This document shows, piece after piece, positions 1-43,334 of a stretch of 43,334 nucleotides of DNA. Under the pieces are notes generated by a model, which was not told the origin of the DNA, did no database searches, and was given only the letters and a program-made list of their open reading frames with translations. A program made the translations under genes and the position numbers. The stretch is from a candidate division WWE3 bacterium (GTDB lineage Bacteria; Patescibacteriota; WWE3; UBA101185; UBA10185). The first letter of the stretch is position 1; the number at the start of each line of letters is the position of its first letter. Location: positions 1 through 43,334 of the forward strand of contig JAAZNL010000046.1 of NCBI GenBank assembly GCA_012798315.1. The letters run 5' to 3'.

Positions 1-2
1 AC

Positions 3-77
3 GTAAGCCCTTGTACAATTCCCGAGGGTTGGTACGTAAAACGAACGGCATCTAATGTGTTCTATTTGGAGGAGTGA
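3..77 (+). CDS. Possible 3' end of an upstream gene (partial)
   Basis: The frame starting at base 3 is open from the window edge to a TGA at 75-77 and would end in ...FYLEE. It includes a plausible protein-like stretch (IPEGWYVKRTASNV). A second frame is also open and ends with TAA at 53-55, overlapping the next ATG as TAATG. Only one of them can be the real gene end. With 17-24 codons visible, neither can be identified, so this is a note about the edge and not a firm gene. Confidence 0.25.
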   Translation, partial: VSPCTIPEGWYVKRTASNVFYLEE

Positions 78-609
78 TACCATACAAACTGCTGTTTTTA
101 TAAGAGGGTTGCCTTGTACTGGTAAGTCCACAATTGCTAATTTTCTCCAGGAAACAATTAAGTGTACAGTTATTGATCCTGATTTGATTTCAAAAATGGA
201 TTTATGCGATTTTATATTTAAAAACCCTAAGTTAATATTTCTTAGAAATACTAAGCTATTAAGATTTAGATATAACCTTGCTAAAGCAATTTATTCTATT
301 AAATGCGGTCAATCTATTGCTTGGTGCCAAATGTTTAGCTCTGTTGCAGGGTTGGGGTACACAATTAAAACTTTGATAAAAAATTGTGACCCCAAAATTC
401 GTTTAGTGGTTATTAATTTGATTTGTGACCAAGCAATCTTAATTAAGAGGTTAGAAAATAAAACGTGGATTACCAAAGAGAAGCTTTCTCAATTAGCATT
501 TTCCATGGATAATGTCACGGGTTTACCGGAAAATATTCCTATATACACTCTAAACACAAAGGAAAATCTTGAAGTAACCAAAAAAGCAGTACTTCGAATA
601 ATGGGCTAG
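55..609 (+). CDS. P-loop small-molecule/nucleotide kinase-like protein (AAA_33 type)
   Basis: This 184-residue protein has a Walker A loop (GLPCTGKST, about residues 19-27) preceded by a hydrophobic strand, and the RGLP-x-x-GKST arrangement seen in AAA_33/zeta-like kinases. A central block (CQMFSSVAGL) and a late arginine-containing lid (LIKRLENKTWITKEKLSQL region) fit the same group. The substrate is unknown. The ATG at 55 leaves 18 residues before the P-loop, longer than usual. An ATA codon at 82, 9 nt after a GGAGG (68-72), would give the expected short N-terminus. The gene is convergent with the HIT gene and the two stop codons overlap by 4 nt. Kinase assignment is from family pattern; PSTK/Kti12-like or zeta-toxin-like roles are alternatives I cannot separate. 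Confidence 0.7.
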   Translation: MCSIWRSDTIQTAVFIRGLPCTGKSTIANFLQETIKCTVIDPDLISKMDLCDFIFKNPKLIFLRNTKLLRFRYNLAKAIYSIKCGQSIAWCQMFSSVAGLGYTIKTLIKNCDPKIRLVVINLICDQAILIKRLENKTWITKEKLSQLAFSMDNVTGLPENIPIYTLNTKENLEVTKKAVLRIMG

Positions 610-1049
610 GAGTTACGAAGCTCCACCGCCAGAGTCTCCAGCTCTTGTGCTTCGGCTTTGGGTCCTAACTTTGTTATTAGATATCCAGGGTATTTTTCAA
701 AGTATACTGTGCTTGATACTTCGTGTTGACTGGGCGTATATCCGATGAGTGGATACAATTTAAAATGAAGATGATCTACTCCCACACCTTCTACAACTAT
801 ACCTACCTTTTCTGTGCCAAAATACTTTTTTAATTTGTTTATTGGATTTTTTAGGGCGGTTGCTGCGTAGTTTAACGTACCATCACTGACTGATGAATAA
901 TCTGAGGGTTCGTGTTTTTTTGGAATAACTAACGAGGCGCCTTTTATATTCGGGTTTATATCTAAAATCGCGATAAAATTATCATCTTCCCACCACTTTG
1001 CGGATGGAATCTCGCCTGACGCTATCATGCAAAATATACATTGATTCAT
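606..1049 (-). CDS. HIT-family (histidine triad) nucleotide-binding protein
   Basis: The 147-residue protein begins with the CxFC pair typical of HIT proteins (C4, C7), continues with the fold signature ILDINPNIKGASLVIPKKH, and carries the active-site segment DHLHFKLYP. H93 and H95 are present, and H95 is the expected nucleophile, but the third triad position is lysine (K97). HIT enzymes hydrolyse or transfer nucleotidyl groups on small nucleotides; the exact substrate cannot be read. The gene has its own promoter, TATATT ending 6 nt before the ATG. It lies downstream of the methyltransferase gene on the same strand and overlaps the kinase gene stop on the other strand. Confidence 0.9.
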   Translation of the reverse strand: MNQCIFCMIASGEIPSAKWWEDDNFIAILDINPNIKGASLVIPKKHEPSDYSSVSDGTLNYAATALKNPINKLKKYFGTEKVGIVVEGVGVDHLHFKLYPLIGYTPSQHEVSSTVYFEKYPGYLITKLGPKAEAQELETLAVELRNS

Positions 1050-1061
1050 AAACTTAATATA
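1050..1061 (-). promoter_or_regulatory. -10 element for the HIT gene, leaderless spacing
   Basis: TATATT at 1061-1056 is followed by 6 nt and the ATG at 1049, so transcription should begin at or next to the start codon. No convincing -35 was assigned. Confidence 0.5.
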
Positions 1062-1080
1062 GGGAGGTATTTACCTTATG

Positions 1081-1764
1081 TCAAACAAGCTTTTTAAAAA
1101 CGAGATAAGTATTTTCTTTGTCGGCGTCAAATTGATCAATAAGACTGAATCTTGCACGTTCAAAATGCTTTATAAGATTTTCAATTTCTGTTCTATCGTA
1201 TAAGTGGCAAAAGCGGAGATTTACTCCGGTTCCGCCCCAGTCGAGTAAAAAATCACCTTTTTCAAGCGAAATACCTAATTCCCGTGATTTTATATTAAAT
1301 GTTTTTTCTTTTTGCGGATTAAATTTCCAAATTGTAATAATTACTAAACCTTGTTTGTTAACAACAGCAGAAATGTTTTTTATTGTCTTATAAAGTGCTT
1401 TTTGATTTGGAATATGATGTACCAAACCAAACGCACACACAACGTCGTAATTTCTAGGCAGCTTGTTTTGTATTACATCAAATGTGTAAAAATTTGCCTG
1501 GGCATGCTCCTTTTTGGCCAAATTAATTAATTCGGCGCTCGTGTCATAACCAGTGTATGCACAGTTTATGTTGTTATTTAGCAAAAAAGTTAAAAAGCGC
1601 CCGTCTCCGCAGCCTATATCTGCAATAAGACAGCTGGCTTTAATGTATTTTAATAGCAAGGTCCATCCTGCCCAGGGTTTTACCCTAGATCGCGCAAATT
1701 GCCCTGCCAGGGTATTATAAAAATGTACGTTTAAATCTATGACCTTTTGTGTTTCTAGAGCCAT
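1081..1764 (-). CDS. Trm9/ALKBH8-like SAM-dependent tRNA methyltransferase
   Basis: This 227-residue class I methyltransferase has motif I as ADIGCGDGRFL (residues 48-58), an acidic end of strand 2 (GYDTS), and a VHHIP motif at 115-119 followed by IITIW. The N-terminal pattern, FYNTLAGQFARSRVKPW before motif I, and the C-terminal pattern, RFCHLYDRTEIENL then an acidic/Asn segment and a final VFKK strand, match what I recall of yeast Trm9 and the methyltransferase domain of human ALKBH8. Those enzymes methylate carboxymethyl-uridine at tRNA position 34. The gene diverges from the Elp3 gene across 27 bp, and Elp3 is the enzyme that makes the Trm9 substrate in eukaryotes. A general type-11 methyltransferase with another small-molecule or tRNA substrate is the alternative. 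Confidence 0.75.
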   Translation of the reverse strand: MALETQKVIDLNVHFYNTLAGQFARSRVKPWAGWTLLLKYIKASCLIADIGCGDGRFLTFLLNNNINCAYTGYDTSAELINLAKKEHAQANFYTFDVIQNKLPRNYDVVCAFGLVHHIPNQKALYKTIKNISAVVNKQGLVIITIWKFNPQKEKTFNIKSRELGISLEKGDFLLDWGGTGVNLRFCHLYDRTEIENLIKHFERARFSLIDQFDADKENTYLVFKKLV

Positions 1765-1793
1765 TTTTATTATGTTGCGTTATAGAATATAAT
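1765..1793. promoter_or_regulatory. Compact divergent promoter between the Trm9-like and Elp3 genes
   Basis: Only 27 bp separate the two start codons. On the plus strand TATAGA (1781-1786) and a perfect TATAAT (1788-1793) lie just before the ATG codons at 1792 and 1801 respectively. On the minus strand CATAAT (1774-1769) lies 4 nt before the methyltransferase ATG. The promoters must physically overlap, so the two genes are probably co-controlled. Confidence 0.5.
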
Positions 1794-3540
1794 GCCTAAA
1801 ATGAAATATTCTGATAAGGAACTAAATTATTACGTCGATATTATCACAAAAATCGCTAAATCAGGTGCTGACAACCGTGATGCTGTAAAGTCGGTTTTAA
1901 ACAGTACTCCTTTGACGGGAGGAAAAAGTTTATCGAAAGCAAATTTGCTGGAAATCTATCAGGACCTTAAAAAAATGGGGTTAATATCGTTACGATTGGA
2001 AGAAGAAAAAACTTTATTAAACGGTCTGAAGAAAAAGTTTATTCGTTCTCTATCCGGAGTAACTACAGTAACCGTTCTTACTATGCCCTACCCTTGTCCC
2101 GGAAAATGTATTTTTTGTCCAAATGATATTAGAATGCCAAAAAGTTATATTGCCAGCGAGCCAGGCGCGCAACGGGCTTTAGCAAATAAATTTGATCCTT
2201 ATCTGCAAACATACAACAGACTTGTTGCGTTAAGCAAGAACGGGCACCCCGTAGACAAAATTGAGATGATTGTCTTGGGCGGCACATGGACTTTTTACCC
2301 TGAGAATTATCGTCGATGGTTCATATTAAGATGTTTTCAAGCTTTAAATGATTTTGATGGCAGAAACGGCAACGAAAGTTTAAGTCCGGCCCAGGTTGCG
2401 CTACCTATTGATTTAGCTACGGCGGCGGAATATGGCAAGAACAAGGAACATTCCTCATATAATCACGTTGTGGCCAAAAATATTACTCTGCCCGACGTTG
2501 ATTGCACGTGGGACGATCTTGATAAAGCCTTTGTTGATAATGAACAGGCATACGCCAGATGTGTCGGACTTTCATTGGAAACGCGTCCTGACGAAATAAA
2601 CGAAAACACAGTGATTGAATTGCGAAAGTTAGGGGCCACCAAAATTCAAATGGGCGTGCAGGCATTAGATGACGTAATTTTATCTCTAAATAAACGAGGC
2701 CACACTGTTGCTGTTATCGCTAATGCGTTTAAATTGCTGCGTTTGGCGGGATTTAAAATCCAGGTACATTGGATGCCTAATCTGTACGGATCAAACCCTC
2801 AAAAAGATTTAGAAATGTTTTTTGAACTGTTTAGCAACGTAAATTTCAAACCTGACGAGCTAAAAATATACCCTTGTTCCTTGATTCCGGGGACAGAGCT
2901 TGAGCAAATTTACGAAAACAAGAAATGGGCACCGTACGATGAAAAAATAATGCTGGGCCTAATCGTCGATTTTATTAAAAATACTCCCCGCTATTGCAGA
3001 ATAACCCGTGTTATAAGAGATATTCCGTCAAATGAAATTGCAGCTGGTAACGGGAAAACGAATTTACGTCAGGACGCAGAATTAATTTTAGAAAAGGAAG
3101 GTACTAAAGTTGTAGAAATAAGGTCCCGCGAAATCAGAGAAAAAGCTGTCGATTTAGACTCTTTGGTACTTAAGGAAACGTTTTACTCTACGAGTATTTC
3201 AGAAGAATGCTTTTTGGAATTTGTCACACTAGATGATAAACTGGCTGGATTTTTGAGGCTTTCACTTCCTTCAGAATCGCCTACAATTAGTGAATTATCT
3301 TCATCGGCGGTAATTAGGGAGATTCATGTATATGGCCAAAGTCTCTCGCTCGGTACTAATTCTGCCGGTAAAGCACAACACAGCGGCCTGGGAAAAAGGT
3401 TAATCCAAAGAGCTGAGGAAATCTGTCTACTAAAGGGTTATTCAAAACTATCGGTAATTTCTGCAATAGGAACGCGGGAATATTACAGAAAACGCGGTTT
3501 TAGAGACGGACAATTGTATCAGTACAAGTTTTTGTCCTGA
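1792..3540 (+). CDS. elp3: Elp3-family tRNA uridine-34 modification enzyme (radical SAM + GNAT)
   Basis: The 582-residue protein carries the radical SAM cluster motif C102-x3-C106-x2-C109 in PCPGKCIFCPND, followed by the Elp3 signatures SYIASEPGAQRAL and LGGTWTFYP. The C-terminal third (about 440-582) is a GNAT domain with the acetyl-CoA loop QHSGLGKRL and the Elp3-specific stretch VISAIGTREYYRKRGF. In archaea and eukaryotes Elp3 installs carboxymethyl at C5 of wobble uridine in tRNA using acetyl-CoA and SAM. Both catalytic modules look intact. The ATG at 1801 is an equally good start, because a perfect TATAAT at 1788-1793 overlaps the first ATG and would give a transcript beginning near 1801. 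The gene ends 4 bp from the convergent holin-like gene. Confidence 0.93.
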   Translation: MPKMKYSDKELNYYVDIITKIAKSGADNRDAVKSVLNSTPLTGGKSLSKANLLEIYQDLKKMGLISLRLEEEKTLLNGLKKKFIRSLSGVTTVTVLTMPYPCPGKCIFCPNDIRMPKSYIASEPGAQRALANKFDPYLQTYNRLVALSKNGHPVDKIEMIVLGGTWTFYPENYRRWFILRCFQALNDFDGRNGNESLSPAQVALPIDLATAAEYGKNKEHSSYNHVVAKNITLPDVDCTWDDLDKAFVDNEQAYARCVGLSLETRPDEINENTVIELRKLGATKIQMGVQALDDVILSLNKRGHTVAVIANAFKLLRLAGFKIQVHWMPNLYGSNPQKDLEMFFELFSNVNFKPDELKIYPCSLIPGTELEQIYENKKWAPYDEKIMLGLIVDFIKNTPRYCRITRVIRDIPSNEIAAGNGKTNLRQDAELILEKEGTKVVEIRSREIREKAVDLDSLVLKETFYSTSISEECFLEFVTLDDKLAGFLRLSLPSESPTISELSSSAVIREIHVYGQSLSLGTNSAGKAQHSGLGKRLIQRAEEICLLKGYSKLSVISAIGTREYYRKRGFRDGQLYQYKFLS

Positions 3541-3544
3541 TTAG

Positions 3545-3880
3545 CTATTTTGCTAACATCCACAAAAATGAGCTTGTGATAGACAATATTATACTGAACA
3601 AGAGTGCGTCAATAAGTGATCCTACTATAAAACCAGGCACCAAATAGCTTGTAACAATCACTAAAAGCCCATTTATTATTAACGCGAAAAGACCAAAGGT
3701 AAGAAGTGTTATAGGTAATGTTAACAACACCAGCAAAGGCTTTATAAAGGTATTTAATACCCCTATTACGATCCCTACCAAAAAAGCTGTAAAAGTATCC
3801 GCTACTTCGATTCCGGGTAAAATATACGCGGCGACTAAAACGGCTACTGTATTTATAAATAATTGTACGATTAGTTTCAT
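3545..3880 (-). CDS. Phage holin family 4 / YvlD-type small membrane protein
   Basis: The 111-residue protein is almost entirely hydrophobic, with four predicted membrane segments. It contains the family-typical LPGIEV near the end of helix 1, GVLNTFIKPLL before helix 2 and a VPGF turn between helices 3 and 4. This matches the mycobacterial-type holin superfamily (PF04020), whose members in ordinary genomes are not lytic and have no settled function. It is the last gene of a three-gene operon after a cyclophilin and an unknown anchored protein, separated by 5 nt from the gene before it. There is no phage context nearby. Confidence 0.85.
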   Translation of the reverse strand: MKLIVQLFINTVAVLVAAYILPGIEVADTFTAFLVGIVIGVLNTFIKPLLVLLTLPITLLTFGLFALIINGLLVIVTSYLVPGFIVGSLIDALLFSIILSITSSFLWMLAK

Positions 3881-3885
3881 AATAT

Positions 3886-4563
3886 TTATTTACATTTTAA
3901 ACTTTTTCTACACTGTGCCTGACGGGTTGTATCCGTGATTGCGTCACAGATCAAACACGGGTTTTCATTAATCTTAAACAATGCCTCGGTAATGTCAACA
4001 AATTTAAATGACGTGGGAATCTCAAACATACTTGATTCTACTGCCCATTTTGTACATTCAAAGTTTATTCTTTCGTCTAGTTTTGCGATGTCCGTGGGAA
4101 CCTTGCTATTTGTTGTTTGTAGGTCATTGGGCATTTCTTTAGCGTATCTAGTGGTATCCATTTTTACTCCCTGCAAATCCCCGCTTTTCCAAATGTACAC
4201 AATGTCGTTAAAAACAATAGTGTTGGTCTGAACTTCTGTTTCGGGAGTTTTTAGTCTGGCATTTGTTCTTGAATTGGATCCGTCCGTATACATTGTACCT
4301 GCAATAGTTGTTCCTTCAGTAATTTGTTGTGTATATGTGCATCGCATTGCTGTATTCATCTTCATAAGGTCAAAAATACTGCCGGTAATTGCTGTTGTAC
4401 TTCCCGGTTCATCCGAAAGCGTTGTCTTTTTTTGAACTATGGCTTTGGTTTTGTTTTGTTCTACTACCTTTATTTTATTTTCTGTCCGGATATTAAGAAC
4501 TAAAGCAGCAAATGCTGCAACAAAGAACAAACCGATTATTATATAGCTCTGTTTATTGTTCAT
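3886..4563 (-). CDS. Membrane-anchored extracytoplasmic protein of unknown function
   Basis: I do not recognise the family by name. The 225-residue protein has one N-terminal membrane anchor (about residues 7-25), a low-complexity linker rich in K, T and Q, and an extracytoplasmic domain starting near SIFDLMKM. That domain contains CTYTQQ, a beta-rich middle (GTMYTDG, YIWKSG), and a cysteine-rich tail (CLICDAI...QCRKSLKCK) that could form disulfides or bind metal. Its ATG overlaps the cyclophilin stop as TAATG, so the two are translationally coupled. The pairing with a secreted prolyl isomerase suggests an envelope role; this is inference. Confidence 0.7.
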   Translation of the reverse strand: MNNKQSYIIIGLFFVAAFAALVLNIRTENKIKVVEQNKTKAIVQKKTTLSDEPGSTTAITGSIFDLMKMNTAMRCTYTQQITEGTTIAGTMYTDGSNSRTNARLKTPETEVQTNTIVFNDIVYIWKSGDLQGVKMDTTRYAKEMPNDLQTTNSKVPTDIAKLDERINFECTKWAVESSMFEIPTSFKFVDITEALFKINENPCLICDAITDTTRQAQCRKSLKCK

Positions 4564-5261
4564 TATTCTTCTGAGGTACTTGCCGATACTACTTTGATCG
4601 GGGCAACAGGTTTGGATTGCTCTCCGAAAGTGTTTACGGTAACAGGTGCTGTAGCAATTTTGTCAACTACCTCAATTCCGTCGACAACGTGACCAAAAAT
4701 TACGTAGTTTTTGGGCAAAGGATAATCTTTGTGCATAATAAAAAACTGACTGCCGTTTGTATTTGGGCCGCTGTTAGCCATTGCCACAGTACCTCTGGTG
4801 TATTCGCCCGAAAATTTTTCATCATCAAATTTATACCCGGGTCCCCCTGTACCATCACCGTTGGGATCGCCGCCTTGAATCATAAAACCGTCGATGGCTC
4901 TGTGAAAAATGGTGTTATTATAAAAACCTTTGCTTGCTAAATCCCAAAAATTACCGGCGGTTTTAGGAGTTTCATTAAAAGCCAGCTCAATTTTAATTTT
5001 ACCTTCGGTTGTATCCAAAGTTACGTATTGTTTTTTTGATTTGTCTATATTCACATTACCATTATACGGGTTATTTAAATTGTTTTCCTGAATCGGATCC
5101 AAGGGCGGTACATCCGTACTACCGGTAGCGGGAGTCTGAGAGCCGTCATAATTAAATTCAAATTCCTGTTCCTGTTTTGAGGATTCTTTAAATGCAAAGA
5201 CAAAAACTAATATTAGTGCAATTGGTAAAGTTATCGCTATATAAGGTTTGATTTTATCCAT
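4563..5261 (-). CDS. Cyclophilin-type peptidyl-prolyl cis-trans isomerase, membrane-anchored
   Basis: An N-terminal transmembrane anchor (about residues 5-24) and a polar linker precede a complete cyclophilin domain (about 75-232). The domain shows the expected FHRAIDGFMIQGGDPNGDG segment with catalytic Arg, followed by GTVAMANSGPNTNGSQFFI and VIFGHVVDG. The protein should act outside the membrane in folding of secreted proteins. It is the first gene of an operon with the next two minus-strand genes and has a leaderless-type promoter. It is divergent from the signal-peptidase fusion gene across 40 bp. Confidence 0.93.
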   Translation of the reverse strand: MDKIKPYIAITLPIALILVFVFAFKESSKQEQEFEFNYDGSQTPATGSTDVPPLDPIQENNLNNPYNGNVNIDKSKKQYVTLDTTEGKIKIELAFNETPKTAGNFWDLASKGFYNNTIFHRAIDGFMIQGGDPNGDGTGGPGYKFDDEKFSGEYTRGTVAMANSGPNTNGSQFFIMHKDYPLPKNYVIFGHVVDGIEVVDKIATAPVTVNTFGEQSKPVAPIKVVSASTSEE

Positions 5262-5273
5262 TTGTTAAGTATA
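5262..5273 (-). promoter_or_regulatory. -10 element for the cyclophilin operon, leaderless spacing
   Basis: TATACT (5273-5268) ends 6 nt before the ATG at 5261. No Shine-Dalgarno fits in the gap. Confidence 0.5.
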
Positions 5274-5289
5274 CCAAAACAAATAGTTG

Positions 5290-5301
5290 TAAAATAAATA
5301 T
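5290..5301 (+). promoter_or_regulatory. -10 element for the signal-peptidase fusion gene, leaderless spacing
   Basis: TAAAAT (5290-5295) ends 6 nt before the GTG start at 5302, so the transcript should begin at the GTG. Confidence 0.45.
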
Positions 5302-6669
5302 GTGAAAACTAAAGTATTTTCGTTTACAAAACTGTTGCTAGCCCTGCTCGTCGGATCGGCGTTTAGCATATTATGTATTTTCACTGTATTTAATGTTGGA
5401 TACAGGATTTTTTACAGTTTTGTGTTGTATCCTATGGCATACATAAATGTGAGCGGCACCGGATCAATGTATCCTACTTTTCCGCGGGGAAAAAGTGAAA
5501 CCCTGGAATCTAAGGAAAAAGAGGTTGTGGCAACTCCACGTATGATTAGATATCCTAATGGATTTTCGTTTAACGGCAAAGAATATTTTAGATCACAATT
5601 AGCGAAGGGAGATTTAGTTTCATTTTATTCAGGAGATAAAGCTTTAATAAAACGAATTTTAGGCGTCCCGGGGGACATTATAGAAATTAGAAACGGTTTA
5701 GTTTATATTAATGATGAACCTCAAAAAGAGCCGTACACTTCCCTGCCCCATTCTACATTTGGCGGCGATTTTGCCCCTGAGTGTAAAAAAATTCAGGTTC
5801 CGGAAAACAGTTATTTTGTTTTAGGCGACAATAGAAAAGAAAGTAACGACTCGAGATTTGATGTTGGATTTGTAAACGAAAAATCAATAGATACATTTTT
5901 ACCATTGGAATTTCAAAAGGGAATTTGGGATAAAAATTGGCGCGATACGTCTAAGGATTTAGAAAATAGTACAAAAATTAAACTGGGGGTCTCTGCTTTC
6001 GTAAAAGACATTAATCAGTTAAGAGAAAAATCGGGAAAACCTAATTTAACATATAAAGCAGAGCTTGAACATTCTGCTACATTAAGAGCCGAAAACATTT
6101 TTATAACAGGTTTATTTGATGAGAAGGCGGAAGGCGCGATTTCAACAGCTGAAGCGTTTAGAAAAGCCGGATATTGGAGGCCGGTCTATGGTGAAATACC
6201 TGTCCAGGGATACTTTTCATCTGACGAGCTGTTTAATTATTTGGCTGAATTTGATACGACTAAAGATTTTATACTAGATAAAGATTTTACGGAGATCGGT
6301 TTAGCTGTTGTCGAAGATAGTTTAAACAACTGTCCGACTCAATTAATAGTAATTCATTTTTCCGGGTATGTGCCGCCCAATTACGACAAGGATACAATAG
6401 ACTCCTGGAATAATTTGTTAAAAAAACTAAAAGAAATAAAACCGGGTTGGGAGGAGGCTAAAAATTATGACCAATTTTATGAAAAAAACAAGCGTGATAT
6501 TGATAAAGTTATTAGCATAATTAATGACCGTATAGACGCCTTGGAGCCTATAGTTGCAAAAATGAAGCAAAATGAGTGGTTGTCGGAAACTGAACTAAAA
6601 TACTTGGACCTTGACGCATCTCTGGGCGATGAACAGGAAAACCTAGCGAATAAGCTAAATGACTTATAA
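5302..6669 (+). CDS. Signal peptidase I fused to a CAP/SCP-like domain
   Basis: The first half is a type I signal peptidase. A membrane anchor (about 10-32) leads to the catalytic serine in SGTGSMYPTF (Ser55), the catalytic lysine in ALIKRILGVPGD (Lys117) and the conserved LGDNRKESNDSR box (174-185). From about residue 230 a CAP-like domain follows (INQLREKSGKPNL, ATLRAEN, GYWRPVYGEIP, TEIGLAVVE), then a helical, charged tail (370-455). Signal peptidases are normally about 170-300 residues, so the 455-residue length reflects the fusion. The CAP part lacks the usual histidine pair, suggesting binding and not catalysis. The start is GTG. Both peptidase catalytic residues are present, so signal cleavage activity is expected; what the CAP domain adds is unknown. 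Confidence 0.85.
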   Translation: MKTKVFSFTKLLLALLVGSAFSILCIFTVFNVGYRIFYSFVLYPMAYINVSGTGSMYPTFPRGKSETLESKEKEVVATPRMIRYPNGFSFNGKEYFRSQLAKGDLVSFYSGDKALIKRILGVPGDIIEIRNGLVYINDEPQKEPYTSLPHSTFGGDFAPECKKIQVPENSYFVLGDNRKESNDSRFDVGFVNEKSIDTFLPLEFQKGIWDKNWRDTSKDLENSTKIKLGVSAFVKDINQLREKSGKPNLTYKAELEHSATLRAENIFITGLFDEKAEGAISTAEAFRKAGYWRPVYGEIPVQGYFSSDELFNYLAEFDTTKDFILDKDFTEIGLAVVEDSLNNCPTQLIVIHFSGYVPPNYDKDTIDSWNNLLKKLKEIKPGWEEAKNYDQFYEKNKRDIDKVISIINDRIDALEPIVAKMKQNEWLSETELKYLDLDASLGDEQENLANKLNDL

Positions 6670-6683
6670 CTTATTGCATTAGC

Positions 6684-6697
6684 TATTCTCAGATATT
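6684..6697 (+). promoter_or_regulatory. Candidate -10 element before the CHASE4 sensor gene
   Basis: TATTCT (6684-6689) lies 8 nt before the ATG at 6698, giving at most a one- or two-base leader. A second in-frame ATG lies at 6710. Confidence 0.35.
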
Positions 6698-7924
6698 ATG
6701 ATAAATACAATGTCCCTTCGTGTTAAGGTATTTTTGTTAATATTGTTTTTAAACTTAACTGCCGTTTTGGCACTTAATTACGTATCCAAGAATATATTAG
6801 TAGTCCAACTCGATCAGTATAAAGAAAAACAGCTAGAACGTAATTTACGCGTATTAAAAAAGCACACCGAAGAACAGATTAGTTCAATAGATAATAGTGT
6901 ACGGGATTATGCATATTGGGATGATACTTACAACTTTATGTTTGATTTAAATCCGGAATATGTTGAATCCAACCTTGTTAAGCAGACTTTTGCCAATATT
7001 CAAGTTGATTATATGGGATTTTTTGATGCGCTGGGAAAAATGCGTTATTCAGCCGGATATAACCACGAAACCGGTGAAAAATTTGAAATCACGCCTGAAT
7101 TAGCAAATGCTCTGGGTGAAATATCTTTTACAATTTATTCAGAGGGTACAAATGGTGCCGGAGTAATTACTTCGGGTAAAAAGGTCTACTACATTGTATC
7201 CAGGCCTATTTTAAAAAGCGATAAGACTGGTCCGGCTGTTGGCACATTAATGATGCTTAAAGAATTTGATTATGAAGCTCAACAAGGTTTGAAGGATTTA
7301 CTTCAGATGAATTTTGAAATTACATTGTATTCCGATGTAGATAAAATTCTGAATAAAGCGCAAACCGCTACCCTGCTGGATCGAAATTTTGAAATAAACA
7401 ATAAACCGGAATCTGCGATTGGTTATATTTTAATAAATGATTTGGAAAACAAACCTGCTTTTATAATAAGTTCTTCAGAGGATGTAACGCTAATCACAGT
7501 GATAAGCCGTTACAGGCGATATATTAATATTATCTCATTGGCAATATTTCTTTTTAATTTGATCCTAGCTGTGGTCTTTATGGAAAAAAATTTATTAGGT
7601 CCGTTACGACACCTGGTAAGTGAAGTAGATCGTATTAGAACACGTAAAGTTGCGTCGCAGCGTATTGTCATAAAAGGAGATAAGGAATTAAAAGAATTAG
7701 CTACAAATATTAATTCTATGCTGGACACCCTTGATTCGTTTGATAAAAAGCTTGTTGATGTAAATAAAGAAATGGAGTCAAAAGCAACAGAACTAGAGGC
7801 TAATGCCAAAGAGCTGGAACGTCTTAACAAACACATGGTAGGGCGCGAGCTTCGTATGGCAGAATTAAAAGAGCAGTTGGAAGAGTTAGAATTTAAGCTT
7901 AAACAAAAAGAAGATGCTATTTAA
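6698..7924 (+). CDS. CHASE4-HAMP membrane sensor protein without a kinase domain
   Basis: This 408-residue protein has a first membrane helix (about 8-30), a CHASE4-type extracytoplasmic sensor domain containing the signature RDYAYWDDTYNFM (about 69-81), a second membrane helix (about 270-290), a HAMP-like linker (LLGPLRHLVSEVDRI onward) and a long coiled coil to the C-terminus. It has no histidine kinase or cyclase domain. Its stop lies 11 nt inside the next gene, which supplies PAS, dimerisation and ATPase domains. The two therefore look like a sensor kinase split into an input protein and a catalytic protein that may pair through their coiled coils. The ligand is unknown. Confidence 0.82.
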   Translation: MINTMSLRVKVFLLILFLNLTAVLALNYVSKNILVVQLDQYKEKQLERNLRVLKKHTEEQISSIDNSVRDYAYWDDTYNFMFDLNPEYVESNLVKQTFANIQVDYMGFFDALGKMRYSAGYNHETGEKFEITPELANALGEISFTIYSEGTNGAGVITSGKKVYYIVSRPILKSDKTGPAVGTLMMLKEFDYEAQQGLKDLLQMNFEITLYSDVDKILNKAQTATLLDRNFEINNKPESAIGYILINDLENKPAFIISSSEDVTLITVISRYRRYINIISLAIFLFNLILAVVFMEKNLLGPLRHLVSEVDRIRTRKVASQRIVIKGDKELKELATNINSMLDTLDSFDKKLVDVNKEMESKATELEANAKELERLNKHMVGRELRMAELKEQLEELEFKLKQKEDAI

Positions 7925-9557
7925 TACTAAACAAACGGATGATCAGTTAATACGGACGGGTTTTATGGAATTGCTGGAAAGTATGTTCCTTATTGGTTTA
8001 GTGTTAGACATTGAAGGAACAGTTAAATATGTAAATCCTCACTTTTTAAGAATTACCGGATATAAAAAAGAAGACGTTGTCGGAAAAAATTGGTTTGATC
8101 TTTTTGTTCCGATTAAAAAAATAGATACAGTTAAGAAAACATTCGAAATTATAACCAGAGAAAAATATAAAATGAGGTCTGAAAATCCTATTTTAGCAAA
8201 AGATGGAAGCGAAATAGTTATTGAATGGCATAATTCACCCCTTATGCAAGGAAATAACGTAATCGGATCTGTAAGTATCGGTGTCGATATTACGGGTCGT
8301 ATAGAAATTGAAAAAATGCTAAAAACAACCGAAGAAAGTTCCAGACTACACGCCCACCAGGTTGAAGAACAAAATAAAGTTCTTAATGACACTAAAAAAG
8401 GAATGTTAAATTTGCTAGACGATTCAAACAGGCTGCAAGATGAACTTCAAAAAGAAAAGAAAAGTGTTGAACGCAAGGTTATTGAGAGAACCACTGAACT
8501 AAACCAGGAAAAGGCCCGTTTAGAAGCTGCTATTAATAGTGTACCAAGCGGATTTCTTGTTACCGATAAAAAAGGCGGTGTGTTAATTAAAAATGCATCT
8601 CTCTCAGAAATATTTAACGGTCTATCCCCCGATGAGTGTACTATCGAAAAACTTGATGTTTTACTAACCAATGTTAATTTACTTGATGACTATAAACGTT
8701 GTATTGATGAACGAAAACCAATAAATATACGCGATATTACCTTCGGCAAAAAGATCCTGGATATATATATGGCACCTATCTTTATAAGCCAGATTAGTCC
8801 TGAGATAATAGGTGTAATCTTGCTTATTTCGGACGTTACCGAAGAAAAAGTTTTGGCGAGATCAAAAGATGAGTTTTTTTCCATAGCATCGCACGAACTG
8901 AGAACACCTATTACTGCTATTCGTGGCAATATAGAGTTAATAACCAAATATTACACGGATAAAGTAAATGATCCGAGTTTTCGACAGATGCTGGATGATA
9001 TGAAAGAATCCAGCATTCGTCTAATCCATCTGGTGAACGAGTTTTTGAACACATCAAGACTTGAACAGGGAAAAATTGTTTTTAATGTTACGGATTTTAA
9101 TTTGCAGGAAGTTATTGAGACTGTAGTGAACGATCTTGAAGTTTCGGCAAAAAATAAAGGCGTTTCACTGCAAAACGACACAAATGCTGACTTGCCCAAA
9201 GTAAAGGCCGATTCTGAAAAAACCAAGGAAGTTTTAATTAACTTAGTTGGTAACGCAATCGCGTATACCGATAAGGGTTCTATATCGATAACTGCAGCAC
9301 AGGAAGATAAATTTATAAAAGTTTCGGTTAAGGACTCAGGTAAAGGAATTCCAGAGCAAAACCAACAGCTTCTATTCAGAAAATTTCAACAAGCTAATAC
9401 TAATATTTACGCGCGGGATATAAGTAATAGCACGGGCCTTGGACTATATATTTCTAAACTCCTAGTTGAATCCATGGGAGGTAAGATATATCTGGAATCT
9501 TCCGAGGTTGGAAAAGGTTCTACATTTGTCTTTACTTTGCCTCTTGCTTTGGTATAG
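7914..9557 (+). CDS. Soluble PAS-PAS sensor histidine kinase
   Basis: The 547-residue protein has an N-terminal PAS domain with PAC tail (about 15-130), a coiled coil (130-205), a second PAS-like domain (205-310), a HisKA domain with phospho-acceptor His327 in ASHELRTPITAI, and a HATPase domain with N box (LVGNAIAYT), G1 (DSGKGIP) and G2 (STGLGLYISK). There is no membrane segment, so it is cytoplasmic. It overlaps the CHASE4-HAMP gene by 11 nt in another frame and is followed 38 nt later by a receiver protein. The likely chain is CHASE4 input, this kinase, then the stand-alone receiver. Confidence 0.93.
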   Translation: MLFNTKQTDDQLIRTGFMELLESMFLIGLVLDIEGTVKYVNPHFLRITGYKKEDVVGKNWFDLFVPIKKIDTVKKTFEIITREKYKMRSENPILAKDGSEIVIEWHNSPLMQGNNVIGSVSIGVDITGRIEIEKMLKTTEESSRLHAHQVEEQNKVLNDTKKGMLNLLDDSNRLQDELQKEKKSVERKVIERTTELNQEKARLEAAINSVPSGFLVTDKKGGVLIKNASLSEIFNGLSPDECTIEKLDVLLTNVNLLDDYKRCIDERKPINIRDITFGKKILDIYMAPIFISQISPEIIGVILLISDVTEEKVLARSKDEFFSIASHELRTPITAIRGNIELITKYYTDKVNDPSFRQMLDDMKESSIRLIHLVNEFLNTSRLEQGKIVFNVTDFNLQEVIETVVNDLEVSAKNKGVSLQNDTNADLPKVKADSEKTKEVLINLVGNAIAYTDKGSISITAAQEDKFIKVSVKDSGKGIPEQNQQLLFRKFQQANTNIYARDISNSTGLGLYISKLLVESMGGKIYLESSEVGKGSTFVFTLPLALV

Positions 9558-9595
9558 AATTTAACTAGTTAATTAGTTGTTTATAGAAACATATT

Positions 9596-9967
9596 ATGTC
9601 TGCAAAAGTTTTATTGATTGAGGATGAGGTACTGATTTTAAGAATGTACGAAAAGATATTTGCCTACGAAGGTTTTGAGGTTATAACCGCGGAAGAAGGC
9701 TCAGAAGGCATTGAGAAAGCAAAATCGGAACATCCGAGCATTATCCTGTTAGATATCATGATGCCTAAGATGGACGGGCTTAAAGTTTTGGAACTTATAA
9801 AGCAAGAACCCGAACTTAAAGATATTCCTGTGGTAATGCTAACAAACCTTTCCAGTGACACTGTTATTAAGGAAGCTTTTACTAAAGGAGCCGCAGGTTA
9901 TTTAGTGAAGTCCGAAATTGTTAACGACCGTATTGTGAACGAAGTTAAGCAGTATATAAAGGCATAA
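9596..9967 (+). CDS. Stand-alone CheY-like response regulator receiver
   Basis: This 123-residue single receiver domain has the acidic pocket (E9, D10), phospho-acceptor Asp53 in LLDIMMPKMDG, the switch Thr in MLTN and conserved Lys105 in YLVKS. It has no output domain, so it must act by protein contact or as a phosphorelay intermediate. It follows the hybrid-less kinase directly and is its probable partner. A TATAGA sequence 8 nt before the ATG could give it a separate short-leader transcript. Confidence 0.92.
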   Translation: MSAKVLLIEDEVLILRMYEKIFAYEGFEVITAEEGSEGIEKAKSEHPSIILLDIMMPKMDGLKVLELIKQEPELKDIPVVMLTNLSSDTVIKEAFTKGAAGYLVKSEIVNDRIVNEVKQYIKA

Positions 9968-9998
9968 TAGCCTTGCTTCAACAACTCTGAATAATGCC

Positions 9999-10724
9999 TT
10001 AAACGAACGCTAGATATCTAGGATAAAACTTTTTTGAATCAAGTTCTCTGTGTTTGTAGTTTCTCAGGTAGTTCATCAATTTTATTACCATATTTTGTGA
10101 GTTTTTTAGTTCGGTATAGTATTCTTCCCGTTTACTTTTTAAATTGGTTAAACTTGCGGAAACCTGTGTTCTGATTTTATCCAGTTCATTCAGTATATTT
10201 CTTTTATACTCTATAACCTCTTCTGTGTTGTTCCCGTCACTCTTATAGTGTTCCAGGTCTCTGTTAAATTGGAGTAATTTCTGATGGTACTCAATTTGGA
10301 AATTATAACTTCCTTCTTCCAGTTCCAGCATCTCTTCCAACAGTTTTAATTTTCCGTCGTAGTAAAAAATAATCTCTTTTACTAGTTCCGGGTTGTTAAG
10401 ATAGCTAAAAATGCCATATTTGGAACGGACATTTCTGACAGTTGCTAATGCTTCTTTTAGGGTATCTTCTTCGTACGAATCTAATACTTCCTTTTGGTTA
10501 ACAAGTTTGTCGTTAAGACGGTGAATTGTTTCCAGGGACTCAGTAAGCTGTGAAATAAGCAATTCCTTGGCTTTTTTAGTGGATACAATTTTTGCAATAT
10601 GCTCATTTGCCGCTTTTCGGATAAAGTAAAACACGGTCAATAAGCAGGCTATTACAAAGAAAAATATAGATAGATTTGCCGCATTTAAATTGTCTTTTAT
10701 TAGGGTAATATAGTTATTTCCCAT
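9999..10724 (-). CDS. Membrane-anchored coiled-coil protein, function unknown
   Basis: I do not recognise a named family. From the ATG at 10724 the protein has 241 residues: one membrane helix near the N-terminus (about residues 17-35), then almost continuous charged heptad-like helix, with a basic, tyrosine-rich C-terminus. The open frame extends upstream to a TTG at 10763. That TTG is part of a near-consensus -35 box and the -10 box lies inside the extension, so the ATG at 10724 must be the start. The gene lies between the receiver gene (convergent) and hisS (upstream, same strand). A structural or scaffolding role is only a guess. Confidence 0.75.
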   Translation of the reverse strand: MGNNYITLIKDNLNAANLSIFFFVIACLLTVFYFIRKAANEHIAKIVSTKKAKELLISQLTESLETIHRLNDKLVNQKEVLDSYEEDTLKEALATVRNVRSKYGIFSYLNNPELVKEIIFYYDGKLKLLEEMLELEEGSYNFQIEYHQKLLQFNRDLEHYKSDGNNTEEVIEYKRNILNELDKIRTQVSASLTNLKSKREEYYTELKNSQNMVIKLMNYLRNYKHRELDSKKFYPRYLAFV

Positions 10725-10734
10725 GACGCTGAGG

Positions 10735-10763
10735 ATTATACTATATTTTGTCCGAAAGTTCAA
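10735..10763 (-). promoter_or_regulatory. Near-consensus sigma-70 promoter for the coiled-coil gene
   Basis: TTGAAC (10763-10758), a 17-bp spacer and TATAAT (10740-10735) are followed by 10 nt and the ATG at 10724. This is the best promoter in the window and it predicts a leader of only about 3-4 nt. Confidence 0.8.
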
Positions 10764-10794
10764 GACTATGGGGTATTGGGCGCGGGTATTTCGG

Positions 10795-12108
10795 TTAGAT
10801 TTTTGGAATTAAATAATCCAGCAAATCGACTAAAGCTATAGTCTGCTGATCGGATGTACCCATATCTTTTATGGTAACTGTCTCACTGGTTATTTCGTCT
10901 TCACCTATTATCGCTACAAAATTAATGCCTTGTTTGTTGGCGTAATCAAGTTGTTTTTTTAGTGTACTTTGCTGTGAAAAAACCTCGGTTCTGATCCCGT
11001 TTTGTCTAAGCACTGAGGCTAAACTGTTTGCTTTTGGCAGTATATTCTCGGTCATGGGTGAGATTAAAACTTGTGTAGTAGTTTTTATGTTTGAATTTAT
11101 AGCACCAATCTCTTTTAGCTGTGAAAAAAATCTTGTAAGGCCGATGGAGATTCCTACGCCGGGAAGTTTTTGGTCAGTATAGTATGCGGCTAAATCTTCG
11201 TACCTGCCGCCCCCGCAAACTGATCCCAACTGAGGGTATTCTACTAAAGTTGTTTCATATACTGTGCCCGTGTAGTAATCCAAACCACGAATAATCTTAA
11301 AATCGACCCGCCAGTTTGTGTCTGGTACCTTTAATTGCCTTACTGTATTAACAACTTCTTCCAGTTCTGAAAGACCTGTGTTAAATAATTCCGATTTAAA
11401 TTTTCTACTCTCAAGATAATGAATACTTTCCTCCGGCGAACCGTTAAAATTTAGAAATTCAATAATTTGATCAACTTTTTCCTGATTCGCAACAAGCTCT
11501 GACAGTTCTGCTAAAAATCGTTCGGGCGACATTTTATCTTTTTTATCTGCAAGCCGTAAAATTTGACCGCCTGTACTTTTTAGACCCAGTTCTTCCAAAA
11601 GTCCTGTAAGTATTTTACGATTGCTGATTCTAACTACAAAATCTCCGATAGCAAGTTTCTTAAAAGTGAAGTAAATAAGTGATACCAATTCGGCGTCATA
11701 GTTGAGAGGTAAAATATCCCTGGCTACAACATCAGCGTCGCATTGATAAAACTCTCTAAAACGACCTTTTTGAGGCTTTTCTCCCCTATATACCTTACCG
11801 ATCTGGTATCTTTTAAAAGGAAAATAGAGCTCGTTTTGACGTTGGCTAACATACCTGGCTAATGGTACCGTAAGATCAAATCTAAGAGCCAGTTCGTTGT
11901 CGCCTTTAGTAAAAGCGTATGTCTGTTTTTCAGTTTCTTCTCCGCCTTTGGCCATCAAAATCTCAGCTTTTTCAATAACAGGAGTGTCAATTGGTAAAAA
12001 TCCAAAAAGCTCATAAGATTCCTGTATCTTTTTAAGAAACTTATTAAAGGCTATTTGGTCGCCGGGCAGTAATTCCATAAATCCCGGCAGTATTGATGGT
12101 TCTATCAT
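10795..12108 (-). CDS. hisS: Histidyl-tRNA synthetase
   Basis: The 437-residue class II synthetase charges tRNA-His. Visible features are the N-terminal LPGFMELLPGD segment, motif 2 (YRGEKPQKGRFREFYQCD), the HisRS-specific RGLDYYTGTVYE, the glycine-rich CGGGRYEDL and motif 3 (GVGISIGLTRF), followed by a C-terminal anticodon-binding domain (about 340-437, containing LISPMTENI). Length and order match ordinary bacterial HisRS. It appears to be a single-gene unit. The strong hairpin at 12150-12169 upstream belongs to the cupredoxin transcript. Confidence 0.97.
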   Translation of the reverse strand: MIEPSILPGFMELLPGDQIAFNKFLKKIQESYELFGFLPIDTPVIEKAEILMAKGGEETEKQTYAFTKGDNELALRFDLTVPLARYVSQRQNELYFPFKRYQIGKVYRGEKPQKGRFREFYQCDADVVARDILPLNYDAELVSLIYFTFKKLAIGDFVVRISNRKILTGLLEELGLKSTGGQILRLADKKDKMSPERFLAELSELVANQEKVDQIIEFLNFNGSPEESIHYLESRKFKSELFNTGLSELEEVVNTVRQLKVPDTNWRVDFKIIRGLDYYTGTVYETTLVEYPQLGSVCGGGRYEDLAAYYTDQKLPGVGISIGLTRFFSQLKEIGAINSNIKTTTQVLISPMTENILPKANSLASVLRQNGIRTEVFSQQSTLKKQLDYANKQGINFVAIIGEDEITSETVTIKDMGTSDQQTIALVDLLDYLIPKI

Positions 12109-12138
12109 ATGTTTTATTGTACCCCAAAAATTAATATT

Positions 12139-12169
12139 GGGTAATAAAACAGGGAGCTTTCGCTCCCTG
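12139..12169 (-). terminator. Rho-independent terminator after the cupredoxin gene
   Basis: A perfect 8-bp stem CAGGGAGC/GCTCCCTG with a 4-nt loop (12150-12169) is followed on the minus strand by TTTTATTA. It closes the two-component/MacAB/cupredoxin operon and isolates hisS. Confidence 0.8.
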
Positions 12170-12197
12170 AGTGTAACATGTTGATTTTTATTATGAG

Positions 12198-12689
12198 TTA
12201 TTCAACAACTAAATTACCTACCATGCCCATTTCTCTATGTTTACCGACAGAACAGTAATATTCAAATGTTCCGGTTTTGTCTGCGTAAAATTCAATTGTT
12301 TCTTTACCTCCTGCGTTCAATTTAGCTGTAGAAGCGTTAAATTCATCCAATTTCCAATCATGGAATCCCTCATCATTAATAAAGTTAATGCGTACTGTAT
12401 CGCCTTTTTTAACTTTTATTTCTGTAACATCGTACTTAAAGTTACTTGCCTTAACAGTAAACTCTTTTATATTTGCCGGCATTTTCTTTTCTGACGGACT
12501 GTTATTTCCTTTCTGAGTTTGGGATGACTCGTTTTTACCGTTCTGCACTGCTTTGTTCTGCGGATTTGAGGAATTTCCCGTCCTAAAAATAAATAAACCT
12601 ATAATTGCAACAAGACCTATGACGGTAACTATAGTTAAAATATTTTTGTTTTCGCCGGTCTGCGGTAAGTTTGGTTCGTTTGTATCCAT
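12198..12689 (-). CDS. Membrane-anchored cupredoxin with an N-terminal LPQTG-helix segment
   Basis: The 163-residue protein has LPQTG at residues 8-12, directly followed by a hydrophobic helix (about 17-35), a polar S/N/Q/K-rich linker, and a cupredoxin domain (75-163). Type 1 copper ligands are visible: H110 (FHDW), C146 and H151 (YYCSVGKH) and a methionine at 154 or 156. It should be an extracytoplasmic copper-binding or electron-carrying protein. LPxTG plus helix normally forms a C-terminal sortase signal; here it sits at the N-terminus, where it serves as an anchor. It lies downstream of the MacAB genes and ends at a clear terminator. A TATAAT lies about 45 nt upstream, so it may also have its own promoter. 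Confidence 0.92.
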   Translation of the reverse strand: MDTNEPNLPQTGENKNILTIVTVIGLVAIIGLFIFRTGNSSNPQNKAVQNGKNESSQTQKGNNSPSEKKMPANIKEFTVKASNFKYDVTEIKVKKGDTVRINFINDEGFHDWKLDEFNASTAKLNAGGKETIEFYADKTGTFEYYCSVGKHREMGMVGNLVVE

Positions 12690-12760
12690 ATAATCAACCT
12701 TGTAAATATATACGACAGTCTATATATTATACACAGAATTTAAATATTTCTTACACTTTT

Positions 12761-12988
12761 TTAAGGACGTGCCTGCATTCGGATTCGTGGACCATTGCCG
12801 TCCATAGGAGGTTGTAGAAACGAATTGCTTGATTCTCTATTGTTTTGTCTTAAATTGGTCTGCATTCGGGACTGAAAACGTTTTCTGACAACGTTTTGTT
12901 CATAGTAACGTCCTCCATAAAATCCTACTATACCCGATAATATAATTACCAACGCAAATATAAGTATATTTTTCCTTGATTGATCCAT
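12761..12988 (-). CDS. Small single-helix membrane protein associated with MacAB
   Basis: This 75-residue protein has one N-terminal helix (about 8-24) ending in GFYGGRYYEQ and then a basic, Q/N/M-rich extracytoplasmic tail with four methionines and a PPMDGNGP turn. A helix followed by a GG-x-x-Y pattern is familiar from small proteins beside MacAB exporters in this bacterial group, though no function is established. It lies 40 nt after the MacB gene and before the cupredoxin gene, all on the same strand. The methionines make weak copper binding possible but this is speculation. Confidence 0.65.
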   Translation of the reverse strand: MDQSRKNILIFALVIILSGIVGFYGGRYYEQNVVRKRFQSRMQTNLRQNNRESSNSFLQPPMDGNGPRIRMQARP

Positions 12989-13027
12989 GTTATTAATTTA
13001 TTAAAAACTTCTGATAAAATACTGAGA

Positions 13028-14251
13028 CTATTCGTATCGAAGTGCCTCTATTGGTTGTAACTTTGATGCTTTCCACGCAGGATACCAGCCGAAAATTATT
13101 CCGATAGTCGCCGCAACTACCACTGCCAAAATTATGGAAGGGGCCGAGAAAACCAAAGGCAAAGACATAGACTTAGTAAGTATAAAAGAAGCCCCTAAAC
13201 CTATGCAGACGCCAATTAAGCCTCCGATAAACGTTAAAATAATAGCTTCGATTAGAAATTGGTAAATAATAGATTTTCTTTTAGCGCCAAGAGCTTTTCT
13301 TAATCCGATTTCTGTGGTCCGTTCAGTTACGGTAACCAACATAATATTCATAATACCTATGCCACCCACCAATAAGGATATGGCAGCGATTCCTGTAAGT
13401 AGCGCGGTAAACGTCTGAGTTACCTGTGTTATGGTTTGTAAAATGTCTTCCTGAGAAGATATTGAAAAATCGGCCTCTTCCGGCGACTTTAGACCGTGCT
13501 GTTCAAGTAAAAAATAACCCAATTGATTTCTGGCAGCGTCCATGACGTCTTCGCTCTTAGCACTAATATAAATAGTGGAGACATGAGATACACCAAAAAG
13601 CACTTTTTGCGCCGTTTCTAAGGGCAGGTATACAATTTCATCCTGACTAAACGGTCCGGAACTTCCTTTTGCTTTGGTAACACCTATTACCGTATATGTA
13701 CCGCCATTAATTCGTATTGTCTGCCCTATTGGATTTACCCCTGTACCAAACAAGTCTTCCGCAGTAGTTGGTCCTAATATTGCCACTTTGTTCTTCGAAC
13801 CCATGTCTTCTTGGGTAAATTCTCTTCCAAACTCGAGCTGTACATTTCTCAGGCTAAATATTTCAGGTGTTATTCCCGAAACTGATACGTTGATATTATT
13901 TCGTTCATAACTTACCTGCGACCGCGAACTATATTCGGCACCTACTTGGCTAATTGTAGTAAACCGGTTTGAGTTTTTAATTGCATCAATGTCTTCATTT
14001 TTAAGATTTTTCGAATCACCGGAGCTCATTCTTATAAAACCCGATGACTGTGCGCCCGGTCTTACCGTGAGTAAATTAGTTCCCAATGATTGTATTTGTT
14101 TTTTTACACTCGCCTGACTTGCCTGGCCTAAAGTCATTAACGCAATTACGGAACCTATACCAATGATAATCCCGAGTATGGATAAGGCTGTTCTGAGCTT
14201 GTTATTTTTAAGAACATCTACGCTTTCTTCAAATATTTCAATAATATGCAT
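13028..14251 (-). CDS. MacB-type ABC transporter permease (FtsX family)
   Basis: From the ATG at 14251 the protein has 407 residues: an N-terminal helix in KLRTALSILGIIIGIGSVIA, a large extracytoplasmic MacB core domain, and three C-terminal helices with the FtsX signature GGIGIMNIMLVTVTERTTEI and GLRKALGAKR. This is the permease of a tripartite-like MacAB exporter for peptides, lipids or antibiotics. The longer frame from 14272 overlaps the ATPase gene by 20 nt. The chosen ATG follows the ATPase stop as TAA-T-ATG, the same junction seen between MacA and the ATPase, and matches the family N-terminus. Confidence 0.93.
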   Translation of the reverse strand: MHIIEIFEESVDVLKNNKLRTALSILGIIIGIGSVIALMTLGQASQASVKKQIQSLGTNLLTVRPGAQSSGFIRMSSGDSKNLKNEDIDAIKNSNRFTTISQVGAEYSSRSQVSYERNNINVSVSGITPEIFSLRNVQLEFGREFTQEDMGSKNKVAILGPTTAEDLFGTGVNPIGQTIRINGGTYTVIGVTKAKGSSGPFSQDEIVYLPLETAQKVLFGVSHVSTIYISAKSEDVMDAARNQLGYFLLEQHGLKSPEEADFSISSQEDILQTITQVTQTFTALLTGIAAISLLVGGIGIMNIMLVTVTERTTEIGLRKALGAKRKSIIYQFLIEAIILTFIGGLIGVCIGLGASFILTKSMSLPLVFSAPSIILAVVVAATIGIIFGWYPAWKASKLQPIEALRYE

Positions 14252-14252
14252 A

Positions 14253-14930
14253 TTACTGGTTTTTCTTGTCACTAATTATTTTTCCGTCTACTAGGTTTAA
14301 TACTCTATTTGCGCGTTTAGCAATTTCATCATTGTGAGTAATAATTATAATTGTGTGTCCCTTTTTATTTAACTCTTCAAACAGCTGAATAATTTCATTA
14401 CTTTGCGATGTCGGAAGATTGCCTGTAGGTTCATCTGCAAGTAGAATACTTGGTTCCATAGAAAGTGCCCGGGCAATGGCCACCCTTTGTTTTTGACCGC
14501 CGGACAATTGATTTGGCAGGTTGTTGTATTTATCTGAAAGACCCACAATATCCAGATATTCTTTTGCTCTCAGAATTCTTTTTGATTTGGGAACACCAGC
14601 GTAAGCCATAGGTATCATTACGTTTCGTAAGGCGGTCATTCTGGGAAGTAAATTGTATGATTGAAATATAAACCCGATTTCGCTATTTCTTATATCCGAA
14701 AGCGCATCATCGTTTAGTTTTTCAATATTTTTGCCGTTCAAAATGTATTCACCCGAAGTAGGAACGTCTAAGGCGCCTAAAATATGCATTAACGTAGATT
14801 TTCCGGATCCGGAAGGCCCGATAATTGCTACATACTCCCCTTTTTCGATTTTAAACGAGATATCAAACAGCACTTGTGTAACATTGTCGCCATTTTGATA
14901 TGACTTACAAATTTTTTTGACTTCGATCAT
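14253..14930 (-). CDS. MacB/LolD-type ABC transporter ATPase
   Basis: The protein (225 residues from the ATG at 14930) shows Walker A GPSGSGKST, Q loop (FQSYNLLPRMTALRN), signature LSGGQKQRVAIARAL, Walker B ILLADEPTGNLP and a switch histidine in IIITHND. The Walker B is followed by PTSQSN in place of the usual D-loop aspartate (LD), a small deviation. The start at 14930 follows the MacA stop as TAA-T-ATG. The frame could also open at 14954, but that would overlap MacA. It powers the permease encoded next. Confidence 0.93.
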   Translation of the reverse strand: MIEVKKICKSYQNGDNVTQVLFDISFKIEKGEYVAIIGPSGSGKSTLMHILGALDVPTSGEYILNGKNIEKLNDDALSDIRNSEIGFIFQSYNLLPRMTALRNVMIPMAYAGVPKSKRILRAKEYLDIVGLSDKYNNLPNQLSGGQKQRVAIARALSMEPSILLADEPTGNLPTSQSNEIIQLFEELNKKGHTIIIITHNDEIAKRANRVLNLVDGKIISDKKNQ

Positions 14931-14931
14931 A

Positions 14932-16173
14932 TTATCTCCCGATCCCGCCGCCAATGCCTGGTATACCGGAGTTTCTTTGTTGAGATGAACTTGTTGAAGT
15001 AAACCCTGATGTAGGAAGAGTATCCACTAAAATAGTATCGCCTTCCGAAAGCCCTGACATTACTTCTGTGTTTGTGCCCGCAACAATGCCTGTTTCTATA
15101 TCTACCTGTTGTATTTTACCGCCACTTGCCACATCAACCTTTTTTTTGCTGTTAACTGTTTTTATTGCGGATGTGGGAATGTAAAGTACATTTTCTTTTT
15201 GGGCTGTAACAATTTGTGCGTCCACACTCATATTAGGTAAAACTAATTCCGAGTCAGTATCAAATTTTATTATTACCGGATAATTGGAAACACCGCTTTC
15301 GGACGATCCTATTTTATCTATTCCCGTAACTTTCCCTTCAAATGTTTGGCCTTCGATACTGCTCAATGTCATTAAAACTTTTTGACCTACTTTAATAGAG
15401 TTTATATCCATTTCTGTAACGTCAACCGATGCGATAGGAGTTCCTTCTTGCTTTATTGAAGCAACAGTAACTACCGATCTGTCAGATGTGACTGAATTTT
15501 CGATTTTGGTTCCTTCGACAGCCAAAATATTTGCGACCACTCCTGAGGCCGTCGCAGTTACCGTCGGGGACTGCGCCTTGTATTCGGAATACGCGCTTTC
15601 CAGGGCTATTTCTAATTGTTTAATACTTGATTTCTGAATTTCGTAGTCGCTTTTAGCTTTTAAATAATCATTTTCTGCATATTTATATGAAAGTCGTTCA
15701 TCATGAGTCTGGTAGCTATTAGCAACTTTTTCATTTTCAAAGGCTTCTTTCTTTTGAAGCATTGTTGATTCAGATGTGTATAAGTTTGTTTTCGCGGAAT
15801 CTAAAGAGTTTTTAGCTCTTAAGTAAGACGAATATGCTTCAGCAAGACCCCTTTCTCCCTCTGAATCCAATGTAATATCCATAATTTTTTGACCTTCAGT
15901 AACCTTCTCTCCTTCGGTTACGTAAACCTTTTTAACAATACCGTTGACGCTGGTTGTCACCGCAAGGTAATTTGCCGTCTGTATAGTTCCTGATGCGGAT
16001 ACGAATGATGTAAGAGTTCCTTTTGTAACAGTAGCATTCACTGTTCCACTGTCTGTTTGAGTTTCGGACTTGTTCCCTACTAATTTCTGCCCAAAAAATG
16101 CGATGGCTACCATCGCAACAATTAATATTAAAACGATTTTGTTTTTTCTGATCCCGTATAGTATAGATTTCAT
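14932..16173 (-). CDS. MacA/HlyD-type periplasmic adaptor protein
   Basis: The 413-residue protein has an N-terminal membrane anchor (about 9-28), a split biotinyl-lipoyl-like domain (VNGIVKKVYVTEGEKVTEGQ at about 73-92 and TATASGVVANILAVEGTKI later), an alpha-helical hairpin between the halves (about 110-200), and beta-barrel and membrane-proximal domains ending in a glycine/serine-rich tail. It links the MacB permease to the envelope. It is encoded between the sensor kinase (9-nt gap) and the ATPase. No outer-membrane TolC partner is present, consistent with a single-membrane cell. Confidence 0.92.
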   Translation of the reverse strand: MKSILYGIRKNKIVLILIVAMVAIAFFGQKLVGNKSETQTDSGTVNATVTKGTLTSFVSASGTIQTANYLAVTTSVNGIVKKVYVTEGEKVTEGQKIMDITLDSEGERGLAEAYSSYLRAKNSLDSAKTNLYTSESTMLQKKEAFENEKVANSYQTHDERLSYKYAENDYLKAKSDYEIQKSSIKQLEIALESAYSEYKAQSPTVTATASGVVANILAVEGTKIENSVTSDRSVVTVASIKQEGTPIASVDVTEMDINSIKVGQKVLMTLSSIEGQTFEGKVTGIDKIGSSESGVSNYPVIIKFDTDSELVLPNMSVDAQIVTAQKENVLYIPTSAIKTVNSKKKVDVASGGKIQQVDIETGIVAGTNTEVMSGLSEGDTILVDTLPTSGFTSTSSSQQRNSGIPGIGGGIGR

Positions 16174-16182
16174 GGCTAAATC

Positions 16183-17235
16183 CTAAATTTGCTTACTGAG
16201 AGAAACCTGAGTAGATTCTGAAACAATTGGAAGAATAACCGTAAAAGTTGTGCCTTCATTTATTTTGCTGGATATATCTATTGATCCGTGATTAGAGTTC
16301 ACTATATCTTTTACAATAGCCAAACCCAAACCATAACCGTTTGCTTTTGTTTTAGTTCTGGATTTGTCTACTTTATAAAATGGTTCAAAAATGTTTTTAA
16401 GATCTTTTTCGGAAATGCCAATTCCGTTATCCTGCACGGTAAGAACAACATTTTTACCTTGAGTAATCACTTTAATCTTAACAATACCGTTTTCGTTGGA
16501 ATATTTAATAGAATTATCAATTAGATTCATTACAAGTTCGTTCAGTTCCGATTCGCGTGCTTTTACATTAATTTTTTCGATACTATCTTCCAAAGCGATA
16601 TTTTTTTGTTTTGCCAACGGAGACATTGTTTTAATAACTTCCGCAACAATTGATGCAAAATCCAAAATTTCCGGTTCAGACTGGTGATTTCCTAATTCGT
16701 ATCGGCTCTTTTTTAACAAATTATTTACAAATAAATTTAATTTGTCAGTTTCTTCAATAGCGTTTTTCAGACTGATTCTCTGCTTATCCACGGTTGGTTC
16801 TTTGTCGCGGAGAGTAACTTCCATATCGGTTTTCATTGCTGTAATAGGTGTTTTTAATTCGTGCGCGGCGTCAGATATAAATCTACGTTGTTTTATAAGC
16901 ATGTCTTCAATCGGTTTTAAAGTTAGTCCAGCAAGTATATAACCCATGCCCCCGGCTATTACGAATATAAACAGGTTAATCACAAATAAAATACCTAATG
17001 TCCTTTCCCTTACTTCAATCAACGCTCCTTCGTCCACAAACAGTGCAATCCTTGGTGTAGGTCTGTACATTTCCATGTCCATTATGCGTCTTTCTATTCT
17101 TAACCTTTGGTTGTCCAAAGCTCTCTTAGTTATCGCGGACACGCCCGTATACATCACAGCGCTAAAACTAATGGATACTGTCATGATAATAAGCAAGTAC
17201 CATGCCGTTAATTTTATTTTTGCTGATTTAAACAT
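16183..17235 (-). CDS. Two-component sensor histidine kinase
   Basis: The 350-residue kinase has two membrane helices (about 10-32 and 80-103) around a short 45-residue extracytoplasmic loop, a brief linker, and a HisKA domain with phospho-acceptor H125 in SDAAHELKTPITAM. An HATPase domain follows with N box NLIDNSIKYS, G1 DNGIGI and G2 NGYGLGLAIVK. The small loop suggests sensing within or at the membrane (antimicrobial peptide, lipid or metal). It starts 2 nt after the response regulator stop and is followed by the MacA gene, so it probably controls its own exporter operon. Confidence 0.95.
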   Translation of the reverse strand: MFKSAKIKLTAWYLLIIMTVSISFSAVMYTGVSAITKRALDNQRLRIERRIMDMEMYRPTPRIALFVDEGALIEVRERTLGILFVINLFIFVIAGGMGYILAGLTLKPIEDMLIKQRRFISDAAHELKTPITAMKTDMEVTLRDKEPTVDKQRISLKNAIEETDKLNLFVNNLLKKSRYELGNHQSEPEILDFASIVAEVIKTMSPLAKQKNIALEDSIEKINVKARESELNELVMNLIDNSIKYSNENGIVKIKVITQGKNVVLTVQDNGIGISEKDLKNIFEPFYKVDKSRTKTKANGYGLGLAIVKDIVNSNHGSIDISSKINEGTTFTVILPIVSESTQVSLSKQI

Positions 17236-17237
17236 AT

Positions 17238-17915
17238 TTACCTGCAGTTAATTGTATATCCAAAACCTCTGACTGTTTTAATTAGGGCAGGTTTGTTGGG
17301 GAAACTTCGGTCGATCTTTGTCCGTAAATATCCTACATATTGCTCAACAGTGTTAGGTAAAATGTCAGAATCATAATCCCACACATGTGCGGTGATCTGC
17401 TCTTTAGAAACTGTTTTTCCTTCATTTCTTAAAAGATATTCCAAAAGTGCGAATTCACGTCGGGACAGATTTATTTCGCGTTCCCCTCTTTTAACCACGT
17501 AAGTATTCGCATTCAACGTTAAATCGTCGCATGTAAATTCGGTGGCTAAGTAATTTACAGGTCTTCTAAGTAACGATTTTATGCGGGCTAATAATTCTTC
17601 AAAAGCAAATGGTTTTGTAACGTAATCGTCGGCTCCGCGATTAAGACCGTTTACTTTATCCCCTAATTCGCTTTTTGCCGTGAGCATAATGACCGGAATT
17701 TTTATGCCATCCTTTCGTAGTTGTGCACACATCTCCGATCCATCCATACCGGGTAACATCCAGTCTAAAATAATAAGATCGTATTCTTCTGTTGATGCTA
17801 AATCATAGCCATCGGTGCCGTTATAGGCTACATCAACTGAATACGTCTCCTGTTCAAGTCCTTTTTTAAGCGAATTTGCTATTTTTTCCTCATCCTCGAC
17901 GATTAGTAGTCTCAT
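17238..17915 (-). CDS. OmpR/PhoB-family response regulator
   Basis: The 225-residue regulator has a receiver domain with acidic residues at 7-9, phospho-acceptor Asp51 in LILDWMLPGMDG, Thr79 and Lys101. A winged-helix DNA-binding domain (about 128-225) shows the typical LSRREFALLEYLLRNEG and RTKIDR...IKTVRGFGYT. It is the first gene of the kinase-MacAB-small protein-cupredoxin operon and probably autoregulates it. A TATAAT 8 nt before the ATG gives a very short leader. Confidence 0.96.
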   Translation of the reverse strand: MRLLIVEDEEKIANSLKKGLEQETYSVDVAYNGTDGYDLASTEEYDLIILDWMLPGMDGSEMCAQLRKDGIKIPVIMLTAKSELGDKVNGLNRGADDYVTKPFAFEELLARIKSLLRRPVNYLATEFTCDDLTLNANTYVVKRGEREINLSRREFALLEYLLRNEGKTVSKEQITAHVWDYDSDILPNTVEQYVGYLRTKIDRSFPNKPALIKTVRGFGYTINCR

Positions 17916-17929
17916 AGTTCACTATTATA
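17916..17929 (-). promoter_or_regulatory. -10 element of the two-component/MacAB operon
   Basis: A perfect TATAAT (17929-17924) is followed by 8 nt and the ATG at 17915. No clear -35 was found, as expected if an activator such as the encoded regulator is needed. Confidence 0.5.
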
Positions 17930-17983
17930 GAACGACACCTGATAATTTGCTGATAAGGAGCAGATGTGGAAAAACCATTTATT

Positions 17984-18691
17984 TTACTTTTCCATTGCTT
18001 TCTTACGTATTTCGTCTGGCATCAGTTCTATTGCGTATCTTAGAGCCGTTCTTGGCATTTCTTTTTTATGCGAAACAACGTAATCGAAAATTGTTTTTTG
18101 ATGTTTACGGCTTTCTTCTTTAAGAAGCCATCCGTAACCTTTTTGAACCAAATCCTCGTTATCTGTAAGTAATATATCGGCTATCTGTAAAGATACATCT
18201 AAATATTTCCCTTCCTTTGCTGGTATTATAAGAGAAACGGCTGCTGCTCTTCGCATCCATCTGTTTTTTGATACAGCCCACTTTTTAAGGCTTGGTATAA
18301 GATCGGGATATTTTTCAAGCAGTGCCCATACAGTATGATTGCAAAACACATCGCACTTTGCCCAATCATCTACATAATTATCAATCCATTTTTCAAATAT
18401 TTTAAAATCCGATTTTACAAAGCCCTTGCTTTTATCAAGCGCTAACGCTGAGCCAATCCAAGACTCTTCGCAGTATCCCGATTGATACAGTTCTTCGACA
18501 ATTGAAAAAACCTGCTGTTTTGTGTACTCGGATAAAGTTTTTAAAACTTTCTTAGTTATAAGACCCACGTTTTTTGATTTTACGCCATGTGTTTTTACTT
18601 TTTCCTTAAAAAAACGCTGCGATGATTCTTTGGTCTTCGCATCACTGTTTAAAATAAGTTCTTCCCGAATCTGTTTTACCACTTGGTTCAT
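17984..18691 (-). CDS. AlkD-like DNA alkylation repair / HEAT-repeat protein
   Basis: The 235-residue all-helical protein matches the AlkD-type family (PF08713) that excises or binds alkylated bases through HEAT-like repeats. Visible hallmarks are the WIDNYVDDWAKCDVFCNH segment (about 108-125) and the basic, aromatic SKNRWMRRAAAVSL helix (about 141-155) that contacts DNA. The conserved Trp and Asp positions appear present. It overlaps the preceding gene as ATGA, so it is translated in the same operon with an unknown protein and a serine hydrolase. The functional link among these three is not obvious. Confidence 0.85.
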   Translation of the reverse strand: MNQVVKQIREELILNSDAKTKESSQRFFKEKVKTHGVKSKNVGLITKKVLKTLSEYTKQQVFSIVEELYQSGYCEESWIGSALALDKSKGFVKSDFKIFEKWIDNYVDDWAKCDVFCNHTVWALLEKYPDLIPSLKKWAVSKNRWMRRAAAVSLIIPAKEGKYLDVSLQIADILLTDNEDLVQKGYGWLLKEESRKHQKTIFDYVVSHKKEMPRTALRYAIELMPDEIRKKAMEK

Positions 18692-19479
18692 TGAAGTTTT
18701 TTTCCTTTACTAAATAAAATATTTCTTTCTACTTCCTGTACTACAGGTTCTATTATGTAATGTAACGAAGGTTCCAGTACAGTTAGAAATTTATTTCCCA
18801 GTGCTTCTTCTAAATCTTTTATGCTGATTAGATATGCTTTCGAACTTTTATCTGCTGATTCCAGAGTAATTACCTGGTCTACCGGGGGAATAACTGTTGG
18901 AACAGATGTTACCCATGAACAAAAATAAAGCGTTTTTCCGTCTTTTTTGCCCCACATAATATTGTCTACGTAGTATCCCTTGGGTTCGTACAAATTAATT
19001 AGGCCTTGTCTGTTTTCTTGGTACAACTCCAAATCTGTTTTTACAAAACCATCCTCTATACCGGTTTGATTTAACGTTACCGGAACACTATTAACCACAT
19101 TACGTTGAATCTTTAGAAATTCGGCCATTTTGGTACCATATATTTCACTTGGTTTTAAATTTATTTCACCGGTTTGGGGATTATCAATTTGTAAATAAAG
19201 AACTTCGGAAAGTTTTTGAATAGTTGTTATGAATTCATTAAAATCGTCATCTTCATAATCGTATGTATAGGTCCAGTAATCGCCGTTTTCCTGTAAAATA
19301 TACTCGAAACCACGTGAAAACGGGCTGTCTTTTAGACTTGCTGTGAAAAAGGATACGTCTCCTGTTTCGTCGTTTTGCACGTCTTTGATCTGTAAATCCG
19401 GTGCTTCTATTAGGTCGAGTTCGGCCTTGGTAATTCGGTTTATTTTATTTTTCTTATGAACAAAATAATCAATACTCAT
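18688..19479 (-). CDS. Unknown soluble protein
   Basis: I do not recognise this 263-residue protein. It has no signal peptide or membrane segment, is acidic, and has regularly spaced beta-type segments (VSFFTASL, YWTYTYDY, LYFCSWVTS). There are no recognisable catalytic motifs. It begins one base after the serine hydrolase stop (TAA-T-ATG) and overlaps the AlkD-like gene by 4 nt. The N-terminal half (FSRGFEYILQENGDYWTYTYDYEDDDFNEF) looks like a compact domain with many aromatic residues. Confidence 0.7.
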   Translation of the reverse strand: MSIDYFVHKKNKINRITKAELDLIEAPDLQIKDVQNDETGDVSFFTASLKDSPFSRGFEYILQENGDYWTYTYDYEDDDFNEFITTIQKLSEVLYLQIDNPQTGEINLKPSEIYGTKMAEFLKIQRNVVNSVPVTLNQTGIEDGFVKTDLELYQENRQGLINLYEPKGYYVDNIMWGKKDGKTLYFCSWVTSVPTVIPPVDQVITLESADKSSKAYLISIKDLEEALGNKFLTVLEPSLHYIIEPVVQEVERNILFSKGKKLQ

Positions 19480-19480
19480 A

Positions 19481-20467
19481 TTATCTGTTTGTCACGTAAT
19501 CATAGCTTTTTTTCGCAATTGTACTAATCACCCTCCTGGCACTATCTTCGTTAAATGTTTTTGAATTTCTTCCGTCAATTGTTACAGCTAGTAAGAACGG
19601 TCTGTTTTTAATAAATACTATTCCTACGTCGCTAAAACTGCGTTCCGGTTTCATACTGGCGTATTTGTGCGCTACTATAACATCTTTCGGTAGCTGGGCT
19701 GTCATGTATTTTTGAGGGTCTGTCTTTGTTAAAAGATCCAGTAAATATTCTGAGTCTTCTTTAGTTAGCATACTGGCGTAATATAGACTTCTAAATACAC
19801 GCGCGTATTCTTTCGCGGTAGTATTCCCTTCAGCATTAAATAATTTATCCACTCCCAATTCATTTATTAAATCATTTATGTCCTCTTCTTTTATTAAACT
19901 GTACAAAATATTTTTGGCGGTATTATCTGATTTAATAATATTAGCCTCGAGTAATTCTTTTAGTGTAAAAGTTGTACCGTCCGGGTATTTATACATGTCT
20001 CCGGAGTATGAATCACGCGAGACTTTAGTTACAGGAAACCTGTCTTCCATTTTTAAAACTCCTTTGTTTACTTTATTCAAAATCATAATCGATATCGGTA
20101 CCTTGGTTAAGCTTGCTGGATAAGTGTAGTAATCTACGTTTATAGAAAAATTGGTTCCTGTAATGAGATACTCAAAATAAACAGATATATTAACGTCTTT
20201 TTCCGTATTTATATAAGATATTAATTCAGTTTTTAATGGAGCAAAATGTACTAGCCTATCTTCTTTTGCTATATCATTTAAATGTGGTGAAAGCCATTTA
20301 AAGTTTTGAATCTCGTTAGTTTGTAATTGTGGTTTTAACTTACCTACTTTGTAATAAAGAAAGGCATTCAATCCAACACTTAAGATTAACAGACCGAGGA
20401 AAATATAACCCGCGCTGAGTTTAGGGGAAGCAGGAATTTCTGTATTTGCAGTTTTGCCCGGTTTCAT
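19481..20467 (-). CDS. Class A beta-lactamase-fold serine hydrolase, membrane-anchored
   Basis: A single N-terminal membrane helix (about 20-38) is followed by a serine hydrolase domain of the class A beta-lactamase / D-Ala-D-Ala peptidase fold. The SxxK motif is ASLTK (S119, K122) and the SDN motif is intact at 180-182, followed by the family's TTAKEYARVF helix. The third motif, normally K-T/S-G after VAH, is K268-Y-A, so the oxyanion-side strand is altered. A role in peptidoglycan processing or in hydrolysing a related amide is likely; true beta-lactamase activity is doubtful. It is first in an operon with an unknown protein and an AlkD-like protein. A TATAAT lies 18 nt upstream of the ATG with GGAG between. 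Confidence 0.85.
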   Translation of the reverse strand: MKPGKTANTEIPASPKLSAGYIFLGLLILSVGLNAFLYYKVGKLKPQLQTNEIQNFKWLSPHLNDIAKEDRLVHFAPLKTELISYINTEKDVNISVYFEYLITGTNFSINVDYYTYPASLTKVPISIMILNKVNKGVLKMEDRFPVTKVSRDSYSGDMYKYPDGTTFTLKELLEANIIKSDNTAKNILYSLIKEEDINDLINELGVDKLFNAEGNTTAKEYARVFRSLYYASMLTKEDSEYLLDLLTKTDPQKYMTAQLPKDVIVAHKYASMKPERSFSDVGIVFIKNRPFLLAVTIDGRNSKTFNEDSARRVISTIAKKSYDYVTNR

Positions 20468-20491
20468 GTGTGTATTTACTCCGCAATTATA
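20468..20491 (-). promoter_or_regulatory. -10 element and weak RBS for the serine hydrolase operon
   Basis: TATAAT (20491-20486) is followed by an 18-nt leader containing GGAG 11 nt before the ATG. This leader is longer than at most genes here. Confidence 0.45.
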
Positions 20492-20494
20492 ACA

Positions 20495-21211
20495 TTATCT
20501 GATTAAGATAATCTCTTTTTCCGGCACTGTGCCGACAAAATTCATTTTACCGTTTTCAAAATACAGTTTTTTAATATACAACCCGGCAACAAAGTCTATC
20601 CTTTCTTCCACAAAATTATCAACTGCTTCTTTATTATCGTTAAGGAGAGACATGGGTATCGGTATATTAGAGATTTGAAGCTTATCAAAATATATTGATA
20701 CCTGATTATTTGTTACGCTTGCAGTACCTTTAAAATACACGGGAAAATCTTTAAGTTTTACCGGAATTTTACTTTTAACCATATCTACTATTGATGCTTT
20801 TCCTCCGGTGGCAGTAATCCAGTCGGATAATTTGCTCCCAAGAACTGTTGCCGATGCTTCTATTGACCCGTTGTTGCTAATTTTTATTTGAGCATTGGAA
20901 ACCGGGTAGCTTTCCCACCCTCTGTTTCTGGCCCAGGCCGTTAGTTCCTGGCTGTCCAGGCTAATTTCGAGTTCCTTTGATCCTATATAAGTAGGTACGG
21001 CTGTTGCCGACGTGGCAGATGAAATGATTCCGCTTTTTTTCTTTATGTTGTTTATGGTCTGATCGGAAAATCTCACACTAAGATCTTTTGGTTTGTTTGT
21101 TCCCATAAACAATGCCGCTTTAGGAATTAAGTTAAAGTATCCCCCTACAAGAATAATTATCGTTCCCAGTACCAGAATTGAAAATATAAATTTTGTTAGG
21201 TGAACCTTCAT
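20495..21211 (-). CDS. Membrane-anchored extracytoplasmic protein, function unknown
   Basis: The 238-residue protein has one N-terminal helix (about 8-26) and a beta-rich extracytoplasmic domain. Segments such as ELEISLDSQELTAW, VYFKGTASVTNNQVSIYFDKLQISN and the C-terminal LYIKKLYFENGKMNFVGTVP repeat a strand-turn-strand pattern. That pattern recalls lipid-binding beta proteins (DUF2993/DUF2140-like), but I cannot assign a family. It is monocistronic, with a TGn-extended -10 7 nt before the ATG, and divergent from the ABC-F gene across 44 bp. Confidence 0.7.
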   Translation of the reverse strand: MKVHLTKFIFSILVLGTIIILVGGYFNLIPKAALFMGTNKPKDLSVRFSDQTINNIKKKSGIISSATSATAVPTYIGSKELEISLDSQELTAWARNRGWESYPVSNAQIKISNNGSIEASATVLGSKLSDWITATGGKASIVDMVKSKIPVKLKDFPVYFKGTASVTNNQVSIYFDKLQISNIPIPMSLLNDNKEAVDNFVEERIDFVAGLYIKKLYFENGKMNFVGTVPEKEIILIR

Positions 21212-21227
21212 TAAAGATATTTTAACA
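21212..21227 (-). promoter_or_regulatory. Extended -10 promoter for the anchored beta-rich protein
   Basis: TGT-TAAAAT (21227-21219) ends 7 nt before the ATG at 21211. Confidence 0.5.
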
Positions 21228-21255
21228 GTTTCAAGATTGATGGTATATTTATTGC
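21222..21255 (+). promoter_or_regulatory. Promoter for the ABC-F gene, leaderless GTG
   Basis: TTAACA (21222-21227), a 16-bp spacer and TGG-TATATT (21241-21249) end 6 nt before the GTG start at 21256. The -35 overlaps the divergent -10 element. Confidence 0.65.
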
Positions 21256-22707
21256 GTGATTTCGGGTAAAAACCTTACAAAAGCATATTCAGACAAAAAG
21301 ATCCTTTCGGGGGTAGATATTCTTATTGGCAATGGCAGAAAGATTGGATTGGTGGGAAAAAATGGTTGTGGAAAAACGACTTTATTTAGAATTTTAAACG
21401 GAATTGAAGATCCAAGTGGAGGTAATATAGACATTCAAAATGAAATAATCGGTTATATACCACAGGAGTTTGATTTTCCTGACGAAATGGTAGGTGAGTA
21501 TTTAGAAAAGAGATTAGAGTCTAAGTGGGATACTTATAAACTTGAAATACTGGCGGCTCAGTTAAAGTTCTCAAACTATGACCCCTATCAAATATTAACT
21601 ACACTAAGCGAAGGTCAGAAAATGAAAGTAAAACTAATGGAAATCTTTTTATCAGATCCTACGGTTTTGTTTATTGATGAGCCTACAAATCATCTAGATA
21701 TTGAGGGAATAATGTGGTTCGAAGATTACGTACGTAGTTTACCTATTGCCGTTGTTATGATCTCTCACGACAGATCTTTTTTAAACCATACGGTAGATGA
21801 AATACTTGAAATTGACAAACAAAAAATATTTAGATTTGTCGGTGATTACGATAATTATAAAGAGGAAAAATTAAAATTAATTAATAAGTGGGATCAGGAA
21901 TACGTTTTGTTTCTGAAGAAAAAACAACAGCTGGAGACTTTACTAGAAAATGTCAGAAAAATAAAAGATGGTAAAAAACGCGGTCGGGCGGTGGAATCAG
22001 TTAAAAAGCGTATTGATCGTGAAATTGTGCACAATAAAAAAGAAAAATACGTTTCAAAAAAAATAAAAGAATTGGAGTTTGATACGACAGTGCATACAGG
22101 AAAACTTATGGTTAGATTTGATAAAGTTAGTAAATCTTATGGAGATAATAACGTATTCCAGGATTTAAGTTTTGAGCTACGGGGAAAAGAAAAGATATGG
22201 TTGTACGGACCAAATGGTGCCGGAAAATCCACAATTGTAAAAATTTTAATGAATATCGAAAAGCCGACCACCGGAGAAGTTACTATAGGAGAAAATATTA
22301 AAATCGGATACTTTTCACAGGTTCAATCAAATTTAACGTCAGAAAACGAAATTATGGACGAATTTATTGAAAAAACAGGGTGTTATTTTGGGCAAGCCTA
22401 TGGATATTTAAATAAATTTTTGTTTGACAGGGATTCCGTTAGAAAACGTGTGTGGCAGTTAAGCCCCGGCGAACGTGCCCGTTTCGCTTTTGCTATATTT
22501 GCTTATAAAAATTACGATCTTCTTGTACTGGACGAACCGGATAATCATTTAGATATAGAGACCAAAGAAGTGTTAGAAAAAAGTTTAAGTGAGTTCAACG
22601 GGACATTGCTTTTGGTATCACACGATAGATATTTTGTTGAAATGGTCGGCGTAGATAAAGTTCTAAATCTAAAAGAAGGTAAGCTTACTTTTTTTGAAGA
22701 GATGTAG
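21256..22707 (+). CDS. ABC-F family ATPase (ribosome-associated type)
   Basis: The 483-residue protein has two ABC ATPase domains and no membrane segments. Domain 1 has Walker A GKNGCGKTT, signature LSEGQ and Walker B FIDEPTNHLDIEG. A charged, helical linker (about 200-275) with KKKQQLETLLENVRKIKDGK corresponds to the P-site-tRNA-interacting arm. Domain 2 has GPNGAGKST, LSPGERARF and VLDEPDNHLDIET. ABC-F proteins act on the ribosome, either in translation control or in antibiotic protection. The Walker B of domain 2 has D in place of T (DEPDNHLD), a minor change. It is a short member of the family. The start is GTG. Confidence 0.93.
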   Translation: MISGKNLTKAYSDKKILSGVDILIGNGRKIGLVGKNGCGKTTLFRILNGIEDPSGGNIDIQNEIIGYIPQEFDFPDEMVGEYLEKRLESKWDTYKLEILAAQLKFSNYDPYQILTTLSEGQKMKVKLMEIFLSDPTVLFIDEPTNHLDIEGIMWFEDYVRSLPIAVVMISHDRSFLNHTVDEILEIDKQKIFRFVGDYDNYKEEKLKLINKWDQEYVLFLKKKQQLETLLENVRKIKDGKKRGRAVESVKKRIDREIVHNKKEKYVSKKIKELEFDTTVHTGKLMVRFDKVSKSYGDNNVFQDLSFELRGKEKIWLYGPNGAGKSTIVKILMNIEKPTTGEVTIGENIKIGYFSQVQSNLTSENEIMDEFIEKTGCYFGQAYGYLNKFLFDRDSVRKRVWQLSPGERARFAFAIFAYKNYDLLVLDEPDNHLDIETKEVLEKSLSEFNGTLLLVSHDRYFVEMVGVDKVLNLKEGKLTFFEEM

Positions 22708-22948
22708 TTTTAATCAATTGTTCTTTTTTATCGCGCGTTAAATTTTTAATCTGGTATTCCCGTTTAAGCGCTTCGCTTAGCGTGTTAAACTTCTCCGAGT
22801 ACACAAGCTTTACCGGACGTCTGTATTTTGTATATTTTGCACCTTTATTAGAATTGTTGTGTTCATTAATGCGTTGGTCCAAGTCAGTTGTGTAACCGCA
22901 ATAAAGTGAGTTATCTGAGCATTTTACTAAATATACAAAGTATTTCAT
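22685..22948 (-). CDS. Small GIY-YIG domain protein
   Basis: This 87-residue single-domain protein has the signature YFVYLVKCSDNSLYCGYT (the GIY and YIG positions read VYL and CGY), the conserved Arg in DLDQRINEHN and the later Glu in ALKREYQIKNL. It belongs to the YhbQ/UvrC-N-like family, whose members are putative nucleases or RNA/DNA-binding proteins. Its ATG directly abuts the helicase stop (TAA-ATG), so the two are co-translated. Its 3' end overlaps the convergent ABC-F gene by 23 nt. Confidence 0.93.
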   Translation of the reverse strand: MKYFVYLVKCSDNSLYCGYTTDLDQRINEHNNSNKGAKYTKYRRPVKLVYSEKFNTLSEALKREYQIKNLTRDKKEQLIKTTSLQKK

Positions 22949-24115
22949 TTATGCGCCAAAAATATACAGCTCCTCCTCTGCGCGGGTTACAGCGGTATAT
23001 AGCCACCTTTTCCACTGATCATCATCCATTTTTGCAAACCTTTCTTCGAAAAGCACCACTTTTTTTGCCTGACTACCCTGAGCTTTATGAACTGTCAATG
23101 CGTACCCAAAGTCGAACAAATCACCATCGCTTGCTTTAATACGATCTTTTGTAAAATTTATAGGTTCGGGCGACCCAAACTGTGGCGCGTAAATTTTGCC
23201 GTGATAAAGTGTTTCAATATCGTCCATAAATATTTCTGCATCATACCATTGTTCGTTAAGTAATTTAATTCTTTTTATAGTTCCGAGCATACCGTTGTAA
23301 ATGCCTCTTTTGTGGTTATTACGTAAACATATTACTCTATCTCCACTTTGAGGCGTTGGTGTTTCAAAACCCAATGAGTAACGGATAAACTGATTTATTT
23401 TGTTTCTGGTAGTGTTGTATCCGCACAATACTAACGTATCGGTCTTGTAGTTTTCTAACAATTCCATGCTTATTTCCGAAAAAGAAAAATCCTCGGGTGT
23501 ATATTTAACAACCCGCGGTCCAAATTTTTTACCTGGTATAACACCCTTCTGACGGGCGTGGATTGATACCTCGATTATCGGATTATCCTTTTCCTGTCTG
23601 TGAATTTCTTCTAGTTTTAGCAATGGTTTTTGCATCAAATTAAAGGCCCCGCGTATTGGAGGAAGTTGCCCGTGGTCGCCCACGGCAATAATCGGAATAC
23701 CGTAAGAGGTTAGATCGCTCCAAATATACTCATCTATCATCGAAGCTTCATCTACGATAATTAGTTGAACGTCAATTTGTTCCTTTTTTAACCACCCGGT
23801 AATCACACCATGTTCATTTTCCATTGGTTTGTAAATTAGACCGTGGATAGTGCTGATTGTGTCTCTGGTACTTAATGATTTTGTTTCGGTAAGTTTATTT
23901 TTAAGATTTTGTACCGCTCTGCCAGTATAACTGCAAAAACCTATTTTAATTTTCTCTTTAGAAACTCTATCCAGTTGATTTTTAATATAACCAATCAGCG
24001 TGGATTTGCCTGTTCCTGCATATCCGCCTAGGGTAATGAACTTTGGGTTACATCCTTCTCTTAACCATTTAAAAACTAATGTAGCTACTTGTTCCTGATC
24101 TTTAGATAACTGCAC
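22949..24115 (-). CDS. RecD/Dda-like superfamily 1 DNA helicase
   Basis: The 388-residue protein has SF1 helicase motif I GGYAGTGKST (about 29-38), motif Ia region SYTGRAVQNL, motif II VDEASMID, motif III GDHGQLPPI, the RecD/Dda-type GDRVICLRNN and NGMLGTI beta-barrel segment, motif V ALTVHKAQGSQ and motif VI YTAVTRAEEEL. It is short relative to RecD2 and lacks a long N-terminal domain, closer in size to phage Dda-type 5'-3' helicases. It sits in an operon with a ZIP transporter and a hydrolase upstream and the GIY-YIG gene immediately downstream. A helicase-nuclease pair in DNA repair is a reasonable inference. Confidence 0.93.
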   Translation of the reverse strand: MQLSKDQEQVATLVFKWLREGCNPKFITLGGYAGTGKSTLIGYIKNQLDRVSKEKIKIGFCSYTGRAVQNLKNKLTETKSLSTRDTISTIHGLIYKPMENEHGVITGWLKKEQIDVQLIIVDEASMIDEYIWSDLTSYGIPIIAVGDHGQLPPIRGAFNLMQKPLLKLEEIHRQEKDNPIIEVSIHARQKGVIPGKKFGPRVVKYTPEDFSFSEISMELLENYKTDTLVLCGYNTTRNKINQFIRYSLGFETPTPQSGDRVICLRNNHKRGIYNGMLGTIKRIKLLNEQWYDAEIFMDDIETLYHGKIYAPQFGSPEPINFTKDRIKASDGDLFDFGYALTVHKAQGSQAKKVVLFEERFAKMDDDQWKRWLYTAVTRAEEELYIFGA

Positions 24116-24133
24116 ACTAGCATTTTATCATTG

Positions 24134-24706
24134 TTAATTTAACGTGCTTAAAATTATAGGAGCAAGAAGTACGGTAGCTTGTATATCGGCAAGGTGCCCT
24201 CGCCCATTAAATGTTACAAATTCGGATTCAAGCTCTTCAGCTAACATCTTTCCTAAAAAATAAGGAATTGACCAGTCATCGGTTGAATGAACCTGAATTA
24301 TGCGCTTAGTTTTTGAACTGATATTCTTCGAATTTAGTTTTTTTTTAAAAAAACCTGCTACCCTGCCCTGTTTGGCTACCTTACCTAATATTGGTGAATT
24401 AGGCGGCGCAGAGATCAGTATAACAGCTTCCACCTGAATGTTATGTTCTTCCAGGTACATTAAGACGGTTCTTGCCCCAAGACTATATCCGACTAGAACC
24501 AGGGGTTTATCTGTTGTTTTTATAATTTCATCCAGCTTTATTATCCAGTTTTTAGCGTTTGGAATTAAATTAAATAACCCGAGATCATAGTCGGAGATAT
24601 CGTAATCGAGGTTTAGAGAATCAAATATTTCTTTTAGACATGGAAAGAAATTGCTTTTGGAAGAACCTCCTATACCGTGTACAACAATTATTTTACAGTC
24701 TTTCAT
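24134..24706 (-). CDS. RBBP9/YdeN-like alpha/beta hydrolase
   Basis: From the ATG at 24706 the protein has 190 residues with the alpha/beta-hydrolase pattern: VHGIGGS near the N-terminus, the nucleophile elbow GYSLGA, a catalytic Asp candidate in VHSTDDWSIPY, and catalytic His in GRGHLAD. This matches the small RBBP9/YdeN serine hydrolase family, whose substrates are mostly unknown. The frame is open to 24766, but the chosen ATG lies 2 nt after the ZIP stop and gives the usual short N-terminus. It is followed by the helicase gene after 18 nt. Confidence 0.85.
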   Translation of the reverse strand: MKDCKIIVVHGIGGSSKSNFFPCLKEIFDSLNLDYDISDYDLGLFNLIPNAKNWIIKLDEIIKTTDKPLVLVGYSLGARTVLMYLEEHNIQVEAVILISAPPNSPILGKVAKQGRVAGFFKKKLNSKNISSKTKRIIQVHSTDDWSIPYFLGKMLAEELESEFVTFNGRGHLADIQATVLLAPIILSTLN

Positions 24707-24708
24707 AT

Positions 24709-25437
24709 TTACTCTGTGAATAACATCAACATAACACCGGCAAGAAATATCAAAAAGGTAATCCATGAACGATTTTGTTTAGTTCCGTGACGGATCTCGG
24801 GTAACAAATCAGATGCTGCTGTATATATAAACCCGCCTGCTGCAAATGCGGTTATATAGGGTGTAAGAGCGGAACTGCCTTCGAGCCATAAATACCCTAT
24901 TAAGCCTCCCGCTATTGATGTTAGTGAAACCAGTAAATTTGATATAAGTGCTTTAGATTTTGAAAAGCCGGAATGCAGTAAAACACCAAAGTCCCCTATT
25001 TCCTGGGGAATTTCGTGAAGTATAACCGCGAATGCGGTAGTAATTCCCAGGGCAGTGCTGGTATAAAAGCTGGCGTATATTATTAATCCATCTATAAAGT
25101 TGTGGATTAAGTCGCCCGCTAAGCTAATGTAGCCAATTGTATGACTCTCTTGATCATATTCATGATGATGATGCCATTGCAGTATTTTTTCAAGTAAAAA
25201 GAATGTAATAAACGCAGAAAGTAAAATAATATTTACTGAGCGGACAGAAAGAGTTTCCGTAGATTCCGGTATTAAATGTAGAAATGCACTGCCCATTAAT
25301 GTTCCGGCCGCAAGTGCCACTACTTGTAATAGGTACATTTGAAGTTTCCTTTTTAAAAAAAACATTAGTACCGCTCCGCTAAGCGAAAGCAAACTAACCA
25401 AAACTGTTGAAATAATAGTTAAAAACAAGGCCGTCAT
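24709..25437 (-). CDS. ZIP-family divalent metal transporter
   Basis: The 242-residue protein has about eight membrane helices. The two metal-site helices carry HNFIDG and HEIPQE, the ZIP signature, and a cytoplasmic histidine cluster (HHHHEYD) lies between helices 3 and 4. It should import zinc or iron/manganese into the cytoplasm. It is the first gene of a four-gene minus-strand operon, with TATAAT 9 nt before the ATG just downstream of the terminator of the carbonic-anhydrase-like gene. Confidence 0.95.
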   Translation of the reverse strand: MTALFLTIISTVLVSLLSLSGAVLMFFLKRKLQMYLLQVVALAAGTLMGSAFLHLIPESTETLSVRSVNIILLSAFITFFLLEKILQWHHHHEYDQESHTIGYISLAGDLIHNFIDGLIIYASFYTSTALGITTAFAVILHEIPQEIGDFGVLLHSGFSKSKALISNLLVSLTSIAGGLIGYLWLEGSSALTPYITAFAAGGFIYTAASDLLPEIRHGTKQNRSWITFLIFLAGVMLMLFTE

Positions 25438-25452
25438 ATTTTTACAATTATA
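25438..25452 (-). promoter_or_regulatory. -10 element for the ZIP operon
   Basis: TATAAT (25452-25447) lies 9 nt before the ATG at 25437, giving a leader of about 2-3 nt. Confidence 0.5.
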
Positions 25453-25462
25453 CTACCATAAT

Positions 25463-25503
25463 AAAAAAAGGCGCTCAGTTAAAAATAAATTAACGTGAGC
25501 GCC
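25463..25503 (-). terminator. Rho-independent terminator of the carbonic-anhydrase-like gene
   Basis: GGCGCTCA/TGAGCGCC with an inner GTTAA/TTAAC stem forms a 13-bp hairpin with one unpaired base, followed on the minus strand by a run of seven T. It begins 11 nt after the stop codon. Confidence 0.92.
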
Positions 25504-25513
25504 GTCGGCACGC

Positions 25514-25954
25514 CTAACCCATCTCGTAAATGCGGTTGTCCAGCGTTTGGTAGAACAGTTTTATCTGTTTACGCACGGCTTCTTCCAGGCTGTCAATCGA
25601 TTTTTGGTACATGGGCCAAAGCATTCTCTTGACTTCACCTTCGGTCATCTGTGAATTGGTAAGGTCCAAGGCATCTGTTGCTCTGCAATTGTGGTGCGCG
25701 ACAACCCAAACCTCCTGTATTGTCGGGTGTAAAGTTGTGTAAAGATGCACCTGCTCCAGCGCGAAGTCGGGAGTAATAACGTGGGTTTTACCGTCCGCAG
25801 CGCTTTCGAATTTTATGGTGTGTTCCAGACAGATCCCAGCTCCCGGAAGGGTAAGATAATCTGCCTGGCGAAATCGTAATAAATATCGAAGCAAGTTGCG
25901 CGCGTCATCCAATCGGCCGTCTCCGCAAGCGATTACTAGTACTCCTATTGTCAT
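25514..25954 (-). CDS. Compact beta-carbonic-anhydrase-like zinc protein
   Basis: This 146-residue protein carries the beta-carbonic anhydrase metal-site pattern: C10-x-D12-x-R14 in ACGDGRLD and H87-x-x-C90 in VVAHHNCRA, with the LPGAG loop between. Full beta-CAs are about 190-230 residues, so this is a short member and may be a CA-like protein with another hydrolytic or lyase role. The gene is visibly more GC-rich than its neighbours. It has a near-consensus promoter, a leader of about 65 nt and a true Shine-Dalgarno (GGAGAG), ends in a strong terminator, and forms an isolated transcription unit. This style differs from most genes here and fits recent acquisition or strong expression. Confidence 0.8.
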   Translation of the reverse strand: MTIGVLVIACGDGRLDDARNLLRYLLRFRQADYLTLPGAGICLEHTIKFESAADGKTHVITPDFALEQVHLYTTLHPTIQEVWVVAHHNCRATDALDLTNSQMTEGEVKRMLWPMYQKSIDSLEEAVRKQIKLFYQTLDNRIYEMG

Positions 25955-25981
25955 AGTTACTCTCCTTATTCAAGTTTCTCT

Positions 25982-26002
25982 GATAAATGGATTTGATTTA
26001 TC
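25982..26002. promoter_or_regulatory. Perfect 7-bp inverted repeat in the carbonic-anhydrase-like leader
   Basis: GATAAAT and ATTTATC flank a 7-nt spacer within the untranslated leader, about 28 nt upstream of the ATG. It could be an RNA hairpin or a protein-binding site. Confidence 0.4.
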
Positions 26003-26024
26003 CTTAGGCGTTCTTGGTGCGGAA

Positions 26025-26053
26025 ATTATACCCTATAGCTCTAGGTCGGTCAA
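26025..26053 (-). promoter_or_regulatory. Near-consensus promoter of the carbonic-anhydrase-like gene
   Basis: TTGACC (26053-26048), a 17-bp spacer and TATAAT (26030-26025) predict a start near 26018 and a leader of about 64 nt. Confidence 0.75.
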
Positions 26054-26074
26054 AAGAATTTGTCGAACCGGGAA

Positions 26075-28432
26075 TTATTTATCTGCCGACATGGTTGAGC
26101 TAAAACGGGCAAATTCAAAAAATAATAAGGTAAACAAAATTACCATAACGAACGGGGCAAAAATAGATAACCAGTTGCGCTTTCCAGGTATGTACTCCCT
26201 GAGAGTTAAAGAATTCGTTACCACAGAAATAGAACTTAATGCCATAGCAAGACCTGCTAATTCCGGTTTTAATACCAGACCATAGTTAGCGAATATTCTA
26301 GCAGCGATTGGGATGCCGATAACATTATAAAATAAAGCAAAAAACATATTTTGTTTTATTTTGCCGACAGTAACCTTTGATAAATCAATGGCATTTACAA
26401 CATCATGTAAATCATTTTTAATTATCACAATTCCGCCGGCTTCCATTGCTACGTCTGTTCCTGAACCCATTGCTATACCCAAATCTGCTTGTGCAAGGGC
26501 TGGAGCATCATTTATCCCATCACCGACCATCGCTACGGTTTTTCCTGCCCGTTGAAGCTTTGTAATCTCATTAACCTTATCCTGCGGCAATACCTCGGCC
26601 AAAACATTAGAAATACCGACTTGTGCCGCTATTGCACTTGCGGTTTTATGGTTATCACCGGTAATCATGTATACATCAATTCCAAGCTTTTTAAGTTTTT
26701 CGACTGCGTCTTTAGAAGTTTCTTTTACCCTATCCGCCACAGCTAGTGCGCCTATGATAGATTCTTTTGTGGCTAAAATCATGACTGTATTACCTTGTTC
26801 CTCTAAATTTGCGATCATACTTTCGACGTTATCAAAGGATTGGTTGAGTATATGTTGAAGTAATTTTCGATTGCCTAAATAATAAATTGTTCCATCAATA
26901 GTACCTTTAATTCCGTGTCCCGGAATTGCTTCAAAATCGGATACTTCCCGTAAAGTAAGATTTTTGACCAAAGCGTAATTATATATTGATTCAGCCAAAG
27001 GATGTTCAGATAGTTTTTCTAAACTCGCAGATATAATTAGTATTTCGTTTTCTTCGTGTGTGGATAGACTTAAAACATTTGTTACTTCCGGTTTCCCTTT
27101 AGTTATTGTTCCTGTTTTATCAAAAACCATTGCGTTTATCTTTACTGCGTTTTCCAAAGGTTCACCTCCTTTAATAAGAATTCCGTTCTCAGCACCCTTA
27201 CCTGTACCAACCATAATAGAAGTAGGCGTGGCTAAGCCTAATGCGCAGGGACAGGCAATTACGATAACTGAAGTAAAGGCCATTAACGCAAATGAAAGAG
27301 ATGCTCCAATTACAAAATACCAAATTACAAATGTTGCCGTTGCAAATAATAAAACTAAAGGAACAAATACAGCAGAAATCCTATCAGCAAAGTCCTGAAT
27401 CGGCGCTTTTGAACCCTGGGCATCTTCAACCAGGCGAATAATTTGTGCAAGAGTTGTTTCAGTTCCAACTCGCGTGGCCCTAAATTCAAAACTACCTGTT
27501 TTATTTATAGTTCCGCCTATAACCTTGTCGCCTTCGTGTTTTTCTACCGGAATACTTTCCCCGGTTATCATAGACTCGTCTATAGAAGACGAGCCTTTTA
27601 ATATTTCACCATCAACAGGTATTTTTTCGCCCGGACGTACAATAATTGTGTCGCCTACAATAACTTTATCTATATCTAAATCTTGTGTATCGCCGTTTCT
27701 GATTACACGCGCGGTTTTTGATTGAAGTCCCATTAATTTTTTAATAGCGTCAGAGGTTTTTCCTTTAGCTTTAGATTCAAGATATTTTCCCAATATCACG
27801 AATGTTATTAAAAATGCCGCAGTTTCAAAATATAATTCAGGAATTTTGTTCCCATTTGTGCCAAATAATGAACCGGTATTCTGAAAATATAAAAAGTAAT
27901 TAATTACGCTGTAAAAATATGCAACCGATGTGCCGATTGCGATTAAGCTATCCATATTAAATGTTCCCATGCGTAATGCCGCCCACATACCTTTATAAAA
28001 TCCCCTACCGATATAAAACTGAACCGGCGTTGTAAGAATTAAAGAAATAATTCCAACATACGGAAGCAGAAAACTGCGTCCCGGAATAAACATGAAAAAA
28101 TCAAAAAGCATGAAATACGCCATTGGTAGACTGAGAAGCGCGCTGGACACGAAACTGTAAAACTTGGTTTTTAAATGCTCGTGTTGTTTGTGCGTTGTTT
28201 CTTCGTGATTTGCACTCGATAATGCCGCTTTATATCCTGCTTTTTCCACGGCTTTAATAAGCGGTTCTGAGTCAACAAAAGTATCGTCAACATACACACT
28301 GGCTTTTTCCGCAGCAAAATTCACATTTGCCTCTTTAACACCCGCCACCTTCTTTACGGAACGCTCAATAAGTAAAGCGCATGAGGCACAATGCATCCCC
28401 TCAATATCCATTTGTACTATATTATTAGTCAT
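26075..28432 (-). CDS. copA: Copper-transporting P1B-type ATPase
   Basis: The 785-residue ATPase has one N-terminal HMA domain with GMHCASC, eight predicted membrane helices, the actuator motif MITGES, the CPC transport motif in IACPCALG, phosphorylation motif DKTGT, the HP locus (SEHPLAES) and the hinge motif [10 protein letters not shown]. The CPC motif with later membrane residues typical of P1B-1 pumps indicates export of Cu(I), possibly Ag(I), from the cytoplasm. It starts 9 nt after the stop of the HMA-UreH-cupredoxin gene, so the two form an operon for copper handling. Confidence 0.96.
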
Positions 28433-28440
28433 TAATTATC

Positions 28441-29814
28441 TTAAATGCTATCTACAACCGTAAAATATCCGGTGTACATGCCCATACTGCATGAAAATTT
28501 AATAGTGCCTAACGTTGTAGGTGTAAAAGTTATAACATTTTCACCGGCTTTTAGGCTCTTTCGTATTCCCAATTGAGAAGAGAAAATACTCGAAGCGCAC
28601 GTATTGGAGTCAGTTGAATTAATCACCCATTTTACAGGAATATCCTTTTTTATAGTAAAAGACTTTGGCGTATATCCGTAAGCTGACTGAGTCATGTTAA
28701 TAACCTGAAATCCGTTTTCGATGCTTACATTTTTATTTTCTGGGATAGGCGTTGTTTTTGGAGCGCTTATTTTTGGCATGCTTGGAATATTTATTCCGGT
28801 TAAATTTAGGCCATTTGAAATATTAAAGACTGCAAGACTAACAACCGTGAGCCCGACAAATTTGAAGAATGTGTCTGCGATCCTGCCTTTGATAACAGCC
28901 GTTAGCCCTCCTATACCCAATAATCCTGGAGATGTACCAAGCGCGAATACACCCATTGTTATAGCACCAGTTGTTACACTTCCACTGGAAACGGCATAAA
29001 GCTGCATCGCCTGGGTAAAACCGCATGGTACAAAAAACGATAAACCACCTAAAAGAAACGGTCCGGAATTCCTATAGTTTTCCTGTTTTTTAGCATCAAT
29101 TCGAAGCAATTTATAAATTTCCTTCGGTAAAGTAAACCGTATTTGCTCCAGTTTTGGAAAAACGCCAATTATCTGTAAGCCCATTAGAAGCATTACCATT
29201 CCTACCAGAATAGTTAAAGTTCCTATTGATGCCGATCCCAACTGTAGCAAAGATCCAAAATATCCGATCAGACCCCCCAATAACGTAAAAAAAATAATTC
29301 TCCCCGCGTTAAATATAATATGGGGCATAAATTTTTGTTGAGGGGTAGCATGCGGATGACTTTCAGCGTACTTTGCAGAAACACTTAATACTAAACCACC
29401 GACAAGTGCCATACAGGTAGACACTCCGGCAGTTAAACCTACCAAAAATACTACAGGTATACTGGATAAATTATTTGATGTGTTTGCAGCCAGTTTGAAC
29501 AAGCCAAAATTTTTTGCGACAAAATACAATATGACAAAAACTAAGGTAGCTTTCATTAAGTCGTAATAAACGTTGAGGTCTTTTGAAAACCAGCTTTTAT
29601 TGTCTTTTCCTATAGTATATCCGCACGAAGTTACTGCGTTCTCAAATGTATCGTCTGATATCTCTCCGGAGTATAAAACTTCTGCTGTGCCTTTTTTTTC
29701 GCTTACTTTAGCTTGGGTTACGCCGGGAATTTGCAATAACGACTCTTCAACCAGGATTTCACAAGATCTACAATGCATGCCTTTAATAGATATAGTTTTT
29801 GTTGAATCGGGCAT
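28441..29814 (-). CDS. HMA - UreH/DsbD-like membrane domain - cupredoxin fusion
   Basis: From the ATG at 29814 the protein has 457 residues in three modules. An N-terminal HMA copper-chaperone domain carries GMHCRSC. A six-helix membrane domain of the UreH/TauE-SafE-2 type follows, with GLTAGVSTCMALVGG and FFVPCGFTQAMQL each containing a membrane cysteine. A C-terminal extracytoplasmic cupredoxin-like domain carries a candidate cysteine in NTCASS and CSMGM near the end. The order implies copper movement from cytoplasm through membrane to an outer site. The frame is open to a TTG at 29835, but the ATG gives the normal HMA N-terminus. It is first in the operon with copA. The physiological direction and partner are not established. 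Confidence 0.9.
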   Translation of the reverse strand: MPDSTKTISIKGMHCRSCEILVEESLLQIPGVTQAKVSEKKGTAEVLYSGEISDDTFENAVTSCGYTIGKDNKSWFSKDLNVYYDLMKATLVFVILYFVAKNFGLFKLAANTSNNLSSIPVVFLVGLTAGVSTCMALVGGLVLSVSAKYAESHPHATPQQKFMPHIIFNAGRIIFFTLLGGLIGYFGSLLQLGSASIGTLTILVGMVMLLMGLQIIGVFPKLEQIRFTLPKEIYKLLRIDAKKQENYRNSGPFLLGGLSFFVPCGFTQAMQLYAVSSGSVTTGAITMGVFALGTSPGLLGIGGLTAVIKGRIADTFFKFVGLTVVSLAVFNISNGLNLTGINIPSMPKISAPKTTPIPENKNVSIENGFQVINMTQSAYGYTPKSFTIKKDIPVKWVINSTDSNTCASSIFSSQLGIRKSLKAGENVITFTPTTLGTIKFSCSMGMYTGYFTVVDSI

Positions 29815-29818
29815 TTTT

Positions 29819-29842
29819 TTAAATAACACTCCCAAAAGACAT
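29819..29842 (-). other. Short leader ORF upstream of the copper operon
   Basis: An ATG at 29842 opens an 8-codon frame (MSFGSVI and stop) that ends 4 nt before the ATG of the fusion gene. It is the first ATG of the predicted transcript. It may be chance or a translational coupler. Confidence 0.25.
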
Positions 29843-29869
29843 ATTGATGGAAATAAATATACTAAAAAA

Positions 29870-29878
29870 ATTATAGCA
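29870..29878 (-). promoter_or_regulatory. Extended -10 promoter of the copper operon
   Basis: TGC-TATAAT (29878-29870) lies between the upstream gene stop and the fusion gene and predicts a leader of about 50 nt. No -35 was assigned, and no recognisable copper-repressor operator was found. Confidence 0.5.
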
Positions 29879-29880
29879 TA

Positions 29881-30702
29881 TTAAAAAGGCAAAGGTTTTT
29901 TGATCAAGGATTCCTTTAACGCAGCTAGAGCTGTAATACTAAAGAGATCGTTAATATACGCTTCGTTGTTAGTTGTCAGATCAGTAACATCGGATAATCT
30001 TTCTAGTACTTCGGATAGTTTTTTAAGTATAGGGCTGTTTAATGGCAGTGGTGGACCTGAGATCGGATCGGCATCGTACTTATAATTTACTTTTAATTGC
30101 TTTTTCAAGTCGCTCAAAGTTATATTTTTTTTGCTCACGTAAAATAAAGCTTGAATCGGAGAACTTGTACCGCTGTTACCCGAGTTATTCCAATATGTTC
30201 CTAAGTTACGTACTTCTATTAAATCAAATAAATCATCAATTAGATTCAGTTTTCGATTTACCAGCGTTTTTCCGTAATTATTTTCGTCTGTATTGTGGGG
30301 TACAGAGCCTCGATACACTTCGATAGTGTACTTTCCCCCCAAAGTAACCCGATTTTGACCAGCCAACAGAATGTAGCTTTCGTTTTCAACGCGCAAAATA
30401 ATAGGAACAACAACTCTTGGTAAAACATCGGCAATGACAATGTGCCTTCTTGCTCGGGTTAGAATTTTTTTGCCGGGTGGAATTATATTAAGACTAATAA
30501 TCTTTACTATACCTTCAAAATCGGTAATGGAATCAACTGATAAAACACAAAATTCGTCTATCTCCGTACCCCTTTTTGAAAACGGAGGAATCAGGTTTTC
30601 TAGCGTATTGTTGATTTCTTCAAGAGATGTGATTCCACAGTCCTCAGGTTTTTTTTCGCCGCAGAGTTTTGTAAGAAAATTACGATCATCGATTACTTCC
30701 AT
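29881..30702 (-). CDS. Degenerate Nudix-fold protein
   Basis: The 273-residue protein has the layout of an ADP-sugar-type Nudix domain in its middle: YILLAGQNRVTLGGKYTIEVYRGSV corresponds to the strand and E-x-x-RG region, and LIEVRNLGTYWNNSGNSG to the strand after the Nudix helix. The Nudix box helix itself reads NYGKTLVNRKLNLIDD, without the REx2-EE glutamates that bind Mg2+, so hydrolysis is unlikely. The N-terminal 90 and C-terminal 80 residues match nothing I recognise. It has its own leaderless-type promoter. The assignment rests on recalled pattern similarity. Confidence 0.55.
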   Translation of the reverse strand: MEVIDDRNFLTKLCGEKKPEDCGITSLEEINNTLENLIPPFSKRGTEIDEFCVLSVDSITDFEGIVKIISLNIIPPGKKILTRARRHIVIADVLPRVVVPIILRVENESYILLAGQNRVTLGGKYTIEVYRGSVPHNTDENNYGKTLVNRKLNLIDDLFDLIEVRNLGTYWNNSGNSGTSSPIQALFYVSKKNITLSDLKKQLKVNYKYDADPISGPPLPLNSPILKKLSEVLERLSDVTDLTTNNEAYINDLFSITALAALKESLIKKPLPF

Positions 30703-30714
30703 TGTTTTATTATA
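30703..30714 (-). promoter_or_regulatory. -10 element of the Nudix-like gene, leaderless spacing
   Basis: A perfect TATAAT (30714-30709) ends 6 nt before the ATG at 30702. Confidence 0.6.
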
Positions 30715-30751
30715 CTTTGACCGCGCAAATTATGCATGCTAACATGTTTTT

Positions 30752-30781
30752 AGCGATCGTATGATCTAGTCAACGATAGCT
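30752..30781. promoter_or_regulatory. Interrupted palindrome between divergent genes
   Basis: AGCGATCGT (30752-30760) and ACGATAGCT (30773-30781) are inverted repeats with 8 of 9 pairs and a 12-nt spacer. They lie 27 bp before the epimerase ATG, suited to an operator or an RNA hairpin. Confidence 0.35.
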
Positions 30782-30808
30782 TCTATTTATTTACTAGCTA
30801 AATTTAAT

Positions 30809-31840
30809 ATGAAGGCAAAAAACAGCTTAGCTGCGCCTGTATCCCTGGTTACCGGCGGTGCCGGGTTTATCGGATCTCATGTTGCTGAAAATGCCCTAAA
30901 TCTGGGGCATAAAGTAGTGGTTCTAGATGACTTAAGCGGGGGTTTCGAGAGAAATCTTCCGAAGGGCGTAATTTTTGTAAAGGGCAGTGTTAACGACGTA
31001 TCTCTATTAGATAAACTATTTAGCGATTACAAATTCGATTACGTTTATCATCTTGCGGCTTACGCGGCCGAAGGTTTAAGTCACTTTATTCGCAATTTTA
31101 ACTACACAAATAATTTAATTGGCTCAGTAAATTTAATTAACCAAAGTGTCAAACATAATGCTAAACGTTTCGTCTTTACATCAAGCATTGCTGTGTATGG
31201 CGAAAATGTAACTCCCATGGTTGAAACTCTTACTCCGTCTCCCGAAGATCCGTATGGCATATCTAAGTATGCTGTGGAGCTCGATTTAAAAGCCGCCCAT
31301 AAAATGTTTGGTCTCGAATATACGATTTTCAGACCTCATAACGTGTACGGTCCAAAACAAAATCATGGCGATTCCTACCGGAATGTATTAGGTATTTTTA
31401 TAAACCAAATATTTAAGAAGCAACCAATTACAATTTTTGGCGATGGCACTCAAACACGGGCATTTTCTTATATAGATGACGTTGCTCCTTATATCGCCAG
31501 GTGTGTACAGATGTCGTCTACTGTAAATGAAATTTACAACATAGGCGCGGACAAACCATACACTATTTTAGAGCTTTCCAATGAGATATTTAACGCAATG
31601 GGTAAAAATTACGGTATAAATTTTTTACCTGAAAGAAACGAAGTTAAACACGCGTTTTCTGATCATAGTAAAGCACGAAAAGCTTTTAAAATGAGAAAAG
31701 CCGTCAGTTTGTGCGAAGGAATAAATAAAATGGTCGAGTGGTCTAAAGAAATAGGAGAAATGCAGCCTACAGTTTTTAACAATATTGAAATTGAAAGTAA
31801 CATGCCAAAAAGCTGGGCAGCGTTAACTGCCAAAAAATAA
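30809..31840 (+). CDS. NAD-dependent nucleotide-sugar epimerase/dehydratase (SDR family)
   Basis: The 343-residue extended short-chain dehydrogenase has the NAD-binding TGGAGFIGSH, the DDLSGG acidic loop, VYHLAAYAAE, the catalytic Ser region FTSSIAVYG and the catalytic YGISK. A substrate segment follows (FRPHNVYGPKQ and later GDGTQTRAFSYIDDV). This is the UDP-glucose 4-epimerase-like group, acting on nucleotide sugars for surface polysaccharide. The precise sugar cannot be read. It ends at a shared hairpin with the convergent GtrA gene. No Shine-Dalgarno is seen upstream; a TAAATT lies 4 nt before the ATG region. Confidence 0.92.
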   Translation: MKAKNSLAAPVSLVTGGAGFIGSHVAENALNLGHKVVVLDDLSGGFERNLPKGVIFVKGSVNDVSLLDKLFSDYKFDYVYHLAAYAAEGLSHFIRNFNYTNNLIGSVNLINQSVKHNAKRFVFTSSIAVYGENVTPMVETLTPSPEDPYGISKYAVELDLKAAHKMFGLEYTIFRPHNVYGPKQNHGDSYRNVLGIFINQIFKKQPITIFGDGTQTRAFSYIDDVAPYIARCVQMSSTVNEIYNIGADKPYTILELSNEIFNAMGKNYGINFLPERNEVKHAFSDHSKARKAFKMRKAVSLCEGINKMVEWSKEIGEMQPTVFNNIEIESNMPKSWAALTAKK

Positions 31841-31868
31841 GAGGAAACGTGGGCGAATGTTTCCTCTA
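31838..31868. terminator. Bidirectional terminator-like hairpin between epimerase and GtrA genes
   Basis: AGAGGAAAC (31840-31848) pairs perfectly with GTTTCCTCT (31859-31867). The arms overlap both stop codons, so one structure serves both convergent genes. The T tracts are short. Confidence 0.65.
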
Positions 31869-32285
31869 TTTGGTGAAAATTATGCGGTCAAAAACAAAGT
31901 AGTTAACCACCATAATCATCAACACTGCAATTGCGTTTGCAAGTTGGTAATGAAGTCCGAGGCTAAGCAGAAACAGATCCACTGCTGTATTTATGCCCCA
32001 TACCACAATTTTAATGGGTATATACTTTCCAACCCTTTTTAAGTTTTGCACAAACGTAGCTGTCCGGTCTCCCCATGTAAAAATTGCATTTAATACAAAC
32101 TGCAAAATGTACAGAAAAACCGTTACATACACATTTGTCCAGGCTGGGTTTATCAGCAACCTTTCTGTTAGCCAATATTGCAAGCCGGCGTTTAGGCAAT
32201 ATAAAGTTCCTCCAATCGCCAAAAACATAAGTTTCCGCCGGTGTCTGCGAATTAACAAAGTCGTTAATCCCATTACGGTATCCAT
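31866..32285 (-). CDS. GtrA-like membrane protein
   Basis: From the ATG at 32285 the protein has 139 residues and four membrane helices, with the GtrA family pattern: FLAIGGTLYCLNAGLQYWL at the N-terminus, FVLNAIFTWGDR mid-protein, and VNYFVFDRIIF at the end. GtrA proteins help move lipid-linked sugars or anchor glycosylation of surface polymers. The frame is open to 32420, but GGGAG 7-8 nt before the chosen ATG and the family length decide the start. It diverges from the GT-C gene. Confidence 0.88.
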   Translation of the reverse strand: MDTVMGLTTLLIRRHRRKLMFLAIGGTLYCLNAGLQYWLTERLLINPAWTNVYVTVFLYILQFVLNAIFTWGDRTATFVQNLKRVGKYIPIKIVVWGINTAVDLFLLSLGLHYQLANAIAVLMIMVVNYFVFDRIIFTK

Positions 32286-32374
32286 TTGTCTCTCCCTGTC
32301 TTCTAGTCTTTTATGAAGGTTATAGTAACACATGAACAGAATTTGAGTAACGTTACTTGTCGAAAGGTCGTAAG

Positions 32375-32388
32375 TGATACAATAAAGC
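32375..32388 (+). promoter_or_regulatory. Extended -10 promoter of the GT-C gene, leaderless GTG
   Basis: TGA-TACAAT (32375-32383) ends 5 nt before the GTG at 32389. Confidence 0.5.
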
Positions 32389-33465
32389 GTGTTAGAAAAA
32401 ATTCTTCCATATTTTCGCAAAATTAAACTAATTTGGATTATTGAACTGGTTGGGTTACTTTTGATTACCCTGCTTTTGTATAAAGTTGATTACAGCCTAG
32501 ATAAAGAATCCGAATATTATTACGGGGAAAACGATATCTATTTCGAATATCAGGCTGCAAAACAACTTCAAAAAGGCAATAATCCTTACAACAGAATTTT
32601 AGAAGGAAATATGATTGAAAATGATAAATACGCTACCCAACTTCCCTTATATTTTTACACTTTGGCGTATATCAGACAGATTTCAGATAACGAATTCGGA
32701 GAATTTTTAGACAATTACAGAATAGTGATCTTTTTTGCGCATATTCTTGGCGGCGTTTTTATTTACCTTTTTTTCCGGAAAATTGACAAACGATTTTTCG
32801 GCCTTTGTGCCGCGCTTTTTTATATGTTTAATGTTTGGAGTCTGAACAGTTTTCTGAATTTAAAACAGGATATGCCCGCCATAGCTTTACTTCTTTTGTC
32901 TTTATATTTTTTAAGAAATTCCAAATACCGATGGTTATCATACATTCTATTTGGCTTGTCCCTTGGAATAAAACATATAGGCATATTTATTGCTCCGCTT
33001 TATTTAACGCCGTTATTTTTTAAAGAAGATAGTTTTAAGAAATTTTCACTTAATATGTTCCTACTGGTATTAACTCTATTTATACCGTCTGCGCCGCTCT
33101 TTTTTGATAATCCGTTAAGTTTTATTAATTCAATGTTATTTAGCTTAACAAGAAGTCCTCTTGACACAGAAATCACATATGGATACAACGAACTTTTAGT
33201 ACAATATGACCCTTCCTATAACACGGGAACATTACTTCAGCAATTGCTTCCGAGATTACCGTTATTAGTAGCATCACTATTAGCTTTTTCATTGTTGATA
33301 TTACGTATTATTCCTAAAGCGACATACGCGTTTTTAGCAGTATTAGTGTTTGCAATTTTTAATCCTATTATTTTTCCGCAATATGTAACATGGGTAACTC
33401 CTCTTGCCATGGTAGCTTTTACTGATTTGCTGAGTTTTGATCCGAAGAGTGGCGCAAGTGCTTAA
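32389..33465 (+). CDS. Polytopic GT-C/DUF2029-like glycosyltransferase
   Basis: The 358-residue protein has about nine or ten membrane helices. The first extracytoplasmic loop is acidic and aromatic (ESEYYYGENDIYFEYQAAKQL, then NPYN), placing the Asp/Glu residues expected for a GT-C catalytic site that uses polyprenyl-phosphate sugars. A helix with LNLKQDMPAIALLLLSLYFL and a LGIKHIGIFIAPLY segment resembles the mannosyltransferase-like DUF2029 and related families. It neighbours an epimerase and GtrA, supporting surface glycan assembly. Its end overlaps the convergent small membrane protein gene by 47 nt. The start is GTG. Confidence 0.78.
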   Translation: MLEKILPYFRKIKLIWIIELVGLLLITLLLYKVDYSLDKESEYYYGENDIYFEYQAAKQLQKGNNPYNRILEGNMIENDKYATQLPLYFYTLAYIRQISDNEFGEFLDNYRIVIFFAHILGGVFIYLFFRKIDKRFFGLCAALFYMFNVWSLNSFLNLKQDMPAIALLLLSLYFLRNSKYRWLSYILFGLSLGIKHIGIFIAPLYLTPLFFKEDSFKKFSLNMFLLVLTLFIPSAPLFFDNPLSFINSMLFSLTRSPLDTEITYGYNELLVQYDPSYNTGTLLQQLLPRLPLLVASLLAFSLLILRIIPKATYAFLAVLVFAIFNPIIFPQYVTWVTPLAMVAFTDLLSFDPKSGASA

Positions 33466-33625
33466 TAATGTAGGGTATATAAAACAAAAAGTAGACAAAA
33501 CTAGCTCCGACAATTACGTATTCAAAGGTGTAGTCAGGTTCGTTTCCGGTGGTAATATCGTCTAGAGCCAGAAGGCTTAAAGTAACGAGAATAGCTGCTA
33601 TTAAACAAAATACAGCATGCTTCAC
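33419..33625 (-). CDS. Small two-helix membrane protein
   Basis: This 68-residue protein has two membrane helices (about 4-21 and 35-56) and a basic/polar C-terminus. No family was recognised. It starts with GTG, and a perfect TATAAT ends exactly 6 nt upstream, the same arrangement as at confirmed genes. This is the main support that it is real despite its 47-nt 3' overlap with the convergent GT-C gene. Confidence 0.55.
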   Translation of the reverse strand: MKHAVFCLIAAILVTLSLLALDDITTGNEPDYTFEYVIVGASFVYFLFYIPYIIKHLRHSSDQNSANQ

Positions 33626-33637
33626 ACGTACATTATA
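33626..33637 (-). promoter_or_regulatory. -10 element of the small membrane protein gene, leaderless GTG
   Basis: TATAAT (33637-33632) ends 6 nt before the GTG at 33625. Confidence 0.55.
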
Positions 33638-33679
33638 AACCTGCTGCGCTATAAGTGCGAATGTCGGATTTTGCTTTGT

Positions 33680-34453
33680 TTATTCTATTCCCCACAAAAT
33701 CGATAACGATGTAGATACAGCTATTTCTCCACTAGGAACTTGCGCGTCAGCACTACCGCCGCCCATTGCTGAACGCAATTCAGCGGTGTTGGCATAGTAA
33801 GGTTTTGGTGAAATGTCGTAAGTACTGTCAGTAATAGAGACCGGCTTCATTAATTTAACCTGAGATAACTTCGCTAATTCCTGTGCTTTTTGTTTGGATT
33901 TATTAAAAGCTAATTCGCGTGCCTGACTAACTAATTTAGTCTTGTCTTCAATATCAAAGGTAATTCCATTAAATTGGGCATTATCTATTGTAGATAGAGA
34001 ATCAATTAGAGTAGCTGCCCTGGTAGCTTTAACATCCAAATTACGTACTTTTAAAGAAAGTGATTGAGTAGCACGTTGGCCTAACACTTTTCTGCCTGAA
34101 TTCGAATAGTCGTACTCTGTATATACACTTAAACCTGTTGTTGATATGTCGGAATCGGATAAACCGTTTTCTGTAGCTTTTTTAATTGCTTCATCAATCT
34201 TTTTATTCACCATTTCCAAGGCTTCTCTGCTGGTTGGAGCCATTTCGCTAAAACTCAAATTAATTTCGGCCATGTCGGGTTTTGCGTAAACTTTACCGTC
34301 TCCCGCTGTGGAAATAGTATTACTGATCTTACCGCCGGTTTCGACTCCTCCGATTTGTTTTATATATATACCAGTACGGGATAAAAAGTAAAAAGAAAGA
34401 ACCACAGATAAACCAACTATAGTATAAATGATTATATTTTTGTTCAAGGGCAT
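33680..34453 (-). CDS. SIMPL domain (DUF541) extracytoplasmic protein
   Basis: A single N-terminal helix (about 8-24) precedes a SIMPL/DUF541 domain. The family start ISTAGDGKVYAKPDMAEINLSF, the DISTTGLSVYTEYDY segment and the late NKSKQKAQELAKLSQV helix are clear, and the C-terminus returns to a VSTSLSILW strand. Family members (such as BP26 and YggE) are envelope proteins that form oligomers and have been linked to oxidative stress, without a defined reaction. It has a monocistronic leaderless-type promoter (TATTAT 6 nt before ATG). Confidence 0.92.
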   Translation of the reverse strand: MPLNKNIIIYTIVGLSVVLSFYFLSRTGIYIKQIGGVETGGKISNTISTAGDGKVYAKPDMAEINLSFSEMAPTSREALEMVNKKIDEAIKKATENGLSDSDISTTGLSVYTEYDYSNSGRKVLGQRATQSLSLKVRNLDVKATRAATLIDSLSTIDNAQFNGITFDIEDKTKLVSQARELAFNKSKQKAQELAKLSQVKLMKPVSITDSTYDISPKPYYANTAELRSAMGGGSADAQVPSGEIAVSTSLSILWGIE

Positions 34454-34465
34454 GGATCTATAATA
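34454..34465 (-). promoter_or_regulatory. -10 element of the SIMPL gene, leaderless spacing
   Basis: TATTAT (34465-34460) ends 6 nt before the ATG at 34453. Confidence 0.5.
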
Positions 34466-34474
34466 CCAATTAAC

Positions 34475-35077
34475 TTACATTACGTTCAAGCTTTGTAAAT
34501 GTTCTACAAAAGCTACAAAGTCAGTATAAACAAAGGTATTTATTCCCAGCTCGCGCGCTCCGCCCATTTTATCCGGATCATCATCGGAGTAAACAATTTG
34601 GTCAGGTGGTACGTTTGCTTTACGGATTAATTCCCTAAATATTTCTTTATTTGGTTTATCAAATCCCACTTCATAAGACAGTACTACAACATCAAAATCC
34701 TCTAAAAAACCAAATTTATGCTGTAAGCCAATAATACGCGCAGGAAAGTTGTTGGAACATATTACTGTTTTATAACCACGGGCTCGCAAACGTCTTACAT
34801 AATCAACGGCTTCCCGGTTAATTTCGTATCCGGTAATCAGTAGATCTACAATTTCTTTTACACTCAGTGATAGATTCCATTCTTTTAATGCCCATGCCCA
34901 AAATTCTTCATCACTCATTTTTCCGAGTTTATACTGCTTATTCATTTGGTCCGATTTTAGGAAAACCCTTTTTGCTTCGTTTTCAGATACGCCCAGATAT
35001 TTTAGGGAATTAATAAAATTAGTTTTCCCGTTGAGGAAATATACACCGTCTAAATCAAAACATATAGCTTTAATCAT
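34475..35077 (-). CDS. HAD-superfamily hydrolase
   Basis: The 200-residue HAD-IA-type phosphatase has motif I FDLDGVYF (nucleophile D8 and acid D10), motif II in VICSNNFP, motif III Lys in FDKPNKEIF and motif IV YSDDDPDKM. A small helical cap (about 15-80) resembles phosphoglycolate phosphatase and epoxide-hydrolase-like HADs. The substrate is unknown. It follows the excalibur gene by 11 nt without a promoter of its own, so it belongs to that transcript. Confidence 0.9.
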   Translation of the reverse strand: MIKAICFDLDGVYFLNGKTNFINSLKYLGVSENEAKRVFLKSDQMNKQYKLGKMSDEEFWAWALKEWNLSLSVKEIVDLLITGYEINREAVDYVRRLRARGYKTVICSNNFPARIIGLQHKFGFLEDFDVVVLSYEVGFDKPNKEIFRELIRKANVPPDQIVYSDDDPDKMGGARELGINTFVYTDFVAFVEHLQSLNVM

Positions 35078-35088
35078 TTTTGTTTAAT

Positions 35089-35610
35089 TTATTTTGTGCT
35101 CTTAGGAAGACTTTCACATGCTTCCCCATCTTTATTTCCGTCCAGTCTGTTTATATCGTTGCCTAATCCTCCTACTTTCTCAAAAAAAGCTTGGGCCTGC
35201 GGCTGAGTTTTAAAGTCGGAACAATTGTACTGATCCGCTTTTTTCCCTTTTGTCGCGTCCGTTGTTGTGTTGCCGAATACGTCGAACAATACATTTCCCG
35301 ACGAATCTCTTTGGACTTCAGATTGTTCGAAAGATTTGGTTTTTATTAACTGCTGAACATCATAATCTTTATTTGAAACTTCCATACCTAACGCGGCCAG
35401 TAATGCTAAAAATGCTACAACCAAAAATATACGGGCTTTTTCCCAGACTACAAAAAGTACAGCCACAACGGCCATAAGAAAAATAATTACTCCAAGGCGG
35501 ACTTTCTTACTGCCACGTATGTTCCTTTTAGTTTCTTTATTTTTGGAAATTTTTACGTCTTTAACTTCTTCTGAACCTGATATGGGTGTAATATCTTCGT
35601 TTTCTTGCAT
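35089..35610 (-). CDS. Membrane protein with C-terminal excalibur calcium-binding domain
   Basis: From the ATG at 35610 this 173-residue protein has a charged cytoplasmic N-terminus, a long hydrophobic region (about 38-77, likely two helices), a linker, and an excalibur domain at the C-terminus: [18 protein letters not shown] then [15 protein letters not shown] with the DxDxDG-like calcium loop. The frame extends to 35628, but its -10 box lies inside that extension, which places the start at 35610. Excalibur domains sit on extracellular nucleases and wall-associated proteins. The neighbour LCP gene supports an envelope role. Confidence 0.87.
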
Positions 35611-35622
35611 ACATAAAGTATA
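35611..35622 (-). promoter_or_regulatory. -10 element of the excalibur/HAD transcript, leaderless spacing
   Basis: TATACT (35622-35617) ends 6 nt before the ATG at 35610 and overlaps codons 3-4 of the longer open frame, which argues against the upstream ATG. Confidence 0.55.
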
Positions 35623-35641
35623 CGCCATTTAGCAATGCGAT

Positions 35642-36664
35642 TTAAAGTGTAATTGATCCTGTACTTTCAAGCTTGTTTTGTACGTCTGTATGTAGCTGTG
35701 TCCACGCGGAGTCTTTTGGTATATATACCCACGCGTGATATTCACTGTCAGGATAAAGCCCGGGGTGATAAATATAGTTATCGTCCAAAACGAAGGATTC
35801 TATTTTGTATTTGTCTTTATCTTTGTAAAAATCCCAAAGGTAAATAGAATCTTCCAGTGTTAATGTTGTTTTCATTTTGTCCACGGCGGTAACGGCATTA
35901 TAAAAGGCCGTAATATCAAAAGGCCAAAACTTGCTTGTAGGTTGTTTTACCGCTTCCAAAAACCCTTTTAAAATTGTTTGCTGTCTTTTTGCGCGCATTA
36001 AATCGCTGCCTTCACCGTTATCCCCTTTTCGCGACCTGGCAAATGTTAACGCTCTGTTGCCGTTCATTATCTCTGGCCCCTGCGTAAAAGTTATGGTTTC
36101 AACAGCGGTATCGGAATCATTCGGGAAGTTATAGTCCGTAAAAGTTCGTTCTATATTCACTGGGACTCCGCCAAATGAGTCTACTAACCATTTAAAATCG
36201 GAAAAATCACACATAACATACCCGTCTACCTGTTGGCCGGATATTTTGGCAAACGCATCCATCAGTGTTTCAGGTCCATAAACAGAAAATAAAGCGTTAA
36301 TTTTGTCTCCGTTTATCCATAAATCCCTTGGTATCGAGGTTAAAAGCACTTTATCTGTTTTTGGATTTATGGATACGAGTACTAAGGTATCTGTATTAAA
36401 CCCGGTTTGAGATTTATTTCTCCTGTCTATTCCTATAAGAATAATATTTAAAATGTCTTTTTTTGCTAATGGGGATTTGGGCTCCTCCCCAACAGGCTCA
36501 AGCTCCTCAATAAGTTTTCCAAAAGGATTAATAACTTTTTTCTTAGCTTCAGGCGTGGTTTTCTTAACTATGTCGGGGACTAAACTCTTATTTGAAGTTA
36601 CGTATGCGGCAATTCCAAATACACCTGCCAAAACGAAAATCCCTATTAACACACTTTTACGCAT
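35642..36664 (-). CDS. LytR-CpsA-Psr (LCP) family envelope transferase
   Basis: The 340-residue protein has an N-terminal anchor helix (about 5-22) and an LCP domain: NIILIGIDRR, TDTLVLVSINPKTDKVLLTSIPRDLW, the YVMCDFSDFKWLVDSFGGV core and ALTFARSRKGDNGEGSDLMRAKRQQ with the Arg residues that bind the pyrophosphate lipid. LCP enzymes transfer lipid-linked polymers to the cell wall. Key Asp and Arg residues look intact. It neighbours glycan genes, fitting surface polymer attachment. It has its own promoter region containing an 11-bp palindrome. Confidence 0.95.
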   Translation of the reverse strand: MRKSVLIGIFVLAGVFGIAAYVTSNKSLVPDIVKKTTPEAKKKVINPFGKLIEELEPVGEEPKSPLAKKDILNIILIGIDRRNKSQTGFNTDTLVLVSINPKTDKVLLTSIPRDLWINGDKINALFSVYGPETLMDAFAKISGQQVDGYVMCDFSDFKWLVDSFGGVPVNIERTFTDYNFPNDSDTAVETITFTQGPEIMNGNRALTFARSRKGDNGEGSDLMRAKRQQTILKGFLEAVKQPTSKFWPFDITAFYNAVTAVDKMKTTLTLEDSIYLWDFYKDKDKYKIESFVLDDNYIYHPGLYPDSEYHAWVYIPKDSAWTQLHTDVQNKLESTGSITL

Positions 36665-36688
36665 TTAAACATATTAAACCCGCCGGGT
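36665..36688 (-). promoter_or_regulatory. LCP promoter with an 11-bp GC palindrome
   Basis: A TAATAT (36676-36671) lies 6 nt before the ATG. Immediately upstream is the perfect palindrome ACCCG-C-CGGGT (36678-36688), unusual in this AT-rich DNA and well placed for a repressor. Confidence 0.4.
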
Positions 36689-36756
36689 AGTTACAGCAAT
36701 ACGTAAAAACAATGCTTTAATGACTTGTAAAAAAGCGTGTTATAACTTTATTTGTT

Positions 36757-37071
36757 TTAAATACTAAGAAAAATAACGAATAGCAACAAATAAAACGCAA
36801 TCCAAGTCAGCGTCCATCCGATTAACTTAAATGCCTCTTTATATTTTTTGTCCCAAAACAATACTCCGGCGCGTCCTAAAACCAAACTGGCGGAAATTAC
36901 GGCAGAAAATATAAAAACCAAAAGCATTATTATCGGGGCATAAAACTCTCCGGTATCATTTCTAAAAAGTCTGGTGACGTTCGTTAAAACCAATGAAACA
37001 ACTATTATATAACTTACCAAACCACTAGCTTGTAAAAAACCTATAAAAGGAGAAGACATTCGTTTTAACAT
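36757..37071 (-). CDS. Small three-helix membrane protein
   Basis: This 104-residue protein has three hydrophobic helices (about 15-35, 45-68, 82-103) with a conserved-looking loop GRAGVLFWDKKYKEAFKLIGWT. I cannot name the family, though its form resembles small membrane proteins common in this bacterial group. A TGn-extended -10 (TGA-TAAAAT) ends 6 nt before the ATG, supporting both its reality and its start. Confidence 0.72.
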   Translation of the reverse strand: MLKRMSSPFIGFLQASGLVSYIIVVSLVLTNVTRLFRNDTGEFYAPIIMLLVFIFSAVISASLVLGRAGVLFWDKKYKEAFKLIGWTLTWIAFYLLLFVIFLSI

Positions 37072-37086
37072 GCCCTAATTTTATCA
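37072..37086 (-). promoter_or_regulatory. Extended -10 promoter of the three-helix protein gene
   Basis: TGA-TAAAAT (37086-37078) ends 6 nt before the ATG at 37071. Confidence 0.6.
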
Positions 37087-37111
37087 CAGCTGATAAATAC
37101 TATTCTGTAAA

Positions 37112-37210
37112 TCAGTTTCTTTTGCTTGATTTATAAACAAATTCTGCTATTTTTCTCAGCAGACGACCAAAGCCCTCTACTATATCACTGAAAAATTTTT
37201 CCATATTCAT
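37112..37210 (-). CDS. Candidate 32-residue amphipathic microprotein
   Basis: A short frame from ATG 37210 (or 37204) to TGA 37114-37112 encodes 32 residues containing EKFFSDIVEGFGRLLRKIAE. This would form a single amphipathic helix with a basic C-terminus. It fills most of the otherwise empty 37072-37266 gap. TTGACT (37246-37241) and TATATA lie upstream, though their spacing (20 bp) is loose. No family was recognised and it may be non-coding. Confidence 0.35.
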   Translation of the reverse strand: MNMEKFFSDIVEGFGRLLRKIAEFVYKSSKRN

Positions 37211-37266
37211 AGCTATATACTGAAATTTCCCGTGGTAAAAGTCAAGATCGGTAATGAGAATAGGCC

Positions 37267-37506
37267 CTAAATGAGCAGTTTAATTATAGCAACAAGTCCA
37301 ATTAACGCCCAAACAATATTTAACACAGCCGGCTGGTATGCTTTTTTACTTAAAGATACAACAATAATTCCAAGAGCACCTGTAACATTTAAAACCTGGT
37401 AAATCCGAGTGTGCGCGGTAATTATGCTAAAACTTACTAGAGTATAAGCCGTTAAAACAGCTGCAGAGCCGTACCATCCTACTATATTCGCAAATTTACT
37501 TGACAC
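37267..37506 (-). CDS. CBU_0592-like small membrane protein
   Basis: The 79-residue protein has three helices with the pattern IVGWYGSAAVLTAYTLVSF, YQVLNVTGALGIIVVSLSKKAYQP and VLNIVWALIGLVAI. This matches my recollection of the CBU_0592-type domain, a family of small membrane proteins without known function. It starts with GTG, and a TGT-TAACAT element ends 6 nt upstream. Confidence 0.8.
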   Translation of the reverse strand: MSSKFANIVGWYGSAAVLTAYTLVSFSIITAHTRIYQVLNVTGALGIIVVSLSKKAYQPAVLNIVWALIGLVAIIKLLI

Positions 37507-37521
37507 GGTTTAATGTTAACA
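37507..37521 (-). promoter_or_regulatory. Extended -10 promoter of the CBU_0592-like gene, leaderless GTG
   Basis: TGT-TAACAT (37521-37513) ends 6 nt before the GTG at 37506. Confidence 0.5.
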
Positions 37522-37569
37522 TAGTTAGATAACTGCTTCTATTACACTCCACCGAACAGTATCTCAATG

Positions 37570-37584
37570 TGATAACATATTTAC
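37570..37584 (+). promoter_or_regulatory. Extended -10 promoter of the nucleotidyltransferase gene, leaderless GTG
   Basis: TGA-TAACAT (37570-37578) ends 6 nt before the GTG at 37585. It uses the same hexamer as the divergent CBU_0592-like promoter. Confidence 0.5.
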
Positions 37585-38349
37585 GTGAGTCTAATACCCG
37601 AAATTACCCATCACCAACGCTTAGAGTTAGCAGAAAATATCTTTAATAAGTTAATGACTGAAAAGCAGAGTGAGATTTTGGCAGTAGGATTATACGGTTC
37701 AATGGCCAAGAATACTGACCATCCTTTTTCAGATGTTGAGTTTGATGTTATTCCCAAAATAGACGGAGTTAACTTTTTTGTTTCGGAAATATATAACGGC
37801 ATTAAATACGAAATTAACTACATTAGTAAGAACATACTTCTTGATAACATTAGAAATCCCGGAAAAATTGATTGGCCGGAAACCATATCAGCTTCATTAA
37901 CCGCAAAACCTTTATACGATCCAACTGGGGTTTTTGATGAATTTAAAAAAGAATACGAACAGTTTATAAAAACCGATTTTACACCTTTTTATAAAAATCT
38001 TTTTGTTGAAGGAATATATGAATCGATGTGTAAGTTTGTAAAAGCGGCCAAATACGACGATGAATCGGCTATAAGATTTTATGCATATCACTATCTATTT
38101 GATGAATTTATCTGTTTTATTTTTATTCTCAACAAATCAGTAATAACAAATGCGGCAACAAGATGGAAAGATTCTCTCGAAATGCCTGTTAACTTTGAGT
38201 CTCATAAGAGATTTATTAATCTGCTAATGTCAGGAGATGTTAAGGATGCAGATACGGTTATAAAAAGTGCATTCGATGTTTATAGCGATATCGAAACATA
38301 TATGAAGTCTAAAGGCGTAAGTACTAGTTCAGAAGAGATCCATATTTAA
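37585..38349 (+). CDS. ANT(4')-like (kanamycin nucleotidyltransferase family) protein
   Basis: The 254-residue protein has the nucleotidyltransferase motif VGLYGSMAKNTDHPFSDVE (GS at 38-39, D50, E52) and aligns by recall along its full length with staphylococcal ANT(4')-I (253 residues). Corresponding blocks are YEINYISKNILLD, IDWPETISASLTAKPLYD and LLMSGDVKDADTVIK. E142 occupies the place of the catalytic base E145. Such enzymes transfer AMP to aminoglycoside hydroxyls, but a chromosomal homologue this divergent may act on another substrate. It starts with GTG, is leaderless and monocistronic, and AT-rich like its neighbours, so not obviously a recent acquisition. Confidence 0.82.
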   Translation: MSLIPEITHHQRLELAENIFNKLMTEKQSEILAVGLYGSMAKNTDHPFSDVEFDVIPKIDGVNFFVSEIYNGIKYEINYISKNILLDNIRNPGKIDWPETISASLTAKPLYDPTGVFDEFKKEYEQFIKTDFTPFYKNLFVEGIYESMCKFVKAAKYDDESAIRFYAYHYLFDEFICFIFILNKSVITNAATRWKDSLEMPVNFESHKRFINLLMSGDVKDADTVIKSAFDVYSDIETYMKSKGVSTSSEEIHI

Positions 38350-38352
38350 TAT

Positions 38353-38381
38353 TTGAATTTGTTTTTAAATAGTGATAGACT
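38353..38381 (+). promoter_or_regulatory. Promoter of the YkoE-like gene
   Basis: TTGAAT (38353-38358), a 17-bp spacer and TGA-TAGACT (38373-38381) predict a start near 38388 and a leader of about 85 nt. Confidence 0.5.
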
Positions 38382-38397
38382 CCATGCCAACAAACTC

Positions 38398-38446
38398 TGG
38401 GAGACTGTACAAAATGCGCTTTGAAATTTGAAACACAGTTCCCCCA
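38398..38446 (+). promoter_or_regulatory. Structured 5' leader hairpin upstream of the YkoE-like gene
   Basis: TGGG-AG-ACTGT (38398-38408) can pair with ACAGT-TCC-CCCA (38435-38446), closing a 26-nt loop that contains a tandem TTTGAAA repeat. It lies between the promoter and the GGAGG at 38463-38467. It does not match the TPP riboswitch consensus as I know it; its regulatory nature is inference. Confidence 0.4.
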
Positions 38447-38472
38447 TTATTCGAAGGTCATAGGAGGCCGGA

Positions 38473-39060
38473 ATGAACAAGCAGAGATGGTTCAGTTTTA
38501 CCACGCGCGAGCTCGTTGCAATGGCTATCTTGGTCGCTGCAGCGGGGGTTATTCAGGTCCTGTGGGCTCAGATGGTGTACAACCTTCAATGGTTGGGCCC
38601 GTTTTCCAATCTCTTTGGCAGTTTTGGCTTTAACATCGTGAGCTTCGGCGTGCTGTACCTGGTAAGAAAACCCGGTGCCGCGACAGTCGTCAAGCTGCTC
38701 GCTGGTGTTATTGAACTCGCCATGGGAAGCCCAGTCGGACCGGTGGTCATCTTCTACAACCTGGTAGAAGGCTTCGCAGCAGATCTTGCGTTTGTCCTGT
38801 TCAAGGGCGATTTCTCCTTTATGATGGTTACCGTCGGCTCGATCCTCGCCTGGCTGTTTGCCGCGCCTGTGGATGCGTACCGTGACGCGGTACCAATGAC
38901 TTTAAGCGGGATTGTCGGCTATTTCGGCCCGGGAGGAATGGGAAAAGTCTGGATTTCTTTGTGGGTTTACCTCGCGCTTCTTGGACTCAAGAAGGCCGGT
39001 GTGAAACCGATCACAAAAGTCGAAACCGTTGTAACCGAAGGTCGCGTAATTACCGGCTGA
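38473..39060 (+). CDS. ykoE: YkoE-like ECF transporter S component (thiamine/HMP family)
   Basis: The 195-residue protein has five or six membrane helices and the YkoE family core: TRELVAMAILVAAAGVIQVLW at the N-terminus, then LYLVRKPGAATVVKLLAGVIELAMGSPVG and an EGFAADLAFVLFKG helix. YkoE is the substrate-binding subunit for thiamine or its HMP precursor in the YkoEDC system. Genes for the fused ATPase and the T component follow. The gene has a strong AGGAGG 5 nt before ATG and is visibly richer in GC than the rest of the window, with different codon preference, suggesting horizontal origin. Substrate is inferred from family. Confidence 0.88.
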   Translation: MNKQRWFSFTTRELVAMAILVAAAGVIQVLWAQMVYNLQWLGPFSNLFGSFGFNIVSFGVLYLVRKPGAATVVKLLAGVIELAMGSPVGPVVIFYNLVEGFAADLAFVLFKGDFSFMMVTVGSILAWLFAAPVDAYRDAVPMTLSGIVGYFGPGGMGKVWISLWVYLALLGLKKAGVKPITKVETVVTEGRVITG

Positions 39061-39087
39061 TCGTGTTACGTGCATTGTAATAAGCCT

Positions 39088-39132
39088 AAGTGGCCCACTC
39101 ATGATTTATTTATGATGGGCCACTATTTTTTT
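39088..39132 (+). terminator. Strong terminator between the S component and ATPase genes
   Basis: AGTGGCCCA pairs with TGGGCCACT, with an inner TCAT/ATGA extension and 9-nt loop, followed by seven T. It lies within the transporter locus, so it either separates two units or acts as a partial terminator that lowers downstream expression. Confidence 0.9.
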
Positions 39133-39173
39133 GTGTACATCGGTTAAAACAGGCAAAACAAATGGAGGCAGTC

Positions 39174-40763
39174 ATGATAAACATCAGGAATTTCTCATAC
39201 TCGTACCCTGAGAATCGTTCTGCATTGAAAGAGGTTGATCTCTCAATTTCCTCCGGTGAGTTTGTTTTGCTAGCAGGTCCTAACGGAGGAGGTAAATCAA
39301 CACTGCTGCAAGCAATTTTGGGAGTTGTTCCGGAATATTACGGTGGTGAGTTAAGCGGAACGATCACGTTTGAAGGCAAAAACATCGGTGAATTCGGAGT
39401 CGTAAAGCTTGCCGGCAAAGTTGGGATTGTTTTGCAAGACCCGGAAAGTCAGATTAGTAACCTTACCGTTTGGGAAGAAGTTACTTTTGCTTTGGGAAAT
39501 TTGTTGTTACCCAAAGACGAAGTAATTGCCAGAGGTATTGAGGCCTTAGCTACCATGGGAATTGCTTCTTTAAAGGATTACACGGTTGAAACATTGTCCG
39601 GCGGACAACTTCAAAGATTGGCAATTGCTACTTTGTTGGCCATCCGACCAAAGGTTTTAATTTTGGATGAGCCTCTAGCCAATCTCGATCCGCTTGGAGT
39701 AAATTCGGTCGTGGAAGCAGTTAAAATCCTTAAGGAGCATGTTGATGTTGTGATAGTTGCTTCTCACTGGCTGGACCCATTTTTGGATATTTCTACCAGA
39801 TTGATTGTCATTGATTCGGGCAGGATCGCTTTGGATATCCCCTCGAACTCAATCGGCAGTTACCTTGACGAACTTAGGTCCTTAAGTGTAGAGATTCCCC
39901 AAAAAATTCTGGTCAGAAAAATGCTTTCTGAACAGGGAATCGCCTTTCAGTCAAGTGATGAGCCATTGCGACTTCCTTTTGGAGCCACTCTAAGAATGTT
40001 AAGTCCTTTGACGGCGTTTCAAGGCCGAATTGGTTTACAGCTTAGAGACGTTGGATACTCTTACGACGGAAATTTAAACAGGCTAGAAGACGTTACGTTT
40101 TCTCTTGGGTCTTCGTCAAGAGTTGCAGTAGTAGGACATAACGGTGCTGGAAAAAGTACCCTTGCAAGGCTGCTTGCAGGTTTACGAAAGCCCACTAAAG
40201 GCTATTTAACCAGCAAATTTTCGAGTGTTTCTATGACCACTCAAAAACCCGGTTTGGGTTTCATAACCAGCAATGTTCTCGACGAATTAAGGTATGGGAC
40301 TAGTCTTTCCGTGGCTGATGCCGAAAAGATTTTAGTCGCATATGACTTGGCTAAGTTTGCGGGAGTATCTCCGTTTACGCTATCCGGAGGTGAACAAAGA
40401 CGGTTTTCGTTGGCAATTGCCCTCGCTACCAATCCTGACCTTATTATTATGGACGAACCTACTGCGGGAATGGATACAAGACAAGTAGAGTTTGTTCAGA
40501 AAATAATGGAAGGGTTTAACGGGGCATCAGTTTACATTACGCACGATCCGCGACTGGTTGGAACGTTTTTGAAGGAGGTTATTGTATTGGACCGAGGGAG
40601 ACTTGCCTACCATGGACCGACAGCGGAAATGACGAAAGACATTTTCGAACTACTTGGTTATGGCTACACAAATGCAACAATTGCTTTTGCGTTAAGGTAC
40701 TTGTCAACAGGCCTTCCAATGGTCCCTTCACAAATCGAGGTGCAAAATGAACCTGGCATATAG
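39174..40763 (+). CDS. ykoD: Fused double ATPase of an ECF transporter (EcfA-EcfA', YkoD type)
   Basis: From the ATG at 39174 the 529-residue protein has two complete ABC domains. The first has GPNGGGKST, the Q loop LQDPESQ, LSGGQLQRLAIA and ILDEPLANLDP. The second has GHNGAGKST, LSGGEQRRFSLAIAL and IMDEPTAGMD. These power vitamin uptake by the S and T components beside it. GGAGG 5 nt upstream selects this ATG over the one at 39162. The end overlaps the T-component gene by 17 nt, so the two are translationally coupled. Confidence 0.95.
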   Translation: MINIRNFSYSYPENRSALKEVDLSISSGEFVLLAGPNGGGKSTLLQAILGVVPEYYGGELSGTITFEGKNIGEFGVVKLAGKVGIVLQDPESQISNLTVWEEVTFALGNLLLPKDEVIARGIEALATMGIASLKDYTVETLSGGQLQRLAIATLLAIRPKVLILDEPLANLDPLGVNSVVEAVKILKEHVDVVIVASHWLDPFLDISTRLIVIDSGRIALDIPSNSIGSYLDELRSLSVEIPQKILVRKMLSEQGIAFQSSDEPLRLPFGATLRMLSPLTAFQGRIGLQLRDVGYSYDGNLNRLEDVTFSLGSSSRVAVVGHNGAGKSTLARLLAGLRKPTKGYLTSKFSSVSMTTQKPGLGFITSNVLDELRYGTSLSVADAEKILVAYDLAKFAGVSPFTLSGGEQRRFSLAIALATNPDLIIMDEPTAGMDTRQVEFVQKIMEGFNGASVYITHDPRLVGTFLKEVIVLDRGRLAYHGPTAEMTKDIFELLGYGYTNATIAFALRYLSTGLPMVPSQIEVQNEPGI

Positions 40764-41487
40764 ACCCCGAAAAACTGCGTTCCATATGATGGACCCCATC
40801 ACCAAGTTGATATGGACTTTTGTCGTGGCTTGGTGGCTATACGGGCTGAGGGATCTTAAGAGCGTAGTGATCGTAAGCTTTGGGGTAGCGCTTCTGTCTT
40901 TCCTTGGATCAAGGTTCAACCTGATGAGTTTTCTCAAGGTCTCCGGCGTAATTTTTGTCGGCGGCTGGGGATTACTTCTATATCAGGGGTTGTTCAGGCC
41001 CGGGCCGGGAATAAGCATTGGCGCACTAACATTGTCTTACGAAGGTATGGCCTTGGGATTTTCTCTTGCCCTGAGAGTATTTGGTTTGGTAGCCGCGGGT
41101 TGGGCTTTTTCTGTAAGTACAAGCCCACAGGATATGGAATTAGCCATGGTGAAAATGCGCATACCTTACAAAATTGCACGCGTAGGGTATTTGGCACTCA
41201 GGTTGATTCCCATTTTCCAGCGAGACGCGCAAGCCATAGATGACATTCAAACCTTACGGAAGGTTAAGAAAGGAACAAACAGATTCAGAAAATCTATCAC
41301 CGCCTTAATAGCCACAGAGTTTAGGTTGGTAGATAGTATTTCGATTGCGCTAGAAACGAGAGGGTTCGGTCTTTACGAGACCAGAACGGATTTAAAGGCT
41401 ATAAGAATTTCGGTAAGCGGAGCGGCACTGGTTATAGTCACACTAGGACTAATGCTTCTTCACTATTCGATACTTGGCCTTTTGTAA
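40747..41487 (+). CDS. ykoC: ECF transporter T component (EcfT/YkoC type)
   Basis: The 246-residue membrane protein begins with the EcfT-type AYRPRKTAFHMMDPITKLIW and has about five helices. Its long cytoplasmic coupling helices carry PQDMELAMVKMRIPYKIA and the Ala-Arg-Gly-type motif as LETRGFG. EcfT links the S component to the ATPases. GAGGTG precedes the ATG within the end of the ATPase gene. The transporter ends at a bidirectional terminator. Confidence 0.93.
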   Translation: MNLAYRPRKTAFHMMDPITKLIWTFVVAWWLYGLRDLKSVVIVSFGVALLSFLGSRFNLMSFLKVSGVIFVGGWGLLLYQGLFRPGPGISIGALTLSYEGMALGFSLALRVFGLVAAGWAFSVSTSPQDMELAMVKMRIPYKIARVGYLALRLIPIFQRDAQAIDDIQTLRKVKKGTNRFRKSITALIATEFRLVDSISIALETRGFGLYETRTDLKAIRISVSGAALVIVTLGLMLLHYSILGLL

Positions 41488-41493
41488 AAAAAT

Positions 41494-41537
41494 AAAGGCA
41501 AGCATTTTTCCAATTTGGAATCTGCTTGCCTTTTTGT
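41494..41537. terminator. Bidirectional terminator between EcfT and RsmC-like genes
   Basis: AAAGGCAAGCA (41494-41504) pairs with TGCTTGCCTTT (41523-41533), with a second inner hairpin TCCAA/TTGGA. T tracts follow on both strands. Confidence 0.93.
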
Positions 41538-41540
41538 TTA

Positions 41541-42737
41541 TTACTTGTCTATTTCCAAAATATCGTGAGTTCCTCCTCGAAACACGATTCTTGGCACCCC
41601 AATAGAAGGTTCAAGGAGTTCCCGTAATTCCTTTACACGAGAATCCTCGACTACCAAAAGCATTTTTCCACCCTTGACCAGCTTCCGACGTGATTGGGTC
41701 AGCAGCCAAATCAGGTGTTGCTTTGGTATGTGAAGAGGCGGATTCGACAAAATTAAATCGAATTCCCCTTGCACGGCTTGTGGACCATCGCTCAGTACGA
41801 TTTGTACGCGGCTGGCAATTCCGGCTCTTGTGACGTTTGACCTCGCAGCCTCAAGCACCCGTGTATTTACATCGCTCAAAACAACGTATGCGTTTCGGCA
41901 CAATAGTGCGGCTGCAATTCCCAGGTAGCCTGTTCCACATCCAAGATCCCAAATATTCCGATTTCGGATACTGTTAATGCAGCTGCTCAAGTATTTAACG
42001 AGCATAGCACTCCCGGTATCAACACCGTTTTTTGAGAATGCGTCCGAACCCGTTTCCAGAGTAACAGGCGTACCGCCGATGAAAGTCGTATAAGAGTTTT
42101 TTGCAGCTTGCAAAGTAGCCTTCTTTCCTCTGCTGGCAAACTTTAAAACCCTTGCGCCACCTTTTCCCCTTTCCACTATTTCGTACTGAATTCCTGTGTT
42201 TTTTGTAATCAGCTCCGCCAGGGTTTCCACGCCCTTGTTTTTGTGGCTGATCACATACAAAATCCCCATAGCGGAGGCATTTATTAAACCCACGACCTCC
42301 TCCACTACGGATGCCTGGCTCTGGTATGATTCGTGAACCAAAACACAGACATCTGCCCTATGACTGATGTCCTTCTCGACAGAAATGCCGATAAACCTGT
42401 TGATGTTTTCCTCCAGATTTCTGTCCAGAAGAGCGCGATTCGCTGACCAGAGCGATATATGCATCGTTATACCGGGAAGGGCAAGCGCAAATAAAGTAGG
42501 AACAATTCCTGCGCCGCCTTCTCTCACAACAACGCTTCTCGCCTGCAGCTTCTTAAGCTCCTTCACAACGAATCCGATGCCTACGTAAAGTTCCGGAAAT
42601 TCCTTGCCAAATTTTTGTATGACATAATCTCCGGTTGGGGATCTATACAAGGCAACGTTTCCGGCCACAATGGGCAAATCCGTTGTGACGTACCGTTTGT
42701 CGCCATCGGGGTTGGTGCGATTGCGCTGTATGTTCAT
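41541..42737 (-). CDS. RsmC/RlmG-like two-domain rRNA guanine methyltransferase
   Basis: The 398-residue protein has a degenerate N-terminal half and an active C-terminal class I methyltransferase. Motif I is WDLGCGTGYLGIAAALL and the catalytic motif IV is SNPPLH, close to the NPPFH of RsmC and RlmG, which make N2-methylguanosine in 16S or 23S rRNA. The duplicated layout and length fit that family. It is preceded by AGGAGAAGG 8-9 nt from the ATG, unlike most genes here, and shares the higher GC content of the transporter block, to which it is convergent. The exact rRNA site is unknown. Confidence 0.85.
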   Translation of the reverse strand: MNIQRNRTNPDGDKRYVTTDLPIVAGNVALYRSPTGDYVIQKFGKEFPELYVGIGFVVKELKKLQARSVVVREGGAGIVPTLFALALPGITMHISLWSANRALLDRNLEENINRFIGISVEKDISHRADVCVLVHESYQSQASVVEEVVGLINASAMGILYVISHKNKGVETLAELITKNTGIQYEIVERGKGGARVLKFASRGKKATLQAAKNSYTTFIGGTPVTLETGSDAFSKNGVDTGSAMLVKYLSSCINSIRNRNIWDLGCGTGYLGIAAALLCRNAYVVLSDVNTRVLEAARSNVTRAGIASRVQIVLSDGPQAVQGEFDLILSNPPLHIPKQHLIWLLTQSRRKLVKGGKMLLVVEDSRVKELRELLEPSIGVPRIVFRGGTHDILEIDK

Positions 42738-42806
42738 CTTTAGCCCTTCTCCTGTCTGTTAGATTTATGGCATTATACCACTATAAGTTATATTTGCTCA
42801 ATGCGG

Positions 42807-42818
42807 TATAATAAACCT
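42807..42818 (+). promoter_or_regulatory. -10 element of the leucine-rich-repeat gene, leaderless spacing
   Basis: A perfect TATAAT (42807-42812) ends 6 nt before the ATG at 42819. Confidence 0.6.
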
Positions 42819-43334
42819 ATGAAGAAATCTATTTTCCCTGTTTTTTTGTCGTTAGTATTTGCCGTAATAGCGTTTTTGTATTATCAGTATCAGAAACCAC
42901 AAAATGTAATAACTCCACCAAATATTGTCGATCTGAGTCGCAAGCAATTAACTTCAGTGCCTTCTGACCTTATAAGGAACACTGATGTAGTAGAACTTAA
43001 TCTAAGTGATAACTTTTTAGCAACATTGCCCTCACAGATTCAGAGTTGGAAAAATTTGGAAAAACTGATGTTAGAAAACAATCAGTTAACAGCCTTACCC
43101 GCAGAGATAAGATTTTTTTCAAAACTTAAAATGCTTGATGCAAGCAACAACAGACTTACAGGCATTCCGGCTGAGATTGGTCAGTTGTCTTATCTTAAAG
43201 AACTTAATTTGTCGGATAATAATATAACTGAATTTCCAAACGAAATTCTAAATCTCAAAGGTTTAAATACTTTAGATATTAGAGGAAGTCCTGTAACTCC
43301 GGATCACCTAAAAAAACTTCAAGATAATTTAACG
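42819..43334 (+). CDS. Secreted leucine-rich-repeat protein (partial, runs off the window)
   Basis: The reading frame is open from ATG 42819 to the window end (172 codons, no stop). An N-terminal hydrophobic helix (about 4-21) is a signal peptide or anchor. From about residue 37 (IVDLSRKQLTSVP) there are about five LRR units of 23 residues with the pattern L-x-x-L-x-L-x-x-N-x-L-x-x-LP, for example LEKLMLENNQLTALPAEI and LKELNLSDNNITEFPNEI. The final visible unit (LDIRGSPVTPDHLKKLQ) looks like a C-terminal cap, so little may be missing. LRR proteins of this kind bind other proteins, here outside the cell. The gene lies just beyond the GC-rich block and returns to AT-rich composition and a leaderless promoter. 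Confidence 0.88.
   Translation, partial: MKKSIFPVFLSLVFAVIAFLYYQYQKPQNVITPPNIVDLSRKQLTSVPSDLIRNTDVVELNLSDNFLATLPSQIQSWKNLEKLMLENNQLTALPAEIRFFSKLKMLDASNNRLTGIPAEIGQLSYLKELNLSDNNITEFPNEILNLKGLNTLDIRGSPVTPDHLKKLQDNLT

Follow-up and report, generated by a model that had tools for sequence, protein, structure and literature searches.

A divergent Elp3 and Trm9-like methyltransferase gene pair as a likely minimal mcm5U34 pathway in bacteria

The window analysed in this work is the whole stretch of 43,334 nucleotides from a candidate division WWE3 bacterium, and it is contig C9 of a 0.9 Mb genome with a completeness of 98.6%. It carries an Elp3 gene and a Trm9-like methyltransferase gene that point away from each other across a very short gap (Table 1), and another genome of the same family (G091) also carries the pair. 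The original prediction, made from the sequence alone, had given these open reading frames and their divergent layout with 27 bp in between, and both have held. It had further taken the gap as a shared promoter implying co-control of the two enzymes. The gap is confirmed, but the promoter was an inference for which we find no signal above chance: the only promoter-like match spanning the gap is a single weak site on the strand of the methyltransferase (9/12), and the 2 sites in the region, as candidates for a bidirectional promoter, do not exceed the number in shuffled sequence (mean 1.2, sd 1.5). A shared promoter or co-regulation of the two genes is thus inferred from the layout alone and is unproven.

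Of the neighbouring genes, the HIT-domain gene has a homologue at the same place in four loci of the same family (L133, L140, L142 and L143). The kinase-like gene was considered because KTI12 regulates Elongator, and it was dropped as a pathway member since no homologue lies near Elp3 in related loci.

Table 1. Features of the Elp3/methyltransferase locus in the window, and the corresponding genes of the Dehalococcoides locus (L286).
Feature	Position	Strand	Remarks
P-loop kinase-like protein	55-609	+	KTI12 match E 0.0036, under cut-off
HIT-domain protein, downstream of methyltransferase	606..1049	-	PF01230; pathway role not claimed
Trm9-like SAM-dependent methyltransferase	1081..1764	-	227 aa; proposed cm5U34 carboxyl-methyltransferase
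N218 (yeast Trm9 N271)	1111..1113	-	at least 90% conserved in profile A1
RFCHLY, with R184 (yeast R241)	1198..1215	-	R184 at least 90% conserved
W146, family fingerprint	1327..1329	-	T-x-W-N in relatives, YVWA in Trm9
H116-H117 in VHHIP (yeast Trm9 H115 region)	1414..1419	-	H117 invariant, H116 at least 90%
R27 (yeast Trm9 R29), start of RxKPW element	1684..1686	-	invariant in 43 Elp3-linked sequences
Gap separating the divergent start codons	1765..1791		27 bp; basis: sequence
Elp3, radical SAM and GNAT enzyme	1792..3540	+	582 aa; proposed cm5U34 synthase
CPGKCIFC, radical SAM [4Fe-4S] cluster motif (C102/C106/C109)	2095..2118	+	invariant in 99 homologues
E263 (archaeal Elp3 E207), active-site/tunnel residue	2578..2580	+	invariant in 99; role from PMC13315578
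K358-I-Y360 (archaeal K302/Y304), acetate-positioning	2863..2871	+	97/97 rows with letters; PMC13315578
QHSGLG (QHxGxG), acetyl-CoA binding loop of GNAT domain	3376..3393	+	Q, H and both G in 96/96 rows with letters
L286, Trm9-like methyltransferase	789-1463	-	divergent from Elp3, 43 bp away
L286, Elp3	1507-2886	+	near-identical to D. mccartyi Elp3

The Elp3 gene encodes a complete enzyme with its catalytic residues intact. The protein matches TIGR01211 over the full length with 469.5 bits (cut-off 350), and its PDB matches are exclusively Elp3 structures, with E values down to 9e-95. We scored residue conservation in 99 aligned bacterial homologues, where the radical SAM cysteines and the GNAT loop, both predicted to be intact, indeed are. 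In archaeal Elp3, E207, K302 and Y304 are essential or important in cm5U formation (PMC13315578); their counterparts, assigned by motif matching, are all present in the window protein. That this Elp3 catalyses the formation of cm5U34 is inferred.

The window Elp3 also has an insertion of roughly 50 residues (about residues 187-242, positions 2350-2517) relative to the archaeal and Dehalococcoides enzymes. It is of similar length in genomes of the same family and the same class, and we assign no role to it. In genome G046, the Elp3 gene (L146:5914-8091, plus strand) contains an inserted DUF559 domain (PF04480, E 3e-30), which sits in the loop that joins both radical SAM half-domains; in other genomes this loop ranges from 11 to about 100 residues.

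For the methyltransferase, the best PDB match in a phmmer search is 5cm2_Z, the Trm9 of Y. lipolytica (E 2.1e-9), though the single sequence is only moderately close to it (41 bits). With a family profile (A1) built from 43 Elp3-linked methyltransferase sequences of Patescibacteria, the match to 5cm2_Z rises to 120 bits, while the next entry obtains 85 bits. That is, among solved structures it is Trm9, and not a general type-11 enzyme, that comes nearest by sequence, and the comparison of Trm9/ALKBH8 with general type-11 methyltransferases that the original prediction had suggested came out for Trm9 on PDB sequence matches. The Pfam and NCBIfam libraries return only general or unrelated models of class I methyltransferase families, and none of their matches passes an equivalog cut-off. 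On its own, the Dehalococcoides methyltransferase gives slightly better matches to several other methyltransferases than to Trm9. Fold comparison was tried as a test of Trm9 membership and is uninformative: with an AF2 model of high quality (pLDDT 95), Foldseek places 5cm2_Z at rank 2 among many class I methyltransferases, and it cannot separate a Trm9-like enzyme because all of them match. In the tree, the rows nearest Trm9 are Elp3-linked sequences, but the support is weak and yeast Trm9 lies on a long branch; the AU test does not reject a grouping of Trm9 with paralogous methyltransferases (p 0.945). The position of Trm9 relative to the Elp3-linked family is therefore unresolved.

We found all of the motifs in which a Trm9/ALKBH8 pattern had been seen, namely FYNTLAGQFARSRVKPW before motif I, motif I itself (DIGCGDGR), VHHIP with ITIWKF, and RFCHLY (the predicted RFxHLY element). 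In yeast Trm9, the mutations R29A, H115A, R241A, Y243A and N271A lead to a loss of tRNA affinity and activity (PMC5372719). Four of these five residues are kept in the window protein, as R27 (which aligns with an arginine of 5cm2_Z), H117, R184 and N218. The fifth, Y243, whose equivalent was set by the alignment as R241 plus two, is a cysteine here and varies between Y, C and V across the family, so that this one Trm9 criterion is not met. In addition, W146 is a tryptophan in all resolved Elp3-linked rows and in 0/16 of the paralogous outgroup methyltransferases.

We then consider how often the two genes go together. Among 192 Patescibacteria genomes, Elp3 is found in 69 (67 over the cut-off plus 2 fragments), and 49 genomes are positive for the Trm9-like profile, which was called at 140 bits or more (the next-best match has 111 bits). 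Both genes occur in 48 genomes, Elp3 alone in 21, the Trm9-like gene alone in 1, and neither in 122 (Fisher p=2e-27); that is, 48/49 genomes with the Trm9-like profile also carry Elp3. The methyltransferase lies within the examined stretch at 43/69 Elp3 loci of Patescibacteria and is divergent in 43/43 of them. The corresponding figures are 27/30 and 27/27 for a Chloroflexota sample of 30 loci drawn for Elp3, and 58 of the 60 loci having both genes are divergent in a multi-phylum contig set of named genomes. Overall, the pairing is divergent in 128/130 loci from several phyla. The named-genome scan detects the Trm9-like gene in Chloroflexota, Myxococcota/Deltaproteobacteria, Verrucomicrobia, Acidobacteriota and many Patescibacteria. 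Furthermore, the distance matrices of Elp3 and the methyltransferase correlate with r=0.86 (permutation maximum 0.12), to which shared species history contributes. The survey of co-occurrence in Patescibacteria that was suggested with the original prediction supports it, and the random gene neighbourhoods that would have spoken against it are not what we see. The conserved divergent pairing and the co-occurrence are shown by these counts, while the p-values here and below are nominal, because the genomes share ancestry and not all of them are complete.

On the other hand, 21 of the 69 Elp3-bearing Patescibacteria have no match to the Trm9-like profile that reaches 140 bits in any part of their genomes (e.g., family f23). 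It follows that Elp3 can act without the methyltransferase; in these organisms cm5U is possibly the end product, or a different enzyme does the tailoring.

Bacterial synthesis of xm5U34 is usually taught as the task of MnmE/MnmG, with Elp3 as a rarity of Dehalococcoides. In the genome of the window, neither MnmE nor MnmG is found over the cut-off, and the two are rare in the phylum (MnmG 5/192, MnmE 4/192, none of them together with an over-cut-off Elp3), so the survey of these genes also favours the prediction. For MnmE, only over-cut-off matches were counted, because most matches are partial, cover no more than the central part of the profile and read as other GTPases; as MnmE, the partial matches were rejected. 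Within Patescibacteria alone, MnmG is too rare for the exclusion between it and Elp3 to reach significance (0/69 vs 5/123, p=0.16), and it is the Chloroflexota test that carries the point. In 201 Chloroflexota genomes, Elp3 occurs in 38 and MnmG in 83 (including four split or partial genes), and the two never occur together (0/38 vs 83/163, p=9e-11). MnmG over the cut-off is likewise seen in 0/45 other genomes having the Trm9-like gene. The exclusion of MnmG is thus shown.

The 2-thiolation enzyme MnmA is present in 159/192 Patescibacteria, including the genome of the window. In this genome we found the tRNAs Lys-UUU, Gln-UUG, Glu-UUC, Arg-UCU and Gly-UCC, and no CUG partner was found for Gln-UUG. 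The same genome has, outside the window, a tRNA-Ile with the anticodon UAU (G000:C62:66-138), and only two CAU tRNAs are among the 43 tRNAs found. It is possible that AUA is decoded by this UAU instead of a lysidine-modified CAU, and that its U34 is another Elp3 target.

Eukaryotic Trm9 requires Trm112. A search for Trm112 (PF03966), a zinc protein whose survey had also been suggested, detected none in the genome of the window or its family and only 6/192 over the cut-off in the phylum; the sensitivity is limited as the family has just 40 residues. We infer that the Trm9-like enzyme works without Trm112.

In the pathway that we propose, Elp3 would act alone, without Elp1/2/4/5/6, coupling acetyl-CoA hydrolysis and radical SAM chemistry to put a carboxymethyl group on C5 of U34, giving cm5U34. 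The Trm9-like enzyme would then use SAM to methylate the carboxylate of cm5U34, yielding the ester mcm5U34, and thiolation by MnmA would lead to mcm5s2U34 in the Lys, Gln and Glu tRNAs. The pair would stand in place of the usual bacterial MnmE/MnmG route. We consider it likely that the divergent pair is such a minimal bacterial mcm5U34 pathway replacing MnmEG, with the nucleoside product, the methyltransferase reaction and the independence from the other Elongator subunits all being inferred in the absence of biochemical data. The combined cm5U/mcm5U34 pathway of the original prediction is thus well supported as a hypothesis, and it reaches far beyond this genome. A bolder reading concerns several lineages of bacteria: many Patescibacteria, Dehalococcoidia and Anaerolineae-like Chloroflexota, some Myxococcota, Acidobacteriota and others. 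In these, mcm5(s2)U34, which is regarded as eukaryotic and in part archaeal, would be the standard form of xm5U34, and Elp3 and Trm9 would make it as a module of just two proteins, with neither Elongator partners nor Trm112 and in mutual exclusion with MnmE/MnmG. Taking all of these parts jointly, the balance tips only slightly in its favour.

The most serious alternative is that Elp3 makes cm5U34 while the methyltransferase yields an end product other than mcm5U, such as a further modified cm5U, or acts elsewhere, for example on another anticodon-loop base. The moderate similarity to Trm9, the non-conserved Y243 position, the absence of Trm112 and the unresolved tree placement all speak for it. 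Against it, the conserved residues are those that position cm5U34 in Trm9, W146 sets the linked family apart from its paralogues, the genes of Elp3 and Trm9 cluster in Sulfolobus too (PMC2584109), and the tRNA of Haloferax is reported to contain mcm5U34 (cited in PMC7663514). We hold this explanation to be unlikely.

Less likely still is that Elp3 here is not a tRNA U34 enzyme at all, but for instance a protein acetyltransferase, with the methyltransferase serving that role. The one support is that the tested bacterial enzyme, DmcElp3, has a very weak tRNA-triggered activity (PMC7663514). Yet all the radical SAM and tunnel residues required for cm5U formation are retained, it is tRNA, and not peptides, that triggers the hydrolysis of acetyl-CoA by Elp3 (PMC6367351), and the exclusion of MnmG points to U34. 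As for a generic class I methyltransferase that stands beside Elp3 by chance or neighbourhood inertia without a functional link, the lack of anything but general or unrelated Pfam/NCBIfam models, with no match over an equivalog cut-off, would fit. Such a neighbourhood is ruled out by the orientation and co-occurrence counts (128/130 divergent, p=2e-27), with which, as with the residue conservation, chance is incompatible, and the explanation is practically excluded.

The preferred reading, an Elp3/Trm9-like route to mcm5U34, can be compared with the known systems. The eukaryotic pathway, i.e., Elongator (Elp1-6) followed by Trm9-Trm112 or ALKBH8-TRMT112, shares the catalytic subunit Elp3 with intact active sites, the counterparts of R29/H115/R241/N271 in the Trm9-like enzyme, and the usual target tRNAs. 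In contrast to it, the bacterial pair has no detected Trm112 and consists of two genes at one divergent locus, and thiolation is by the bacterial MnmA where eukaryotes use Ncs6/Urm1. Elongator subunits other than Elp3 are not expected in bacteria. In archaea, mcm5s2U-like nucleosides have been proposed from Elp3 and Trm9 homologues, which are clustered in Sulfolobus (Grosjean and others, 2008, PMC2584109). There, too, Elp3 lacks the other subunits and has a Trm9 homologue, with the two clustered in S. solfataricus (PMC2584109), and some archaea have Trm112 or Trm112-fused Trm9 candidates (PMC5372719); what differs here is the bacterial host, the head-to-head genes, the replacement of MnmE/MnmG and the thiolation by MnmA. 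A pathway of Elp3 and Trm9 in archaea had already been put forward in 2008, so ours is a bacterial variant of a known pathway. MnmE/MnmG with MnmC, MnmL or MnmM also places a methylene substituent at C5 of U34 in the same tRNAs, but with unrelated first-step enzymes and an amine side chain (cmnm5/mnm5). We found no paper on a bacterial Elp3-Trm9 pairing in the literature searched, whose coverage is partial.

A review in 2020 placed Elp3 in one bacterial clade, Dehalococcoides, without direct evidence on the U34 nucleosides (PMC7663514). Over 317 aa, the Elp3 of locus L286, which belongs to the Chloroflexota sample, shows 98.7% identity with the D. mccartyi enzyme of known crystal structure (PDB 5l7j). 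The latter is, like the window Elp3, a stand-alone bacterial Elp3, with a shorter N-terminus, and its near-identical gene has the same divergent methyltransferase partner (Table 1), of which we found no mention in the literature consulted on that enzyme.

Dehalococcoides is hence a cultured genus carrying the pair, and its methyltransferase may be the partner of DmcElp3, an enzyme with known structure but weak activity. Our counts indicate a second bacterial xm5U34 system in about a third of the sampled Patescibacteria and a fifth of the sampled Chloroflexota. The pair would explain how split codon boxes are read in genomes without MnmEG, and it predicts the nucleoside; it offers a minimal model for Elongator plus Trm9, and it bears on the question of whether the pathway predates eukaryotes. 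If the reading is true, a tRNA chemistry thought to be of eukaryotic and archaeal type would be a normal bacterial option, encoded by two back-to-back genes and needing no large complex.
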